Positions 1 to 64,000 of a stretch of 64,000 bases of DNA are shown in pieces. Source of the stretch: Aquabacterium sp. OR-4 (GTDB lineage Bacteria > Pseudomonadota > Gammaproteobacteria > Burkholderiales > Burkholderiaceae_C); the NCBI RefSeq assembly GCF_025290835.2, contig NZ_JAOCQD020000002.1:1550001-1614000 (forward strand). The letters are read 5' to 3'. The position numbers and the translations under genes are program-made. The notes beneath the pieces were generated by a model. It was given only the letters and a program-made list of their open reading frames with translations. It was not told the DNA's origin and did not search any database. The number at the start of each line of letters is the position of its first letter. Position 1 is the stretch's first letter.

Positions 1-761
1 GGAAGGGCTTCAAGTTCGCGATCCCGTTCGAGCACAGCATCCACAACTTTCTGCTGCGCTACTACCTGGCCGAGCACGGCATCCACCCCGACACCGACGT
101 GCAGCTGCGTGTGACGCCGCCGGCCGAGATGGTGGCCAACCTGCGCGCCGGCAACATCGACGGCTTTCTCGGCCCCGATCCGTTCAACCAGCGCGCGGTG
201 TTCGACGAGGTGGGTTTCATCCACATCCTCAGCCGCGAGATCTGGGACGGCCACCCCTGCTGTGCCTTCGGCGTGCCCACCGCCTTCATCGAGAGCAACC
301 CCAACAGCTTTGCCGCGCTGTACCGCGCGGTGCTCACCGCCGCGGCCATGGCACGCCAGCCCAAGGACCGCGAGCTGATCGCCAAGGTGATCAGCCCCGC
401 GCAGTACCTCAACCAGCCCGAGGGCGTGCTGACCCAGGTGCTGACCGGCAAGTTTGCCGATGGCCTGGGCAATGTGCGCAACGTGCCCGAGCGCGCCGAT
501 TTCGACCCCGTGCCCTGGCAGAGCATGGCCGTGTGGATGCTGACGCAGATGAAGCGCTGGGGCTACCTGAAGGGCGAGGTGAACTACAAGCAGGTGGCCG
601 AGAAGGTGTTCCTGATCACCGAGGCCAAGAAGCACATGAAGGAGCTTGGCCAGCCGGTGCCCGAGGGTGCGTACAAAAAGTTCAAGGTGCTGGGCAAGGA
701 GTTCGATCCGGCCAGGCCCGACGACTACCTGAAGGGCTTTGCCATCAGCAAGGCGGCCTGA
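1..761 (+). CDS. ABC transporter substrate-binding protein, nitrate/cyanate class (5' truncated)
   Basis: The gene enters from the left edge; the reading frame begins at base 3 and ends with TGA at 759-761. The visible C-terminal part of about 252 residues resembles the NrtA/CmpA/CynA family of solute-binding proteins, which deliver nitrate, bicarbonate or cyanate to an ABC importer. Features typical of the family include the segment around PAEMVANLRAGNIDGFLGPDPFNQ and an IWDGHPCCAFGV-like stretch. It is followed by permease, ATPase and cyanase genes in the same direction. The linkage to cynS makes cyanate (or nitrate plus cyanate) the likelier substrate, but sequence alone does not fix the ligand. 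The signal peptide lies outside the window. Confidence 0.85.
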   Translation, partial: KGFKFAIPFEHSIHNFLLRYYLAEHGIHPDTDVQLRVTPPAEMVANLRAGNIDGFLGPDPFNQRAVFDEVGFIHILSREIWDGHPCCAFGVPTAFIESNPNSFAALYRAVLTAAAMARQPKDRELIAKVISPAQYLNQPEGVLTQVLTGKFADGLGNVRNVPERADFDPVPWQSMAVWMLTQMKRWGYLKGEVNYKQVAEKVFLITEAKKHMKELGQPVPEGAYKKFKVLGKEFDPARPDDYLKGFAISKAA

Positions 762-835
762 GCTCATGCCGCCCCCACGTCGCTTCGCGCCTGCCCCCGC
801 GGCACCGCACGGGGCCGCTTCGCGTCCCTGGGGCG

Positions 836-868
836 CTCAGTCCCCTGGGGCGGCCCGGCGGGACTGAG
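836..868. repeat. Intergenic inverted repeat between receptor and permease genes
   Basis: CTCAGTCCC (836-844) pairs with GGGACTGAG (860-868), giving a perfect 9-bp stem around a 15-base GC-rich loop. It lies in the 132-bp gap 762-893. There is no T-run, so it looks more like an intergenic hairpin that could shape mRNA processing between the abundant receptor message and the permease than an intrinsic terminator. Confidence 0.4.
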
Positions 869-893
869 GTCCCGGCCCACGCCCCACACCACC

Positions 894-1805
894 ATGAACA
901 CCCCACCCACCCGCGCCGAGCGGCTGAAATCCACGCTGCTGTCGCTGCTGCTGCTGGCGCTGCTGCTGGCCATCTGGCACCTGGCCACGCTGAAGCCCGC
1001 GGCCCTGCCCGCCCCCGCCGCCGCCACGCTGACGCCCGAGCAGATCGAATACGCCAGGCTGATGGGCAAGGACCCGGCCACGCTGGCCGCCGCCAGCAGC
1101 GGCAGCGGCGCCGTCAGCGGCAAGAGCGGCTTTCCCACGCTGGGCCAGATGGCCGGCGCGCTGCGCGAGAACCTGTCGCGCCCGTTCTACGACAACGGCC
1201 CCAACGACAAGGGCCTGGGCCTGCAGCTGGCGCATTCATTGGGCCGGGTGGCGCTGGGCTATGGCATTGCGGCGCTGGTGGCCATACCGCTGGGCTTCGT
1301 GATCGGCATGAGCCCGCTGCTGTGGCGTGCACTCGACCCGTTCATCCAGGTGCTCAAGCCCATCTCGCCGCTGGCCTGGATGCCGCTGGCGCTCTACACC
1401 ATCAAGGACAGCGACGTCAGCGGCATCTTCGTGATCTTCATCTGCAGCATCTGGCCGATGCTGATCAACACCGCCTTCGGCGTGGCCGGCGTGCGGCGCG
1501 ACTGGCTGAACGTGGCGCGCACGCTGGAGGTGCCACCGCTGCGCCGCGCCTTCGAGGTGATCCTGCCGGCCGCGGCACCCACCATCCTGACCGGCATGCG
1601 CATCAGCATGGGCATTGCGTGGCTGGTGATCGTGGCCGCCGAGATGCTGGTGGGCGGCACCGGCATCGGCTACTTCGTTTGGAACGAGTGGAACAACCTG
1701 AGCCTGCCCAACATGATCGTGGCCATCGGCGTGATCGGCGTGGTGGGCATGGGCCTGGATGCGCTGTTCGGGCGCCTGCAACGGGCCGTGACCTATGTGG
1801 ATTGA
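894..1805 (+). CDS. ABC transporter permease, nitrate/cyanate class
   Basis: This 303-residue inner-membrane permease is of the NrtB/CynB/TauC type. An N-terminal hydrophobic helix (about residues 13-32) is followed by a polar, Ala/Ser/Gly-rich linker (about 33-85), then the transmembrane core. The EAA-like cytoplasmic loop that contacts the ATPase is visible around 'WLNVARTLEVPPLRRAFEVI', ending in ILPAAAPTILTGMR. It sits between the receptor and ATPase genes and should form the importer channel. The ATG at 894 follows an ACC triplet; the spacing and lack of an earlier in-frame start support it. Substrate assignment is inferred from downstream cynS. Confidence 0.88.
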   Translation: MNTPPTRAERLKSTLLSLLLLALLLAIWHLATLKPAALPAPAAATLTPEQIEYARLMGKDPATLAAASSGSGAVSGKSGFPTLGQMAGALRENLSRPFYDNGPNDKGLGLQLAHSLGRVALGYGIAALVAIPLGFVIGMSPLLWRALDPFIQVLKPISPLAWMPLALYTIKDSDVSGIFVIFICSIWPMLINTAFGVAGVRRDWLNVARTLEVPPLRRAFEVILPAAAPTILTGMRISMGIAWLVIVAAEMLVGGTGIGYFVWNEWNNLSLPNMIVAIGVIGVVGMGLDALFGRLQRAVTYVD

Positions 1806-1916
1806 TCCCCCCCGAAGCGCCTGCGGCGCCTCCCCCCGAGGGGGCGTCGCCAGCGGCCCGGCAAAGCCGGTTCCACGGCGACCGCTGGCCTGGATCAGCG
1901 CCATGCGAGGTGCAGC
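1803..1916. repeat. Dispersed intergenic repeat, copy A
   Basis: Starting at the permease stop codon, the spacer reads TGATCCCCCCCGAAGCGCCT and continues into a CCCCC/GGGGG hairpin (1832-1844) and a TTCCACGGCGACCGCTGGC segment (about 1871-1889). Related pieces recur at 3257-3300, 10965-11070 and 56601-56630, three of them fused to a TGA stop. It looks like a REP-type intergenic family; no coding is seen. Confidence 0.5.
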
Positions 1917-2819
1917 ATGAGCGGGCACGACTTTCTCAAGGTGGAAGGTCTGGGCAAGACCTACCCCGGCGCCGCCGAGCCGGTGTTCGACGAGGTCAAC
2001 TTCGAGATCGCACGCGGCGAGTTCGTCTGCATCATCGGCCACTCGGGCTGCGGCAAGACCACCATCCTGAACGTGCTGGCCGGGCTGGAGCAGGCCGGCG
2101 CCGGCACCGTGATCATGGACCGCCGCGAGGTGGCCGGCCCCAGCCTCGACCGCGGCGTGGTGTTCCAGGGCCATGCGCTGATGCCCTGGCTGAGCGTGCG
2201 CCAGAACATCGGCTTTGCGGTGCGCAGCAAGTGGCCGCAATGGGGCCGCGCCGAGGTCGATGCCCAGGTGCGCAAGTACGTCGATCTGGTGGGCCTGGGC
2301 GCGGCCATCGACAAGAAGCCCAGCCAGCTCTCGGGCGGCATGAAGCAGCGCGTGGGCATTGCGCGGGCCTTTGCCATCCAGCCCAAGATGCTGCTGCTGG
2401 ACGAGCCCTTCGGCGCGCTCGATGCACTGACCCGCGGCACCATCCAGGACGAGTTGCTGAGGATCTGCGCCGAGACGCGGCAGACGGTGTTCATGATCAC
2501 GCACGACGTGGACGAGGCCATCCTGCTGGCCGACCGCATCCTGCTGATGAGCAACGGCCCGCAGGCGCGCGTGGCCGAGATCGTGGTCAACACGCTGCCG
2601 CGATCACCCGAAGAAGGGCGCCAACGCGCCACACTGCACAAGCACGCGCACTACTACCCGCTGCGCAACCACCTGGTCGACTTTCTGGTGGCGCGCGCCG
2701 CCGGCCTGTCGCATGGCCGCGCGCCCACCCGGCCGCCCGAGGTGCGCCCGGGCCTTGGCGCCATCACCGCCTCCCCTTCATCCCCCCCGACCCCACCGCA
2801 CGAGGAGCACACCGCATGA
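1917..2819 (+). CDS. ABC transporter ATP-binding protein, nitrate/cyanate class
   Basis: This 300-residue NrtD/CynD/TauB-type ATPase energises the importer from the cytoplasm. Walker A is GHSGCGKT (41-48), the Q-loop lies in VVFQGHALMPW (81-91), the signature is LSGGMKQ (138-144) and Walker B is MLLLDEP (158-164), followed by the D-loop and ITHDVDEA with the switch histidine. The C-terminal ~60 residues are a Pro/Ala/Arg-rich tail beyond the usual domain. The stop overlaps the cynS start (ATGA, 2816-2819), implying translational coupling. No NrtC-type fused receptor-ATPase is present, so a single ATPase probably acts as a homodimer. Confidence 0.9.
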   Translation: MSGHDFLKVEGLGKTYPGAAEPVFDEVNFEIARGEFVCIIGHSGCGKTTILNVLAGLEQAGAGTVIMDRREVAGPSLDRGVVFQGHALMPWLSVRQNIGFAVRSKWPQWGRAEVDAQVRKYVDLVGLGAAIDKKPSQLSGGMKQRVGIARAFAIQPKMLLLDEPFGALDALTRGTIQDELLRICAETRQTVFMITHDVDEAILLADRILLMSNGPQARVAEIVVNTLPRSPEEGRQRATLHKHAHYYPLRNHLVDFLVARAAGLSHGRAPTRPPEVRPGLGAITASPSSPPTPPHEEHTA

Positions 2820-3259
2820 GCCGATTGGACGTCACCGAGAAGATCATCGCCACCAAGGTGGCCAAGGGCATCCAGTGGGCCGACGTGGCCACCAAGGTGG
2901 GCCTGAGCAAGGAGTGGGTCACGGCCGCCTGCCTGGGCCAGATGACGCTGGACAAGAAGCAGGCCGACATCATCGGCAAGATCTTCGGCCTGAGCGCCGA
3001 CGAGAAGAAGTGGCTGATGGTGGTGCCCTACAAGGGCAGCCTGCCCACCAGTGTGCCCACCGATCCGCTGATCTACCGCTTCTACGAGCTGGTGAGCGTT
3101 TACGGCACCACCTTCAAGGAGCTGATCCATGAGGAGTTCGGCGACGGCATCATGAGCGCCATCGACTTCAAGATGGATCTGCAGCGCGAGCCCAACCCGG
3201 CCGGCGACCGCGTATCGATCACGATGAGCGGCAAGTTCCTGCCCTACAAAACCTACTGA
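2816..3259 (+). CDS. cynS: Cyanate hydratase (cyanase)
   Basis: Cyanase converts cyanate plus bicarbonate to carbamate and CO2, with carbamate then decaying to ammonia and CO2, so it both detoxifies cyanate and supplies nitrogen. The 147-residue protein has the N-terminal helical HTH-like domain and the cyanase catalytic domain. The family's catalytic Arg, Glu and Ser align as Arg88, Glu91 (YRFYE, 87-91) and Ser114 (GIMSAIDFK), with the same spacing as Arg96/Glu99/Ser122 of the E. coli enzyme. The ATG overlaps the transporter ATPase stop, which strongly suggests that importer and enzyme are one cyanate-use operon. The tail FLPYKTY is slightly longer than in many homologues. Confidence 0.97.
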
Positions 3260-3300
3260 TCGGCCCACCCCGAAGCGCCTGCGGCGGCTGCTGGCCTGCA
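3257..3300. repeat. Dispersed intergenic repeat, copy B
   Basis: The sequence beginning at the cynS stop codon, TGATCGGCCCACCCCGAAGC followed by GCCTGCGGCGGC and GCTGGCCTG, matches the 5' part of copy A at 1803 with a few differences. It occupies about half of the 149-bp spacer before the NTF2-like gene. Confidence 0.4.
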
Positions 3301-3408
3301 TCACCGCAGGCACCGGCCGGCGCGCTGGCTGCCCTCGAGACCCCATACGCACAGGAGCCTGAATGCGCCCCCCTGCCCCCGTTCAACCCCGACAGCGCGG
3401 CGCAGAAG

Positions 3409-3822
3409 GTGCGCCTGGCCGAAGACGCCTGGAACAGCCGCGACCCCGAGCGTGTGGTCGGCGTCTACACCGACGACACGCAATGGCGCAACCGGGCCGA
3501 GTTTCCGCAGGGGCGCGACGCGGTGCAGGCCTTTCTGCAGCGCAAGTGGGCGCGCGAGCTGGAGTACCGGCTGATCAAGGAGCTGTGGGCCTGCGACGGC
3601 CACCGCCTGGCCGTGCGCTTTGCCTACGAATGGCGCGACGATTCAGGCCAGTGGTATCGCAGCTACGGCAACGAGAACTGGGAGTTCACCGACGAGGGCC
3701 TGATGCGCCGGCGCTTTGCCAGCATCAACGACCTGCCGATCCAGGCCGACGCGCGCCTGTTCTTCTGGCCGCTGGGCCGCCGGCCGGATGAGCACCCGGG
3801 CCTGAGCGAGCTGGGGCTGTAG
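3409..3822 (+). CDS. NTF2-like / DUF1348 family protein (N-terminus apparently frameshifted)
   Basis: This small SnoaL/NTF2-fold protein of the DUF1348 family is recognisable from [44 protein letters not shown] and the ending [18 protein letters not shown]. Its biochemical role is unknown. The first canonical start in this frame is GTG 3409 (137 residues), yet the family N-terminus (PLPPF...AAQKVRL) is encoded just upstream from 3370. An ATG at 3363 with a GGAG-containing ribosome site (3354-3357) would read into it if one C of the 3368-3373 C-run were absent. A sequencing error, a natural frameshift or a shortened protein are all possible. Confidence 0.75.
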
Positions 3823-3849
3823 GCCCGCAGCGCGGGCCGGGCCGGTGGG

Positions 3850-4641
3850 TCAGGGGGACGGGCCGTCCACCACGGTGGGCATGGCCTGCTCCACCGTGCT
3901 CCAGATGAAGCGGCCCGAGGGGCTTTGCTGCTCCTCGACGATGTGCGCCACCAGGCCGGCGGCGCGCGAGATCACCGCAAAGCCGCGCATCACGCCGGTG
4001 GGCACGCCGATCTCGCCCAGCAGCGCGGCCACCGCACCGGTGGCGTTGAGCGTGATCGGCCGGCCGGCCACGGCGTCCACCGCGGCCGACAGCGTGGCCA
4101 GCGCCTGCAGGTGGCGCCCGGGCAGCTCGGGCTCGGCGCGCGCCAGGTCCAGCAGCTTGTAGGCGCGCGGGTCCACCGGCTTGTGCAGGTGGTGGCCAAA
4201 GCCGGGCACGGCGCTGCGCTCGGCCTTGTGCCGGCGCGCGATGGCCAGGGCCTCGGCCTGCGGGTCGGCCGCAGCCTGCAGCTGATCGAGCAGGCGGGCG
4301 CAGTTCTCCATCGTGCCCACGAAGGACGACCCCACCGCCATCAGGCCCGCGGCCACCGCGCCCTGCAGGTTCTCGGGCGCGCTCATGTAGACCAGGCGCG
4401 TGGCGATGGCGCTGGGCGTCAGGCCATGCTCCATCAGCGTGATCAGCACGGCATCCACCAGGCGCATGTCCACGCCGCGCGGCTCGCGGCCCAGGATCTG
4501 CATCAGCATCACCTCGGTGAAGCTGCGCTGGCCCAGCAGATCCTCCACCAGGTTCTTGTCGCGGTAGTGCAGGCTGGTCAGCGTGTGGCTGCACAGCCGG
4601 GTCTCGGGGATGGGGCTGGCATTCGGGCGCGGGGCGCTCAT
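3850..4641 (-). CDS. Citryl-CoA lyase / citrate synthase-fold protein
   Basis: This 263-residue protein is much shorter than citrate synthase (about 430) and resembles the stand-alone citryl-CoA lyase group that splits citryl-CoA (or a related acyl-CoA) into acetyl-CoA and an oxoacid. The citrate-synthase motif GFGHHLHKPVDPR is present (about residues 149-161), with RAAGLVAHIVEEQ further on. The small domain of classical synthases is largely reduced. Its start overlaps the end of the upstream acyl-CoA synthetase gene (4638-4641), so activation and cleavage of an organic acid may be coupled. The true substrate cannot be read from the sequence; citryl-CoA is the family-level guess. Confidence 0.78.
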   Translation of the reverse strand: MSAPRPNASPIPETRLCSHTLTSLHYRDKNLVEDLLGQRSFTEVMLMQILGREPRGVDMRLVDAVLITLMEHGLTPSAIATRLVYMSAPENLQGAVAAGLMAVGSSFVGTMENCARLLDQLQAAADPQAEALAIARRHKAERSAVPGFGHHLHKPVDPRAYKLLDLARAEPELPGRHLQALATLSAAVDAVAGRPITLNATGAVAALLGEIGVPTGVMRGFAVISRAAGLVAHIVEEQQSPSGRFIWSTVEQAMPTVVDGPSP

Positions 4642-6179
4642 GGCGTGTGTCCTTCAGGCAGCGCCAGGCGGCGCAGTTCGGTCTTGAGCACCTTGCCCAC
4701 CGGCGATCGCGGCAGGCTGGCGTGGAAGTGGATGTGCTTGGGCGTGTGCACCGGTCCCAGGCGCTCGCGCACGAAGGCGATCAGCTCGGCCTCGGTGGCG
4801 GCCTGGCCCTCGCGCAGCTGCACCGCGGCGGTCACGGCTTCGCCCCACTTGTCGTCGGGCACGCCGAACACCGCGCACTCGTGCACCGCCGGGTGCTGGC
4901 CCAGCGCGTTCTCCACGTCGATGGGGTAGACATTGAAGCCGCCGGTGATCACCAGCTCCTTCAGCCGGTCTTTCAGGTACAGGTAGCCGCGCGCGTCGAT
5001 CAGGCCGCGGTCGCCGGTGTGCAGCCAGCCATTCACCAGGGTCTCGGCGGTCTTGTCGGGCAGGCGCCAGTAGCCGCTCATCACCAGGTCGCCGCGCACC
5101 ACCACCTCGCCCACCTCGCCGCTGGGCAGCAGGCGGCCATCGGGCGCCATGATGGCCACATCGGTGAACCAGCTGCACTGGCCCACGCTGGCCCAATTGG
5201 CCTCGTCGTCGAAGTCGTCGGGGCGCATCACGGTGATGATCTGCGGCGCCTCGGTCTGGCCATAGGTGGTGCCCAGCACCGGGCCGAAAAACCCGCGCAC
5301 GTGGCGGATCTTCTCGGTGGGCATCGGGGCGCCGCCGTAGATCAGCCGGCGCAGCGCGGGGTAGTCGGTGGCCCGCGTGGCGGCGGCGCCCGGCAAGGCC
5401 ATCAGCATGTAGATCAGCGTGGGCGGCATGAAGCAGCAGGTGCCGGCGCGGTCGCGGAAGGCGGCGCGCACCGCCTCGGCCCCGGCCTCGGCCAGCACCA
5501 CATGGCAGCCGCCCTGGGCCAGCACCGGCAAGACATAGGTGCTGGTGCCGTGGGTGATGGGCGCGGCCAGCACATAGCGGTCGTCGGCCGTCAGGCCCCA
5601 GCCCTGGATCTGGTTGCTGATGTTGGCCAGCCAGGCGCGGTAGGGCTGCATCACGCCCTTGGGCAGGCCAGTGGTGCCACCGGTGAACTTGATGGCCTGG
5701 GTGTCGCGATCGCTCAGGCCCAGCGTGGCCAGGTCCAGCGGCGCGGCGCCGGCATGGGCCGCCACCTGCTGCGCCAGCGTGCGGGCGTCCGGGTCGTCAG
5801 CCGGGCCGGTGCTGGTCCACAGCACCTGGCCAGTGGCACCGGCGATCAGCGGCGCGCAGGCCGGGTCGGCCACCACGATGCTGGGCTCGGTGGCCTGCAC
5901 GATGCGCAGCACCTCGCTGGCCGTGCTCTTGGGGTTGAGCGGCACCCACACCTTGCCGCTGGCCAGCACGGCCAGCAGCGCCAGCAGGTGCTCGCCGCTG
6001 TTGCCGGCGCAGATGGCCACACGGCTGCCGGCCTGGGCATCCAGCGCGCGCAGGGCCGCGGCCAGCGCGGCCACCCGGGCCGCCAGCTCGCCATAGCGCA
6101 GCAGGCCTTCGGGCGCATCGATGGCGATGCGTTCGGGCCAACGCGCCGCGGCGCGCCAGAAGAAGTCGATCGGGAACAT
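4638..6179 (-). CDS. AMP-dependent acyl-CoA synthetase
   Basis: This 513-residue member of the ANL adenylating superfamily forms an acyl-adenylate and then an acyl-CoA thioester. The P-loop-like motif FTGGTTGLPKGV is at about 165-176, followed by TTYGQTEAP, HTGDRG and the C-terminal catalytic lysine region SPVGKVLKTELR. Length and motif order are complete. It lies between a Bug-type carboxylate receptor gene upstream and a citryl-CoA lyase-like gene downstream (4-base overlap), suggesting uptake, CoA activation and cleavage of a carboxylic acid. The acid itself is not identifiable here. Confidence 0.9.
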   Translation of the reverse strand: MFPIDFFWRAAARWPERIAIDAPEGLLRYGELAARVAALAAALRALDAQAGSRVAICAGNSGEHLLALLAVLASGKVWVPLNPKSTASEVLRIVQATEPSIVVADPACAPLIAGATGQVLWTSTGPADDPDARTLAQQVAAHAGAAPLDLATLGLSDRDTQAIKFTGGTTGLPKGVMQPYRAWLANISNQIQGWGLTADDRYVLAAPITHGTSTYVLPVLAQGGCHVVLAEAGAEAVRAAFRDRAGTCCFMPPTLIYMLMALPGAAATRATDYPALRRLIYGGAPMPTEKIRHVRGFFGPVLGTTYGQTEAPQIITVMRPDDFDDEANWASVGQCSWFTDVAIMAPDGRLLPSGEVGEVVVRGDLVMSGYWRLPDKTAETLVNGWLHTGDRGLIDARGYLYLKDRLKELVITGGFNVYPIDVENALGQHPAVHECAVFGVPDDKWGEAVTAAVQLREGQAATEAELIAFVRERLGPVHTPKHIHFHASLPRSPVGKVLKTELRRLALPEGHTP

Positions 6180-6200
6180 GGTGTCAAAGCCTCCTGGGTG

Positions 6201-7211
6201 TCAGTCTGCCCGCGCGCCGGACTGTTTCACCACCGCCTGCCAGCGGCGCTGCTCGGCCCCGGCAAAGCTGCGCATCTGCTCGGGCGTGCCGGTGGCCGGC
6301 GTGGCGCCCATCTCGGCCAGGCGCTTGCTCACCTCGGGCAGGGCCACCAGCTTGTTCAGCTCGCTGTTCAGCCGCTCCACCACGGCGCGTGGCGTGCCGG
6401 CCGGCGCCGCCAGGCCGAACCAGCTCTGCACCTCAAACCCCGCGTAGCCCGATTCGGCCAGCGTGGGCACGTCGGGCAGCAGCGGCAGGCGCTGCGGGCC
6501 GGTCACCGCCACCGCACGCAGGCGCCCACCCTGCACATGCGGCAGCGCCGAGGGCGCGTTGTCGAACATCGACTGCACCTGGCCACCGATCAGATCGGTG
6601 ACGGCCGGCGCGCTGCCGCGGTAGGGCACATGCAGCATGTTGAGCCTGGCCACCGACTTGAACAGCTCGCCCGACAAGTGGATGGACGAGCCGCTGCCCG
6701 ATGACGCAAAGCTGATGCCCTGCGGCTTGTCCTTGGCGAACTTCACATAGTCGGCCACGCTCTTGATCGGCAGCGCCGGGTTCACCACCAGGATGTTGGG
6801 CACCTTGGCAATCAGGCCCACCGGCTCGAAATCCTTCTGCGGGTCGTAGCCCAGCTTGTCGTACAGCGAGGCGTTGATGGTGTTGGCGATGGTGAACACA
6901 TACAGCGTGTGGCCATCGGCCGGCGCACGGGCCACGGCCTCGGCGCCGATGTTGCTGTTGGCACCGGCGCGGTTCTCCACCACCACGGTCTGGCCCAGCG
7001 CCTCGCCCAGCTTCTGGCTCACCAGGCGGGCGATCACATCGGTGGCGCCGCCGGCGGCATAGCCCACCACCAGGCGCAGCGGCTTGGCCGGCCAGGGCTG
7101 GGCCTGCGCCAGGGCCGGCGCGTGCGCCAGGCCGCAGGACAAGGTGGCCAGCAAGGCAGCCAGCGCGCGGCGTCGCGTCGGCCGGAACGGGGGGGCTGAT
7201 TCAGTGCGCAT
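6201..7211 (-). CDS. Bug-family (TctC-like) periplasmic carboxylate receptor
   Basis: This 336-residue tripartite-tricarboxylate-type extracytoplasmic receptor is of the family much expanded in Burkholderiales. A Tat-like leader (FRPTRRRALAALLATL) ends at an Ala-rich cleavage region (HAPALAQAQ), followed by the family opening WPAKPLRLVVGYAAGG.TDV and the conserved VENRAGA.SNIGAEAVA. ATG 7211 is chosen because GGAG lies about 9 bases upstream; the frame stays open to 7316 but lacks signal-peptide sense there. No TctA/TctB genes adjoin it. It is divergent from the IclR regulator gene, which probably controls it and the two enzyme genes downstream. Confidence 0.9.
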   Translation of the reverse strand: MRTESAPPFRPTRRRALAALLATLSCGLAHAPALAQAQPWPAKPLRLVVGYAAGGATDVIARLVSQKLGEALGQTVVVENRAGANSNIGAEAVARAPADGHTLYVFTIANTINASLYDKLGYDPQKDFEPVGLIAKVPNILVVNPALPIKSVADYVKFAKDKPQGISFASSGSGSSIHLSGELFKSVARLNMLHVPYRGSAPAVTDLIGGQVQSMFDNAPSALPHVQGGRLRAVAVTGPQRLPLLPDVPTLAESGYAGFEVQSWFGLAAPAGTPRAVVERLNSELNKLVALPEVSKRLAEMGATPATGTPEQMRSFAGAEQRRWQAVVKQSGARAD

Positions 7212-7267
7212 GGGGTGTCTCCGGAGGCAGGTTCGACAAGGGCTCATCTCGGCGAAAATTCTTGGCG

Positions 7268-8146
7268 ATGCCACGCCCCCAATCGCCCAGAAACGTCCGC
7301 CAGGCGGACGAAACAAGGGTTAGCACCGAGGAGCCCCCTGCGCCGGCCCGGGCCAATGCCGCCGGGCCGGCCAGCCCCGCGCACGCCAACGCAAGGCCCA
7401 GCCGTGAGGCCGAAGGCCGCGCCCTGCGCCGCGGCCTGCAGCTGCTGGACGCCGTGCAGCGCAGCGGCGAGGCCGGTGCCCGCGTGGTGGACCTGTGCCG
7501 CGCGCTGGCGCTGGAGCGCGCCACCGTGCACCGCCTGCTGGCCACGCTGACCGACTGCGGCCACGTGCAGCGCCACGGCCGCTGGCACTACGTGGCCGCC
7601 CCGGCCGCCCAGCTGCGCGGTGCACGCCAGTTGAGCGACATCGCCTCCGAGATGGCGCAGCGCCTGGCCCCGGTGCTGGCCCAGGTGAGCGCCGGCTGCG
7701 GCGATGCCGCCTTTGCGGTGGTGCGCGAGGGCCACAGCGCCTGGTGCGTGGCGCGGCACATCGGCAGCTACCCGGTGCAGATCCTGGCCGTGCAGGTGGG
7801 CAGCCGCCAGCCACTGGGCGTGGGCGCCGCCGGCCTGGCCCTGCTGGCCGCCCTGCCCGAGGCCGAGGCCCGCGCGGCCATCGCCTCGCATGGCGACGCA
7901 CTGGCCCGCTACGGCGGCATGACGGTGGAGCGCCTGCGCATCCTGGTGCGCAGCACCCGCGAGCGCGGCTGGTCGGTGGTGGGCAACCACGCCGTGAAAG
8001 GCGTGCTGGGCGTGGGCCGCGCCCTGCGCGATGCCAACGGCCAGCCGCTGGCCGGCATCAGCGTGGCGGCATCGATGGACCGCATGACCCGCCAGCGCCA
8101 GCGGCTGATTGCCGGGCTGATGGACGAGGCCTTGGGGGCGGTGTGA
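7268..8146 (+). CDS. IclR-family transcriptional regulator
   Basis: About 292 residues: a low-complexity N-terminal tail, a winged HTH (GLQLLDAVQRSGEAG...RATVHRLLATLTDCGHV) and a C-terminal GAF-like effector domain with VVGNHAVKGVLGVGRAL and AGISVAASMDRM. IclR proteins sense small organic acids and control adjacent catabolic genes. The 56-bp divergent spacer with the Bug receptor gene suggests that it regulates the receptor, acyl-CoA synthetase and lyase genes. ATG 7268 was chosen; a TTG two codons earlier (7262) is possible and neither has a strong ribosome site. Confidence 0.87.
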   Translation: MPRPQSPRNVRQADETRVSTEEPPAPARANAAGPASPAHANARPSREAEGRALRRGLQLLDAVQRSGEAGARVVDLCRALALERATVHRLLATLTDCGHVQRHGRWHYVAAPAAQLRGARQLSDIASEMAQRLAPVLAQVSAGCGDAAFAVVREGHSAWCVARHIGSYPVQILAVQVGSRQPLGVGAAGLALLAALPEAEARAAIASHGDALARYGGMTVERLRILVRSTRERGWSVVGNHAVKGVLGVGRALRDANGQPLAGISVAASMDRMTRQRQRLIAGLMDEALGAV

Positions 8147-8182
8147 CGGCGGCTGTCGCGCCCGGTGCAGCGGGGCGCTGGT

Positions 8183-8259
8183 TGGTAGGCCGTGTTGGAC
8201 TTGAACCAACGACCAAAGGATTATGAGTCCTCTGCTCTAACCGACTGAGCTAACGGCCC
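8183..8259 (-). tRNA. tRNA with CAT anticodon (elongator Met or Ile2)
   Basis: This is a 77-base cloverleaf with encoded CCA (8183-8185 on the complement). It has D-arm TAGCTCAG, an anticodon arm around CTCATAA (anticodon at 8223-8225) and a T-arm GGTTCAAGTCC. The acceptor stem starts GGGCCGT and closes with a G1:U72 pair. Base-paired G1 and the missing GGG/CCC anticodon-stem pairs exclude initiator tRNA. CAT may read AUG, or AUA after lysidine modification; the T-arm resembles the bacterial Ile2 type, so both remain open. Confidence 0.93.
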
Positions 8260-8385
8260 CCAGCGACGAGGCGCGATTCTAGGCGGCGGCCGGCGTGCTG
8301 CCTGGCAGCGGGCATGGCCCGGCCTGCCAGGCCGCTGCAGCCGCGCCGCATCACAATGCCGGCAACCCCGCCCTGGAGCCTGCAC

Positions 8386-8868
8386 ATGCCGATCCGCCGC
8401 CCTTGCCTGACCCTTGCCGCGACCCTGCTGCTGGCCTGTGGCCCTGCCGCCATGGCCGAGCAGCTGGGCGAGGTGGACACCGCCTTCAAGCTGATCGGCC
8501 CCGACCACAAGATCGTGGTCGAGGCCTATGACGATCCGGCCGTGCCGGGCATCACCTGCTTTGTCTCGCGGGCCAAGACCGGTGGCGTGCGCGGTGCGCT
8601 GGGCCTGGCCGAAGACAAGGCCGAGGCGTCGATCGCCTGCCGGCAGGTGGGGCCGATCCAGTTTCCGAAGCCCTTGCCCCGGCAGGACGAGCTGTTCAGC
8701 GAGCGCATCAGCCTGGTGTTCAAGCGACTGCGCGTGGTGCGCATCGTGGACGCCCGGCGCAATGCCCTGGTCTACCTCACCTACTCGGACCGGCTGATCG
8801 ACGGCTCGCCGCAGAACGCGGTCACCGCCGTGGCGGTGGATCGCGCGACGCCGATTCCACTCAAGTGA
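8386..8868 (+). CDS. creA: CreA family periplasmic protein
   Basis: This 160-residue protein has a cleavable signal peptide (LTLAATLLLACGPAAMA before EQLGEVDT). The body matches the CreA family: TAFKLIGPDHKIVVEAYDDP, ITCFVSRAKTGG and the late LVYLTYSDRLIDGSPQN. The function of CreA is not established. ATG 8386 follows a GGAG at the right spacing; an in-frame ATG at 8356 lacks one and would bury the signal peptide. It is a lone gene between tRNA-CAT and convergent hrcA. The 107-bp spacer to hrcA holds several GC-rich inverted segments but no T-run terminator. Confidence 0.9.
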   Translation: MPIRRPCLTLAATLLLACGPAAMAEQLGEVDTAFKLIGPDHKIVVEAYDDPAVPGITCFVSRAKTGGVRGALGLAEDKAEASIACRQVGPIQFPKPLPRQDELFSERISLVFKRLRVVRIVDARRNALVYLTYSDRLIDGSPQNAVTAVAVDRATPIPLK

Positions 8869-8975
8869 GTCGGAGCGCGCCGGTCAAGCGCCGGGCCGCC
8901 ACAAGCTGACCGTCCAACTGACCGGCCTACCCGCCCGGCGGTTGGTTCCGCGTACCCGCGCAACCGGGTGCCCCA

Positions 8976-10001
8976 CTACCGCTGGCTCAGCGCATTGCCG
9001 ACCAGGCGCGCGGTGATGTCCACGATCTGCACCATGCGCTCGTAGGCCATGCGGGTGGGGCCTACCACGCCCAGCGTGCCGACGATGCGGCCGTCCACCT
9101 CGTAGGGCGCCGACACCACGCTCAGCTGCTCATACGGCACCACGCCGCTCTCGCCGCCGATGTAGATCTGCACGCCCTCGGCGCGGCTGCTGTTCTCAAG
9201 CAGGCGCAGCAGCTCGGTCTTCTGCTCGAACAGGTCGAACATCTTGCGCAGCGAGCCCATGTCGTGGCCGAAATCCTGCACGCCCAGCAGGTTGCGCTCG
9301 CCCGAGATCACCACCTGGTCGGCGCCGTCGGCCATGGCGTCACTGCCCACTTGCACGGCGGCCTGCATCAGCGTGGCGATGTCGGCGCGCAGTTCGTCCA
9401 CCTCGCTGCGCAGGCGCATGCGCATCTCGTCGACCGCCAGGCCGGCGTAGTGGGTGTTGAGGAAGTTGGTGGCCTCCACCAGCTCGCCCTCGGGGTAGTC
9501 GCGCGCGGTGAAGATCACCCGGTTCTGCACATCGCCCTCGGGCGTGACCAGGATCACCAGCACCCGCTTCTCGCCCAGGCGCAGAAACTCGATGTGGCGA
9601 AACACGCCGGCCCGCTTGGGCGCGGTGACCACGCCGACAAAGTGCGACAGGCTCGACAGCATCTGCGCGGCCTGGGCAATCACGCGCTGCGGCTGGTCGG
9701 GCTGCAGCTGGTCGCGCACGCTGGCCACGTCGGCCGGCATATTGCCCGGGTTGACCGGCCGCGCCGTGAGCATGGTGTCGACAAACACGCGGTAGCCGCG
9801 CGCCGTGGGGATGCGCCCGGCGCTGGTGTGCGGGCTGGCGATCAGGCCCAGCTCTTCCAGATCGGCCATCACGTTGCGGATGGTGGCCGGCGACAGCTCC
9901 AGCCCCGAGGCGCGCGAGAGCGTGCGGCTGCCCACCGGCTGGCCATCGGCGATGTAGCGCTCGACCAGGATCTTCAGCAGGGTGTGGGCACGCTCGTCCA
10001 T
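8976..10001 (-). CDS. hrcA: Heat-inducible transcription repressor HrcA
   Basis: The 341-residue repressor binds CIRCE elements and shuts off groES-groEL (and often dnaK) until heat stress titrates GroEL away. The N-terminal winged helix is visible in [33 protein letters not shown], then [20 protein letters not shown], followed by the GAF-like dimerisation domain. Length is normal. It diverges from nadK across an 87-bp spacer. A near-perfect CIRCE sits 54 kb away at 63605-63631 before groES in this same window, providing an expected target; no CIRCE is seen at hrcA itself. Confidence 0.97.
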
Positions 10002-10088
10002 GGCCCATTTTCACTGCAAGACCGGCTGCCGCGCCACCCGGCGGCAGGGGGTCTTGCACAGGGGTGCTGTGGTGTAATCCGCGGCACG

Positions 10089-10964
10089 ATGTCGCGCCGC
10101 TTCCATCATGCCGCGCTGGTAGGCAAATACCAGGCTGAAGGCATCCGGCCGTTGCTGGCCGAGGTGGCGCAGTTCCTGTTGCGCGAAGGGCTCGAGGTCT
10201 CGCTCGAGCGCGAGACGGCCCTCAGCACCGGCATGACCGAGTTCGACGCGCTCACCCCGGCGCAGATCGGTGCGCGCTGCGATCTGGCGGTGGTGGTAGG
10301 CGGCGACGGCACCATGCTGGGCATCGCCCGCGAACTGGCCCGCCACAAGGTGCCGCTGGTGGGCATCAACCAGGGCCGGCTGGGCTTCATCACCGATGTG
10401 CCGCTGGGCCACTGGCGCGAGGCCCTGGCGCCGATGATTGCCGGCGATTACGAGGAAGACCCGCGCGCCATGCTCGAGGGCGAGGTGTGGCGCGACGGCG
10501 AGCGCTTCTTCGAGGGCCTGTCGATGAACGACGTGGTGGTGGGCCGCGGCGCCACCGCCAGCATGGTCGAGCTGCGCGTGGACATCGGCGACGAGTTCGT
10601 GGCCAACATCCGCGCCGATGGCCTGATCGTCTCGTCGCCCACCGGCTCCACGGCCTATGCGCTGTCGGCTGGCGGGCCCATCCTGCATCCGCGCATCGCC
10701 GGCTGGGTGGTGGTGCCGATCGCCTCGCACACGCTGTCCAACCGCCCCATCGTGCTGCCCGACGCCGAAGAGGTGCGCATCACCGTGGTGGCCGGGCGCG
10801 ACGCCTCGGCCAACTTCGACATGCAAGGCCTGGCCAGCCTGCTGCACGGTGACCAGGTGCGCGTGCGCCGCTCGGCACACAAGGTGCGCTTTCTGCACCC
10901 GCGCGGCTGGAGCTACTACGCCACGCTGCGCCGCAAGCTGCGCTGGTACGAAGGCGTGGTATGA
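10089..10964 (+). CDS. nadK: NAD kinase
   Basis: This 291-residue ATP-NAD kinase makes NADP from NAD in the cytoplasm. The diagnostic GGDGTML (71-77) is followed by [43 protein letters not shown] and the C-terminal beta-rich domain. The start ATG 10089 opens [14 protein letters not shown], typical for betaproteobacteria. It is divergent from hrcA and followed by recN after a 125-bp repeat-bearing spacer. The hrcA|nadK-recN arrangement is conserved in Burkholderiales. Confidence 0.97.
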
Positions 10965-11070
10965 GCCTCGCCCCCCAAGGGCCAGGCACCGCCTGCCCGG
11001 CAAAAGGTTGCCGCCTGCGGCCCGGCCAGACGACCACTTCCGTGGCGACCGCCGGCTTGCGCTGCGGCGT
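10965..11070. repeat. Dispersed intergenic repeat, copy D (partial)
   Basis: The nadK-recN spacer contains GCCCGGCAAA and, at about 11038-11056, TTCCGTGGCGACCGCCGGC, matching 16 of 19 bases of the 3' half of copy A (1871-1889). The 5' CCGAAGCGCC module is absent. No coding or promoter is evident. Confidence 0.4.
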
Positions 11071-11089
11071 GCCGGCCAGGAGACCCTGA

Positions 11090-12877
11090 GTGCTGCGCCG
11101 CCTTGCCTTGCGCGACTTCGTCATCGTGCCGGCGCTGGAGCTCGACTTCCATGCCGGCTTCTCGGTGCTCACCGGCGAGACCGGGGCCGGCAAGTCGATC
11201 CTGGTCGATGCGCTGCAGCTGGCGCTGGGCAGCCGCGCCGAGTCGGGCGTGGTGCGCGAGGGCGCGGCGCGGGCCGACATCACGGCCGAGTTCGACCGCC
11301 CGGCCACGCTGCTGGCCTGGCTCGAGCAGGCCGGCTTCGACTCCAACGCCGACGAGCCCACGCTGCTGCTGCGCCGCACGGTCGATGCCCAGGGCAAGAG
11401 CCGCGCGTGGATCAACGGCAGCCCGGCCACCGTGGCCCAGCTGCGCGAAGTGGCCGAGCACCTGCTCGACATCCACGGCCAGCATGCCTGGCAAAGCCTC
11501 ACCCGCGCGGCGGCCGCCCGCGAGCTGCTCGACACCCAGGCCGGCATCGACACCGCGCCGCTGGCCGCGCTGTTTGCCAGCCGCAAGGCCAGCGCCGAGG
11601 CTTTGGCCCGCGCCCGCGAACAGCAAGACGAGATCGCCCGCGAGCGCGAGCGCCTGGCCTGGCAGCTGGCTGAGCTCGACAAGCTGGCGCCGGCAGACGG
11701 CGAATGGGCCGAGCTCACGGCCGAGCACCAGCGCCTGGCCCATGCCCAGGCGCTGATCGACGCCGCCCGCGGCGCACTGGAAGCCATTGCCGACAACGAC
11801 GAGGCCAGCGCCGAGACCCTGGCCAGCCGCGCCCTCGATGCACTGGCCGACGTGGCCGATCACGATGCCCGCCTGCAGCCCGTGATCGACACCCTGCACA
11901 GCGCCCTGGCCCAGTTGCGCGACGCGGCCCACGAGCTCAACGCCTACCTGGGCCGCGCCGAACTCGACCCCGATCGCCTGGGCGAGCTGGATGCGCGCAT
12001 GTCGGCCTGGATGGGCCTGGCCCGCCGCTGGCGCCGCCCGCCCGATGCCCTGCCCGCCCTGCTTGGCAGCTGGCGCAGCGAGCTCAAGGCGCTGGATGCC
12101 GCCACCGACACCGCGGCACTGGAAGCCGCCTACGCCAGTGCCGATGCCGCTTACCAGGCCGAGGCCCGGCGCGTGGGCCAGCGGCGCCGCGCCGCCGCGC
12201 CGCCGCTGGCCGACGCGGTGAGCCGCGCGATGCAGAGCCTGGGCATGGCCGGTGGCCGCTTCGAGGTGGGCTTCACCGCCCTGCCGGCCGCGCAGTCGCA
12301 AGGGCTGGAGGGCGTCGAGTTTCTGGTGGCCGGCCATGCCGGCAGCACGCCGCGGCCGCTGGCCAAGGTGGCCTCGGGCGGCGAGCTCTCGCGCCTGGCA
12401 CTGGCCATCGCCGTGACCACCGTACAGGCCAGGGCCGCCGCCGGCCAGCAACAAGCCGGGCCCGGCACGCTGATCTTCGACGAGATCGACGCCGGCATCG
12501 GCGGCGCGGTGGGCGACACCGTGGGCGCCCTGATGAAGCAGCTGGGCCAGCGTGTGCAGGTGCTGGCCGTCACCCACCTGGCGCAGGTGGCCGCCTGTGC
12601 CGACCAGCACTACGTGGTGGCCAAGGCGCGCCAGGCCGATGGCCGCACCGCCAGCAGCGTGGCCGCGGTGGCCGGCGAGGCGCGCGTGGCCGAAGTGGCG
12701 CGCATGCTGGGCGGCGAGCGCATGGCCGGCACCAGCCTGGCCCATGCTCAGGCCATGCTGCAGCAGCCCGCCACGGCGCCCGCTGCGGCGCCGGCCAAGC
12801 CAACTGCCAAGCCACCCGCCAAGCCATCCGCCCCTTCCGACAAGCCTGCCCCACGCCGCAGCAGCAGCAAAGCATGA
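11090..12877 (+). CDS. recN: DNA repair protein RecN
   Basis: This 595-residue SMC-like ATPase acts in recombinational repair of double-strand breaks. Walker A GETGAGKS is at 29-36, followed by long coiled-coil-prone Ala/Glu/Arg-rich arms, the signature [17 protein letters not shown] and Walker [14 protein letters not shown] near the C-terminus. A low-complexity Pro/Lys/Ala tail of about 35 residues extends beyond the usual end. The start is GTG 11090 ([13 protein letters not shown]), preceded by AGGAGA. The stop overlaps the rapZ start (ATGA 12874-12877). Confidence 0.95.
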
Positions 12878-13788
12878 GCACCCCAGCAGTACCGCCCGCC
12901 ACCTTGGCGCCACCCCTTGTCAGCCGCGAGCTGGTGTTGATCAGCGGCATCTCCGGATCGGGCAAGTCGGTGGCGCTGCATGCGCTGGAAGACGCCGGCT
13001 TCTTCTGCGTCGACAACCTCCCGCCCGAGCTGCTGCGCGCCTACATGGGCCTGGACAACCCGCGCTACACGCGGCGCGTGGCGGTGGCGGTGGATGTGCG
13101 CGCCGGCCGCTCGCTCAACGGCCTGGTGCCGCTGATCGCCGAGCTGCGCGCCGAGGGCGTCACCATCCGTCCGCTGTTTCTGGATGCCGCCACCGACACC
13201 CTGGTGCGGCGCTTCTCCGAGACCCGCCGCCCCCACCCCTTGAGCCACCCCGAGATCAACGGCAACGGCCAGCATGCGCTGATCGAGGCCATCGAGCTCG
13301 AGCGCCTGCTGCTGGCCGAGCTGCGCGAGGTGTCCACCGTGATCGACACCAGCCAGCTGCGCCCGGCCGGCCTGCGCGCCCACATGCGCCAGCTGCTGGC
13401 CACGCCCACCGACCGCCTGACCCTGGTGTTCGAGAGCTTCGCGTTCAAGTACGGCGTGCCGCTGGATGCCGACTACGTGTTCGACGTGCGCATGCTGCCC
13501 AACCCCTACTACGTGCGCGATCTGCGGCCGCAGAACGGGCGCGACGCGCCGGTGATCGCCTTTCTCGAGCAGCAGCCCGAAGCCGCCGAGCTGATGGCCC
13601 AGATCGAGGCCTTCGTGCGCCGCTGGCTGCCGGCGCTGGCCACCGACCAGCGCGGTTATGTCACCGTGGCCATCGGCTGCACCGGAGGCCAGCACCGCTC
13701 GGTCTACATGGTTGAGCAGCTGGGCCGGCGCTTTGCCGACCATGGCGCCACGCTGGTGCGCCACCGTGAGCTGGACGCCGTCGGGTGA
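12874..13788 (+). CDS. rapZ: RNase adapter / nucleotide-binding protein RapZ
   Basis: This 304-residue P-loop protein of the YvcJ/RapZ family in enterobacteria guides RNase E to small RNAs controlling glucosamine-6-phosphate synthase. Walker A GISGSGKS is at 25-32, followed by [33 protein letters not shown] and the C-terminal domain with FVRRWLPAL and [14 protein letters not shown]. It has about 17 extra N-terminal residues relative to many homologues. It overlaps both recN upstream and the LON-N gene downstream by 4 bases, so the three are probably co-translated. Confidence 0.95.
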
Positions 13789-14435
13789 GCCCGGCCGGCG
13801 CCGACGCGGCCTGGCCACCGGTGGGTGTGGCCATGTCCGGGCTGCCGCTGTTTCCGCTGCAGATGGTGCTGTTTCCGGGTGGGCGCCTGGGGCTCAAGGT
13901 GTTCGAGGCGCGCTACCTCGACCTGATGAGCCGCTGCCTGCGCAGCGGCGCACCGTTTGCCGTGGTGTGCATCCACCAGGGCAGCGAGGTGCAGCGTGCG
14001 GGCGAGGCGCCACCGCGCTTCGAATCCCTGGGCGTACTGGCCCGGCTGGACGAGCTGGACGCCGAGCAGTCCGGCATCCTGCGGGTGCAGTGCCAGGGCA
14101 CGCGCCGCGTGCAGCTGGCCACGCCCGAGCAGCAGGCCGATGGCCTGTGGCAGGCCCAGGCCACGCCGCTGTCCGACGACCCGGTGCTGCCGGTGCCCGA
14201 CGCCCTGGTGCCCAGCGCGCTAGCGCTGGGCCAGGCCATTGCCACCCTGGCCGCGCAGGGCCAGAAGCCCTTTGCGGCGCCCTACCAGCTTGACCAGGCC
14301 GGCTGGGTGGCCAACCGCTGGTGCGAACTGCTGCCGCTGCCGCTGGCCGCACGCCAGCAGCTGATGGCGCTGCCCGACCCGCTGGCGCGGCTGCAGCTGG
14401 TGGACGAGTTTCTGCGCAGCAAGAAGGTGATCTGA
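13785..14435 (+). CDS. LON N-terminal (substrate-binding) domain protein
   Basis: This 216-residue stand-alone peptidase-S16 N-terminal-like domain has [25 protein letters not shown] near the start and [14 protein letters not shown] at the end. It carries no AAA or protease domain, so it is not a protease by itself; such proteins are common single-domain relatives of Lon with undefined roles. GTG 13785 overlaps the rapZ stop (GTGA), supporting coupling; an internal ATG at 13833 would start at the conserved domain and is a fair alternative. Confidence 0.85.
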
Positions 14436-14507
14436 GCCACCTGCACAGGCGGCCCGGATTTCGCCGCCCCGCCGGCGGCCTGCCCGGCCGGCACGGCATG
14501 GCACGGC

Positions 14508-15728
14508 TCAGAGCGGCGGGCCGGCCTGCAGCAGCTTGCGGATCGGTGCCGGCAGGCCGGCGGCGAGCGCATCGTCCACCGCCCACCAGCGGCCGGCGGG
14601 CAGCATGGCCTCGACGCTGGGCAGGCTGTCGGCCGGGCTGTCCGGCCAGCTGACGGGCAATTGCCAGACGCAGGGCTGCAGCGTCCAGTCCAGATGGGTC
14701 AGCACATGCTTGAAGGGCGGCAGCCAGCGGCCCTCGCCGGGCCAGTCGGCGGTGGCCGCGTCGAGCGCGGCCTCGTCCTCGTACTCGGGCAGGGTCCACA
14801 GCCCGGCCCACACGCCCTGCGCCGGTTTCTGCACCAGCCACACCTGGCGCGCCGCCGCATCCCCGCGCAGCAGCCACAGCAGCGCATGGCTGCGTGTGCC
14901 GCGCTTGAGCTTGCGCGTCTTCACCGGGTAGGCCTCGGGCCGGCCCTCGGCGCGGGCCACGCAGGGCCCGGCCCAGGGGCAGGCATCGCAGGCCGGCTTG
15001 CGCGGTGTGCACAGCGTGGCGCCCAGGTCCATCAGGCCCTGGGTGTAGGCCTGGATCGCGCCAGGTGCGGCGCCGGCACCCGAGTCACCGGCCTCGACGC
15101 CGTGCGGCAGCAGCGACTGCGCCACCGCCCACAGCGCGCGCTCGTGCCGCGCCTGCGCCAGATCGTCGGCGATGCCCAGCACCCGGGTGAGCACGCGCTT
15201 GACGTTGCCGTCCAGGATGGCCACCCGCTCGCCAAAACAGAAGGCGGCAATGGCCGCGGCGGTTGAGCGGCCGATGCCCGGCAACTCGGCCAGGCTGGGC
15301 GCGCTGCGCGGAAACTGCCCGCCGTGCCGTGCCACCACGGCCTGGGCACAGCGGTGCAGATTGCGCGCGCGGCTGTAATAGCCCAGGCCGCTCCACAGCG
15401 CCAGCACCTCGTCCTCGTGCGCCGCGGCCAGCGCCGCCACGTCAGCAAAACGCGCGAGAAAGCGCTCGTAGTAACCCAGCACGGTGCTCACCTGGGTCTG
15501 CTGCAGCATCACCTCGGACAACCACACGTGGTACGGATCGCGGCTGCGCTGCCACGGCAGCGCATGGCGACCGTGCACGCGCTGCCAGGCGATCAGGGCC
15601 GGCGCCAGCTCGGCATCGGTACCGCTCACGCGGCGTGGCAGCTCGGCATCGGTGCCGCTCACGCGGCCCGGCAGCTCGGCATCGGTGCCGCTCACGCGGC
15701 GTGGCAGCTCAACATCGGCGCCGCTCAC
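14508..15728 (-). CDS. mutY: A/G-specific adenine glycosylase MutY
   Basis: MutY removes adenine mispaired with 8-oxoguanine. The HhH-GPD core begins at APALIAWQRVHGRHALPWQ and has the catalytic-Glu region LSEVMLQQTQV, ELPGIGRSTAAAIAAF, and the [4Fe-4S] ligands C-X6-C-X2-C-X5-C (CTPRKPACDACPWAGPC). A NUDIX-like C-terminal domain for 8-oxoG recognition follows. The N-terminus is unusual: three 11-residue repeats of type VSGTDAELPRR plus a partial fourth, each beginning with a GTG that could itself initiate. The first GTG (15728) overlaps the stop of the upstream GTPase gene (GTGA). MutM is encoded just upstream, so two GO-repair enzymes are neighbours. Confidence 0.93.
   Translation of the reverse strand: MSGADVELPRRVSGTDAELPGRVSGTDAELPRRVSGTDAELAPALIAWQRVHGRHALPWQRSRDPYHVWLSEVMLQQTQVSTVLGYYERFLARFADVAALAAAHEDEVLALWSGLGYYSRARNLHRCAQAVVARHGGQFPRSAPSLAELPGIGRSTAAAIAAFCFGERVAILDGNVKRVLTRVLGIADDLAQARHERALWAVAQSLLPHGVEAGDSGAGAAPGAIQAYTQGLMDLGATLCTPRKPACDACPWAGPCVARAEGRPEAYPVKTRKLKRGTRSHALLWLLRGDAAARQVWLVQKPAQGVWAGLWTLPEYEDEAALDAATADWPGEGRWLPPFKHVLTHLDWTLQPCVWQLPVSWPDSPADSLPSVEAMLPAGRWWAVDDALAAGLPAPIRKLLQAGPPL
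15606..15728 (-). repeat. 33-bp in-frame tandem repeat containing duplicated mutY start codons
   Basis: There are three full units and one partial unit of 33 bp; on the coding strand each begins GTGAGCGG and encodes (V/M)SG(T/A)D(A/V)ELP(R/G)R. The GTG codons lie at 15728, 15695, 15662 and 15629. Units differ by only a few bases, indicating recent expansion. The unit length is a multiple of three, so copy change alters the protein N-terminus without breaking the frame. Confidence 0.9.
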
Positions 15729-17722
15729 GCGGCGCCGCGGGCCACCGCCGGCTCGGCCGGCGTCACCAGCTGCAGCCGCGGCGACGCACCGGTGTCGGCC
15801 GATGGCGCCATGGCCGCGCGGCGGCGCACGCGGTCAAACTCGGCATCGATGCTCTCGGCCAGGCGGGCCATGCGGGCATCTTGCGCTTCCAGGTCGGCAA
15901 TGCTGCGCTCCAGGCCGCTTTCGGCGTCGCGGATGCGGCCATGCGCCTCGCGCCGCTGCTGCAGCGCCTTGCGGTGTTCGCGCAGCTGCTCATCCATCTG
16001 GCTGCCCACGCTGCGCAGCCAGCCTTCGATCTCGTGCGCGGCACCCTCGAAGATCACGCGCAGCTTCGACAGCAGCAGGCGCGAGAACTGCTCGATGAAG
16101 CCCGGCTGCGCCAGCCGCCACACCTGGGTGATGCTGACGTGGCGCGCATACCCGTGCTCGATGCGCTTGAGCTCGTCGATGAAGTCGGCCGCCACCGGCC
16201 GCGGCGGCATGCCCAGCGTGAGCCCGAACTCGCCATTGAGCTGGCCCTGCGTGGTGGCCAGCATCGATTCAAGCTCGGCCAGGCGGCGGTCGGCCTCGAA
16301 GATCAGGCCGCGCAGGCGCTCGCCCAGCAGCGCGAAGGCGCGTGCCGCGCCCAGGCGCAGCAGGCTGGATTCGCTGTCGCTGCGCATGCGCAGCACGGCG
16401 TCGCGCACCTGCTCGCTCGACAGGCTGTCGAGCACCGCATGCGATTCGCGTGACAGCACCATGCGCAGCGCGGCCAGGCGCGGCGCACAGCGCTCGAACT
16501 CGGCGGCCTCGGCGTCCAGCCGGCCGGTCATCAGCTGCAGGCGGGCCAGGCTCTTGCCGCTCAGGCTCTTCAGCTCGTACAGCTGTTCGCCCACCTGGCG
16601 CTGGCGCTCGGCCAGGCGGCGCACCGCGCCCTGGTGCAGGCTGCGCGCACCGTCTTCGACCATGCGGCCGATCACCCGGCTGCGCTGCGGCAGCAACTGC
16701 TGCAGCAAGGCGTCTTCGAGCACCGGCAGACGGCTGCGCGCCAGCAGCTCGCCGTCGCTGCGCACCCGTCCCGCCAGGGCATCGCGCGCCGACAGCGGAA
16801 ACACCCGCTCGCGCGGCACGTCCAGCGTCTGGCACACGCTCTGGCACTGGCGCTGCAGCAGGGCCTCCACCTCGTCGGCCGAGCGCAGCGGGTCGGTCAG
16901 CGTGTCGATCTTGTTGAGCACGACAAAACGCTCGAAGGCGCGGTCGCCCAGGTGATCGCGCCACACGGTCAGGTCGGCCTTGGTGACGCCGGTGTCGGCG
17001 GCCAGCACAAACACCGTGGCATGGGCCGAGGGCAGCAGGCTCAGCGTGAGCTCGGGCTCGGCGCCGATGGCGTTGAGGCCCGGCGTGTCCACCACCACCA
17101 GGCCGCGGCGCAGCAGCGGATGCGGCAGGTTGACCAGCGCATGGCGCCAGGCCGGAACCTCGACCATGTCGTCGCTGTCGCAGGGCGGGTTGTCCTCGGG
17201 ATGCTCGTCGTTCCAGAAGCCCAGCGCGCGGGCATGCGCCACCGGCACGCGCTGGGTGTGCGTGACCCGCTCGAGCGCCGCGGCCATGGCGTCGGCGTCG
17301 GTCACCTGCAGCGGCACCTGCTGCCACAGCTCGGGCTGCTCGCGCAGCACCGCCACCGGCTGGCCGCCGATGCGGGTGTCGATCGGCAGCAGCGCCAGCG
17401 ACGGCGGCTGCTGCGCATCCCAGCCCAGCTCTACCGGGCACATCGTGGTGCGGCCGGGCGTGGCCGGCATCACGCGCCGGCCCGAATCGGCAAAAAACAG
17501 CGCGTTGATCAGCTCCGACTTGCCGCGCGAGAACTCGGCCACGAAAGCCACCACCAGCCGGTCGGCCGCCAGACGCTGGCGCAGGGCCTGGGCCAAGGCC
17601 TTGTCTTCGCCATCGAGCAGGCCGTGGTCGGACAGCAGCATGCTGAAGCGCTCGACACCCAGATCCAGCCCGCGACGCCAGGTGGCGAGCGTGTCGATGC
17701 TCGTGAGCAGGGGACTGTTCAT
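15725..17722 (-). CDS. Dynamin-like GTPase
   Basis: This 665-residue dynamin-superfamily GTPase is probably involved in membrane remodelling. The P-loop AEFSRGKS is at 62-69, a TTMCP-type switch threonine region follows (about 92-96), DTPG is at 212-215 and NKID at 270-273. The rest is helical with predicted coiled-coil stretches. Bacterial homologues are often called dynamin family proteins; a specific role is not known. The stop overlaps the mutY GTG start. It is transcribed behind mutM across a 159-bp spacer (17723-17881), in which a short AT-rich patch is visible but no convincing promoter. Confidence 0.88.
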   Translation of the reverse strand: MNSPLLTSIDTLATWRRGLDLGVERFSMLLSDHGLLDGEDKALAQALRQRLAADRLVVAFVAEFSRGKSELINALFFADSGRRVMPATPGRTTMCPVELGWDAQQPPSLALLPIDTRIGGQPVAVLREQPELWQQVPLQVTDADAMAAALERVTHTQRVPVAHARALGFWNDEHPEDNPPCDSDDMVEVPAWRHALVNLPHPLLRRGLVVVDTPGLNAIGAEPELTLSLLPSAHATVFVLAADTGVTKADLTVWRDHLGDRAFERFVVLNKIDTLTDPLRSADEVEALLQRQCQSVCQTLDVPRERVFPLSARDALAGRVRSDGELLARSRLPVLEDALLQQLLPQRSRVIGRMVEDGARSLHQGAVRRLAERQRQVGEQLYELKSLSGKSLARLQLMTGRLDAEAAEFERCAPRLAALRMVLSRESHAVLDSLSSEQVRDAVLRMRSDSESSLLRLGAARAFALLGERLRGLIFEADRRLAELESMLATTQGQLNGEFGLTLGMPPRPVAADFIDELKRIEHGYARHVSITQVWRLAQPGFIEQFSRLLLSKLRVIFEGAAHEIEGWLRSVGSQMDEQLREHRKALQQRREAHGRIRDAESGLERSIADLEAQDARMARLAESIDAEFDRVRRRAAMAPSADTGASPRLQLVTPAEPAVARGAA

Positions 17723-17881
17723 GCGGCCTCGGCGTGGTACGGATGGCGGTGGGCTGGGGGGCGGGCTTGGGGCATGCTAGCGCAGCCCTGGCGCGTCTAT
17801 CGGCCGGGCCGGCAAGCAAGCGCAACAGGCGCGCCCATCGCGCCGTGACCAAATTAACGCTCGATACCGGGCCGGCGGCCG

Positions 17882-18736
17882 TCAGCGGCGCTGGCAGGCC
17901 GGACAGAAAAAGGTCGAGCGTTGCGCCTGCACCAGCCGCCGCACCGTGCCGCCACAACGCGCGCAGGCCTCGCCCTCGCGGCCATAGACCAGGGCCTGGT
18001 GCTGGAAGGCGCCGCTCATGCCGTGCGCGTCCTTGAAGTCCCGCAGCGTCGAACCCCCCAGCGCGATGGCCTGCGCCAGCGTCTCGCGCAGCGCCGCCAG
18101 CAGGCGCTCGGCGCGTGGCCGGCTCAGCTGGCAGCAGCGCAGGCGCGGGTCGATGCCGGCGCGGTGCAGCGCCTCGCAGGCGTAGATGTTGCCGGCACCC
18201 ACCACGATGTCGCCGGCCAGCAGTGCCGCCTTCACCGGCGTGCGCCGGGCATGCAGCTCGGCATGAAAACGCTGCGGCGTCAGTGCCGGGTCGAACGGCT
18301 CGGCCCCCAGCCGGGCCAGCAGCCTGGCCGCCGGATCGACCGCCAGCGTGGCCGACCACACCACCGCGCCAAAGCGCCGCGGATCGGTCAGGCGCAGGGT
18401 GCCACGGCTGGTGCGCAGCTCGACATGGTCATGCACGCCGCGCGCCGCCGGCGCCTCCGTCAGTTGCAGCGAGCCCGACATGCCCAGGTGCCACAGCAAG
18501 CCACCGGCCTCGCGCGGGGCTGCGCCGGCGCCCGGGGCCTGCGGGCCGGTGAGCGGCATCCACAGGTATTTACCGCGTCTTTGCAATTCGCCGATCCGGC
18601 ACTCGAGCAGGCGCTCGGGGGCCGCACCCAGCGGCCAGCGCAGCGGTTTTCCCAGGTGCACGGCCTCGATGTGGGCGCCGTGCAGGCGATCGGCCAGACT
18701 GGCGCGCGTGACTTCAACCTCGGGCAGTTCGGGCAT
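17882..18736 (-). CDS. mutM: Formamidopyrimidine-DNA glycosylase (Fpg/MutM)
   Basis: Fpg excises 8-oxoguanine and formamidopyrimidines and nicks the abasic site. The protein (284 residues) must begin MPELPEVEV, giving the catalytic Pro2 and Glu3, which fixes ATG 18736 even though the frame is open further upstream. The helix-two-turn-helix region ([11 protein letters not shown]) and the C-terminal zinc finger C-X2-C-X16-C-X2-C (CARCGG...CPACQRR) are intact. It diverges from the TPR gene across a 50-bp spacer and lies upstream of the dynamin-like gene and mutY. Confidence 0.96.
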
Positions 18737-18786
18737 CGGGGAATTATCCTCGCCACCTAGAATCTGATGCGTTTTCAGGAGTCTCG

Positions 18787-20646
18787 ATGACCGGCACAGC
18801 CGTCCCCGCACGCCGCCCTTGGCGCCTTTCCGCTCGCGGGGCCGTGCTCGCAACGGCCATGGTCTGCACCGGCGCCTGGGCACAGCCGGCGGTGGCGCCT
18901 GCCGTGGCAGCGCCTGCCGCGGTCGAGAACTCGGCGCTCGATGCCCCCTTGTTCTACCAGCTGCTGATCGGCGAGATGGAGCTTCGCGCCGGGCGCGCCG
19001 GCTCGGCCTACGAGATCGTGCTTGACGCCGCGCGCCGGCAAAGTGACGAGGCCTTGTTCCAGCGCGCGGTCGAGATCGCGCTGCAGGCCCGCGCCGGTGA
19101 CCAGGCCCTGGCCGCCGCCCGCGCCTGGGCCAGCAGCCGGCCGCTGTCGGTGGCGCCGATGCGCTACCAGACCCAGATCCTGTTCGCGCTGAACCGCCCC
19201 GCCGAAACCGCCGAACCCCTGGCCGCCTGGCTGCAGAAGCTGCCGGTGATGGAGCGCCCGGGCCTGATCGGCGCCCTGCCCCGCCTGGTGCAGCGCATGC
19301 CCGACCGCGCCCAGGCCCTGGCCCTGGTGGAGCGGCTGGTGGCGCCCTACCAGGCCGCTGCCGCCACGCGCCAGGCGAGCCAGCTCACGCTGGGCCGCAT
19401 GCACCTGGCCAACAACGACGCGCCGCGGGCGCTGGCGCTGGCCCAGGCCGCGCAGGCGGCCGATCCGGCCTCGCCCGGCCCGGTGCTGCTGGCCCTCGAG
19501 ATGCTGCCCGGCACGCCGGCGGCCGAGGCCCTGGTCACGGCCTACCTGGCCCAGCCACAGGCCGATGCGGGCGTGCGCCTGGCCTGGGTGCGTTCCCTCA
19601 CGCAGTCGCAGCGTTATGCCGACGCCGCCTCGCAGCTCGACCAGATCACCCGCGAGCGCCCGCAGCTGGCCGATCCCTGGCTCACACTCGGTGCCCTGCG
19701 CCTCGAGATGCGCCAGCCGGCCGAGGCCGAGGCGGCACTGCAGCGTTATGTGACGCTGGCCCAGGCCCCCAAGGCCGACACCGCTGCGGCAGGCGACGCC
19801 GCCGCGCCGGCCGCCAAGCCCGCCTCGCCCCACGATGACGACGAAGAAGCCGATGGCGAGGGCGATGCCAGCGGCTCGGCCGGCCTCAACCAGGCCTGGC
19901 TGCTGCTGGCCCAGGCGGCCGAGCAGCGCGGCGACGTCAAGGCCGCAGAGCAATGGCTGGCCAAGGTCGACAACCCGCAGCGCCTGATCGAGGTGCAGAC
20001 CCGCCGCGCCACCATGCTGGCGCGCCAGGGCAAGCTGGCCGAGGCCCGCGCCCTGATCCGCAGCGTGCCCGAGCGCACCGGCGACGACGCCCGCGCCAAG
20101 GCCATGGCCGAGGCACAGATGCTGCGCGACGTGAAGCGCTGGCGCGAGGCCGCCGAGGTGCTGGCCGACGCCGCCGAGCGCTTCAAGGACGACACCGACC
20201 TGATCTACGAGCAGGCCATGGTCGAGGAAAAACTCGGCCGCTTTGCCGACATGGAGCGCCTGCTGCGCCGCGTGATCGAACTCAAGCCCGAGCATTCGCA
20301 TGCGCACAACGCGCTGGGCTATTCGATGGTCGACCGCAATGTGCGCCTGCCCGAGGCGCGGGCGCTGATCCAGCGTGCGCTCGAGCTTTCTCCGGGCGAC
20401 CCGTTCATCACCGACAGCCTGGGCTGGGCCGAGTTCCGCATGGGCCGCGCCGACGAAGCACTGCGCCTGCTGCGCCAGGCCTACAGCGCGCGACCCGACA
20501 CCGAGATCGCCGCCCACCTGGGCGAGGTGCTGTGGGCCGCCGGCCAGCAAGACGAAGCCCGCCGCGTCTGGCGCGAGGCCCAGGCCCGCGACGCGCAAAA
20601 CGAGGTGCTGCGCGAAACCCTGGCCCGGCTCAAGGTCGGCCTTTGA
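18787..20646 (+). CDS. Tetratricopeptide-repeat protein, exported
   Basis: This 619-residue protein has an N-terminal signal peptide ([19 protein letters not shown]) and many TPR-like helix pairs; the clearest are near the C-terminus ([23 protein letters not shown], then [20 protein letters not shown]). A low-complexity Ala/Pro/Asp/Glu stretch (about residues 326-363) interrupts the array. Gene order TPR-lolB-ispE is common in Burkholderiales, and the protein probably assists the outer-membrane/periplasm machinery, though no partner is proven. Its stop overlaps the lolB ATG by one base (TGATG). Confidence 0.87.
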
Positions 20647-21203
20647 TGGCGGGGTTCGCCCTGCGGCGGCGGCGCCACTGGCTGGCCGCCGTGCTGGCCG
20701 CGCCGCTGGCCTTATTGCTGGGCGCCTGCGCCACCCCGGCCGTGCCGCAGGCCGGCGTGTTGCCGGTGCTCGAAGGCCGGCTGGCCTTGCGGGTGGACGG
20801 CCAACCCGAACGCGACCTGAGCGCCGGTTTTGAACTGAGCGGCAACGCCGAGCGCGGCGCGCTGCTGCTGCAGGGGCCGCTGGGCGCCACCGCGGCCCGC
20901 GCCAGCTGGTCGCCTGCCGGCGCCCTGCTGCGCACCAGCGATGGCGAACAGGCCTTTGCCACGCTCGACGCGCTGGCCACGCAGGCCCTGGGCGAAAACT
21001 TTCCGATTGCCGCGCTGTTCGACTGGCTGCGCGGTCAGCCCTGGCCGGGCGCCAACAGCACGCCACGCGCCGACGGCGGCGCCGGCTTCGTGCAGCTGGG
21101 CTGGCAGGTGAGCCTGGCACGCCTGGCCGAAGGCTGGCTCGAAGCCCGCCGCGACGGCCCGCCCGCGGTGAGCGTGCGGGTGCGCCTCACGCCGGGCGGC
21201 TGA
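20646..21203 (+). CDS. lolB: Outer-membrane lipoprotein insertase LolB
   Basis: This 185-residue protein receives lipoproteins from LolA and inserts them in the outer membrane. The lipoprotein signal ends in LLLGACATP, with a lipobox LGAC and acylated Cys. EGRLALRVDGQPERDLSAGFELSG and the later RLAEGWLEARRDGPPAVSVRVRL match the LolB core. It is shorter than the E. coli protein but normal for betaproteobacteria. It follows the TPR gene with a 1-base overlap and precedes ispE after 80 bp. Confidence 0.9.
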   Translation: MAGFALRRRRHWLAAVLAAPLALLLGACATPAVPQAGVLPVLEGRLALRVDGQPERDLSAGFELSGNAERGALLLQGPLGATAARASWSPAGALLRTSDGEQAFATLDALATQALGENFPIAALFDWLRGQPWPGANSTPRADGGAGFVQLGWQVSLARLAEGWLEARRDGPPAVSVRVRLTPGG

Positions 21204-21283
21204 CCGGGCCTGAACAACACGGCGGCGCGGGCCGATGGCGCGCCACCGCCGCTTGCGGCTTGTGCCGACGCGACAATTCCCCC

Positions 21284-22177
21284 ATGCCCCTCTCCGCGCT
21301 CTACGACGTGCCGGCCCCGGCCAAGCTCAACCTGTTCCTGCATGTGGTGGGCCGCCGGCCCGATGGCTATCACCTGCTGCAGTCGGTGTTCGTGCTGATC
21401 GACTGGTGCGACACGCTGCACTTCGAGCGCCGCAGCGACGGCGCGCTGGCCCGCCACGACCTGGGCCCGGCGCTGCCGGCCGACGACCTGAGCCTGCGCG
21501 CCGCGCGCGCGCTGCAGCAGGCCAGCGGCTGCACCCTGGGTGCCGACATCTCGGTGATGAAGCATGTGCCCTGGGGCGCCGGCCTGGGCGGCGGCAGCTC
21601 GGATGCGGCCAGCACCCTGCTGGCCCTCAACCGGCTGTGGGGCCTGCACTGGCCGCGCGAGCGACTGGCCACGCTGGCCTTGAGCCTGGGCGCCGACCTG
21701 CCGTTTTTCATCGGTGGCGACAACGCCTTCGTCGAGGGCATCGGTGAACGCCTCACGCCGCTGCCCGCCGATGTGCTGCCGCCGCAGTGGTTTGCGGTGG
21801 TCAAACCGGCCGAGGCCATCGCCACCGCCGCGATCTTTTCGAGCCCCCTCTTGGTACGCGACACGAAACCTGCTATAGTCATGGACTTTCTCGCAGACGC
21901 AAAGCGTTGCGGGGGTCTCATCGGTAGCAGCCACGGTCAAAATGACCTGCAGCCACCGGCCGAGTCCCACTGCAGCGAGGTGACGCAAGTCGCCACGTGG
22001 CTCGGGGCCCGCTACGGCAACAGCCGCATGACGGGATCCGGCAGCGCAGTGTTCGCGGGAGCCGGCACCGGCAGCCAACCTTTGGCGACATGGGCGGCGG
22101 ATGAACTTCCGCCAACCTGGGTTGGACGCATGTGCCGCAGCCTCGCCCGGCATCCCCTCGTGGATTGGGCAGGTTGA
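21284..22177 (+). CDS. ispE: 4-diphosphocytidyl-2-C-methyl-D-erythritol kinase IspE
   Basis: This 297-residue GHMP kinase performs the fourth step of the MEP isoprenoid pathway. PAPAKLNLFLHVVGRRPDGYH opens the protein and the ATP-binding motif PWGAGLGGGSSDAAS is intact; MTGSGSAVFA lies near the end. ATG 21284 is chosen over an in-frame start at 21260, which would add eight non-family residues. The section coding for about residues 186-230 is visibly richer in A/T than its surroundings and contains a good promoter-like sequence (21851-21879). Upstream of tRNA-Gln and prs, as in many proteobacteria. Confidence 0.95.
   Translation: MPLSALYDVPAPAKLNLFLHVVGRRPDGYHLLQSVFVLIDWCDTLHFERRSDGALARHDLGPALPADDLSLRAARALQQASGCTLGADISVMKHVPWGAGLGGGSSDAASTLLALNRLWGLHWPRERLATLALSLGADLPFFIGGDNAFVEGIGERLTPLPADVLPPQWFAVVKPAEAIATAAIFSSPLLVRDTKPAIVMDFLADAKRCGGLIGSSHGQNDLQPPAESHCSEVTQVATWLGARYGNSRMTGSGSAVFAGAGTGSQPLATWAADELPPTWVGRMCRSLARHPLVDWAG
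21851..21879 (+). promoter_or_regulatory. Probable sigma-70 promoter inside ispE for tRNA-Gln/prs
   Basis: TTGGTA (21851-21856), a 17-base spacer and TATAGT (21874-21879) give a good housekeeping promoter match inside the ispE coding region. It lies about 330 bases upstream of tRNA-Gln and 460 upstream of prs. Placement within ispE recalls E. coli, where prs is transcribed from within or upstream of its ispE neighbour. Confidence 0.55.
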
Positions 22178-22215
22178 AACGGTTTCAAGGGTTCGGCGTT
22201 GGCCGGGTCCTGTGT

Positions 22216-22292
22216 AGGGGAGTCGCCAAGTTGGTCAAGGCATCGGATTTTGATTCCGACATGCGAGGGTTCGAGTCCTTCCTCCCCTGCCA
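22216..22292 (+). tRNA. tRNA-Gln (TTG anticodon)
   Basis: This is a 77-base cloverleaf with a perfect 7-bp acceptor stem (AGGGGAG/CTCCCCT), discriminator G and encoded CCA at 22290-22292. The anticodon stem is TCGGA/TCCGA with loop TTTTGAT, anticodon TTG at 22250-22252. The T-arm GGTTCGAGTCC is normal. It lies between ispE and prs, a standard betaproteobacterial position. Confidence 0.96.
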
Positions 22293-22345
22293 AACATCTT
22301 TTCATCTCCCCCCCCAGCAATTCCGAGCCTGACGCGGAGCGAGTC

Positions 22346-23308
22346 GTGCTGTTCAACACCTTGCTGTTCACCGGCAACTCCAACCCGGTCCTGGCGCAGG
22401 AAATGGCGCGCAATCTTGGCGTCGAGCTGGGCAAGGCGCATGTCGGAAAGTTTTCCGACGGCGAGGTCACGGTAGAGATCCAGCAGAACGTTCGCGCGCG
22501 CGACGTGTTCGTGGTGCAAAGCACCTGCGCGCCCACGAACGACAACCTGATGGAACTGCTGATCATGGTCGATGCGCTCAAGCGTGCCAGCGCGCGCCGC
22601 ATCACGGCCGTGGTGCCCTACTTCGGCTACGCCCGCCAGGATCGCCGCCCGCGCTCGATGCGCGTGCCGATCACCGCCAAGGTGGTGGCCAACCTGTTCG
22701 AGACAGTGGGCGTCGAGCGCGTGCTCACGATGGACCTCCACGCCGACCAGATCCAGGGCTTCTTCGACATCCCGGTCGACAACATCTACGCCAGCCCGGT
22801 GCTGCTGTCCGACCTGAAGAGCAAGGCCTACCCTGATCTGGTGGTGGTGAGCCCCGATGTGGGCGGCGTGGTGCGTGCGCGCGCGCTGGCCAAGCAGCTG
22901 GGTTCGGATCTGGCCATCATCGACAAGCGCCGGCCCAAGGCCAACGTGTCGGAAGTGATGCACGTGATCGGCGAGATCGAAGGCCGCAACTGCGTGATCA
23001 TGGACGACATGATCGACACCGCCGGCACCCTGGTGAAGGCCGCCGAGGTGCTGAAGGATCGCGGCGCCAAGCGCGTGTTCGCGTACTGCACGCACCCGAT
23101 TCTTTCCGGCCCGGCCGTCGAGCGCATTGGCAACAGCCAGCTCGACGAGGTGGTGATCACCAACACCATCCCGCTGTCCGACGCCGCCAAGGCCTGCAAG
23201 AAGATCCGCCAGCTGTCGGTGGCCTTCCTGTTCGCCGAGACCATCCGCCGCATCTCTGACGGCGAATCGGTCACCTCCCTCTTTGCCGAGCAGAACAGCA
23301 ACTTCTGA
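22346..23308 (+). CDS. prs: Ribose-phosphate pyrophosphokinase
   Basis: PRPP synthetase joins ribose-5-phosphate and ATP for nucleotide, histidine and NAD synthesis. The protein has 320 residues: [14 protein letters not shown] at the N-terminus, [16 protein letters not shown], the divalent-metal/ribose region [33 protein letters not shown] and the PRPP loop [12 protein letters not shown] 22346 is chosen: it has GGAG 5-8 bases upstream and gives the expected length. It supplies PRPP to HisG, whose operon is also in this window. Confidence 0.96.
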
Positions 23309-23394
23309 CCGGTTGAGCACGGCGTCCGCCGGCATGGGGCTGGCGGCGCATCACCCAGGTGCCTGGTCGCGGGCACCCACCATGGAGTCACACC

Positions 23395-24021
23395 ATGCAA
23401 TTCGTCGCTTTTGAGCGCACCCTGCAGGGGACCGGAGCGAGCCGCCGCCTGCGCATTTCGGGCAAGGTTCCGGGCATCGTTTTCGGTGCCGGCGAGCCCC
23501 AGATGATCGAGCTCGATCACAACGCGCTGTTCTTCGCGCTCAAGAAGGAAGCCTTCCACAGCTCCATCCTCGAGATGGAACTGGCCGGCGCCCAGCAGAA
23601 GGTTCTGCTGCGTGACTTCCAGATGCACCCCTGGAAGCAGCAAGTCCTGCACGTCGACTTCCAGCGCGTGGACGAGACCACCCGCCTGCACAAGAAGGTG
23701 CCGCTGCACTTCACGGGCGAAGAGAACTCGGTCGCCGTGAAGACCGACAAGTGCCTGGTCGCCCATGTGGCCACCGAAATCGAGATCGAATGCCTGGCCG
23801 TGCAGCTGCCCGAGTTCATCTCGGTCGATCTGTCGGCCCTGGTCAAGGGTCAGTCGCTGCACGCCACCGACATCCAGCTGCCCGAAGGCACCAAGCTGGT
23901 TCGCCATGGCAGCCTGAACCCGGTGATCGTGGCCGTGAACCCGCCGAAGGTCGAAGAAGAGATCGTGGCCGCACCCGTGGCCGCGCCGGCCAAGGGCAAG
24001 GACGCCAAGAAGAAGAAGTAA
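23395..24021 (+). CDS. rplY: 50S ribosomal protein L25 (Ctc form)
   Basis: The 208-residue general-stress/Ctc form of L25 binds 5S rRNA through its N-terminal domain ([28 protein letters not shown]) and carries the C-terminal TL5-type beta domain ([15 protein letters not shown]...). The tail is Lys-rich ([11 protein letters not shown]). ATG 23395 follows GGAG with proper spacing. It is placed after prs, as usual, and ends in a strong intrinsic terminator at 24067-24090. Confidence 0.96.
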
Positions 24022-24066
24022 GTCCGGCCGCGGGCCCTGGCGCCCGCGTCTGCTGCCTTGCTTTGC

Positions 24067-24090
24067 GAAGGCCCGCCTGTGCGGGCCTTC
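24067..24090 (+). terminator. Intrinsic terminator after rplY
   Basis: GAAGGCCCGC (24067-24076), loop CTGT, and GCGGGCCTTC (24081-24090) form a perfect 10-bp stem followed by GTGCTTTCT. It probably ends the prs-rplY transcript. Confidence 0.75.
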
Positions 24091-24116
24091 GTGCTTTCTG
24101 GGGCATGCTTGCCGCC

Positions 24117-24734
24117 ATGCATTCACCACGCACCTGCTGCTCTCTTTCAGCGCCGGCCCGTGCAGCCCGTGCGCTGCGCGCCGCCGGCATGGCCTGGGCG
24201 CTGGCCGCCTGGCCGGCGGCCGGCACCGCGCAGCAGCCCGTTGCCCCGGCCGTGGCGCCGGGCGCGCTGCAACCGATGGCCGCGCTCGACCTGCCCCGCT
24301 ACATGGGCCGCTGGCATGAACTGGCGCGCTACCCCAACCGCTTCCAGCGCCAGTGCACCGGCGCCACCACGGCCGATTACGCCCTGCTGGCCGACGGCGG
24401 CGTGCAGGTCAGCAACCGCTGCGGCCTGGCCGATGGCGGCACCGAGCAGGCCACCGGCCGCGCACGCGCGGTGGGCCCGGCCGGCACGGCGCGGCTGCAG
24501 GTGCGCTTTGCACCGGCCTGGCTGGCCTGGCTGCCGCAGGTCTGGGGCGACTACTGGGTGGTCGACCTCGATGCCGACTACCGCGTGGCCATCGTCAGCG
24601 AACCGCAGCGCGAGTACCTGTGGGTGCTGTCGCGCACGCCGCAGCTTGACGAGGCCGGCTGGCAGCGCATCACCGCCCGCCTGCTGGCGCTGGGTTTCGA
24701 TCCGGCCCGGCTGCAGCGCGCCGCGGCCCCCTGA
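24117..24734 (+). CDS. Lipocalin family protein (Blc-like), exported
   Basis: About 205 residues. An N-terminal hydrophobic region (GMAWALAAWPAAGTAQQ) suggests export; there is no lipobox cysteine, unlike E. coli Blc. The lipocalin signature GRWHELARYPNRFQRQC is clear, followed by the second conserved motif around WGDYWVVDLDADYRVAIVSEP and YLWVLSRTP. Bacterial lipocalins bind fatty acids or lysophospholipids. ATG 24117 is chosen over ATG 24105, four codons earlier. It sits between rplY and pth together with an ArgP-like regulator, an interval that is usually shorter in relatives. Confidence 0.87.
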   Translation: MHSPRTCCSLSAPARAARALRAAGMAWALAAWPAAGTAQQPVAPAVAPGALQPMAALDLPRYMGRWHELARYPNRFQRQCTGATTADYALLADGGVQVSNRCGLADGGTEQATGRARAVGPAGTARLQVRFAPAWLAWLPQVWGDYWVVDLDADYRVAIVSEPQREYLWVLSRTPQLDEAGWQRITARLLALGFDPARLQRAAAP

Positions 24735-24755
24735 AGCCACCACCCGGCACCGCCG

Positions 24756-25820
24756 ATGAACGCCTTCGATCCCGCGGCCCTGGAGTGCCTGGCTGCGCTG
24801 GCCGACGCTGGCAGCTTCGAGCGCGCGGCGCAGCAGCTGAGCATCACCCAGTCGGCGGTGTCGCAGCGCCTGCGCACGCTGGAGACCGGCCTGGGCCGGC
24901 TGCTGGTGGTGCGCAGCCGGCCGCTGCGCCTGACCGAGCCCGGCAAGGTGCTGCTGCGCTACGCCCGCCAGATGCAGGCCATGCGCGCCGACATGTCGCG
25001 CGAGCTGGGCGCCGCGCTGTCGCAGGACGAGCGCCTGCCCATCGCCGTGAACGCCGACAGCCTGGCCACCTGGGTGCTGCCCGCGCTGCACGAGGTGGTG
25101 CTTGCCGGCCAGCGCGAGGGTTATGGCCTGGAGCTGATCGTCGACGACCAGGACTTCACCCACGACTGGCTGCGCGAAGGCGCGGTGCTGGGCTGCGTGA
25201 GCACCGTGGCCGAGGCCTTGCGCGGCTGCAGCGTCACGCCGCTGGGCTGCATGCGCTACGTGGCGGTGGCCAGCCCGGCGTTCGTCGCCGAGCAGCTGCC
25301 GCAAGGCCTGCACCGCGGCAACTTTGCCAGCGTGCCCTGGCTGGTGTTCAACCGCAAGGACGACAACCACAGCGTCTGGGTCAGCCAGGCCTTCGGCGTG
25401 CGCGCGCCGCGCCTGCGTGAGCGCCATGTGCCGGCCACCGAGGCCCATGCCCGCGCCGCGGTGATGGGCTGGGGCATCGGTGTGGTGCCCGAGCAGATGG
25501 CGGCCGGCTGGCTGGCCAGCGGCGAGCTGCTGGCGCTGCACCCCACGGTGCATGTGGACGTGCTGCTGCACTGGCACCAGTGGCGCCTGAGCAGCCAGAG
25601 CGGCGATGCCGCGGCGCCGGGCGCCGGTGCGCCGCGCGCCGGCACGCTGGACCGCATCGGCCGCGCCCTGGCCGACGGCGCGGCGCAGGCCTTGCGCCCG
25701 CCCGCGCCGGCCGCGGACGACGGACACCCGGCCGACACCGGCAAGGCCACCGACGCCGGCCAGGCCACAGACATCGGCCACCCGCCCCAGGCATCGGGCA
25801 CCCGCCCCGGGGCGGGATAA
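24756..25820 (+). CDS. argP: LysR-family regulator, ArgP type
   Basis: This 354-residue LysR protein begins with FDPAALECLAALADAGSFERAAQQLSITQSAVSQRLRTLE, the ArgP (IciA) form of the HTH, followed by a ligand-binding domain with VNADSLATWVLPAL and DDQDFTHDWLREG. ArgP relatives usually activate the arginine/lysine exporter gene argO/lysE, but no exporter is adjacent here. The C-terminal ~60 residues are an unusual low-complexity tail rich in Pro, Ala, Asp and Gly with near-repeats (GHPADTGKATDAGQATDIGH). It ends 9 bases before pth. Confidence 0.83.
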   Translation: MNAFDPAALECLAALADAGSFERAAQQLSITQSAVSQRLRTLETGLGRLLVVRSRPLRLTEPGKVLLRYARQMQAMRADMSRELGAALSQDERLPIAVNADSLATWVLPALHEVVLAGQREGYGLELIVDDQDFTHDWLREGAVLGCVSTVAEALRGCSVTPLGCMRYVAVASPAFVAEQLPQGLHRGNFASVPWLVFNRKDDNHSVWVSQAFGVRAPRLRERHVPATEAHARAAVMGWGIGVVPEQMAAGWLASGELLALHPTVHVDVLLHWHQWRLSSQSGDAAAPGAGAPRAGTLDRIGRALADGAAQALRPPAPAADDGHPADTGKATDAGQATDIGHPPQASGTRPGAG

Positions 25821-25829
25821 TCGCGCCCC

Positions 25830-26546
25830 ATGATCCGATTGATCGTTGGCCTGGGCAACCCGGGCCCCGAATACGAAGACACCCGCCACAACGCCGGCTT
25901 CTGGTGGGTGGATGGCGCCGCGCGCCAGCTGGGCGGCCTGCTGTCTTTTGACCGCAGCTACCACGGCCAGGTGGCGCGCGTGAACCGCAGCGCCGGCCCG
26001 ATCTGGCTGCTGCAGCCGATGACCTTCATGAACCTGTCGGGCAAGGCGGTCAGCCCGCTGGCGCGCTTCTTCAAGATCGCGCCCGACGAGATCCTGGTGG
26101 TGCATGACGAACTCGACCTGCCGCCCGGCGAGGCCAAGCTCAAGCGCGGCGGCAGCGCGGCCGGCCACAACGGGCTCAAGGACATTCAGGCGCAGCTGGG
26201 CACGCCCGATTTCTGGCGCTTGCGGCTGGGCATCGGCCACCCCGGCCACCGCAGCGAGGTGGCGGCCTATGTGCTGCGCAAGCCGCCGCTGGACGAACGC
26301 ATTGCCATCGACCAGACCGTGACGCGCACGCTGGAGGCCCTGCCCTGGCTGCTGGACGGTGCGATCGACCGCGCCACCGCCAAGATCCACACCAGCAAGC
26401 CGCCGCGGCCCAAGCCACCGCGGCCCGAGCCGGCCACGCTGGCCGTCCTGCCCGTCGCAGCGGCGGCGGCGGTGTCAGCCACAGCCGCAGTGCCCGCCGC
26501 GCCGGGCGCGGCCCGCCCGGAACCCACACCACCGTCGACGCCATGA
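25830..26546 (+). CDS. pth: Peptidyl-tRNA hydrolase
   Basis: Pth recycles peptidyl-tRNA by cleaving the ester bond. The 238-residue protein opens [24 protein letters not shown] with the catalytic His in RHNAGF, and has [40 protein letters not shown] and RLGIGHPGH. The enzyme core ends near residue 190; a Pro/Ala-rich extension with [12 protein letters not shown] follows and is longer than usual. The gene overlaps the downstream DUF4124 gene by 4 bases. Confidence 0.96.
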
Positions 26547-27079
26547 ACCTGCCGCACCGCCCCGCTGCCGTTCACCCACTGGCCCGGCTGTGCCCGCGGG
26601 TGCGGCGCGCGCTGGCCCTGCTGGCCCTGGGCAGCCTGCCGGCGCTGGCCATGGCGCAGGCCGCGGGCGGTGGCGCGCAAGGCGGGGGGGCACAAGGTGG
26701 TGGCCCGCCGGTCTACCGTTGCGGGCCGGGGCAGTATTCGTCAGAGCCCTGCCCGGGCGGCGTCAAGCTCGACACCCCGGCGCCGCCCACCGCCGAGCAG
26801 CAGCGCCTGGCGCGCGACGCCGCCGCACGCGACGCGCAACTGGCCCGGCAACTGGCCGACGAGCGCCGCAACCGCGAGCGTGAGGCCGCGGCCCGCCAGG
26901 TGGCGGGCAATCTGGCCCCCAAGCCGGCGGCGTCGGCCCCCGCGGTGATCGACAAGAAGCCCGCCAAGCCGCGCAAGGACAAGAAGCCCGCAGCCTCGGC
27001 ACGCAAGACCAAGGACCCGGGCCAGACCACCGCCAAGCCGCGCGCCAAGGGCCAGGCCAAGGCGCGCAAAAGCCACTGA
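26543..27079 (+). CDS. DUF4124-like exported protein
   Basis: This 178-residue protein has a signal peptide ([18 protein letters not shown]), a Gly/Gln repeat ([13 protein letters not shown]) and then a short DUF4124-like motif, [19 protein letters not shown], in which two cysteines could pair. A charged coiled-coil-prone middle ([11 protein letters not shown]) and a Lys/Pro/Ala-rich C-terminus complete it. Function is unknown. ATG 26543 overlaps the pth stop (ATGA). Confidence 0.75.
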
Positions 27080-27204
27080 GTTCGCGGCGGTCGCCGCCGC
27101 GCGCGCACGCGCCGGGGCCAGCCAGGGCCACCTTGCAGGTCAGGCGCATCGGCCCGGGCGCGGCATGCGCGCCTCTGGTCAAGTCCGCGCGGCCCGCGTT
27201 GCGC

Positions 27205-28049
<845 letters not shown>

Positions 28050-28619
28050 TCAGGTGTTGCGCTGCAGCAAATGATAGAACACCGCCCCGGCGCGGCCCTG
28101 ACGCCAGAGCGTCAACCCTGGCGGCATGTCGTCGGGCTGCAGCGCGGCGGGCGTCTCGGCGTAGACGAAGCCGCCCGCGCTGAGCAGCGGCGCGGCCGCG
28201 GCCAGCGCCTGCGGCATCAGCGCGCTGTCAAACGGCGGATCGAGCAGCACCAGCTCGTAGCTGGCGGGCGGGCAGCGGCGCATCCAGGCCAGCGCGTCGG
28301 CGCCATCCACGCGCAGCGTGGCCGCCTTCAGGCGCTGCTGGCTGTCGCGCAGGCTCTTCACCAGCACCGGGTCGCGCTCGAGCAGCAGCACCTCGGCGGC
28401 GCCGCGCGAAGCCGCCTCGAAGCCCAGCGCACCGCTGCCGGCAAAGGCGTCGAGCACGCGCCAGCCGGCCAGATCCTGACCCAGCCAGTTGAACAGCGTT
28501 TCGCGCACCCGGTCGGGTGTGGGCCGCAGGCCCGGGCGGTCGGCCACGGGCAGCTTGCTGCGGCGCAGGTCGCCGCCGATCAGTCGCACCTCGCGAGGTG
28601 GCTTGGGGGGTGCGGTCAT
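28050..28619 (-). CDS. rsmD: 16S rRNA (guanine966-N2)-methyltransferase RsmD
   Basis: This 189-residue SAM-dependent methyltransferase modifies G966 of 16S rRNA. RLIGGDLRRSKLPV, LRPTPDRVRETLFNWL, the SAM-binding VLDAFAGSGALGFEAASRGA and the catalytic LLDPPF are all present. It sits between hisF and coaD; rsmD-coaD is a conserved pair. Confidence 0.93.
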   Translation of the reverse strand: MTAPPKPPREVRLIGGDLRRSKLPVADRPGLRPTPDRVRETLFNWLGQDLAGWRVLDAFAGSGALGFEAASRGAAEVLLLERDPVLVKSLRDSQQRLKAATLRVDGADALAWMRRCPPASYELVLLDPPFDSALMPQALAAAAPLLSAGGFVYAETPAALQPDDMPPGLTLWRQGRAGAVFYHLLQRNT

Positions 28620-28662
28620 GGGTGTCTCGTTTCAGCGCCGGGGCGCGGGAGGCGCGGCAGCA

Positions 28663-29442
<780 letters not shown>

Positions 29443-29583
29443 GGTGCGATCGGTGGGCTGGACACGGGATTATCCCTGTCCCTTGTTCATGGGCGCGGCG
29501 CATGGATGCACGCGTGGCCGGCGGCCGTATGCGCCATCGAGGACTGTTCCTCGGCCCCATCCGCCCTTCAGGAGTCGACCACC

Positions 29584-30207
29584 ATGCACCCCCGCGCCAC
29601 ACTGGCCGCCGCGGCCGCCGCCGCCGCGCTGTTCACCGCCCCCGCCGCCTGGGCCCATGCCGTCACCTATGTGGGCACGCTCAGCAACCAGGGCGAGCCC
29701 GCGCCGGCCGAGCAATCGCTGGGCACCGGCCAGGTGACCCTGATCCTCAACGACGACGACTTCAGCATGGACCTGAGCGTCTCGTTCTCGAACCTGACCG
29801 GCCAGGTGAGCAACTCGCACCTGCACTGCTGCACGCCCACACCCGGCACCGGCGGCGCGGGCGTGGCCACACCGGTGCCCACCTTTCCGGGCTTTCCGGG
29901 CACCGGCAGCGGGGTGAGCGGGGTCAAGGCCGGCAGCTACCACCAGGTGTTCGACATGAGCCTGGCCAGCAGCTGGAACCCGGCCTACATCACCGCCAAT
30001 GGCGGCAGCACCGCAGGCGCCTTCGCGGCGCTGGCTACCGGGCTGGCCTCGGGCTCGGCCTACCTGAACATCCACACCTCGTTCGTGCCGGGCGGCGAGA
30101 TCCGCGCCTTCTTGCAGGCCGCGCCCGTGCCCGAGCCCGGCAGCTACGCGCTGATGCTCGGCGGCCTGGCGCTGCTGGGCTGGGCGGGCAGGCGCCGCAG
30201 CGCCTGA
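29584..30207 (+). CDS. CHRD-domain protein with PEP-CTERM sorting signal
   Basis: This 207-residue exported protein has a signal peptide ([20 protein letters not shown]), a CHRD domain (VTYVGTLSNQGEPAP..., SNSHLHCC, YLNIHTSFVPGGEIRAFL) and the C-terminal anchor VPEPGSYALMLGGLALLGW followed by AGRRR. PEP-CTERM tails are processed by exosortase and mark proteins for the cell surface or biofilm matrix; the exosortase is not in this window. The gene is inserted on the opposite strand between hisA and hisF. Confidence 0.88.
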   Translation: MHPRATLAAAAAAAALFTAPAAWAHAVTYVGTLSNQGEPAPAEQSLGTGQVTLILNDDDFSMDLSVSFSNLTGQVSNSHLHCCTPTPGTGGAGVATPVPTFPGFPGTGSGVSGVKAGSYHQVFDMSLASSWNPAYITANGGSTAGAFAALATGLASGSAYLNIHTSFVPGGEIRAFLQAAPVPEPGSYALMLGGLALLGWAGRRRSA

Positions 30208-30231
30208 GCCACGGCGCCTGCGCCAACAACA

Positions 30232-30251
30232 AGGGCGCCTTGCGGCGCCCT
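30232..30251. terminator. Hairpin between convergent CHRD gene and hisA
   Basis: AGGGCGCC (30232-30239), loop TTGC, and GGCGCCCT (30244-30251) form a perfect 8-bp stem. CAACAACAA flanks the left side, giving TTGTTGTTG downstream on the minus strand, and GGTTCGTTGCT lies on the right. It could work as a bidirectional terminator for the convergent genes. Confidence 0.5.
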
Positions 30252-30291
30252 GGTTCGTTGCTGCAGGCGGGCGCGTTCGCCCGATGCGGCC

Positions 30292-31035
30292 TCAACCGGC
30301 CAGCAACTCGTCCGCGCGCTTTTGCGCCGCGGTGAAGTCGAGCGCGCCGGTGTAGATGCTGCGGCCGCAGATGACGCCCTCGACACCTTCGCGCTCCACC
30401 GCGCACAGGCGCTCGATGTCGGCGATGTCGCTCAGCCCGCCCGAGGCGATGACCGGGATGGTGAGCGCCTGGGCCAGCTTGACCGTGGCCTCGATGTTGA
30501 TGCCGGTGAGCATGCCGTCGCGGCCGATGTCGGTGTAGATGATGCCCTCGACACCGTAGTCCTCGAACTTCTTGGCCAGATCCACCACCTCGTGGCCGGT
30601 GAGCTTGCTCCAGCCGTCGGTGGCCACCTTGCCGTCCTTGGCGTCCAGGCCCACGATAATGTGGCCGCCGAAGGCCGTGCAGGCATCCTGCAGGAAGCCG
30701 GGGTTCTTGACCGCCGCGGTGCCGATGATGATGTAGCTGATGCCGTCATCCAGGTAGCGCTCGATGGTGTCGAGATCGCGGATGCCGCCGCCCAGCTGCA
30801 CCGGGATCGCGTCGCCCACCTCGCGCAGGATGGCCTTGATCGCCGGCTCGTTGACCGGCTTGCCGGCGAAGGCGCCGTTCAGGTCGACCAGGTGCAGGCG
30901 GCGCGCACCGGCATCCAGCCAGCGCCGGGCCATCGCCGCCGGATCCTCGCCGAAGGTGGTCGACACGTTCATGTCGCCTTGTTGCAGGCGGACGCACTTG
31001 CCGTCCTTCAGGTCGATGGCGGGGATCAGCAGCAT
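30292..31035 (-). CDS. hisA: ProFAR isomerase HisA
   Basis: This 247-residue (beta/alpha)8 isomerase converts ProFAR to PRFAR in histidine synthesis. [20 protein letters not shown] carries the first catalytic Asp; [31 protein letters not shown] (second Asp) and [15 protein letters not shown] follow. It is the last gene of the hisG-D-C-B-H-A run and ends facing the CHRD gene. Confidence 0.97.
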
Positions 31036-31101
31036 GGCTGTTGCAGCACAGTGGTGGAGAGGAAAAAACCGGGAAGCAGCATCGGCAACGGTGACCGAGG
31101 C

Positions 31102-31770
31102 TCAGGGCCGCCAGTGCAGGAAGTTGCGATACAGCGCGAGACCGTGGTCGGCACTCTTCTCGGGGTGGAACTGGGTGGCAAAAATGTTATCCCGCGCCAC
31201 CGCGCTGGTAAAGCGCTCGCCGTATTCGGTGATGCCGGCGCTGTGGCGTGCGTCCGACGGATCGGCCCAGAAGCTGTGCACGAAGTAGAAGTAGGCGCCA
31301 TCGGGCACGCCCTGCCAGATCGGGTGCACGCCGCCGCCGTGCCAGGCATGCGCCTGCTGGTGGACCTGGTTCCAGCCCATCTGCGGCACCTTGTAGCGGC
31401 TGCCGTCGGCCTGCAGCCGGCCCTCGAGCCGAAAGCGCCGCACGCGGCCACCGATCAGGCCCAGGCCCGGGGTGTCCTGCTCCTCGCTGTGCTCCAGCAG
31501 CATCTGCATGCCCACGCACACGCCCAGCAGCGGCTTGGCCTGGGCGGCCTCGAGCACGGCCTGCTTCAGGCCCGAGTCGTGCAGCTCGCGCATGCAGTCG
31601 CGCATGGCGCCCTGGCCCGGCAGCACCACACGCTCGGCGGCACGCACCTCGTCCGGGTTCTGGGTGACGACCACGGTGTGGCCGGTATCGGCCGCCACAT
31701 GCATCACGGCCTGCGACACCGAGCGCAGGTTGCCCATGCCGTAATCGACAACCGCAACCGTCTTGCTCAT
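31102..31770 (-). CDS. hisH: Imidazole glycerol phosphate synthase subunit HisH
   Basis: This 222-residue glutamine amidotransferase feeds ammonia to HisF. The nucleophile motif is GVCVGMQML, the oxyanion region is VVLPGQGAM, and the catalytic His/Glu pair is in [10 protein letters not shown] 31770 ([17 protein letters not shown]) is the family start, although the frame runs open 29 codons further. It lies between hisB and hisA on the same strand. Confidence 0.96.
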
Positions 31771-31870
31771 GTCGACCCCTCGCCCGCCGGGTACGTCGGT
31801 CGATCCCCCGCGGGGATGGCGGTCCGGCTTGGGAGCGGCCCGGCGCTCGGCCCGCACGCTACGTTCATGG

Positions 31871-32461
31871 TCACAGGCTTCCTTTGGTTGACGGGATCAC
31901 GCCGGCCGAGCGTGCATCGAGCGTCAGCGCCATGCGCAGCGCGCGGCCGAAGGCCTTGAACACCGTCTCGCACTGGTGGTGGGCGTTGATGCCCTTGAGG
32001 TTGTCGATGTGCAGCGACACCAGCGCATGGTTCACGAAGCCCTGGAAGAACTCGAACACCAGCTGGGTGTCGAGCTGGCCGATCATGCCGGCGGTGAACG
32101 GGATGTGCTGGTGCAGGCCGGGGCGGCCCGAAAAATCGACCACCACGCGCGACAGGGCTTCGTCCAGCGGCACGTAGCTGTGGCCGTAGCGGGTGAGGCC
32201 CTTCTTGTCGCCCACGGCCTGGGCCACTGCCTGGCCGAGGGTGATGCCCACGTCTTCCACCGTGTGGTGGCCGTCGATGTGCAGGTCGCCCTCGCAGCTC
32301 ACCTCGAGGTCGATCAGGCCGTGGCGGGCGATCTGGTCCAGCATGTGGTCGAAAAAGCCGATGCCGGTGGCCAGCCGGGCCTGGCCGCTGCCGTCGAGGT
32401 TGACGCGCACGCGGATCTGGGTCTCGTTGGTGCTGCGGGTGACTTCTGCAATGCGATCCAT
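31871..32461 (-). CDS. hisB: Imidazoleglycerol-phosphate dehydratase HisB
   Basis: This 196-residue monofunctional dehydratase lacks the phosphatase domain found in enterobacterial HisB. The metal-binding motifs are [25 protein letters not shown] and the late NAHHQCE. ATG 32461 ([11 protein letters not shown]) is chosen; an upstream ATG at 32494 would add eleven residues that overlap little with family members. Follows hisC after 23 bases. Confidence 0.95.
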
Positions 32462-32484
32462 GGTGGTGGCGTCTTTGGCGGGGT

Positions 32485-33582
32485 TCACAGGCATTCGGCC
32501 AGCGCGGCGATCAGCTGCCCGGTTTCATCGGCGGTGCCCACGGTCAGGCGCAGGCAGTTGGCCAGCAGCGGGTGCAGCGCGCTGACGTTCTTGATCAGGA
32601 TGCCGCGCGCCTTCAAGGCCGCGAAGGTCTTGGCGGCATCAGGAAAGCGTGCCAGCACCATGTTGGCCTCGCTGGGCCAGGGGTGCACACCGGGCAGGGC
32701 CTGCAGTGCGGCGTAGAGGCGCTGGCGCTGCTCGCGGATGGCGGTGGCCTGGCGCGCATAGTCGTCCACATGTTCCAGCGCGAACAGGCCGGCCTCGGCA
32801 TTGAGCACGCTGATGTTGAAGGGCGGGCGCAGCTTGTCGATCTGGTCGGTGAGGGCCGTGCGGCCGATCAGGTAGCCGATGCGCACGCCGGCCAGGCCGA
32901 ACTTGCTCATCGTGCGCATCACCAGCACATGCGGGTGGCGGCGCAGGCGGCTCATCGAGTCGCGCGCGGCAAAGGGCTGGTAGGCCTCGTCCATCACCAC
33001 CAGGCCCTGCACCGCGGCCATGGCCTCGATGCAGCGCTCGATGGCCGCGTCGTCCCACAGGTTGGCCGTGGGGTTGTTGGGGTACGAGAGGTACAGCAGG
33101 GCCGGCTTGTGCCGGGCAATCGCCGCCAGCATGGCCGGCTCGTCGAGCTCGAAATCGGCGCTCAGCGGCACGCCGACAAAGCCGATGCCCTGCAGCTGCG
33201 CCGACAGCCCGTACATCACGAAGCTGGGCAGCGGCGACAGGATCACCGCGCCCGGCTTGGCGCAGGCCATGCTCAGCAGGGTGATCAGCTCGTCGGAGCC
33301 ATTGCCCATCACCAGGCCGCAACCCTCGGGCATCTGCGCATGGGCCGCCAGTGCGGCCTTCAGGTCGTCGCCGCGCTCGGCCGGGTAGCGGTTGATGGCC
33401 ACGCGGCCCAGGCGCTCGCCCAGCTCGCGCTGCAGCGCCTCGGGCAGGCGGTGCGGGTTCTCCATCGTGTCGAGCTTGACCAGGCCGGCGCTCGGCTGCA
33501 CGGCATAGGCGTGCAGGCCCTGGATGTCCTGGCGGATCACGCGTTGCAGGATGGCGGCAAGGGAATCGCTGGAATCGCTCAT
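32485..33582 (-). CDS. hisC: Histidinol-phosphate aminotransferase HisC
   Basis: This 365-residue fold-type I PLP enzyme makes histidinol phosphate. [47 protein letters not shown] and the PLP-lysine region [16 protein letters not shown] are intact. Its ATG overlaps the stop of the PIN-toxin gene (ATGA, 33579-33582) rather than the hisD stop as in typical his operons, so its translation now appears coupled to the toxin gene. Confidence 0.96.
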
Positions 33583-34028
33583 GAGGTCTCGTCGAGCAGG
33601 CTGACGTCGGCCTGGAAGGGGTTGACGATGCGCAGCGTGTCGATGCGCTGGTCGTGCTGCAGGTCTTCGGTGAGCAGCACGGTGCAGCCTTGCTGCTGGG
33701 CCGAGGCCACCATCAACGCATCCCAGTAGTGGAATCGGTGGCGCGCCTCCACCGCCCAGGCCGCTTCCAGGGTGTGGTGGTCGATCTGCCAGGGCTGCCA
33801 GGCCTGCAGGCGCCGGATCTCGGCGCGCGCATCACCCGCCGCCACGGGCGTCGGGAACTTGCGGCGGATGACGGTGTAGTACTCATTGAGCACCTGGGTA
33901 CTCAGCCGGCCGCAGCGACGCTGCCAGCACGCCGCCAGCCAGGCTCGCGCCGCGTCGCGCTTGCCGATGTCGTGGTCATCGGCCGCGTACACCAGCACAT
34001 GGGTGTCGATGAACGCCAGCACCGTCAT
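33579..34028 (-). CDS. PIN-domain ribonuclease toxin (VapC-like)
   Basis: This 149-residue single-domain PIN protein belongs to a family of Mg-dependent RNases acting as toxins. The first acidic residue is in FIDTHVLVYAADD (Asp8), a conserved Glu lies in QVLNEYYTVI, and the later acids are in HYWDALMVASA and LLTEDLQHDQRI. The start overlaps the antitoxin stop (34025-34028) and the stop overlaps hisC, so the toxin is embedded between two translationally coupled genes in the histidine operon. All expected acidic residues are visible, so it is probably active. Confidence 0.88.
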   Translation of the reverse strand: MTVLAFIDTHVLVYAADDHDIGKRDAARAWLAACWQRRCGRLSTQVLNEYYTVIRRKFPTPVAAGDARAEIRRLQAWQPWQIDHHTLEAAWAVEARHRFHYWDALMVASAQQQGCTVLLTEDLQHDQRIDTLRIVNPFQADVSLLDETS

Positions 34029-34270
34029 GGCGACTGGCGATCCAGCGAACGGTCGTTGATCGCCTCGCGGGAGGGATAGCGCCCATCGGACTTGCCGATG
34101 CTCTTGAACTCCAGCGCCTCGCGCATGGCGCGCTCGTAGGCGTCGTCGTGCCGCATCTTCTCGGCCAGCATCTCGCCGATCAGGCGCGACACGCTGGTGT
34201 TGCGGCGCGCCGCCTCCATGCGCGCCCAGTCGGCAACGCTGTCTTCCATCGTGACCGTGACGTTCTTCAT
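34025..34270 (-). CDS. Ribbon-helix-helix antitoxin of the PIN toxin
   Basis: This 81-residue protein has an N-terminal RHH DNA-binding segment (MKNVTVTMEDSVADWARMEAA, then NTSVSRLIGEMLAEKM) and a charged C-terminus that would bind the toxin. ATG 34270 is chosen because the family motif starts there; the frame is open upstream through the operator. Antitoxins of this class repress their own operon; a repeat-rich operator (34286-34324) lies immediately upstream. Confidence 0.85.
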   Translation of the reverse strand: MKNVTVTMEDSVADWARMEAARRNTSVSRLIGEMLAEKMRHDDAYERAMREALEFKSIGKSDGRYPSREAINDRSLDRQSP

Positions 34271-34285
34271 GATCGAGCCACTGAG

Positions 34286-34324
34286 TTCGTGCAACACGAT
34301 TTTCGTGCTACACGAACTTCGTGT
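34286..34324 (-). promoter_or_regulatory. Antitoxin operator with alternating TTCGTG/CACGAA half-sites
   Basis: Within 39 bases there are five half-sites: TTCGTG (34286), CACGA (34295), TTCGTG (34302), CACGAA (34311) and TTCGTG (34318). They form overlapping palindromes, the best being ACACGAA-C-TTCGTGT (34310-34324, 7-bp arms). The patch is far richer in A/T than its surroundings and lies between hisD and the antitoxin start, as expected for cooperative binding by an RHH dimer array. Confidence 0.7.
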
Positions 34325-34334
34325 CAATGACGCT

Positions 34335-35681
34335 TCAGCGCTTGAGCCGCAGCTCGGCCGCCCGGGCGTGCGCCTGCAGGCCCTCGCCATAGGCCAGCTC
34401 GGCGGCGATCGGGCCCAGCACCTGGGCGCCGGCCTCGCTCACCTCGATCAGGCTGCTGCGCTTTTGGAAGTCGTACACACCCAGCGGCGAGCTGAAGCGT
34501 GCGGTGCCGCTGGTGGGCAGCACATGGTTGGGGCCGGCGCAGTAGTCGCCCAGGCTCTCGCTGGTGAAGGCGCCCAGGAAGATGGCGCCGGCGTGCCGCA
34601 GCAGCGGCTCCCAGCGCTGCGGCTCGCGGCTGCTCACCTCCAGGTGCTCGGGCGCGATGCGGTTGCTGATGGCGCAGGCCTCTTCCATGTTGGCGGTGTG
34701 GATCAGCGCACCGCGGCCTGCCAGGCTGGCGCGGATCACATCCTGGCGCGGCATGCCGTCGATCAGGCGCTCGATCGCCGCCTTGACCTGGGCGATGTAG
34801 CCGGCATCGGGGCTCAGCAGAATGCTCTGCGCCAGCTCGTCGTGCTCGGCCTGGCTGAACAGGTCCATCGCCACCCAGTCGGGCGGCGTGCTGCCGTCGG
34901 CCAGCACCAGGATCTCGCTGGGCCCGGCAATCATGTCGATGCCCACCTGGCCGAACACGCGGCGCTTGGCGGCGGCCACGTAGGCATTGCCGGGGCCGGT
35001 GATCTTGTCCACCCGCGGGATGGTGGCGGTGCCGTAGGCCAGTGCCGCCACGGCCTGCGCACCGCCCACGGTGAAGGCGCGGCTGACGCCGGCCACGTGG
35101 GCGGCGGCCAGCACCAGCGGGTTCTTCTCGCCACGCGCTTGACCTGAAACGCCATCCCTGCGGGCCGGCGTGGGCACCACCATGATGATCTCGCCCACAC
35201 CGGCCACATGGGCGGGGATGGCGTTCATCAGCACGCTGCTCGGGTAGGCGGCCTTGCCGCCCGGCACGTAGATGCCCACGCGGTCGAGCGGCATGACCTT
35301 CTGGCCCAGCAGCGTGCCGTCTTCGTCGCGGTACTGCCAGCTCAGGCCGCAGGCCTGCTTCTGGCGCTCGTGGTAGCTGCGCACACGGTGCGCGGCCGAT
35401 TCGAGCGCCGCGCGCTGGGCCGGCGTGATGGCGTCAAACGCCGCCTTCAACTCGTCGCGCGTGAGTTCCAGGGCGGCCACGCTGTCGGCCTGCAGGTGGT
35501 CGAACAGCGCGGTGTAGCGCAGCACTGCGGCGTCGCCATGGCGGCGCACCTCGGCCAGGATGTCGGCCACACGGGCCTCGATCGCGTCGTCGGTCTCGGC
35601 CGACCAGTGCAGCACCTGCTGGAAGGCCGCCTCGAAATCGGGTTGCGTGGTGCTGAGCTGGCGGATGGCGACGGCGGTCAT
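34335..35681 (-). CDS. hisD: Histidinol dehydrogenase HisD
   Basis: This 448-residue Zn/NAD enzyme oxidises histidinol to histidine in two steps. Motifs include [30 protein letters not shown], the [10 protein letters not shown] region and [19 protein letters not shown] with zinc/base residues. A short Arg/Asp insertion ([16 protein letters not shown], about residues 172-187) is slightly longer than in many homologues. It follows hisG after 20 bases. Downstream, instead of hisC, comes the toxin-antitoxin pair. Confidence 0.96.
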
Positions 35682-35701
35682 GGCGGAAAGCGTCTGGCGG
35701 A

Positions 35702-36355
35702 TCAGGATTGGCGCGCGGCAATGGCCTGCGCAACGGCATCGATCAGGCGGCGGATCGGCTCGCGCTGCAGCTTCAGCGCCGCCTGGTTGACCACCAGGCG
35801 CGAGCTCACATCCAGGATGCGCTCGACCTCGACCAGGTGATTGGCCTTGAGCGTGGAACCGGTGGACACCAGATCGACGATGGCATCGGCCAGGCCGGTC
35901 AGTGGCGCCAGCTCCATCGAGCCGTAGAGCTTGATCAGGTCGACGTGCACGCCCTTGTCGGCGAAGTGCTGGCGCGCGATGGCGGTGTACTTGGTGGCCA
36001 CGCGGATGCGCGAGCCCTGCTTCACCGCGCTGGCGTAGTCGAAATCATCGCGCGTGGCCACGCTCATGCGGCACTGGGCGATCTTCAGGTCGAGCGGCTG
36101 GTACAGGCCGGCGCCGCCGTGCTCCAGCAGCACATCCAGGCCGGCCACGCCGATGTCGGCGCCGCCATGCTCCACATAGGTGGGCACATCGGTGGCCCGC
36201 ACCAGCACCACGCGCACGCCATCGTGGCTGGTGGGCAGGATCAGCTTGCGGCTCTTCTCGGGGTCCTCGCTCACCGTGATGCCGGCGGCGGCCAGCAGCG
36301 GCAGCGTTTCCTCGAAGATGCGGCCCTTGGACAGGGCGAGGGTCAGCATCGTCAT
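35702..36355 (-). CDS. hisG: ATP phosphoribosyltransferase HisG (short form)
   Basis: HisG condenses ATP and PRPP, the first and feedback-controlled step of histidine synthesis. At 217 residues it is the short form, which lacks the regulatory C-terminal domain and needs the HisZ subunit, not encoded in this window. [35 protein letters not shown] and the PRPP loop [17 protein letters not shown] are visible. The start is ATG 36355 or, two codons later, 36349. murA, usually immediately upstream, is absent. Confidence 0.95.
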
Positions 36356-36453
36356 CGGGGGGTGTCCTCTCAGGGGCGCCCCATGCCGCGCGGATCAGGG
36401 CCACCGTGTACCGCGGGTGCCCGAGAGCCACCCGCAGCATGTGGCCGCAGGTG

Positions 36454-36726
36454 TCAGTGGGAGTGGTGCGGGGCGTCGGCCGCCGGTGCGGCTGCCCATT
36501 CGGCGGGGGTGAGCGTCTTCATCGACAGCGCGTGGATTTCGGCCCGCATTCTATCGCCCAGGGCCGCATACACCCGCTGGTGGCGGCGGATTCGCGGCAG
36601 GCCGTCGAACTCGGCCGACACGATGGTGGCGAAAAAATGCTGCCCGTCACCCTCGACCACGAGGTGCTCACAGGGCAGGCCTGCAGCGATGTAGCTGCGA
36701 ACTTGGTCAACGGTGGGATCAGCCAT
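36454..36726 (-). CDS. BolA/IbaG family protein
   Basis: This 90-residue BolA-fold protein of the IbaG type (GLPCEHLVVEGDGQHFFATIVS, then FDGLPRIRRHQRVYAALGDRM and EIHALSMKTLTP) probably binds monothiol glutaredoxin and an Fe-S cluster through its conserved His. The C-terminus PHHSH is His-rich. It follows the ABC exporter genes, and in relatives precedes murA; here hisG follows after 98 bp with no murA. Confidence 0.9.
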   Translation of the reverse strand: MADPTVDQVRSYIAAGLPCEHLVVEGDGQHFFATIVSAEFDGLPRIRRHQRVYAALGDRMRAEIHALSMKTLTPAEWAAAPAADAPHHSH

Positions 36727-36819
36727 GTGGGGGATTATCTGCGAGCACTGAATGCCCGAGCGCCGTGCGGCGGGATCTGTACCCGTGTGGCATCCACGCG
36801 CGCCCTGCCCGCCCGGCGC

Positions 36820-37587
36820 TCAGGGCCGGATGCGGTAGCCGATGCGCAGCAGATGCAGCGTGAGCGCCGCCACGGCAATGAAGGCCGTGCCCACCACGGC
36901 CAGACTGAGCCAGGGCGAGGCGTCGCTGGTGCCGAAGAAGCCGCGCCGGAAACCGTCGATCATGTAGAAGAACGGGTTCAGGTGGCTGGCCGCCTGCCAG
37001 AACGCGGGCAGCGAATGCACCGAATAGAACACGCCCGACAGAAAGGTCATGGGCATCACGATGAAGTTCTGGAACGCCGCCATCTGGTCGAACTTCTCGG
37101 CCCACAGCCCGGCAATCAGGCCCAGCGAGCCCATCAGCCCGGCACCGAGTGCCGCAAACACCAGGATCCACAGCGGCTCGGCAAAGGGCGGCGGCGAGAA
37201 CCACACGGTGACGATGAACACGCCGAAGCCCACCATCAGGCCGCGCACCACGCTGGCCCCCACATAGGCCGCATACCAGGCCCAGTGCGACAGCGGCGAG
37301 ACCAGCAGGAACACCAGGTTGCCGGTGATCTTGCTCTGGATCAGGCTGGACGAGCTGTTGGCAAAGGCGTTCTGCAGCACGCTCATCATCACCAGCCCGG
37401 GGATCAGGAAGGCGGTGTAGCTGACCTCGCCGAACACCTGCGCCCGGCCCTCGAGCACATGGCCGAAGACCAGCAGGTACAGGATGGCCGTGAGCACCGG
37501 CGCGCCCACGGTCTGGAAGGCCACCTTCCAGAAGCGCAGAATCTCTTTGTAGAACAGCGTGCCAGCGCCCTCGAGACGGGCGCTCAT
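36820..37587 (-). CDS. ABC-2 type transporter permease (YadH-like)
   Basis: This 255-residue ABC-2 membrane subunit has about six hydrophobic helices (for example PVLTAILYLLVFGHVL, WILVFAALGAGLMGSLGLIAGL and SLAVVGTAFIAVAALTLHLL) and the family motif FIVMPMTFLSGVFYSVHSLP. Its start overlaps the end of the ATPase gene by 4 bases. The pair resembles YadGH exporters, whose substrate is unknown. Upstream of bolA in the usual betaproteobacterial order. Confidence 0.9.
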   Translation of the reverse strand: MSARLEGAGTLFYKEILRFWKVAFQTVGAPVLTAILYLLVFGHVLEGRAQVFGEVSYTAFLIPGLVMMSVLQNAFANSSSSLIQSKITGNLVFLLVSPLSHWAWYAAYVGASVVRGLMVGFGVFIVTVWFSPPPFAEPLWILVFAALGAGLMGSLGLIAGLWAEKFDQMAAFQNFIVMPMTFLSGVFYSVHSLPAFWQAASHLNPFFYMIDGFRRGFFGTSDASPWLSLAVVGTAFIAVAALTLHLLRIGYRIRP

Positions 37588-38528
37588 GCCACCGCCCCCA
37601 CGGCCTGCACCGGTGCGGCCACCGGCGAGCGGCCCTGCATGATTTGCACGAACACGTCCTCCAGATCGGCGCGGCCGATCTCCAGATCCTCGACGCCCAC
37701 ACCCGCACCGCGCAGCGTGGCCAGAAAGCGCTCGACCTCGGCCGCATCGCGCGCGCGCAGCTGCACGATGCGCCCCGTGGTGCGCGCCAGCGCCGCCAGC
37801 TCGGGCGGCAGGGCCTGGTCGGTCTTGAAGCGCAGCATGGTGCTGTGCGTGGCGGCCAGCAGCGTGGCCGTGCGCTCCAGCGCGACCAGCCGGCCCTGCT
37901 TGAGCATGCCGATGCGGTGGCACAGGGCCTCGGCCTCCTCGAGGTAGTGCGTGGTCAGCAGCACCGTGTGGCCCTGCTTGTTGAGCCGGCCGATGAAGGC
38001 CCACAGCGTCTGGCGCAGCTCCACATCCACTCCCGCAGTGGGTTCATCGAGCACGATCACCGGCGGCTTGTGCACCAGGGCCTGGGCCACCAGCACGCGC
38101 CGCTTCATGCCGCCCGACAGCTGGCGCATGTTGGCGTGGGCCTTGTCGGCCAGGCCCAGCTCGGACAGCAGCTCGTCGATCCAGGCATCGTTGCCCTTCA
38201 CGCCGAAGTAGCCGCTCTGGATGCGCAGGGTCTCGCGCACGCTGAAGAAGGGGTCGAACACCAGCTCCTGCGGCACGATGCCCAGCGCCTTGCGCGCGGC
38301 GGCCGCGTCGGCCTGCACATCGTGGCCCATCACGGTGACCCGGCCCTCGGTGGCGCGGGTCAGGCCCGCCAGCACCGAGATCAGCGTGGTCTTGCCGGCG
38401 CCGTTGGGCCCCAGCAGGCCGAAGAACTCGCCCTCGCCGATGTCGAAGCTGACACCATCCAGCGCGCGAAAGCTGCCGCGCGCCCCGTTGTAGGTTTTTC
38501 CAACCTGTTGAAAGCTGACCGCTGGCAT
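37584..38528 (-). CDS. ABC transporter ATP-binding protein (YadG-like)
   Basis: This 314-residue exporter ATPase has Walker A GPNGAGKTT, signature RQLSGGMKRR and Walker B VIVLDEPTAGVD, then the switch TTHYLEEAEAL. A C-terminal domain of about 80 residues follows the ATPase core. ATG 38528 (MPAVSFQQVGKTY) begins at the domain; the open frame upstream is not family-like. It diverges from a TetR regulator across 100 bp. Confidence 0.9.
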   Translation of the reverse strand: MPAVSFQQVGKTYNGARGSFRALDGVSFDIGEGEFFGLLGPNGAGKTTLISVLAGLTRATEGRVTVMGHDVQADAAAARKALGIVPQELVFDPFFSVRETLRIQSGYFGVKGNDAWIDELLSELGLADKAHANMRQLSGGMKRRVLVAQALVHKPPVIVLDEPTAGVDVELRQTLWAFIGRLNKQGHTVLLTTHYLEEAEALCHRIGMLKQGRLVALERTATLLAATHSTMLRFKTDQALPPELAALARTTGRIVQLRARDAAEVERFLATLRGAGVGVEDLEIGRADLEDVFVQIMQGRSPVAAPVQAVGAVA

Positions 38529-38580
38529 AGGCGGCGCATTGTAGGGAGCGCGGTCAATGCCCTGCCCCCATCTTGGTGCT

Positions 38581-38601
38581 AGATTGTGTGGCAGCCAATC
38601 T
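38581..38601. promoter_or_regulatory. Candidate TetR operator
   Basis: AGATTG (38581-38586), nine bases, and CAATCT (38596-38601) form an inverted repeat in the spacer between the divergent ABC ATPase and TetR genes. It overlaps a GCTAGATT sequence that could serve as -10. Position and symmetry fit an autoregulatory operator; no binding data are implied. Confidence 0.35.
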
Positions 38602-38628
38602 GGCCCACCGGGCCGCCCCAGGGCCCGC

Positions 38629-39306
38629 ATGCAATCCCAAGCCAAGAAGCCCCGCCGCACCGCCGAGCGCATCCTCGAAGTCACGCTCGAGCTGTTCAAC
38701 CGCTTCGGCGAGCCCAATGTCAGCACCACGCTGATCTCGGCCGAGCTGGGCATCAGCCCTGGCAACCTGTACTACCACTACCCGGCCAAGGACGAGCTGA
38801 TCAACGCCCTGTTCGACCGCTACGAGCGCGGCCTGAACGACCTGCTGGGCGCGGCCGACAACGTGCGCAATGTCGAGGACGCCTGGCTGTTCTTCCACAT
38901 GCTGTTCGAGCTGATCTGGCAGTACCGCTTCCTGTACCGCGACCTGAACGACCTGCTCAGCAAGAACCGCCGGCTCGAGACGCACTTCCAGTTCGTGCTG
39001 AAGAACAAGTCGCGCGCGGTGCAGATCGTGCTGGACGGCCTGGCGCGCGGCCAGACCATGCGCATCGACCGCCGCGAGGCCGAGCCGGTGGCCACCAGCA
39101 TGGTGGTGGTGCTGACCTACTGGCTGAGCTACGAGTACGTGCGCGATCCGCGCAAGGCACTCGAACCCGACAGCGCCGCGGCCGCCCTGTCGCGCGGTGC
39201 CTACCATGTGCTGAGCCTGCTGATGCCCTACCTCGAGCCCGCCGCGCGCGAGCACCTGTTCCAGATCGCCGGCGCCTACCAGAAGCCCGATTCGGCGCCA
39301 GCCTGA
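38629..39306 (+). CDS. TetR-family transcriptional regulator
   Basis: This 225-residue regulator has an N-terminal HTH (RTAERILEVTLELFNRFGEPN, then TTLISAELGISPGNLYYHYPAKDELI) and an alpha-helical effector domain. The long Lys/Arg-rich start KKPRRTAER is typical. ATG 38629 is chosen at the beginning of this basic stretch. It probably controls itself, the divergent ABC exporter, or the gene 52 bp downstream. The ligand is unknown. Confidence 0.88.
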   Translation: MQSQAKKPRRTAERILEVTLELFNRFGEPNVSTTLISAELGISPGNLYYHYPAKDELINALFDRYERGLNDLLGAADNVRNVEDAWLFFHMLFELIWQYRFLYRDLNDLLSKNRRLETHFQFVLKNKSRAVQIVLDGLARGQTMRIDRREAEPVATSMVVVLTYWLSYEYVRDPRKALEPDSAAAALSRGAYHVLSLLMPYLEPAAREHLFQIAGAYQKPDSAPA

Positions 39307-39358
39307 CCCCCGGCCGCCCCGCTGCGGACCGCACCCACAACAACTGGAGACAAGCCCC

Positions 39359-40135
39359 ATGGCCAAGTGGACCGCCTTCCCCTATGACGACGTCGACTAC
39401 ACCTACGACCTGGCCGCGCTGAAGAAGGCCTGGCCCCAGCTGCACGCCGGCGACGCCGAACCCTGGCCCACCGACAAGGCGGTGCAGCAGGCCTGGGTGC
39501 TGTTCCATGCCGGTGAGTTCCAGAAGGCACACGAGGCCGGCCTGAAGGCCGGTGGCGCGGCCGGCATCACGGTGGCCAACAAGGCCCAGGCGATTTATGC
39601 CAACTACCTCGAGCCCAGCGAGAAGCTCAAGCTGACGATGTTCCAGGCCGTGGCCGAGCGCGCCGAGGCCTTGCTGGCCGAGCACTCGCAGCAGCCCAAC
39701 GCGCACTACTGGATGGCCTATGCGCTGGGCCGCTACAGCCAGGGCATCAGCGTGACCAAGGCACTGAGCCTGGGGCTGGGCAGCAAGGTGAAGACGGCGC
39801 TCGAGACGACCATCGCGCTGGCCCCCCAGCATGCCGATGCGCACATCGCGCTGGGTGCCTTCCATGCCGAGGTGATCGACAAGGTGGGCAAGCTGCTGGG
39901 CCGCACCCAGGGCGCCGATGCCGCCACCGGCCTGAAGCTGTTTCAGCAGGCGCGCAAGCTCAACCCCGGCTCGGCCATCGCGATGATCGAGTACGCCAAC
40001 GGCCTGGCCATGCTGGAAGGCAGCAAGCGCATGAAAGAGGCCGAGCAGCTCTACGCCGATGCCGCGGCCTGCGAGGCGGCCGATGCGATGGAGCGGCTCG
40101 ATGTCGAGCTGGCCAAGTCCGAACTGGAGGAATGA
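39359..40135 (+). CDS. Conserved TPR-like protein of unknown function
   Basis: I do not recognise a named family. The 258-residue protein has no signal peptide and is helix-rich, with TPR-like repeats (KAVQQAWVLFHAGEFQKAHEAGL, APQHADAHIALGAFHAEVIDKVG, GLKLFQQARKLNPGSAIAMIEYA). GGAGA at 39345-39349 supports ATG 39359. It lies downstream of the TetR gene in the same direction and is convergent with proB, 60 bp away. Confidence 0.75.
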   Translation: MAKWTAFPYDDVDYTYDLAALKKAWPQLHAGDAEPWPTDKAVQQAWVLFHAGEFQKAHEAGLKAGGAAGITVANKAQAIYANYLEPSEKLKLTMFQAVAERAEALLAEHSQQPNAHYWMAYALGRYSQGISVTKALSLGLGSKVKTALETTIALAPQHADAHIALGAFHAEVIDKVGKLLGRTQGADAATGLKLFQQARKLNPGSAIAMIEYANGLAMLEGSKRMKEAEQLYADAAACEAADAMERLDVELAKSELEE

Positions 40136-40195
40136 GCTGCGCGACACCGCCCGCCAGGCGGCCGGGCGGGCCGGCGCGCAAGCGGCCGCGCCGCC

Positions 40196-41314
40196 TTACA
40201 CCAGCACGAGGTTGTCGCGGTGGATCAGCTCGGGCTCGTTGACAAAGCCCAGCAGGCCCACGATCTGCGATGAGGGCTTGCGGGCGATCAGCCGCGCCTC
40301 GGTCGCCGCGTAGTTCGCCAGGCCGCGTGCGATCACCTGGCCGCCGGGCGTGCGCACCGCGATCACGTCACCGCGCCGGAAGTCGCCCTCGACCGCCGTG
40401 ACGCCGATCGGCAGCAGGCTCTTGCCCTCGTCGCGCAGCTTGGCCACGGCGCCGTCGTCCACCACCACCGCGCCACGCAGCTGCAGGTGGTCGGCCATCC
40501 ACTGCTTGCGCGCCGCCAGCTTGGCGGTGCCGGCCACCAGCAGCGTGCCGATGGGCTCGCCCGCCGCCAGGCGCAGCAGCGCATCGGGCTCGCGGCCCCA
40601 GGCGATCACGGTGCTGGCGCCCGAGCCCGCGGCGCGCTTGGCGGCCAGGATCTTGGTGATCATGCCGCCGGTGCCGATGCCCGAGCCGGCGCCACCGGCC
40701 ATGCGCTCGAGCTCGGGGTCACCGGCACGCGCCTCGTCGATGAAGCGCGCATCGGGGTTCTTGCGCGGATCGGCCGAATACAGGCCGCGCTGATCGGTCA
40801 GGATCACCAGCGCGTCGGCTTCCACCAGGTTGGCCACCAGCGCGCCGAGGGTGTCGTTGTCGCCGAACTTGATCTCGTCGGTGACCACGGTGTCGTTCTC
40901 GTTGATCACCGGAATCACCTGCAGCTGCAGCAGGGTCAGCAGGGTCGAGCGGGCGTTCAGGTAGCGCTCGCGGTCGGCCAGGTCGGCATGGGTCAGTAGC
41001 ACCTGGGCGCTGCCCATGCCGTGCTTGGACAACTGGGTCTCGTACATCTGCGCCAGGCCCATCTGGCCCACGGCGGCGGCGGCCTGCAGCTCGTGCAGCT
41101 CGGTCGGGCGGGTCTTCCAGCCCAGGCGCTTCATGCCTTCGGCGATGGCGCCGCTGCTCACCATCACCACCTCGCGGCCCTGGGCGGCCAGCGCGGCGAG
41201 CTGGCGGCACCAGTTGCCCACGGCCTCGGCGTCGATGCCGCGGCCCTCATTGGTGACCAGGCTGGAGCCCACCTTGACGACGATGCGCCGCGCGCCCTGC
41301 AACAGCTCGGACAT
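40196..41314 (-). CDS. proB: Glutamate 5-kinase ProB
   Basis: ProB phosphorylates glutamate in the first step of proline synthesis. The 372-residue protein has the amino-acid-kinase domain ([76 protein letters not shown]) and a C-terminal PUA domain ([20 protein letters not shown]). It is the last gene of the rplU-rpmA-obgE-proB set, three bases after obgE. Confidence 0.96.
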
Positions 41315-41317
41315 GGC

Positions 41318-42995
<1,678 letters not shown>

Positions 42996-43025
42996 GGTTC
43001 AAAGACTCCTTGGATCCGTGACCGA

Positions 43026-43337
43026 TCAAGCGCCGACAGCGCCGATCTCCAGCTCGGTGTAGCACTGACGGTGGCCGCCATGCTTCTGATAGTGCTTGCG
43101 GCGACGCATCTTGAAGATGCGCACCTTGTCGTGCTTGCCGTGCGACACCACCGTGGCTTTCACGCTGGCGCCGGCCACCAAGGGAGTCCCGACCGTCAGG
43201 CTGTCACCGTTGCCGATGGCCAGAACCTGGTCAATCACGATCTCTTGGCCCACGTCCGCAGCAATCTGTTCTACCTTGATCTTCTCGCCGGCAGCAACCT
43301 TGTATTGCTTGCCACCGGTTTTTATGACCGCGTACAT
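43026..43337 (-). CDS. rplU: 50S ribosomal protein L21
   Basis: The 103-residue L21 binds 23S r[23 protein letters not shown] opens the protein, which is followed by the basic [21 protein letters not shown] and ends [13 protein letters not shown] 43337 has AAGAGG upstream; the frame is open beyond it but unlike the family. The transcript probably begins near 43450, giving a leader of about 110 bases. Confidence 0.98.
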
Positions 43338-43456
43338 ATGTGCCTCTTGAAGAAACGCTTCGATGTTGCTCCCCCGCACCCACCGGCCGCAAGACCTGGC
43401 CCGGATACTGTGATCCAGGCCCGCCAAACGACTTGGCGCGCGCGAAAGAACCGAAG

Positions 43457-43465
43457 ATTCTAGCA
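43457..43465 (-). promoter_or_regulatory. Extended -10 promoter of rplU
   Basis: The minus strand reads TGCTAGAAT, an extended -10 (TGn plus TAGAAT). No clear -35 hexamer is found at 16-18 bases, as is common for extended -10 promoters. It lies about 115 bases before the rplU start. Confidence 0.55.
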
Positions 43466-43533
43466 CAAGCATTCGCGAAGAAGAAACTTGCGCAGCTGGC
43501 ACCGGCCGGGCGCGGGCGGTCGAGGCGGCTCCC

Positions 43534-43539
43534 TATAAT
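43534..43539 (+). promoter_or_regulatory. -10 box before ispB
   Basis: A perfect TATAAT lies 26 bases before the GTG start of ispB; the transcript would have a leader of only about 20 bases. A matching -35 is not evident in the GC-rich sequence upstream. The rest of the 228-bp divergent spacer (43338-43565) shows nothing else beyond the rplU promoter. Confidence 0.5.
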
Positions 43540-43565
43540 TTTGGGCTTGCCTGGACCCGCCTGAC

Positions 43566-44567
43566 GTGATCGCACCCCTCCCCGCTGCACTGGCCACCAC
43601 CGCCGACCCGGCCACCATCGACCCGATGGCTGCCGACATGGCCCAGGTCGATGCGGTGATCCACCGCCGCCTGGCTTCGGAGGTGGCGCTGATCAACCAG
43701 ATCTCGCACTACATCGTCACCGCCGGGGGCAAGCGCATCCGGCCGCGCCTGGTGCTGCTGTTTGCCGAGGCGCTGGGCTTTGCCGGCCCCGAGAAGTACG
43801 AGCTGGCGGCCACCGTGGAATTCATCCACACCGCCACGCTGCTGCACGACGACGTGGTGGACGAATCCTCGCTGCGGCGTGGCCGGCAGACCGCCAATGC
43901 GCTGTTCGGCAATGCCGCCAGCGTGCTGGTGGGCGATTTTCTCTACTCGCGCGCCTTCCAGATGATGGTGGGCGTGAACCGCATGCGCGTGCTCGACGTG
44001 CTGGCCGACGCGACCAACGTGATCGCCGAGGGCGAGGTGCTGCAGCTGATGAACATGCACGACCCCGACCTGGCGGTCGAGGACTACCTGCGCGTCATCC
44101 GCTACAAGACCGCCAAGCTGTTCGAGGCCAGCGCGCGCCTGGGTGCCGTGCTGGCCGAGGCACCGCAGGCCGTTGAGGAAGCCTGCGCCGACTACGGCCG
44201 CTCGCTGGGCACGGCCTTCCAGCTGGTGGACGACCTGCTCGACTACGAGGGCGACACCCATGCCCTGGGCAAGAACGTCGGCGACGATCTGCGCGAAGGC
44301 AAGCCCACCCTGCCGCTGCTGGTGGCCATGAGCCGCAGCACTGAAGACGAGCGGCAGATGATCCGCCATGCCATCGAGCACGGCGAGGTCGCCCGGCTCG
44401 ACGAGATCATCGCGCTGGTGCGCCGCACCGGGGCGCTGGATGCCACGCGCGAAGCCGCGCGCACCCAGGCCGACAAGGCACGCGACGCACTTTCGGCACT
44501 GCCGGCTTCGAAGGCGAAAGATTTGCTGCTAGAATCATGTGCTCGGTCGGTGGAGCGATCCTCCTGA
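43566..44567 (+). CDS. ispB: Polyprenyl (octaprenyl) diphosphate synthase
   Basis: This 333-residue trans-prenyltransferase makes the ubiquinone side chain. The first Asp-rich motif DDVVD is at 95-99 (FIHTATLLHDDVVDES), the second DDLLD at 222-226 (FQLVDDLLDYEGD), with GGKRIRP at 54-60. The start is GTG 43566; the first ~20 residues are not conserved, so ATG 43626 (MAADMAQVDA) is an alternative. It is divergent from rplU, as in most proteobacteria, and IspE at 21 kb supplies the precursor pathway. Confidence 0.95.
   Translation: MIAPLPAALATTADPATIDPMAADMAQVDAVIHRRLASEVALINQISHYIVTAGGKRIRPRLVLLFAEALGFAGPEKYELAATVEFIHTATLLHDDVVDESSLRRGRQTANALFGNAASVLVGDFLYSRAFQMMVGVNRMRVLDVLADATNVIAEGEVLQLMNMHDPDLAVEDYLRVIRYKTAKLFEASARLGAVLAEAPQAVEEACADYGRSLGTAFQLVDDLLDYEGDTHALGKNVGDDLREGKPTLPLLVAMSRSTEDERQMIRHAIEHGEVARLDEIIALVRRTGALDATREAARTQADKARDALSALPASKAKDLLLESCARSVERSS
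44507..44535 (+). promoter_or_regulatory. Candidate promoter of tRNA-Pro inside the ispB 3' end
   Basis: TTCGAA (44507-44512), 17 bases and TAGAAT (44530-44535) resemble a sigma-70 promoter at the end of ispB, about 115 bases before tRNA-Pro. The -35 match is poor. Confidence 0.3.
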
Positions 44568-44653
44568 CCAGCCGATGACAGGTTCTTTGCAGCCAGTCAT
44601 CACCGCCCGGCGGCCCGCTTCACAGCGCCAAGGCCTGCCACACAAGGGCACAT

Positions 44654-44730
44654 CGGGGTGTAGCTTAGCCTGGTAGAGCGCTACGTTCGGGACGTAGAGG
44701 CCGGAGGTTCGAATCCTCTCACCCCGACCA
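44654..44730 (+). tRNA. tRNA-Pro (CGG anticodon)
   Basis: This is a 77-base cloverleaf with acceptor CGGGGTG/CACCCCG, anticodon stem CTACG/CGTAG, loop TTCGGGA (anticodon 44688-44690), T-arm GGTTCGAATCC and encoded CCA. It lies right after ispB; in many relatives pilB follows directly, but here an 8.8-kb signalling block intervenes. Confidence 0.96.
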
Positions 44731-44790
44731 GATTTTTCCGTCAAGTCCTCGTCGTCCGGCCTGTTGGCCCGACGCTGGTGATCGGACGGA

Positions 44791-47544
44791 TCAGCCGCCG
44801 ACGGCCTGCGCTTGCAGGCCGTTGTCGTTTGTGGCCACCGCGGCCTCGCCGTCGGGCGCACCCGCTTGGGCCTTCGATGCCAGGCTGGTCGCTGCGCACG
44901 CCGGCAGGCACAGCGTGAACACCGCCCCGCCCTCAGGCCGGTTGTGCGCCCAGATGCGGCCGCCGTGGGCCTTCATGATGCTGCGCGCGATGGTCAGGCC
45001 CAAGCCGGTGCCGCCGGCGCCGTCACCGGTGCGGGTGGATTGCGTGAAGGGCTCGAAGATGGCCTGCAGCTCGGCCGGCGGCACCCCCGGGCCTTCGTCG
45101 ATCACGCACAGGCTGATCTCGGCGGGCTGGCGGTCGCCGGCCGGCGTCTGGGCCAGCGCCAGCCACACCGTGCCGCCAGCGCTGGAAAAGCGCAGCGCAT
45201 TGGCCAGCACATTGCGCACCACCTGGGCGAAGCGAAAGCGGTTCAGCAGGGCCTGCAGCGCTTGCTCGGGTGGCTGCAACAGCACGCGGATCTGCCGCTG
45301 CTGCGCGATCGGGCTGAGCTCGTGCACCACCTCGGCCGCCAGCGCGCAGGGATCGGCAGGCTCCAGCGTCAGGTTGGCCAGGGCGCTGTCGAACTTGGAG
45401 ACATCGAGCACCTCGTTGACCAGGGTCAGCATGCGGTCACCCGAGCGGTGGATGTCTTGCAGCACATCGCGCAGGCGCTCGATGGGCATGGCCCGGCGCA
45501 GCGCCAGCTCCGAGAAGCCCAGGATGCTCTGCAGCGGCGTGCGCAGCTCGTGGCTCACGTTGGCGATGAAGCCCGACTTCACCCGGTCAGAGGCCTCGGC
45601 CGCATCGCGGGCATGGCCCATGACCCGCTGGGCCTGCAGAAACTCGGTCACGTCGTGGATGCTGCCCACCAGACCCACCACGTGGCCGTCGCGCTGGCGC
45701 AGGGCGATCTTGCTGATCTCGACATCGCGCATCTGGCCGTCGGCACGCAGCAGCTGCAGGGCGTCGTGGCTGTCGCGCAGATGGCCATGCAGCAGTTCGA
45801 ACTCGTGCGCTCGATGGGCCTCGACCAGCGGCGTCGGCGCCAGGCCGGGTTCGAGGCGCCGGCCCACCACCGCCGCGGCGCTCAGGCCGGTGAACTGCTC
45901 CCAGGCGCGGTTGGTGGCCAGGCAGCGGCCCTGGCGGTCGGTCACGAACACCGGCACCGGCAGCACCTGCAGCACGGTGCGGCTGAATTCGAGCTGGCGC
46001 TTGAGCTCGCGACGCGCCTGCTCGCGCGCGCTCACATCGACGGCAAAGCCCAGGTAGCTGCCCGCCTCGTCCGGCCCCGGGGCATGCCAGCTCAGGCTGA
46101 GCTCGACGCATGGGGCCTCGGCGCCGTCCGACAGCAGCGTGACCACCAGCGGTGCGGCGGTGTTGTCGCGCCCGCGCAGCCGGGCCTGCACGGCCTGGCG
46201 ATCGGCTGGCGCCACCAGCATCCACAGCGGCTGGCCGAGCAGATCGGCCTCGAGCCGGCCGGTGAGCTCGAGCATGCGCTGGTTGGCAAAGCTCAGCTGC
46301 CCGTCGGCGTCGGTGCGCAGCAACACCTCGTGCACGCCATCGACCAGCCGCCGCAGCTCGCGCTCGCGCGCCACCGTGCGCGCATCGGCGCGGGCCAGTT
46401 GCAGCGTGAGCTGCCAGCGGGCACGCAGGCTGCGCCAGGCCGCCAGCGTGAGCGCGCCCACCACCAGCCAGCCGGCCAGCAGTGCGCCAAGCACCTGGCC
46501 CAGCAGGGTGCGCCAGCCGGCCAGCACCAGCGGCATCGGCTTCTCGACCCAGGCCACCACCGGCATCACGCGCGAGGCGCGAAAGGCCACCAGCGCATCG
46601 CCGGCGCCATCCGCTGCGCCATCCGCCGCGCCAACCAAAGCGCCACCCAAGCGGCCATTCACCGCGCCATGAAGAGCACCACGGGCCACCAGGCTGCCAT
46701 GCTCGGCCTGCGGCAGCTGGCGGGCAAACACCTCGTGCCCGGTCTGCAGCGGCATGCTCAGCGAGGCGCCATCGGCAGACGGATGGGCCACCAGCGCCCG
46801 GCCGGCGGTGTTGAAGAGCAGGCCGGCAAAACCGCTGTCTTGCGTGGCCATGCGAAAGTGATTGGCCATGGCATCGGGGTTCAGCGCCGCCACCAGGTAG
46901 CGCACCGGGCCATCGCCGCGCACCACGCGGCGCACCAGCAAGATCAGCTCGGCCGGCGAGCGGCGCGGCGCGGTGCCATCGGCGCGCGGCGCCAGATCAA
47001 CCAGATCACGCGCGGCCAGCGGCGTGCCCAGCCAGTGCTCGCCGGCCAGCGCCGCCAGCGGCCAGGCGGCTGGCGCCAGGCGCAGTTGCTCGTTCTCGGG
47101 GTTCGAGCTGGCCAGCACGCGGCCATCGGCAGCCAGCATCGACACGCTGCGCAGCGCCGGCTGGCCCGGCAGCGCGTGGCGCAGCGCGGCATCGAGCGCG
47201 GCGCCCTCGCCGAGTGGCAGCGCGCTTTCCGACAGGGTCATCAGCACCAGCTCGGCGCTGACCAGGGTGCGCGTGACATGGTCTTCGAGCACGCGGGCCA
47301 TCAGGCGCGCGCTGCGGTGCTCCTGCGCCAGGGCCTCGGCATGGGCCAGGCGCAAGAACACCGCGGCGCCAGCGGCCATCAGCAGGGCCAGCATCAGGCC
47401 GGTCAGCGCGGCCAGGCGGTGGTTCAGCCAGGCGGGCGGCGCGCCGGCCGGCGCCGGTGGCGGCGCGTGGGCGGGGCCGGGCGGGCGGCCGAGCGCCGCC
47501 GCGGCCGGCACCGGCAGCGCTGGATCAGGCGGCCACCAGCTCAT
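44791..47544 (-). CDS. Membrane-bound PAS sensor histidine kinase
   Basis: 917 residues. TM1 is around LMLALLMAAGAAVFLRL and TM2 around LGALLAGWLVVGALTLAAW; between them lies a periplasmic sensor region of roughly 250 residues containing a low-complexity Ala/Gly stretch (GALVGAADGAADGAG). Two PAS domains follow (DGVHEVLLRTDADGQLSFAN; LPVPVFVTDRQGRCLATN), then HisKA with phospho-acceptor His665 in NVSHELRTPLQ and an ATPase domain (NVLANALRFS, DEGPGVPP, GTGLGLTIARSIM). No receiver is attached. ATG 47544 overlaps the LOV-like kinase gene by 20 bases, so the two kinases are probably co-translated. Confidence 0.9.
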   Translation of the reverse strand: MSWWPPDPALPVPAAAALGRPPGPAHAPPPAPAGAPPAWLNHRLAALTGLMLALLMAAGAAVFLRLAHAEALAQEHRSARLMARVLEDHVTRTLVSAELVLMTLSESALPLGEGAALDAALRHALPGQPALRSVSMLAADGRVLASSNPENEQLRLAPAAWPLAALAGEHWLGTPLAARDLVDLAPRADGTAPRRSPAELILLVRRVVRGDGPVRYLVAALNPDAMANHFRMATQDSGFAGLLFNTAGRALVAHPSADGASLSMPLQTGHEVFARQLPQAEHGSLVARGALHGAVNGRLGGALVGAADGAADGAGDALVAFRASRVMPVVAWVEKPMPLVLAGWRTLLGQVLGALLAGWLVVGALTLAAWRSLRARWQLTLQLARADARTVARERELRRLVDGVHEVLLRTDADGQLSFANQRMLELTGRLEADLLGQPLWMLVAPADRQAVQARLRGRDNTAAPLVVTLLSDGAEAPCVELSLSWHAPGPDEAGSYLGFAVDVSAREQARRELKRQLEFSRTVLQVLPVPVFVTDRQGRCLATNRAWEQFTGLSAAAVVGRRLEPGLAPTPLVEAHRAHEFELLHGHLRDSHDALQLLRADGQMRDVEISKIALRQRDGHVVGLVGSIHDVTEFLQAQRVMGHARDAAEASDRVKSGFIANVSHELRTPLQSILGFSELALRRAMPIERLRDVLQDIHRSGDRMLTLVNEVLDVSKFDSALANLTLEPADPCALAAEVVHELSPIAQQRQIRVLLQPPEQALQALLNRFRFAQVVRNVLANALRFSSAGGTVWLALAQTPAGDRQPAEISLCVIDEGPGVPPAELQAIFEPFTQSTRTGDGAGGTGLGLTIARSIMKAHGGRIWAHNRPEGGAVFTLCLPACAATSLASKAQAGAPDGEAAVATNDNGLQAQAVGG

Positions 47545-49765
47545 GGCCGCCCACCAGCATCTCGGTGGCCAGCGGCAGCCACAGCGTGACGCGCGTGCCG
47601 GCGCCCAGCTCGCTGTCGATCTGCACCTCGCCGCCCTGCAGTTCGACGATCTCCTTGACCAGCGACATGCCCAGGCCGGTGCCCGGGATGTTGCCGCTGG
47701 GGTCGGCACGGTAGAAGCGTTCGCACACGCGCTGCAGCTGCGCCGGTGTCATGCCGATGCCCTGGTCGCGCACCTGGATGCCCACCGCCGGCCGCCCCAG
47801 GCGCTCGCCCTTGAGCACCGAGACCTCGATGGCCCCGCCCTGCGGCGAGTACTTGTAGGCGTTGGACAGCACGTTCAGCAGGGCCTGGCGGGTCTTCTCG
47901 CTGTCGACATGAATGGACGCGTCGCCATGCTCGACATGCAGCGCCACCTGGCGGGTGTCGCCCGGCACCATCAGCGAGCCCAGCGTCGAGTCGATCAGCT
48001 CGGCCACGCGCATGGCTGCCGGCTTCATGTCCTTGCCCTGGCGGGCCTCGATGCGCGCCAGGTCGAGCAGCTCGTTGAGCATCTGGATCAGCCACGCGGC
48101 CTGGCGGTGGATGGTCTCCACCATGTCGCGCCGGCGGTCGTCGGGCACCGGCCGGCGCAGCAGCAGCTCCGAGAAGCCGAAGATGCTGGCCATGGGCGTG
48201 CGCAGCTCGTGCGCGGCGGTGGTCAGAAACTCGCTCTTCATGCGGTCGACCTCGGTCTCGCGGGTCACGTCGCGGAAGAACAGGATGGTTTCGCCGGTCT
48301 CGGTCATGGTGCGGCGCATGGCCCGGCGCAGCGTGCGGCGCACCGGCCGCACCAGGGCCATCGTGGCCTCGGCCTCGGCGGCCTGCGCGCCGTCGGGCGC
48401 CGCGTCCAGCACCGCGGCGATCGGCTCGTAGGGCTGCGCCGGATCGCACTGCTGCGCGAAGTTGGCGTCGAAGGACGCCAGGTTCATCATGCCGATCACG
48501 CTGTCGGCCTGCCAGCCGGTCATCTCGGCGAACGAGGGGTTGCAGTAGGCCAGCCAGCCGTCACCGTCGAACAGCACGAAGCCGTCTGGGCTGAGGCGGA
48601 AGATGGTGTCCAGGCGCGCGCTGCGGTCGGCCAGCGCACGGCGTGCGGCCTCGCGCTGGGTCACGTCGTTGATGATGCCCACGTAGTGCGTGAGCTTGTC
48701 CTGCGCGTCATGCACCGGCGCCAGTGCCAGCTCGTTGAAGAAGGGCGTGCCGTCCTTGCGGTAGTTGCGCAGCGTGGCTTCGGCCGGCTGGCCGGCGGCA
48801 ATGGCCTTGCGCAGCACCGCAATGCCGGGCTGGTCGCGGTCGGGGCCCTGCAGCACGCGGCAGTTCATGCCCACGATCTCGTCACGGCTCCAGCCGGTGA
48901 GCTGGGCAAAGGCCGGGTTGGCATACACCAGCGGCGCACCGGGCCAGGACATGTCGGCGATGACCACGCCGTTGGCGGTGGCCTCCAGCGCACGCTGGTA
49001 CAGGCGCAGCTGGTCGTCGGCCCAGCGTTTCTCGGTCTGGTCGCGCACCACCACGGTGTAGCGCAGGCCGCTGCTGGCGGCCACCTCAGGCGCCTCCGAG
49101 ATCGACAGCTCCACCGGAAACGAGGTGCTGCCGCCGCGCACGCCCTCGGTCTCGGCACGGGCCACGCGCACGCCGCTGCCCGACATCACCGCCGCCGCGC
49201 CCAGCTGCTCGCGCGCCCAGTCGGCGCTGCAGGCCGGCAGCAGCTGCACCAGGCCATGGCCGATGGCGTCGCGGGTCTCGATGCCGAACACCGAAGCCAC
49301 CGCCGGGTTGGCCACCACGATGTTCAGGTGCTCGTCCAGGCCCAGCATCGCGTCGGGCACCGCGCTCAGCAGGGTCTGCAGCCGCGCCTTCACGGCCTGG
49401 ATGTCGGCCACCTGCTGGGCCAGGGCGTCCGAGGCCTCGTTGATGGCCGTGGCCAGCTCGTGCTCCTCGCGGCTGCCCACCGCCTGCTCGAAGCGCACGC
49501 CGGCGCGCTGGGTCAGCGTGCGGCAGTGCGCCACCAGCTGCTGCAGCGGGTCCAGCCGCTGCGCCAGACGCCGGTTGAGGCCGGCCAGGATCACCAGCGC
49601 CAGCAGCGCCAGCGCCAGCAGCGGCCACAGCCCGGCGACGCCGGTGCTGCGCTGCGCCCCCAGCAGCCAGCCAACCAGCAGGCCGGCCACCAGGCACAGC
49701 AAGGCCGCCCCGGCGCTCATCGACAGCAGTTGCCGGCGCAGGCCGGCCTCGGATCGGTCGCTCAT
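47525..49765 (-). CDS. LOV-like/PAS sensor histidine kinase
   Basis: 746 residues. Two N-terminal membrane helices (about 18-36 and 46-63) are followed by three PAS modules (about 130-245, 258-370, 385-500). The middle one is LOV-like: GMNCRVLQGPDRDQ with the flavin-adduct Cys at 302, and NYRKDGTPFFNEL with Asn334 and Asn344. In the last strand YVGIIND, Ile365 stands where LOV photoreceptors have the signalling Gln. HisKA has His519 in TAAHELRTPMASIFGFSELL; the ATPase domain has NVLSNAYKYS, DQGIGMTP and GTGLGMSLVKEIV. Blue-light sensing is plausible but unproven. It is followed by the second kinase with a 20-base overlap. Confidence 0.9.
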   Translation of the reverse strand: MSDRSEAGLRRQLLSMSAGAALLCLVAGLLVGWLLGAQRSTGVAGLWPLLALALLALVILAGLNRRLAQRLDPLQQLVAHCRTLTQRAGVRFEQAVGSREEHELATAINEASDALAQQVADIQAVKARLQTLLSAVPDAMLGLDEHLNIVVANPAVASVFGIETRDAIGHGLVQLLPACSADWAREQLGAAAVMSGSGVRVARAETEGVRGGSTSFPVELSISEAPEVAASSGLRYTVVVRDQTEKRWADDQLRLYQRALEATANGVVIADMSWPGAPLVYANPAFAQLTGWSRDEIVGMNCRVLQGPDRDQPGIAVLRKAIAAGQPAEATLRNYRKDGTPFFNELALAPVHDAQDKLTHYVGIINDVTQREAARRALADRSARLDTIFRLSPDGFVLFDGDGWLAYCNPSFAEMTGWQADSVIGMMNLASFDANFAQQCDPAQPYEPIAAVLDAAPDGAQAAEAEATMALVRPVRRTLRRAMRRTMTETGETILFFRDVTRETEVDRMKSEFLTTAAHELRTPMASIFGFSELLLRRPVPDDRRRDMVETIHRQAAWLIQMLNELLDLARIEARQGKDMKPAAMRVAELIDSTLGSLMVPGDTRQVALHVEHGDASIHVDSEKTRQALLNVLSNAYKYSPQGGAIEVSVLKGERLGRPAVGIQVRDQGIGMTPAQLQRVCERFYRADPSGNIPGTGLGMSLVKEIVELQGGEVQIDSELGAGTRVTLWLPLATEMLVGGHELVAA

Positions 49766-49870
49766 CTTGCTTGCTCCATGCCGCGCGGCGCAGGCCGCTG
49801 CTTCATCCCCGGGTGCCGGCCGTGCCCGCCCCGGCGGCCGGCGGCCAGGCGTGCGGCGAGGCCGGCGGGC

Positions 49871-50242
49871 TCACGCGGTGGCGAGCAGCTGCTCGATGGT
49901 GTCGATCAGCTGCAGCGGACTGAAGGGCTTGACCAGGTAGGCCGTGGTGCCGGCGGCCATGCCGGCCTCGCGGTCCTTGACCTGGCCGCGTGCGGTGAGC
50001 AGCACCACCGGGATGTGCTTGATCGCCGGATCGGCCTTGATGCGCTGGCACACCTGCAGTCCGTCGAGTTCGCCCGGCATCATCACGTCCATCAGGATCA
50101 GGTCGGGCTTGACGTCCTGCGCGGCCTTCAGCCCCGACACGCCATCGGCGGCCTCGTGGATCTCGTAGTTGTCGAACTCCAGCGTCATGCGGATCAGCTT
50201 GCGGATGTCGGCATGGTCTTCGACGATCAGGATCTTCTTCAT
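49871..50242 (-). CDS. Single-domain response regulator (CheY-like)
   Basis: This 123-residue stand-alone receiver has no output domain. ILIVEDHADIR holds the acidic pocket, Asp52 in LILMDVMMPG is the phosphorylation site, LLTARG holds the Thr, and Lys lies in YLVKPFSPLQL. It could take phosphate from either kinase and pass it to the Hpt protein encoded at 52.4 kb. It follows the degenerate kinase gene by 3 bases. Confidence 0.93.
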   Translation of the reverse strand: MKKILIVEDHADIRKLIRMTLEFDNYEIHEAADGVSGLKAAQDVKPDLILMDVMMPGELDGLQVCQRIKADPAIKHIPVVLLTARGQVKDREAGMAAGTTAYLVKPFSPLQLIDTIEQLLATA

Positions 50243-50245
50243 GGG

Positions 50246-51397
50246 TCACTCCTTGGCCGGGCTGGCGGTCGCGGTGGCAGGCTTGTTGCGGCGGCGCGCC
50301 ATCAGCGCCGCCAGGTCTCGCGCGTACTGCTGCGCCTGTTGGATGTCGATCTCGGGGGTCACGCGGCGCACCGGGGCGCCGGCGGGCAGGTCGATCAGGA
50401 AGTTGCGCACGTCGTCCTCGATCTCCTCGCGCAGGTGGCCGCCGTGCAGCTCGACGATCTGGCGGCACAGGTGCTGGCCGATCAGGTCGCGCGCATGGGG
50501 CGGCTCGCCGCCGCCGCTCTGGCTCACGCGGCCCATCGCGGTGCCGGCGCTGAGCATGGTCGACTGGCTGCGCGAGGGCGCGAACATGCCGCTGTCGCGA
50601 AACACCACCATGATGCGCTGGCCCTGCTGGTGGTACTCGATGTCCACCGTGGCGCCCGGGTGGGCGGCACGCAGCTCGGCCTCGAGGCATTCCACCAGCA
50701 CGCGGCGCAGCCAGGTCTCGCTGCCGTACACGCTCGACAGCGGCGCCTCGGCCGGATAGCGCGTGAAGCGCATCTTCACGTTCAGGTGGTTGGCCAGCGG
50801 CTGCACCGTCTCCCAGGTGCTGCGCAGCATCTCCCAGATCTCGATGCGGTCGTCGGCCAGCAGCGAGCCGCTGGACCAGATCTGCGCCAGATCGATCAGC
50901 TTGCCGAGGATGGCGCCCACCGAGTCCAGCTCGACCATCAGCCGCGAGACCTCGGCCAGGTCCTGCGCCTGGCTGGCCTCGCGCAGCGCGGCGCTGCAGC
51001 GCTGCCAGGGCTCGGCCAGGTCGGTGCGGATCACCGTCAGCAGGTTCTCCAGACCGATGTTCGACGGCGCGGCCGACGAGGCCATGGCCTCGCCGGTGGG
51101 CGCCGTGACCTGCTCGACGAAGGCCATGGTGTCGTCGCGGCTGAGGCCGGGCATCACGTCGATCTTCAGCGTGCTGCCGTCGCCGTTGGCATTGGGCAGG
51201 CGGATCGGCATCGAGGCATGCCCCTGCAGCGTGGCCTGCACCGCGCGCATCAGCGGCCCGGCCGGCACCTGGCCGCCCACCTGCAGGCCGGTCATCTCGC
51301 AGCCCAGCGAGTTGACGTAGCGCACCCGCGCATCGCGGTCCATCCAGATGAAGCCGGAATTCAGCGACTCGAAGATCGTGAGCAGAGTGGAATGCAT
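50246..51397 (-). CDS. PAS protein with degenerate histidine-kinase domain
   Basis: 383 residues. The N-terminal PAS-like part (FESLNSGFIWMDRDARVRYVNSLG) is followed by a helical region without an H-box: the expected place (LLTVIRTDLAEPWQRCSAAL) has no phospho-acceptor His. An ATPase-like fold follows (WLRRVLVECLEAELRAAHPGA), in which the N-box Asn is missing and DSGMFAP replaces DxGxG. It may be a signalling scaffold or sensor rather than an active kinase. ATG 51397 is chosen at the PAS start. First gene of the minus-strand run, with a candidate promoter at 51442-51470. Confidence 0.78.
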   Translation of the reverse strand: MHSTLLTIFESLNSGFIWMDRDARVRYVNSLGCEMTGLQVGGQVPAGPLMRAVQATLQGHASMPIRLPNANGDGSTLKIDVMPGLSRDDTMAFVEQVTAPTGEAMASSAAPSNIGLENLLTVIRTDLAEPWQRCSAALREASQAQDLAEVSRLMVELDSVGAILGKLIDLAQIWSSGSLLADDRIEIWEMLRSTWETVQPLANHLNVKMRFTRYPAEAPLSSVYGSETWLRRVLVECLEAELRAAHPGATVDIEYHQQGQRIMVVFRDSGMFAPSRSQSTMLSAGTAMGRVSQSGGGEPPHARDLIGQHLCRQIVELHGGHLREEIEDDVRNFLIDLPAGAPVRRVTPEIDIQQAQQYARDLAALMARRRNKPATATASPAKE

Positions 51398-51441
51398 ACG
51401 GTGGCTTCCGCGCACCGCCGGGTGGGGCGGCACTGATGTTT

Positions 51442-51470
51442 ATCATTGCAATCATTTATGCCGTTTACAA
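51442..51470 (-). promoter_or_regulatory. Candidate promoter of the minus-strand signalling operon
   Basis: On the minus strand TTGTAA (51465-51470), 17 bases and AATGAT (51442-51447) lie about 45 bases before the degenerate-kinase start. The surrounding 51436-51545 is the most A/T-rich stretch of the neighbourhood and separates two divergent operons. TGCATACGG occurs twice (51393-51401 and 51476-51484), flanking this promoter, and might be a regulator site. Confidence 0.4.
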
Positions 51471-51581
51471 CCGGCTGCATACGGCTCGTCGGGAGTTTTT
51501 GGCGTTTTTGCTGTTTTGACCCAAAGCACCGGCGGGAAACTGCTGCCGCGTATGGGTGAAATCGGCACAATCGCTGCCACC

Positions 51582-52376
51582 ATGAGCGCGAAGTCAGTGC
51601 CCGAACCCGAGCCGCCAGCGCATTTCTCCACGATCGAGGCCGCGCGACGCCTCGGCCTGGCCGTGCGCTCGGTGCAGCTGATGGTCGATCGCGGCGAACT
51701 CGACGCCTGGAAGACGCCGGGCGGCCACCGCCGCATCTCGTGCCGGTCGGTCGAGCGCTGGCTGGCCCAGCGCCACCCGCGCGGCACGCCTGACACCGGC
51801 CTGCGCCCCGCGCCGCTGACCGCTGCGCCCGCTGCACCCGGTTCGTCCGCTGTGCCTGCTGCGCCCGGCTCGCCCGGTTCGCCCAGTGATGGCGTGCCAG
51901 CAAGCCCCGCGCTGGCAACACCCACGCCAACCCTGCCCGCGCCGGCCGCCATCCTGGTCAACCCGCCCACCGCGGCCGCGGCGCGCCCGCCCAGGGTGCT
52001 GCTGATCGAAGACTCGGTGCACTACAAAACCCTGGTGCGCCTGCTGCTGCAGCAGCAGTTCCCGCAGATCGACCTGCATGTGGCCGACGACGGCATCGCC
52101 GGCCTGGCGCTGCACGGCGAGATCAAGCCCGAGGTGCTGATCGTCGACATCCTGCTGCCCGGCATCGACGGCGCGGCGCTGGTCAGCAGCCTGCGCTCGC
52201 ATGCCCAGTTCGCGCGCAGCCGGCTGATCGTGATCACCTCGCTCGACGAGGCGCAGCGCGCGCCCTACGCCTTTGCGCTGGCAGGCCTGCCGGTGGTGCA
52301 CAAGCCCCGCCTGGCGGTCGACCTGCCGCCCCGCCTGAGCGACGCGCTGGCCGCGGCCAGCGCCCTGCCGGCCTGA
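51582..52376 (+). CDS. Excisionase/MerR-type HTH protein with C-terminal receiver domain
   Basis: 264 residues. The N-terminal HTH is of the excisionase/MerR-like helix-wing type (FSTIEAARRLGLAVRSVQLM, then GGHRRISCRSVERWLAQR), followed by a ~70-residue Ala/Pro linker and a complete receiver: VLLIEDS (Glu143, Asp144), phospho-acceptor Asp189 in LIVDILLPG, Thr/Ser in VITSLDE and Lys241 in VVHKP. Output before receiver is the reverse of the common order. ATG 51582 is preferred; ATG 51552 is possible. It is divergent from the degenerate kinase and probably the transcriptional output of the block. Confidence 0.87.
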   Translation: MSAKSVPEPEPPAHFSTIEAARRLGLAVRSVQLMVDRGELDAWKTPGGHRRISCRSVERWLAQRHPRGTPDTGLRPAPLTAAPAAPGSSAVPAAPGSPGSPSDGVPASPALATPTPTLPAPAAILVNPPTAAAARPPRVLLIEDSVHYKTLVRLLLQQQFPQIDLHVADDGIAGLALHGEIKPEVLIVDILLPGIDGAALVSSLRSHAQFARSRLIVITSLDEAQRAPYAFALAGLPVVHKPRLAVDLPPRLSDALAAASALPA

Positions 52377-52418
52377 GCCCGACGGCCTGGCGCCAAGGCC
52401 TCGCCCGCCAACACGGCC

Positions 52419-53282
52419 ATGCCCGCACGCCACGCCAACAACACCCCCGCAGCGCCCGGTGACCCCGCGGCAGACCCGCCCGCGCACCCAGCGGCCGCGC
52501 AGCACCGGCCGCTGCGCGTGCTGCTGGTGGAAGACGATCCGCTGCTGCGCCAGCTGCTGGCCCTGGTGTGGGACGACTTCCTGCTCGAACTGCGCAGCTG
52601 CAGCAGCGTGGCGCAGGCGCTGCTGGCGCTGCAGGCCGCACCGGCCGATCTGATCGTCACCGACCTGATGCTGCCGGGCGCCTCCGGCCTCGATCTGCTG
52701 GGCCGCCTGGCGGCCGAGCCGGCGCTGCGCGGCACGGCGCGCCTGGTGGTGTTCAGCGCCGGCATCGATGCCCCCACGCTGGCCCGGCTGCCGGCCCTGG
52801 GCGTGTGGCGCGTGCTGCGCAAGCCGCTGCCGGTGGCCCAGATGCAGGCCTGCGTGCACGACGCCGGCGCCGCCTGGCGCGCCGGCCACGCGCCGCACGA
52901 CAGCCCCGACCTGGCCACGCCGCCAAGCGATGCGGCCACCGCCGCCGGGCGGGCCGACGCCGCCGATCGCCAGGCGATCGAACGGCACTTTGGCGGCAAC
53001 CAGGCGCTGTTCACCGCGTTTCGCGACGCGGCGCAGCGCCAGTTCGGCCACGACCTGCGCGCCGGCGACACCGCCCTGCAGCAGCGCGACGCACCGACCC
53101 TGCAGCGCCTGGCGCACAGCCTGAAGACGGTGCTGCCCTCGATAGGCCACCCGGCATTCGGGCCGCTGGCCGCGGCGCTGGAAACCAGCGCCGGCCAGGC
53201 CGACTGGCCCGCCGCGCGGCCGCAATGGCTGGCGCTGCGCCGCGCGCTGGCCGAACTGGCCGAGCCCTCCGGCCCGGCCTGA
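52419..53282 (+). CDS. Receiver-Hpt phosphorelay protein
   Basis: 287 residues: a receiver (VLLVEDDPLLRQL; Asp82 in LIVTDLMLPGASG; Lys135 in VLRKPLP) and a C-terminal Hpt domain with phospho-acceptor His233 in LQRLAHSLKTVLPSIG. Such proteins relay phosphate between kinases and receivers. It lies 42 bp after the HTH-receiver gene and is probably co-transcribed with it. Low-complexity Ala/Pro segments lie at the N-terminus and between the domains. Confidence 0.88.
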   Translation: MPARHANNTPAAPGDPAADPPAHPAAAQHRPLRVLLVEDDPLLRQLLALVWDDFLLELRSCSSVAQALLALQAAPADLIVTDLMLPGASGLDLLGRLAAEPALRGTARLVVFSAGIDAPTLARLPALGVWRVLRKPLPVAQMQACVHDAGAAWRAGHAPHDSPDLATPPSDAATAAGRADAADRQAIERHFGGNQALFTAFRDAAQRQFGHDLRAGDTALQQRDAPTLQRLAHSLKTVLPSIGHPAFGPLAAALETSAGQADWPAARPQWLALRRALAELAEPSGPA

Positions 53283-53285
53283 GCC

Positions 53286-53331
53286 ACCCGTCGGGCCTGA
53301 GCACCCGTCAGGCCTGAGCACCCGCCGGGCC
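53286..53331. repeat. 17-bp tandem repeat behind the receiver-Hpt gene
   Basis: Units ACCCGTCGGGCCTGAGC (53286-53302) and ACCCGTCAGGCCTGAGC (53303-53319) plus a partial third (53320-53331) each repeat the GGCCTGAGC context of the gene's own stop. Further short repeats (CCGGCCAA; CGCCCGGCAAG) continue to about 53400. The remainder of 53283-53562 (280 bp) shows no gene and no clear pilB promoter beyond an A/T-rich TATACA at 53546. Confidence 0.7.
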
Positions 53332-53562
53332 CGATCCGCCGCACCGCCCGGCCAACCGGCCAACCGGCCGCCCGGCAAGCGCCCGCCCGGCAAGCGGCCG
53401 GACTGCCCCCCTGGAACCAGCGCGCGCGCCCTGCTCTGGTGCGGTTGACCGTCCGCTTCACGCGCCAGTTACCGCAGGGCAGCAATCGGTTACACGGCAC
53501 GCCCGGCCCATTGCCAACTGCCACCGGAAGCCCCCGTTTCTTCGGTATACAGTGCGCGCTGG

Positions 53563-55335
53563 GTGCGCGACGATGTTGTCTTGCGTGACCCGCTGTACCC
53601 CACGGTTGCGGATTTGGACAACACCACTCTGGTCGAAACTCCCCTGGCAAGCCTCTCCGGCGTGGCGAGGGTGCTGGTGCACGCCAACAAGCTGGGCAGC
53701 AAGGCGGCCGAAGACCTGGCCAAGTCGGCGCGCGAGCGCAAGATCAGCTTCATCGCCGCGGTGATCGCCTCGGGCGCGGTGTCGGCCTTCGATCTGGCCC
53801 ACATCCTGTCGAATTCGCTGGCGCTGCCGCTGCTCGACCTGTCGGCGGTGGACCTCGACCGACTGCCCAAGGGCGTGGTCGACATCAAGCTGACCACCCA
53901 GTACCAGGTGGTGGTGCTGGGCAAGCGCGGCAACCGCCTGTTCATCGGCGGCGCCGATCCCACCGATCAAGAGGTGGTCGAGCGCATCAAGTTCGCCACC
54001 CAGCTGCAGCCCGAATGGGTGGTGGTCGAGTACGACAAGCTCGCGCGCCTGCTCGAAAGCCACGGCGCCTCGGCCGCCGAGACGCTGGAGGCGATGACCG
54101 CCGAGGACTTCGAGTTCGACGTCACCGACGACGCCACCGCCCCCGAGGCGGCCGACGTCACGACCGAGGTCGAAGACGCGCCGGTGGTGCGCTTTCTGCA
54201 GAAGATGCTGATCGACGCGATCAACATGCGCGCGTCCGACCTGCACTTCGAGCCCTACGAATACCACTACCGGGTGCGCTTCCGGGTCGACGGCGAGTTG
54301 CGCGAGATCACGCAGCCGCCGCTGGCCATCAAGGAGAAGCTGGCCTCGCGCATCAAGGTCATCAGCCGCCTCGACATCGCCGAGAAGCGTGTGCCGCAAG
54401 ACGGCCGCATGAAGATGAAGTTCGGCAGCAAGGCCATCGACTTCCGCGTCTCCACGCTGCCCACGCTGTTTGGCGAGAAGATCGTGATCCGGATTCTCGA
54501 CCCGTCCAGCGCCAAGCTGGGCATCGAGGCGCTGGGCTACGAGAAGATCGAGAAAGACCGCCTGCTGCTGGCCATCCAGCGACCCTACGGCATGATCCTG
54601 GTCACCGGCCCCACCGGCTCGGGCAAGACCGTCTCGCTCTACACCTGCCTGAACATCCTGAACCAACCGGGGGTGAACATCTCCACGGTGGAAGACCCGG
54701 TCGAAATCAACCTGCCGGGCATCAACCAGGTCAACGTGAACGACAAGGCCGGCCTGGGCTTTGCCAGCGCACTGAAGTCGTTTCTGCGCCAGGATCCCGA
54801 CATCATCATGGTGGGTGAAATCCGCGACCTGGACACCGCCGACATCGCCATCAAGGCCGCCCAGACCGGCCACCTGGTGATGAGCACGCTGCACACCAAC
54901 GACGCCCCCACCACCCTGACCCGCCTGCTGAACATGGGCGTGGCACCGTTCAACATCGCCTCCAGCGTGATCCTGATCACCGCCCAGCGCCTGGCGCGCC
55001 GGCTGTGCGAGAACTGCAAGGTGCCGGCCGACTACCCGCGCGAGGCCATGCTGCGCGCCGGCTACGAGGCCGAAGAGCTGGACGGCTCCTGGAAGCCCTT
55101 TCGCGCCGTGGGCTGCTCGGCCTGCAACAACGGCTACAAGGGCCGCGTCGGCGTCTACCAGGTGATGCCGATCACCGACGCCATCCAGCGCATCATCCTC
55201 AGCGAAGGCACGGCGGTGGACATCGCCGTGCAGGCGCGCAAGGACGGCGTGCGCGATCTGCGCCTGTCGGGCCTGGTGAAGGTGCGCAGCGGCCACACCA
55301 CGCTCGAGGAAGTGATCGCGGTGACCAATCAATGA
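53563..55335 (+). CDS. pilB: Type IV pilus assembly ATPase PilB
   Basis: This hexameric ATPase drives pilus extension. Up to 590 residues: an N-terminal GSPII-E/MshEN domain, Walker A GPTGSGKT (349-356), an Asp box near TVEDPVEI, Walker B DPDIIMVGEI (411-420), a His box TGHLVMSTLHTN, and a tetracysteine zinc motif (CENCK ... CSACNNGYKGR). The start is uncertain: GTG 53563 is first in frame, but the family homology begins near LASLSGVARVLVHANKL (residue 28), so a start up to about 53640 is possible. First gene of pilBCD. Confidence 0.95.
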   Translation: MRDDVVLRDPLYPTVADLDNTTLVETPLASLSGVARVLVHANKLGSKAAEDLAKSARERKISFIAAVIASGAVSAFDLAHILSNSLALPLLDLSAVDLDRLPKGVVDIKLTTQYQVVVLGKRGNRLFIGGADPTDQEVVERIKFATQLQPEWVVVEYDKLARLLESHGASAAETLEAMTAEDFEFDVTDDATAPEAADVTTEVEDAPVVRFLQKMLIDAINMRASDLHFEPYEYHYRVRFRVDGELREITQPPLAIKEKLASRIKVISRLDIAEKRVPQDGRMKMKFGSKAIDFRVSTLPTLFGEKIVIRILDPSSAKLGIEALGYEKIEKDRLLLAIQRPYGMILVTGPTGSGKTVSLYTCLNILNQPGVNISTVEDPVEINLPGINQVNVNDKAGLGFASALKSFLRQDPDIIMVGEIRDLDTADIAIKAAQTGHLVMSTLHTNDAPTTLTRLLNMGVAPFNIASSVILITAQRLARRLCENCKVPADYPREAMLRAGYEAEELDGSWKPFRAVGCSACNNGYKGRVGVYQVMPITDAIQRIILSEGTAVDIAVQARKDGVRDLRLSGLVKVRSGHTTLEEVIAVTNQ

Positions 55336-55382
55336 GTGAGCCTCGAGTCCCCCGGACGCGGGCCTGATCCACCGGAGTACCG

Positions 55383-56603
55383 ATGGCGACTGCAGCAGCC
55401 GCAAAGGGCATCAAGGAGGCGGTCTTCGAATGGGAAGGCCGCGACAAGAACGGCAAGATCGTGCGCGGCGAGGTGCGTGCCGGTGGCGAGGCCGCGGTCA
55501 GCGCATCGCTGCGCCGCCAGGGCATCCTGCTCACCAAGGTGAAGAAGCGCCGGGTGAGCGGCGGGCGCGCCATCAAGCAAAAGGACATCGCCGTCTTCAC
55601 CCGCCAGCTGGCCACCATGATGCGCGCCGGCGTGCCGCTGCTGCAGGCCTTCGACATCGTCGGACGCGGCGCGGCCAATCCGCGCATGGGCAAGCTGCTG
55701 GGCGACATCCGCTCCGATGTCGAGACCGGCACCAGCCTGTCGTCGGCGTTCCGCAAGCACCCGATGCACTTCGACGCGCTGTACTGCAACCTGGTGGAAG
55801 CCGGCGAGGCCGGCGGCATCCTGGAACAGCTGCTCGACCGCCTGGCGATCTACCAGGAAAAGACGATGGCGCTGAAGGCCAAGATCAAGAGCGCACTGAT
55901 GTACCCGGTGGCCGTGGTGGTGGTGGCCTTCGTGGTGCTGGTGGTGATCATGGTCAAGGTGATCCCGGCGTTCAAGGAGGTGTTCAGCTCCTTCGGCGCC
56001 GACCTGCCGGCGCCGACGATGGTGGTCATCGCGATGTCGGAGTTCTTCGTCAACTGGTGGTACGTGATCTTCGGCGCGCTGATCATCGGCGGCTACATGT
56101 TCCTGCAGAGCTGGAAGCGCAGCGAGAAGATGCAGATGGTGATGGACCGCCTGCTGCTGCGCCTGCCGATCTTTGGCGACCTGATCAACAAGTCGGTCAT
56201 CGCGCGCTGGACGCGCACGCTGTCGGTGATGTTTGCCGCCGGCGTGCCGCTGGTCGAGGCGCTCGATTCGGTGGGCGGCGCCGCGGGCAATGCGGTGTAC
56301 GCCGAAGCCACGCAGAAGATCCAGCGCGACGTGTCCACCGGCAGCTCGCTGACCACCTCGATGATCGGCACCGCGGTGTTTCCGAACATGGTGCTGCAGA
56401 TGTCGTCGATCGGCGAGGAATCCGGCTCGCTCGACCACATGCTGGGCAAGGCGGCCGAGTTCTACGAGGACGAGGTCGACGAGATGGTCAAGGGCCTGTC
56501 GAGCCTGATGGAGCCGCTGATCATCGTCTTCCTGGGCACCATCATCGGCGCCATCGTGGTGGCCATGTACCTGCCGATCTTCAAGATCGGTGCGGTGGTT
56601 TGA
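55383..56603 (+). CDS. pilC: Type IV pilus inner-membrane platform protein PilC
   Basis: This 406-residue platform protein has two GspF domains. FEWEGRDKNGKIVRGEVRAGG opens it; the first repeat includes FTRQLATMMRAGVPLLQAFDIV and the second WTRTLSVMFAAGVPLVEALDSV, with hydrophobic helices (VAVVVVAFVVLVVIMVKVIPAF; IIVFLGTIIGAIVVAMYLPIF). It couples PilB motion to pilin assembly. GGAG precedes ATG 55383. Lies between pilB and pilD. Confidence 0.96.
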   Translation: MATAAAAKGIKEAVFEWEGRDKNGKIVRGEVRAGGEAAVSASLRRQGILLTKVKKRRVSGGRAIKQKDIAVFTRQLATMMRAGVPLLQAFDIVGRGAANPRMGKLLGDIRSDVETGTSLSSAFRKHPMHFDALYCNLVEAGEAGGILEQLLDRLAIYQEKTMALKAKIKSALMYPVAVVVVAFVVLVVIMVKVIPAFKEVFSSFGADLPAPTMVVIAMSEFFVNWWYVIFGALIIGGYMFLQSWKRSEKMQMVMDRLLLRLPIFGDLINKSVIARWTRTLSVMFAAGVPLVEALDSVGGAAGNAVYAEATQKIQRDVSTGSSLTTSMIGTAVFPNMVLQMSSIGEESGSLDHMLGKAAEFYEDEVDEMVKGLSSLMEPLIIVFLGTIIGAIVVAMYLPIFKIGAVV

Positions 56604-56630
56604 TCCCCCCCCGAAGCGCCTTTGGCGCCG
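56601..56630. repeat. Dispersed intergenic repeat, copy C
   Basis: The pilC stop begins TGATCCCCCCCCGAAGCGCC followed by TTTGGCGCC, matching the 5' module of copies A (1803) and B (3257), here with one extra C and a TTT variant. It occupies most of the 40-bp pilC-pilD spacer. Confidence 0.55.
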
Positions 56631-56643
56631 TTGTCCGTCCGAC

Positions 56644-57579
56644 ATGAGCGATCCCGCCCTGAGCTGGCTGCTCTCGCCCTGGGCCCTGGGCCTGCTGGGC
56701 CTGTGCATCGGCAGCTTCCTGAACGTGGTGGTGCACCGCAAGCCGCAGCGGCTGGAGCGCGAATGGCTGGCCGATGCCGCCGGCTACCTGCAAGACGATG
56801 CCGCCATGGCCCGCGTGCTGCCGGGCAGCACGCCGGCACGGCGCGCGGCGCTGGCCGCCCAGGCCCAGCTGCTGGGCCAGGAGCTCGAGGCGTTGCCCGA
56901 GCTCAGCCTGTCGAAGCCGCGCTCGCGCTGCCCGGCCTGCGGCCACGCCATCGCCTGGCACGAGAACATCCCGCTGCTGTCGTGGCTGCGGCTGCGCGCC
57001 AAGTGCTCGGCCTGCGGCACGCGCATCTCGGCACGCTACCCGGCGGTGGAGGCGCTCACCGGCCTGCTGTTCGCCGCCGCCGCCTGGCATGCCGGCAGCG
57101 GCGCCATGGCGCTGGTGTACTGCGCCGCCATCGCCTTGCTGCTGGCGGCGGCGCTGATCGACTTCGACACCACGCTGCTGCCCGACGAGCTCACCCTGCC
57201 GCTGGCCGGCCTGGGCCTGGTGGCGGCCTGGCAGGGCTGGATTCCGGTGAGCCTGGCCGACTCGGCGCTGGGCCTGTTCTTCGGCTATTTCTCGCTGTGG
57301 TTCGTGGCCACCAGCTATCGGCTGCTGCGGGGCCGCCAGGGCATGGCCGAGGGCGATTTCAAGCTGCTGGCCGGGCTGGGCGCGCTGCTGGGCTGGCAGG
57401 CGCTGCCGGCGATCATCCTGCTGTCCAGCGCGGTGGGGGCGGCGGTGGGGCTGTTCATGATCGGCTTTCGTGGCCACCGCCGCGAGGTGCCGATCCCGTT
57501 CGGCCCCTACCTGGCCGGCGGCGGCGTGGCGGCGCTGTTCTTCGGCGCGCAGCTGGGCGCCCTGTGGCCGGTGGCCTGA
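56644..57579 (+). CDS. pilD: Prepilin peptidase/N-methyltransferase PilD
   Basis: This 311-residue integral-membrane aspartyl protease cleaves and N-methylates prepilins. [12 protein letters not shown] is near the N-terminus; the zinc-binding tetracysteine is [15 protein letters not shown]...CSACGTRIS. The two catalytic Asp regions are [15 protein letters not shown] and [12 protein letters not shown]. About eight hydrophobic helices are visible. ATG 56644 is chosen after the repeat. The end overlaps coaE. Confidence 0.95.
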
Positions 57580-58232
57580 GCGCCGCGGCAGGCCGGCCGC
57601 TGGCCATCGGCCTGACCGGCGGCATCGGCAGCGGCAAGAGCACGGTAGCCGCGCGCCTGGTGGCGCTGGGGGCGACGCTGGTCGACACCGATGCCATTGC
57701 GCACGCGCTCACGGCCGCCGGCGGCGCCGCGATGCCGGCCTTGCGCGCGGCCTTTGGCGACACGGTGGCCGATGCCACCGGCGCACTCGACCGCGCGGCC
57801 ATGCGCCAGCGCATGCTGGCCGATCCCGAGGCCAGGCAGCGGCTCGAGGCCGTGCTGCACCCGATGATCGGCGACGAGACCCGCCGCCAGGCCGCCGCCG
57901 CGCAGGCCGCCGGCTGCCCGGCCATCGTCTACGACGTGCCGCTGCTCACCGAGTCGGCGCACTGGCGCAGCCGCTGCGACCGCATCCTGGTGGTCGACTG
58001 CAGTGCCGACACCCAGGTGCAGCGGGTGATGCAGCGCTCGGGCTGGCCCGCGGCCCAGGTGCGGCACGTCATCGCGCTGCAGGCCACGCGCGAGGCCCGC
58101 CGCGCCATCGCCGACGCCGTGATCCTGAACGACGGCCTCTCGCTGGCCGCGCTGCAGGCCGAGGTGGATGCGCTGTGGCAGCGCTGGCTGCCGCCGGCCG
58201 GGGCCGCGCACAGCCCGCCAACGGCCACCTAA
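57564..58232 (+). CDS. coaE: Dephospho-CoA kinase
   Basis: CoaE phosphorylates dephospho-CoA, the last CoA step. Walker [13 protein letters not shown] is near the start, DTDAIAH and YDVPLLTES follow, and the lid includes RVMQRSGWP. The only sensible in-frame start is GTG 57564 (222 residues), which overlaps pilD by 16 bases. The C-terminus has a short Ala/Pro tail. coaD of the same pathway is at 27.5 kb. Confidence 0.93.
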
Positions 58233-58329
58233 CACCGGCAAGACACGGCCGGGCCGGCGCAAACCGTGCGGCGCCATGGCACCACGCTGTGGAACAATCC
58301 CGGGCAGATGGCCCCGGCACCCGGGGCAC

Positions 58330-59100
58330 ATGAGGAACCCGGCCTTGGTCCTGTACGAGTACCCGTTCAACGAGAGCATGCGCACCATGCTGCGCCTCGA
58401 ACACCTGTTCGACCGCCTGGGCCAGCTGATCGTTCGCGACGCGCCGGTGGACCACCATTTCGCGCTGGTGTCCTTGTTCGAGATCGTCGAGGTGGCCTCG
58501 CGCTCGGACCTCAAGTCCGATCTGCTGAAAGACCTCGACCGCCACCGCAGCCACCTGGGCAGCCTGCGCGACAACCCGCAGGTGCAGGGCCAGGCGCTTG
58601 AATCGCTGATCGCCCGGCTCGACCAGGCCTTCGAGCAGCTCAATGCCCAGACCGGCAAGGCCGGCCAGGCGCTGGCCGGCAACGAGTGGCTGACCAGCGT
58701 CAAGAGCCGCATCAGCATTCCCGGCGGCACCTGCGAGTTCGACCTGCCGGCCTACTACGCCTGGCAGCAGCTCGATGCCGGGCGCCGCCGCCAGGACCTG
58801 CTGGGCTGGGTGAACACGCTGGCGCCGCTGGCCGGCGCCCTGCAGCTGCTGCTGCAGCTGCTGCGCGAAAGCGGTGTGCCGCATATGGTGGCCAGCACCG
58901 CCGGCCAGTTCCAGCAAAGCCTGCCGCAGGGCCGCAGCTACCAGCTGCTGCGCCTGCGCATCGACGGCGACAGCGGCCTGGTGCCCGAGATCACCGGCCA
59001 CCGCCTGATGGTGTCGGTGCGGCTGATGCGGGTGGACGGCGACGGCCGGCTGCGCCCGGCCGGCGCCGATGCGCCGCTCGAGCTGACCCTGTGCGCATGA
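58330..59100 (+). CDS. zapD: Cell division protein ZapD
   Basis: This 256-residue FtsZ-bundling protein begins with the family opening [24 protein letters not shown] and contains [41 protein letters not shown] and a beta-rich end. ATG 58330 is the nearest start to the homology; the frame is open upstream. It overlaps yacG by 4 bases, as in many proteobacteria. Confidence 0.95.
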
Positions 59101-59336
59101 ACCGCGACGCCACCCAGGCCGGCATCCGCCACGTGCCCTGCCCGGCCTGCGGCCAGCCGGCGGTGTTTGCGCCCGGCAACCGCTGGCGCCCGTTCTGCAG
59201 CGAGCGCTGCCGCCTGGGTGACCTGGGCGCCTGGGCCAGCGAGCGCTACCGGGTGCCCGCCAGCGCCGCCCCGGACACCGAGGCCGACGCCGACGCCGAC
59301 GCCGACGCGCCGCCGCCGGTGCCGCCGGCCGGCTGA
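59097..59336 (+). CDS. yacG: DNA gyrase inhibitor YacG
   Basis: This 79-residue zinc protein binds GyrB and blocks DNA binding. The zinc knuckle is CPACG plus CSERC ([36 protein letters not shown]). A hexanucleotide repeat (GCCGAC, about four copies near 59284-59307) lengthens the C-terminus into [17 protein letters not shown] 59097 overlaps the zapD stop. The 63-bp spacer to the next gene holds nothing evident. Confidence 0.93.
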
Positions 59337-59399
59337 GCCCGCAACCCCGCATCGCCCGCCGGCCTTGTTGATCGCCCCTGCGCCCGCTGTCGCGCCACG

Positions 59400-62300
59400 A
59401 TGACTGCCGGGCCTGACGCCACCGCTGCCACCGCCGCGCCGGCCGGTTCCGCCCAGGCCAGCGCCGCCTCATCGCTAGCGCCAGCGCCACCGCCACCGCC
59501 ACGGCCGCGCCGCTGGCCGCGGCGCCTGGTGCTGGCCGCGGGCGTGCTGCTGCTGCTGGCCGCGCTGATCACCTGGGCGCTGCCGCCGGCGCTGTCGGCC
59601 CTGCTGCGCCACGAGCTGCCGCTGCGCCTGGGCGCGGCCCTGGGCCGCCCGGTCAGCGTGGGCGCGGTGCAGGTTCGGCCCTGGCAACTGGCGCTGAGCA
59701 TCGAGCAGCTGCGCATCGGCCACGCGCCGGGTTCGGGCGCCGGCGGGGCCGACGCGGCGCTGCCGCAGCTTGAACTGGGGCGCCTGGCGATCACCGTGGC
59801 CCCCAGCTCGCTGCGCCACCGCGCGCCGGTGCTGCAATCGCTGCAGCTGCAATCGCTGCGCCTGCGCCTGGCCCGCACCGCTGCGGGCCGCAGCGACATC
59901 GACGACCTGCTGCAGCGCCTGGCCACGCCGGCGCCCAATCAACCACCCGCGGCCGCGCCGGCCCGCTTTGCGATCTACAACCTGCAGCTCGACGACGGCG
60001 AGATCACGCTCGACGACCGGCCCGCCGGCCGCCGCCACCGCATCGAGGCGCTGTCGCTGGGCCTGCCCTTCCTGTCGAACCTGCCGGCCGATGTGGCCGT
60101 GCACACCGAGCCACGGCTGCGCCTGCGCATCGACGGCACCACCATCGACAGCGGCGGCAAGGCGCTGCCTTTTGCGCAGACCCGCCAGGCCACTCTGGAC
60201 ATCGGCTTCGACGGCCTCGACCTGGCACCCTGGCTGGTCTACCAGCCGCCCGCGCTGGCGCTGCGGGTGGCGCGCGGGCGCCTGTCCACCCGGCTGAGCA
60301 TCGATTTCAGCCAGGCCGCGCAGGGCCCGCCGCGGGTGCAGCTGCGCGGCGGGCTGCGCCTGGACGATCTGGCGCTGCAGGCCCGCGACGGTGCCGCCCT
60401 GGCCGGCTGGACGCAGCTGGCGCTGGAGCTGCGCGACGTGCAGCCGCTGGCGCGCCGCGTGGCGCTGGGCACGCTGCGCATCGACGACCCGCAGCTCACG
60501 CTCAGCCGCCACGCCGACGGTCGGCTGAACTGGCAGGCCCTGGCCAGCCCGGCGGCCGCGGCCGCCAGCAATGGCCCGCACGGCCAGGCTGCCGCGGCAC
60601 CAGCCGCGGCATCGGCCTCTGAGCCAGCCACGCCCCCCGCCACCGCAGCACCCGGCGACTGGCAGTTCTCGCTCGAACGCCTGCAACTGCAGCGCGGCAT
60701 GCTGGACTGGCGCGACGCCACGCTGCCCGGCACGCCGCACTGGCAGCTGGCCGGGCTGGCGCTGCAGGCCGACGGCCTGCGCTGGCCCGCGCTGTCCTCG
60801 GTGCCGGTCACGCTCGACGCCACGCTGCAACACCAGGGCCAGGCCCTGGGCCGCCTGGCGCTCGAGGCGCAGGCCGGCCAGCAGGCCGCCAGCGCCAGCC
60901 TCACGCTGAGCGATCTGCAGCTGGCCGCCGCCGCGCCCTACCTGGCGCCGCACCTGCGGCCACGGCTCGATGGCCGCCTGAACCTGCGCGCCCAGCTCGA
61001 CTGGCGCCGCGGCACGCCGGCCGCGCGCCTGGTGCTGGCCGTGCCCGAGCTGCGCCTCGAGCAGCTGGCGCTGCGCCAGCCCGCACGGCCGGGCCAGCGC
61101 GCCAGCCCGCTGGCCGGCTGGCAGGCCCTGACCGTGCACGACGCGCAGTTCGACCTGCAGGCCCGCCGCGCCCACCTGGGCCGGGTGCGCCTGGCGGGCC
61201 CGCAGCTCGGCGTGGTGCGCGCGGCCGATGGCCAGCTCAACCTGCAGCAGTGGTGGCGGGCCGACGCGGCGGCCCCCGCCGGCCGGGCCGGCCCAGCGCG
61301 CCCGCCTCCGGTGCCGGCCACGGCCACGGCCACAGCCACAGCCAAAGTGGCCACTGCCAAGGCGACCACAGCCAAGGCGGCCACCAGCCCGGCAAGCCCT
61401 GGCGCCCGACCTGCCCCCGCCCCGCCGGCCGCCGGCTGGCAGTGGGCCCTGGACGAACTGGCGGTGGACGGTGGCCGCCTGCAGTTCACCGACCTGGGCG
61501 TGAGCGATGCGCCCGGCGAGCCGCTGCGCCTGGCACTGGCCCCGCTGCGCCTGCGGCTGCGCCAGGCGCAATGGCCGCCCGCCAGCGGCCGGGCGACGAT
61601 GCCGCTGCAGATCGACACCCGCCTGGGCGTGCCCACCGCCAGCGACGACCCCATTGCCGCCGGCCGCCGCGCCGCGCCGCTGGGCGGCGAGCTGCGCTGG
61701 GCCGGCCGCCTGGGCCTCAACCCGTTGCGTGTCGAGGGCCGGCTGCAGGCGCGCAAGCTGCCGCTGCACCTGGCCGAGCGCTACGCCGCCGAGGCGATGG
61801 GGCCCTTGACCCTGCTGCATGCCGAGGCCGACCTGACCGCCCGCCTGGCCCTGCGCCAGCAGCCCGCTGGCTGGCAGCTCGATACCGGGGGCGAGCTGCG
61901 CCTCGACGATCTGCACCTGCACAGCCGGCCCGAGGCCGGCGGCCGCCTGGACGCGGCCAGCGAACTGCTCAGCTGGCAGTCGCTGGCGCTGAACGGCCTG
62001 CAACTGTCGCTGGCGCCCGGCGCCCGGCCACGCCTGACCGTGGCCGAGGCCGCCTTGACCGATTTCTACAGCCGGCTGGTGATCACCGAGGACGGCCGCT
62101 TCAACCTGCGCGACATGGCCGCCGCGCCCGATGGCGCGACGGCGGCTGCACCCGCTGCACCTGCTGCGGCATCGGCTGAACCTGCGGCAGCCAACGCGGC
62201 GCCCGCCGCATCGGCCGCATCGAACGCCGCAGCCACACCGCCCACACCACCCGCTTCGGCGCCCGCGGCGGCCTTTCCGATCGCGCTCGAAGTCGGCGCC

Positions 62301-63542
62301 ACGCGCCTGGTCAACGGCCGGGTCGATTTCACCGACCGCTTCATCCGCCCGAACTACAGCGCGCGCCTGTCGGCGCTGAACGGCCAGCTCGGCACGCTGC
62401 GCTCCGACACGCGCGAGATGGCCACGCTGACGCTGTCGGGCCGTGCCGCCGACACCGCCACACTCGAGATCAGCGGCCAGCTCAACCCCACGGCCCAGCC
62501 GCTGGCGCTGGACATCCGCGCCCGCGCCAGCGACCTGGAGCTGGCGCCGCTGTCGCCCTACGCCGGCAAGTACGCCGGCTACGCCATCGAGCGCGGCAAG
62601 CTGAGCATGGACGTGCACTACCGGATCGAGCCCGACGGCCGGCTGGACGCCAAGAACCAGGTCATCCTCAACCAGCTCACCTTCGGCGAGCGCGTCGAGT
62701 CGCCCGACGCCACCCAGCTGCCGGTGCGCCTGGCCATCGCGCTGCTGAAAGACCGGCACGGCGTGATCGACATCAACCTGCCGGTCTCGGGCAGCCTCGA
62801 CGACCCGCAGTTCAGCGTGGGCGGGCTGATCTTCAAGGTCATCGTCAACCTGCTGGGCAAGGCCTTGACGGCCCCGTTCTCGCTGCTCAGCGGCGGCGGC
62901 GGCCCCGACATCAGCCAGGTGCAGTTCGAGCCCGGTGTGGCCCGCGTGACGCCCGCCGGCCAGCAGGTGCTCGACAAGGTGGCGCAGGCCCTGCTCGACC
63001 GGCCGGCCTTGCAGATGACCGTGGCCGGCGCCGCCGACCCATTGAGCGAGCGCGAGGCCTGGCAGGCGGCCACGCTGGAAGCCCGCCTGCTGGCCGAACA
63101 CCGGCGCGCCCAGCGGCGTGCCGCGCCCGCCACGGCAGCGACCGCAGCACCGGCAGCGGCCGCCGCATCTGCATCTGCATCGGCATCCGCCGCCGCCTCA
63201 CCCATCGCCGAGGCGCCACCGATCCCGGGTGACGAACGCACCCGCCTGCTGCGCGAGCTGTACCGCAACAGCGCCCTGCCCGACCGGCCACGCAATCTGG
63301 TGGGCCTGCTGCGCGAACTGCCGGCCGCCGAGATGGCGGCACGGCTGAAGGCCGGCCTGGTGGTCAGCACCGAGGTGATGCGCGAGCTGGCGCTGCAGCG
63401 CGGCCTGGCGGTGCGCGACGCGCTGGTGGCCCGCGGCCTGCCGGCCGAGCGCCTGTTTCTGGCCGCCCCGCTGCTGCGCGCCTCGGGCGAGGATGACGCC
63501 GCCTGGGTGCCCAGCGTCAAGCTCACGCTGGCCCTGCCCTGA
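59400..63542 (+). CDS. Large AsmA-like DUF748 protein
   Basis: 1380 residues. One N-terminal membrane helix (LVLAAGVLLLLAALITWALPP) anchors a long periplasmic beta-rich body of the AsmA/DUF748 type, with repeated LQLQSLRL- and LDDLALQ-like strands. Ala/Thr/Lys-rich low-complexity linkers occur (about 382-420, 631-680, 910-960 and 1240-1275). Near the C-terminus FEPGVARVTPAGQQVLDKVAQAL resembles the OmpA-like half found in DUF748 proteins. AsmA-like proteins are thought to support outer-membrane lipid transport; this member's role is unknown. No operon partner; groES follows after 196 bp. Confidence 0.82.
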   Translation: MTAGPDATAATAAPAGSAQASAASSLAPAPPPPPRPRRWPRRLVLAAGVLLLLAALITWALPPALSALLRHELPLRLGAALGRPVSVGAVQVRPWQLALSIEQLRIGHAPGSGAGGADAALPQLELGRLAITVAPSSLRHRAPVLQSLQLQSLRLRLARTAAGRSDIDDLLQRLATPAPNQPPAAAPARFAIYNLQLDDGEITLDDRPAGRRHRIEALSLGLPFLSNLPADVAVHTEPRLRLRIDGTTIDSGGKALPFAQTRQATLDIGFDGLDLAPWLVYQPPALALRVARGRLSTRLSIDFSQAAQGPPRVQLRGGLRLDDLALQARDGAALAGWTQLALELRDVQPLARRVALGTLRIDDPQLTLSRHADGRLNWQALASPAAAAASNGPHGQAAAAPAAASASEPATPPATAAPGDWQFSLERLQLQRGMLDWRDATLPGTPHWQLAGLALQADGLRWPALSSVPVTLDATLQHQGQALGRLALEAQAGQQAASASLTLSDLQLAAAAPYLAPHLRPRLDGRLNLRAQLDWRRGTPAARLVLAVPELRLEQLALRQPARPGQRASPLAGWQALTVHDAQFDLQARRAHLGRVRLAGPQLGVVRAADGQLNLQQWWRADAAAPAGRAGPARPPPVPATATATATAKVATAKATTAKAATSPASPGARPAPAPPAAGWQWALDELAVDGGRLQFTDLGVSDAPGEPLRLALAPLRLRLRQAQWPPASGRATMPLQIDTRLGVPTASDDPIAAGRRAAPLGGELRWAGRLGLNPLRVEGRLQARKLPLHLAERYAAEAMGPLTLLHAEADLTARLALRQQPAGWQLDTGGELRLDDLHLHSRPEAGGRLDAASELLSWQSLALNGLQLSLAPGARPRLTVAEAALTDFYSRLVITEDGRFNLRDMAAAPDGATAAAPAAPAAASAEPAAANAAPAASAASNAAATPPTPPASAPAAAFPIALEVGATRLVNGRVDFTDRFIRPNYSARLSALNGQLGTLRSDTREMATLTLSGRAADTATLEISGQLNPTAQPLALDIRARASDLELAPLSPYAGKYAGYAIERGKLSMDVHYRIEPDGRLDAKNQVILNQLTFGERVESPDATQLPVRLAIALLKDRHGVIDINLPVSGSLDDPQFSVGGLIFKVIVNLLGKALTAPFSLLSGGGGPDISQVQFEPGVARVTPAGQQVLDKVAQALLDRPALQMTVAGAADPLSEREAWQAATLEARLLAEHRRAQRRAAPATAATAAPAAAAASASASASAAASPIAEAPPIPGDERTRLLRELYRNSALPDRPRNLVGLLRELPAAEMAARLKAGLVVSTEVMRELALQRGLAVRDALVARGLPAERLFLAAPLLRASGEDDAAWVPSVKLTLALP

Positions 63543-63569
63543 CGCGGCGCCGGCCGGTGCCCCCCCCTC

Positions 63570-63597
63570 TTGAAAGCCGGCAACCGAACCCTATAAT
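63570..63597 (+). promoter_or_regulatory. groES-groEL promoter (sigma-70 type)
   Basis: TTGAAA (63570-63575), 16 bases and TATAAT (63592-63597) form a strong housekeeping promoter. CTTGAAA also resembles a sigma-32 -35 element, but no CCCCAT-type -10 is at the right distance. The expected transcription start lies at the left edge of the CIRCE operator. Confidence 0.8.
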
Positions 63598-63604
63598 CGT
63601 TTTG

Positions 63605-63631
63605 CTAGCACTCACAAGGTTTGAGTGCTAA
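63605..63631 (+). promoter_or_regulatory. CIRCE operator
   Basis: CTAGCACTC (63605-63613), nine bases, and GAGTGCTAA (63623-63631) match the CIRCE consensus TTAGCACTC-N9-GAGTGCTAA with a single mismatch at the first base. HrcA, the CIRCE repressor, is encoded at 8976-10001 in this window. Confidence 0.95.
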
Positions 63632-63738
63632 CACCCGGACACAGGCCTCGCCTGGCCGGCCCCTCTAGCCGTTGAATGGGCCCCGCCCGCTGCGGCGCCC
63701 GTTCGTTCAAGCTGATCTGAGATCCCCAAGGAGATACG

Positions 63739-64000
63739 ATGAAACTGCGTCCGTTGCATGATCGAGTGATCGTCAAGCGCCTGGAACAAGAGACCAAGAC
63801 CGCTTCGGGCATCGTCATCCCCGACAACGCCGCCGAGAAGCCCGACCAGGGTGAAGTGCTGGCCGTCGGTCCGGGCAAGCGCAATGACAAGGGCGACTTC
63901 GTGGCCCTGAACGTGGCCGTGGGCGACCGCGTGCTGTTCGGCAAGTACAGCGGCCAGACCGTCAAGGTCGATGGCGACGAACTGCTGGTGATGCGCGAAG
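63739..64000 (+). CDS. groES: Co-chaperonin GroES (3' truncated)
   Basis: GroES caps the GroEL folding chamber. About 87 of the expected 96 residues are inside the window: [23 protein letters not shown], the mobile loop region, [18 protein letters not shown] and [30 protein letters not shown] at 63728-63734 is a strong ribosome site for ATG 63739. The leader of about 130 bases begins with CIRCE. groEL presumably follows beyond the edge. Confidence 0.97.

Follow-up and report, generated by a model that had tools for sequence, protein, structure and literature searches.

A VapBC-like antitoxin-toxin pair linked to hisC is a candidate domesticated switch of histidine-biosynthesis genes in one bacterial family

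Why does an antitoxin-toxin pair stand directly in front of a histidine-biosynthesis gene, and is it there to poison the cell or to switch the genes behind it? The question is raised by the window analysed here, a stretch of 64,000 nucleotides from Aquabacterium sp. OR-4, in which hisD, a predicted RHH antitoxin, a PIN toxin, and hisC follow one another on the minus strand (Table 1). A preliminary description had placed a toxin-antitoxin-like pair between hisD and hisC, with ATGA overlaps at the antitoxin-toxin and toxin-hisC junctions; both overlaps (34028-34025 and 33582-33579) and the arrangement itself were confirmed, the weakest part being the RHH assignment of the antitoxin. The hisB frame is likely a further target of the same transcript as hisC.

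Table 1. Coordinates of the features at the hisD-hisC junction, numbered from the first letter of the window.
Feature	Position	Strand	Evidence
hisD, histidinol dehydrogenase, upstream of the pair	34335..35681	-	Pfam PF00815; TIGR00069
Promoter-like pair TTGACA (34327-34322), 17 nt, GAAAAT (34304-34299)	34299..34327	-	
Operator-like box 1, CACGAAGTTCGTG	34311..34323	-	Box pair conserved in 92/92 loci
Operator-like box 2, CACGAAAATCGTG, 16 nt from box 1, overlaps the -10-like hexamer	34295..34307	-	
Operator-like box 3, CACGAACTCAGTG, imperfect	34279..34291	-	
Predicted RHH antitoxin, 81 aa, ATG at 34270	34025..34270	-	Pfam DUF6364 below cut-off; model; conserved in related loci
ATGA overlap, antitoxin stop / toxin start	34025..34028	-	Coordinates
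PIN-domain toxin (VapC-like), 149 aa	33579..34028	-	Pfam PIN PF01850, E 2.2e-12
ATGA overlap, toxin stop / hisC start	33579..33582	-	Coordinates
hisC, histidinol-phosphate transaminase, gene linked to the pair	32485..33582	-	TIGR01141
hisB frame overlapping the hisC end	31871..32494	-	Frame; name read from the translation

By its parts, the pair resembles a VapBC-type II toxin-antitoxin module. The window toxin has the PIN domain of such modules and carries all four catalytic acids (D8, E49, D103, and D122), and with these kept it may still be active. When the toxin profile was compared with PDB sequences, PcrIIC1 was the sole match (E 9.6e-10). The antitoxin, for which DNA binding is predicted, is encoded as in VapBC by a small gene directly upstream of the toxin and overlapping it; with the starts that we chose, this overlap is of 4 nt in 45 of the 92 loci described below. 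Its Pfam match to DUF6364 (E 2e-4) falls below the cut-off of that family, and its profile found nothing below E 0.65 among PDB sequences. Its structure model (mean pLDDT 71.8) gave a Foldseek list in which antitoxins as well as Arc, CopG, and VapB chains (RHH folds) are frequent, with the best hit at only E 0.38. Gene order, small overlap, and the position of the operator-like site upstream of the antitoxin are shared with VapBC and FitAB, as would be the kinds of protein if the RHH prediction is right; a FitAB-DNA complex showing PIN and RHH motifs is the subject of a work cited in PMC4803016.

To see how widely the arrangement occurs, 299 genomes of the window's own family were compared, and 92 of these have the antitoxin-toxin pair immediately upstream of hisC (among named species, 78 of 80 kept loci have it by rule and L309 has it by its coordinates); hisC loci were compared wherever their places were listed, which was the case for all but 100 of the hisC genomes. 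Genera with the pair include Roseateles, Rubrivivax, and Ideonella, and Pulveribacter has the fused form. Comparing these junctions, as the preliminary description had proposed, revealed a linkage to hisC rather than to hisD. In fact, hisD lies at most 300 nt from the antitoxin in only 30 of the 92 loci, the window's among them, while elsewhere the pair keeps to hisC even with intervening genes, in part encoded on the opposite strand, between it and hisD. Of ten such opposite-strand frames scanned upstream of the pair, eight are Pfam-supported genes. Moreover, three genomes keep the pair beside a diverged hisC homologue (32-35% identical). Presence of the pair is patchy, with 19 changes on the hisC tree. 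In raw counts, hisD and hisC are split in 61/89 loci with the pair versus 14/97 without it (Fisher 2e-14); on nine independent pairs, about 2.9 went with this association, 0.1 against it, and 6.1 showed no difference (median p 0.25), and since it is not significant there, we do not use it as evidence.

The his-linked toxins form one clade on one side of a single branch of the toxin tree (SH-aLRT 91), in which L222, L202, L207, and L187 are long branches to be read with caution. The toxin E-value alone does not separate them from other PIN genes, as L222, which is his-linked, has a weaker score (7.5e-24) than L219-L221, which are not, but the tree does. All 92 members of this clade are linked to the operon that they would regulate, across species, although these members were chosen by hisC linkage first and then found to form a single clade; none of 12 other PIN places examined adjoins hisC. 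A single clade staying with hisC in this manner speaks against the earlier notion of a pair spliced in as stray accessory DNA, and a recent insertion was rejected on the same grounds. Defence genes, for their part, tend to move. Given the constancy of the hisC neighbourhood, an anti-phage defence pair that came to lie there incidentally is hardly credible, even though some toxin-antitoxin pairs act against phages (accessible part of PMC10440598). A known anti-phage defence system was likewise rejected, because PADLOC at E 0.1 matched no family to the toxin, the antitoxin, or the fused form.

The region between hisD and the antitoxin, where the preliminary description had placed an operator, proved richer than claimed: in the window, it holds three operator-like boxes at 16-nt spacing and, interwoven with them, a promoter-like pair (TTGACA-17-GAAAAT), with one promoter-like site observed against a mean of 0.1 in shuffles. 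Every one of the 92 pair-bearing loci has, ahead of the antitoxin, at least two boxes resembling CACGAAnTTCGTG that are spaced by exactly 16 nt; none of the 97 upstream regions of hisC that lack the antitoxin-toxin pair has such boxes, nor does any of 1840 shuffles. Of the 18 loci with three boxes, 15 have TTGACA ahead of box 1, and of the 74 with two boxes, 69 have TAnnnT behind box 2 (10% in shuffles). In 53 of the 299 genomes, the exact double box is present as one copy per genome, always at an antitoxin-toxin-hisC locus (53 among the 92). For the Aquabacterium sp. OR-4 genome, the one in which weaker box sites were searched, the motif made up by boxes 1 and 2, with up to three mismatches allowed, falls at this locus and no other. 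Judged by the exact double box and by this search, the putative operator is confined to the presumed target promoter, as would befit a dedicated regulator. A wider regulon was considered and set aside, the exact double box being single in each genome that has it. Operator remnants in the 97 pair-less loci were also rejected: a single core is present in 12 of them, scattered, and the cores at -30 of hisC in L047 and L048 are within what reads as the hisD end.

Could hisC nonetheless be transcribed only from a promoter upstream of hisG or hisD, with the pair as a neutral passenger of the operon? The loci with hisD close by, the window's included, would allow this, as would the minus strand of 33400-34600, where no terminator-like site was found. 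The opposite-strand genes upstream of the pair in other genomes, the promoter-like site inside the operator-like region, and the purifying selection on both the antitoxin and the toxin gene argue otherwise, and we regard the passenger explanation as very improbable. As for a separate strong promoter directly before hisC, which the preliminary description had named as a finding that would make hisC independent, there is little room for it outside the toxin gene, because the distance from the toxin stop to the approximate first hisC codon never exceeds 118 nt in the 92 loci.

What the PIN protein does is a further matter, on which the residues in its active site bear. All four acids are present in 50 of the 92 toxins, the canonical set in 29, and the first three in 84, so that these 84, the window's included, may be active. 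In the remaining eight, at least one of the first three acids is missing, and these members retain the box pair and hisC nevertheless. Two sister members without the glutamate, L145 and L183, give a dN/dS of 0.09. Additionally, antitoxin and toxin form a single RHH-PIN protein in four genomes, in one sub-clade; 65 full-length fusions are found among the 120 homologues listed, PF01850 matches all 30 aligned fused members, and a structure model of the fusion, with a mean pLDDT of 52, is not usable. Free-standing relatives of the pair occur in other families of the order.

PIN/VapC proteins are RNases. Together with the 84 toxins keeping their first three acids, this would suit a working ribonuclease acting on histidine-pathway RNA (his mRNA or tRNA(His)), with control exerted after transcription; the eight acid-deficient members, still with box pair and hisC, make such an explanation improbable. 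Alternatively, the pair could be an ordinary active VapBC-type module that is kept since its overlap with hisC makes a clean loss costly, the operator serving only to balance the module itself and hisC being carried along. The intact acids of the window toxin, the canonical set in 29 of the 92 toxins, a toxin-hisC overlap that is possible in 50 of the 92 loci, and the Thermus example given below all accord with this, which we nevertheless hold doubtful: glutamate-less members are under strong purifying selection, fusion to the antitoxin is frequent, and the hisC linkage is kept in many loci without the overlap and with other genes on the far side. Acid loss, the fused form, and the fixed operator-like boxes favour a regulatory job over retention.

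We estimate at roughly 0.6 the probability that the pair is a VapBC-like module that has been domesticated and now serves mainly as a switch of the hisC operon, not as a poison. This is supported by the order of boxes with promoter-like site, antitoxin, toxin, and hisC, by the 16-nt spacing, by linkage to hisC and not hisD, and by one toxin clade with acid loss under continuing purifying selection and a fused form. Against it, hisD adjoins the pair in the window, and hisC may therefore receive transcripts from the his promoter as well. Patchy presence, the majority of toxins with their first three acids (84/92), and the weak RHH match of the antitoxin are also counted against a domesticated switch. 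That the module serves across the family as a dedicated hisC-operon switch, with the antitoxin as repressor, the PIN protein as corepressor, the nuclease lost in several lineages, and the two chains fused in one, we consider an even bet. The pair and hisC form one overlapped unit behind an operator-like site of the toxin-antitoxin type, and the comparison adds strength to the earlier suggestion that hisC and its downstream genes may be partly under toxin-antitoxin control.

In such a switch, the antitoxin would sit on the boxes together with the PIN protein, its corepressor, and block the promoter in an autorepressing manner. A drop in antitoxin, for instance by proteolysis in amino-acid starvation, would open the promoter and so allow the production of antitoxin and toxin along with HisC and the enzymes encoded downstream, with the stop/start overlap coupling hisC translation to that of the toxin. 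Within the window, read-through from hisD probably supplements the internal promoter.

Compared with known systems, the his-linked pair differs from VapBC and FitAB in being fixed before one metabolic gene with one dedicated operator-like site per genome, and in having some members without catalytic acids and one fused sub-clade. In Thermus thermophilus HB8, an MNT-HEPN toxin-antitoxin-like pair is similarly placed in an amino-acid operon, that for lysine biosynthesis; as far as the accessible part of PMC2701414 goes, this module is found in one of two strains and taken as recently mobile, while the his pair forms a single clade that is linked to hisC in genomes across the family. EzeT and the Phd-RelE fusion of Ralstonia eutropha are likewise single-chain toxin-antitoxins, though with other toxin and antitoxin folds, and the accessible part of PMC4826407 gave no sign of a metabolic-operon link. 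The HisR repressor and the his attenuators also control histidine genes locally, but HisR is of the TrpR family, the attenuators are RNA leaders, and neither involves a toxin-antitoxin pair. In openly readable literature, we found no account of an RHH/PIN pair in a his operon, and surveys of histidine and proteobacterial regulation name, in their accessible parts, no his-biosynthesis regulator for these bacteria (PMC9413887, PMC5343134).

What chromosomal toxin-antitoxin pairs are for has been argued over for long. Here, a single operator design and a single metabolic operon are common to the natural stages (intact pair, active-site acids lost, and fused chain), so that domestication into a regulator could be tested step by step and, if true, would also give these bacteria a regulator of histidine biosynthesis.

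The genes of the locus run on the minus strand in the order hisG, hisD, a gap, the antitoxin, the PIN protein, hisC, hisB, and later his genes, with the identities of hisG, hisB, and the later genes taken from reading their translations. As the preliminary description had proposed, ATGA is indeed found in the window sequence at both the antitoxin/toxin and the toxin/hisC junctions.

Features of the hisD-hisC region in the window
Feature	Position or length	Strand	Remarks
hisD	35681-34335	-	well supported
Gap between hisD and antitoxin	64 nt	-	promoter-like pair and three operator-like boxes
Predicted RHH antitoxin	34270-34025	-	81 aa
PIN protein	34028-33579	-	149 aa; PIN assignment well supported
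hisC	33582-32485	-	well supported

The antitoxin matches Pfam DUF6364 under the family cut-off, and RHH-type antitoxins and repressors are abundant in the Foldseek list for its structure model, all at E 0.38 or worse. Its RHH type is thus only likely, and the weak score counts against our main reading of a VapBC-like module domesticated as a switch of the hisC operon. Here, the window toxin gives a single match in its own genome, where the pattern of the first two boxes also occurs at one place with up to three mismatches allowed. We found no account of such a pair in a his operon in the literature searched, and the word 'toxin' does not occur in the main text of the his-operon review PMC10138114 or in those of the regulation surveys PMC9413887 and PMC5343134.

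Among 299 genomes of the organism's family, searches gave toxin matches in 135 (at 1e-5) and hisC matches in 250 (at 1e-60). The 150 hisC places examined (30 loci plus 120 further fetched) included 53 with antitoxin and toxin just upstream of hisC, 78 with hisD directly before hisC, and 19 with other arrangements. Added to these were 51 toxin-centred places, mostly from genomes without a listed hisC place, of which 39 show the antitoxin-toxin-hisC order; the other 12 hold PIN genes at other sites, where an antitoxin match is poor or absent. In total, at least 92 of the 299 genomes have the antitoxin-toxin-hisC order, a lower bound because the remaining 100 hisC genomes entered the sample only when the toxin search picked them up. 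One more genome, in which this order sits on a short contig (L028), is excluded from the counts. When named species were scanned by antitoxin alignment and the best 80 of 217 loci kept, 78 of these 80 had the same order by rule and 68 a perfect 8-base core within 170 nt upstream, with genera including Rubrivivax, Ideonella, Aquabacterium, Roseateles, Mitsuaria, Pelomonas, Inhella, Rhizobacter, Ramlibacter, Sphaerotilus, and Paucibacter. Locus L309, whose hisC match overlaps its toxin match, is also so arranged. The last of the 80 is a Rubrivivax MAG locus (L348:3001-3300) where the antitoxin is intact, the toxin truncated, and hisC missing from the stretch; it reads as a decayed or displaced copy of the pair.

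Boxes were defined as resembling CACGAAnTTCGTG at 9 or more of 12 fixed bases, with at least two required at a spacing of exactly 16 nt. All 92 loci have such a box pair in the 150 nt before the antitoxin; none of the 97 stretches upstream of hisC without the gene pair has one, nor does any of 1840 mononucleotide shuffles. The exact double motif occurs in 53 of the 299 family genomes, one copy each (its reversed control in none), and 53 of the 92 loci carry it, which accounts for every genomic occurrence; of 274 genomes sampled from the class, one carries it, a member of the same family. Eighteen loci, the window's included, have a three-box design, with TTGACA before box 1 in 15 and, in the window and the examples inspected, a -10-like hexamer inside box 2. 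Of the 74 loci with the two-box design, 69 have TAnnnT after box 2, as against 10% in shuffles, and 53 have their start codon 13 or 14 nt past box 2.

As for the neighboring genes, the pair goes with hisC rather than with hisD. In only 30 of the 92 loci is hisD found 300 nt or less from the antitoxin, with other frames intervening elsewhere. Of 67 nearest upstream frames, picked by codon composition, 24 run on the opposite strand, some of them from two stretches of one genome. Ten of these 24 were scanned and eight gave Pfam matches (two chemoreceptors, a beta-lactamase-family protein, an HTH/cupin protein, two GNATs, a DinB, and a questin-oxidase-like protein), situated 110 to 563 nt from the antitoxin match. 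At loci of this kind, read-through from hisD is unlikely. In L196 the closest opposite-strand frame upstream of the pair (4349-4630, plus strand) reads, from its translation, like an AbrB-type antitoxin. The pair is kept in L184, L191, and L196, though hisC there is only 32-35% identical to the window's. Since hisB of these loci is 78-86% identical, the low hisC value suggests replacement of hisC in place. In 50 of the 92 loci the toxin stop and the hisC start could overlap by 4 nt, and the distance from toxin stop to approximate hisC codon 1 spans -41 to 118 nt. Association of the pair with a split of hisD from hisC was not significant on independent pairs, a further point against the main reading. 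Among loci with hisD before hisC and no pair, five (L068, L108, L119, L151, and L174) have a C-terminal hisD extension of 165-189 residues that resembles a GNAT acetyltransferase by its motif, and in L115 and L177 the hisD frame is apparently stop-free for about 1.1 kb beyond the hisC start, so that hisD and hisC may be fused there.

Of 117 PIN proteins placed in a quick tree, the 92 his-linked members all fall on a single side of one branch (SH-aLRT 91); shuffling gave a mean of 23 changes, and some long branches were flagged. The nearest proteins beyond that branch belong to RHH-PIN pairs from other families of the same order, and the 1.5 kb examined for these holds no hisC match. On a hisC tree of 186 rows, three diverged hisC omitted, presence of the pair takes 19 changes, of which starred branches force 9, against a mean of 62 after shuffling; loss or transfer of the pair therefore happened repeatedly. 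Toxin distances correlate with those of hisC (r 0.50; as high in 0 of 999 permutations). Mean identity is 74% over the first 45 residues of the antitoxin and 59% over its full length, with fused rows counted in; hisC averages 65% and the toxin 50%.

We take the PIN acids to be D8, E49, D103, and D122 (window toxin numbering). Across the 92 aligned toxins, position 8 is always D; E or D stands at position 49 in 87, D at position 103 in 88, and an acidic residue at position 122 in 54; the first three are kept in 84, all four in 50, and canonical DEDD in 29. At least one of the first three is broken in eight loci (L044, L045, L145, L183, L200, L202, L207, and L222), all of which retain the box pair. 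For the sister pair L145/L183, where the glutamate is lost, toxin dN/dS is 0.09 (dS 1.08) and that of hisC 0.25; toxin values do not exceed 0.26 in 15 of 17 close pairs, and only L203/L217 (0.56) and L211/L214 (0.31) lie higher. Moreover, in L203, L204, L217, and L218, from one sub-clade, antitoxin and PIN protein share a single frame of 233-243 residues downstream of the boxes. Among 120 matches listed of 341 to the fused protein, 65 are full-length fusions, judged by coverage of at least 96% at 224-264 residues; names among the fused matches listed are Oryzisolibacter propanilivorax, Pulveribacter suum, and Simplicispira psychrophila. All 30 aligned fused proteins match PIN and DUF6364, and by eye the fourth acid is absent from all of them and the glutamate from five. 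Once fused, an antitoxin cannot be degraded separately from the toxin as it usually would be, and this favors a regulatory role.

Against a domesticated switch stand the first three acids kept by most members, the patchy occurrence of the pair, and the adjacency of hisD in the window. The sequences themselves show the anatomy of the locus, its conservation and linkage, the loss of acids, and the fusion, whereas the mechanism is inferred. As such a switch, the antitoxin-side protein would bind the boxes, with the PIN protein as putative corepressor, and so keep polymerase off the promoter-like site; conditional cooperativity is known in other systems (PMC4803016). A drop in antitoxin level would then open the promoter, as in the RelB and Lon example (PMC4803016), and hisC translation would be coupled to that of the toxin. 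Where upstream genes face the opposite way, the antitoxin promoter would head the hisC operon. In the window, where the acid site of the toxin is intact, acting as a regulator and acting as a toxin may be compatible.
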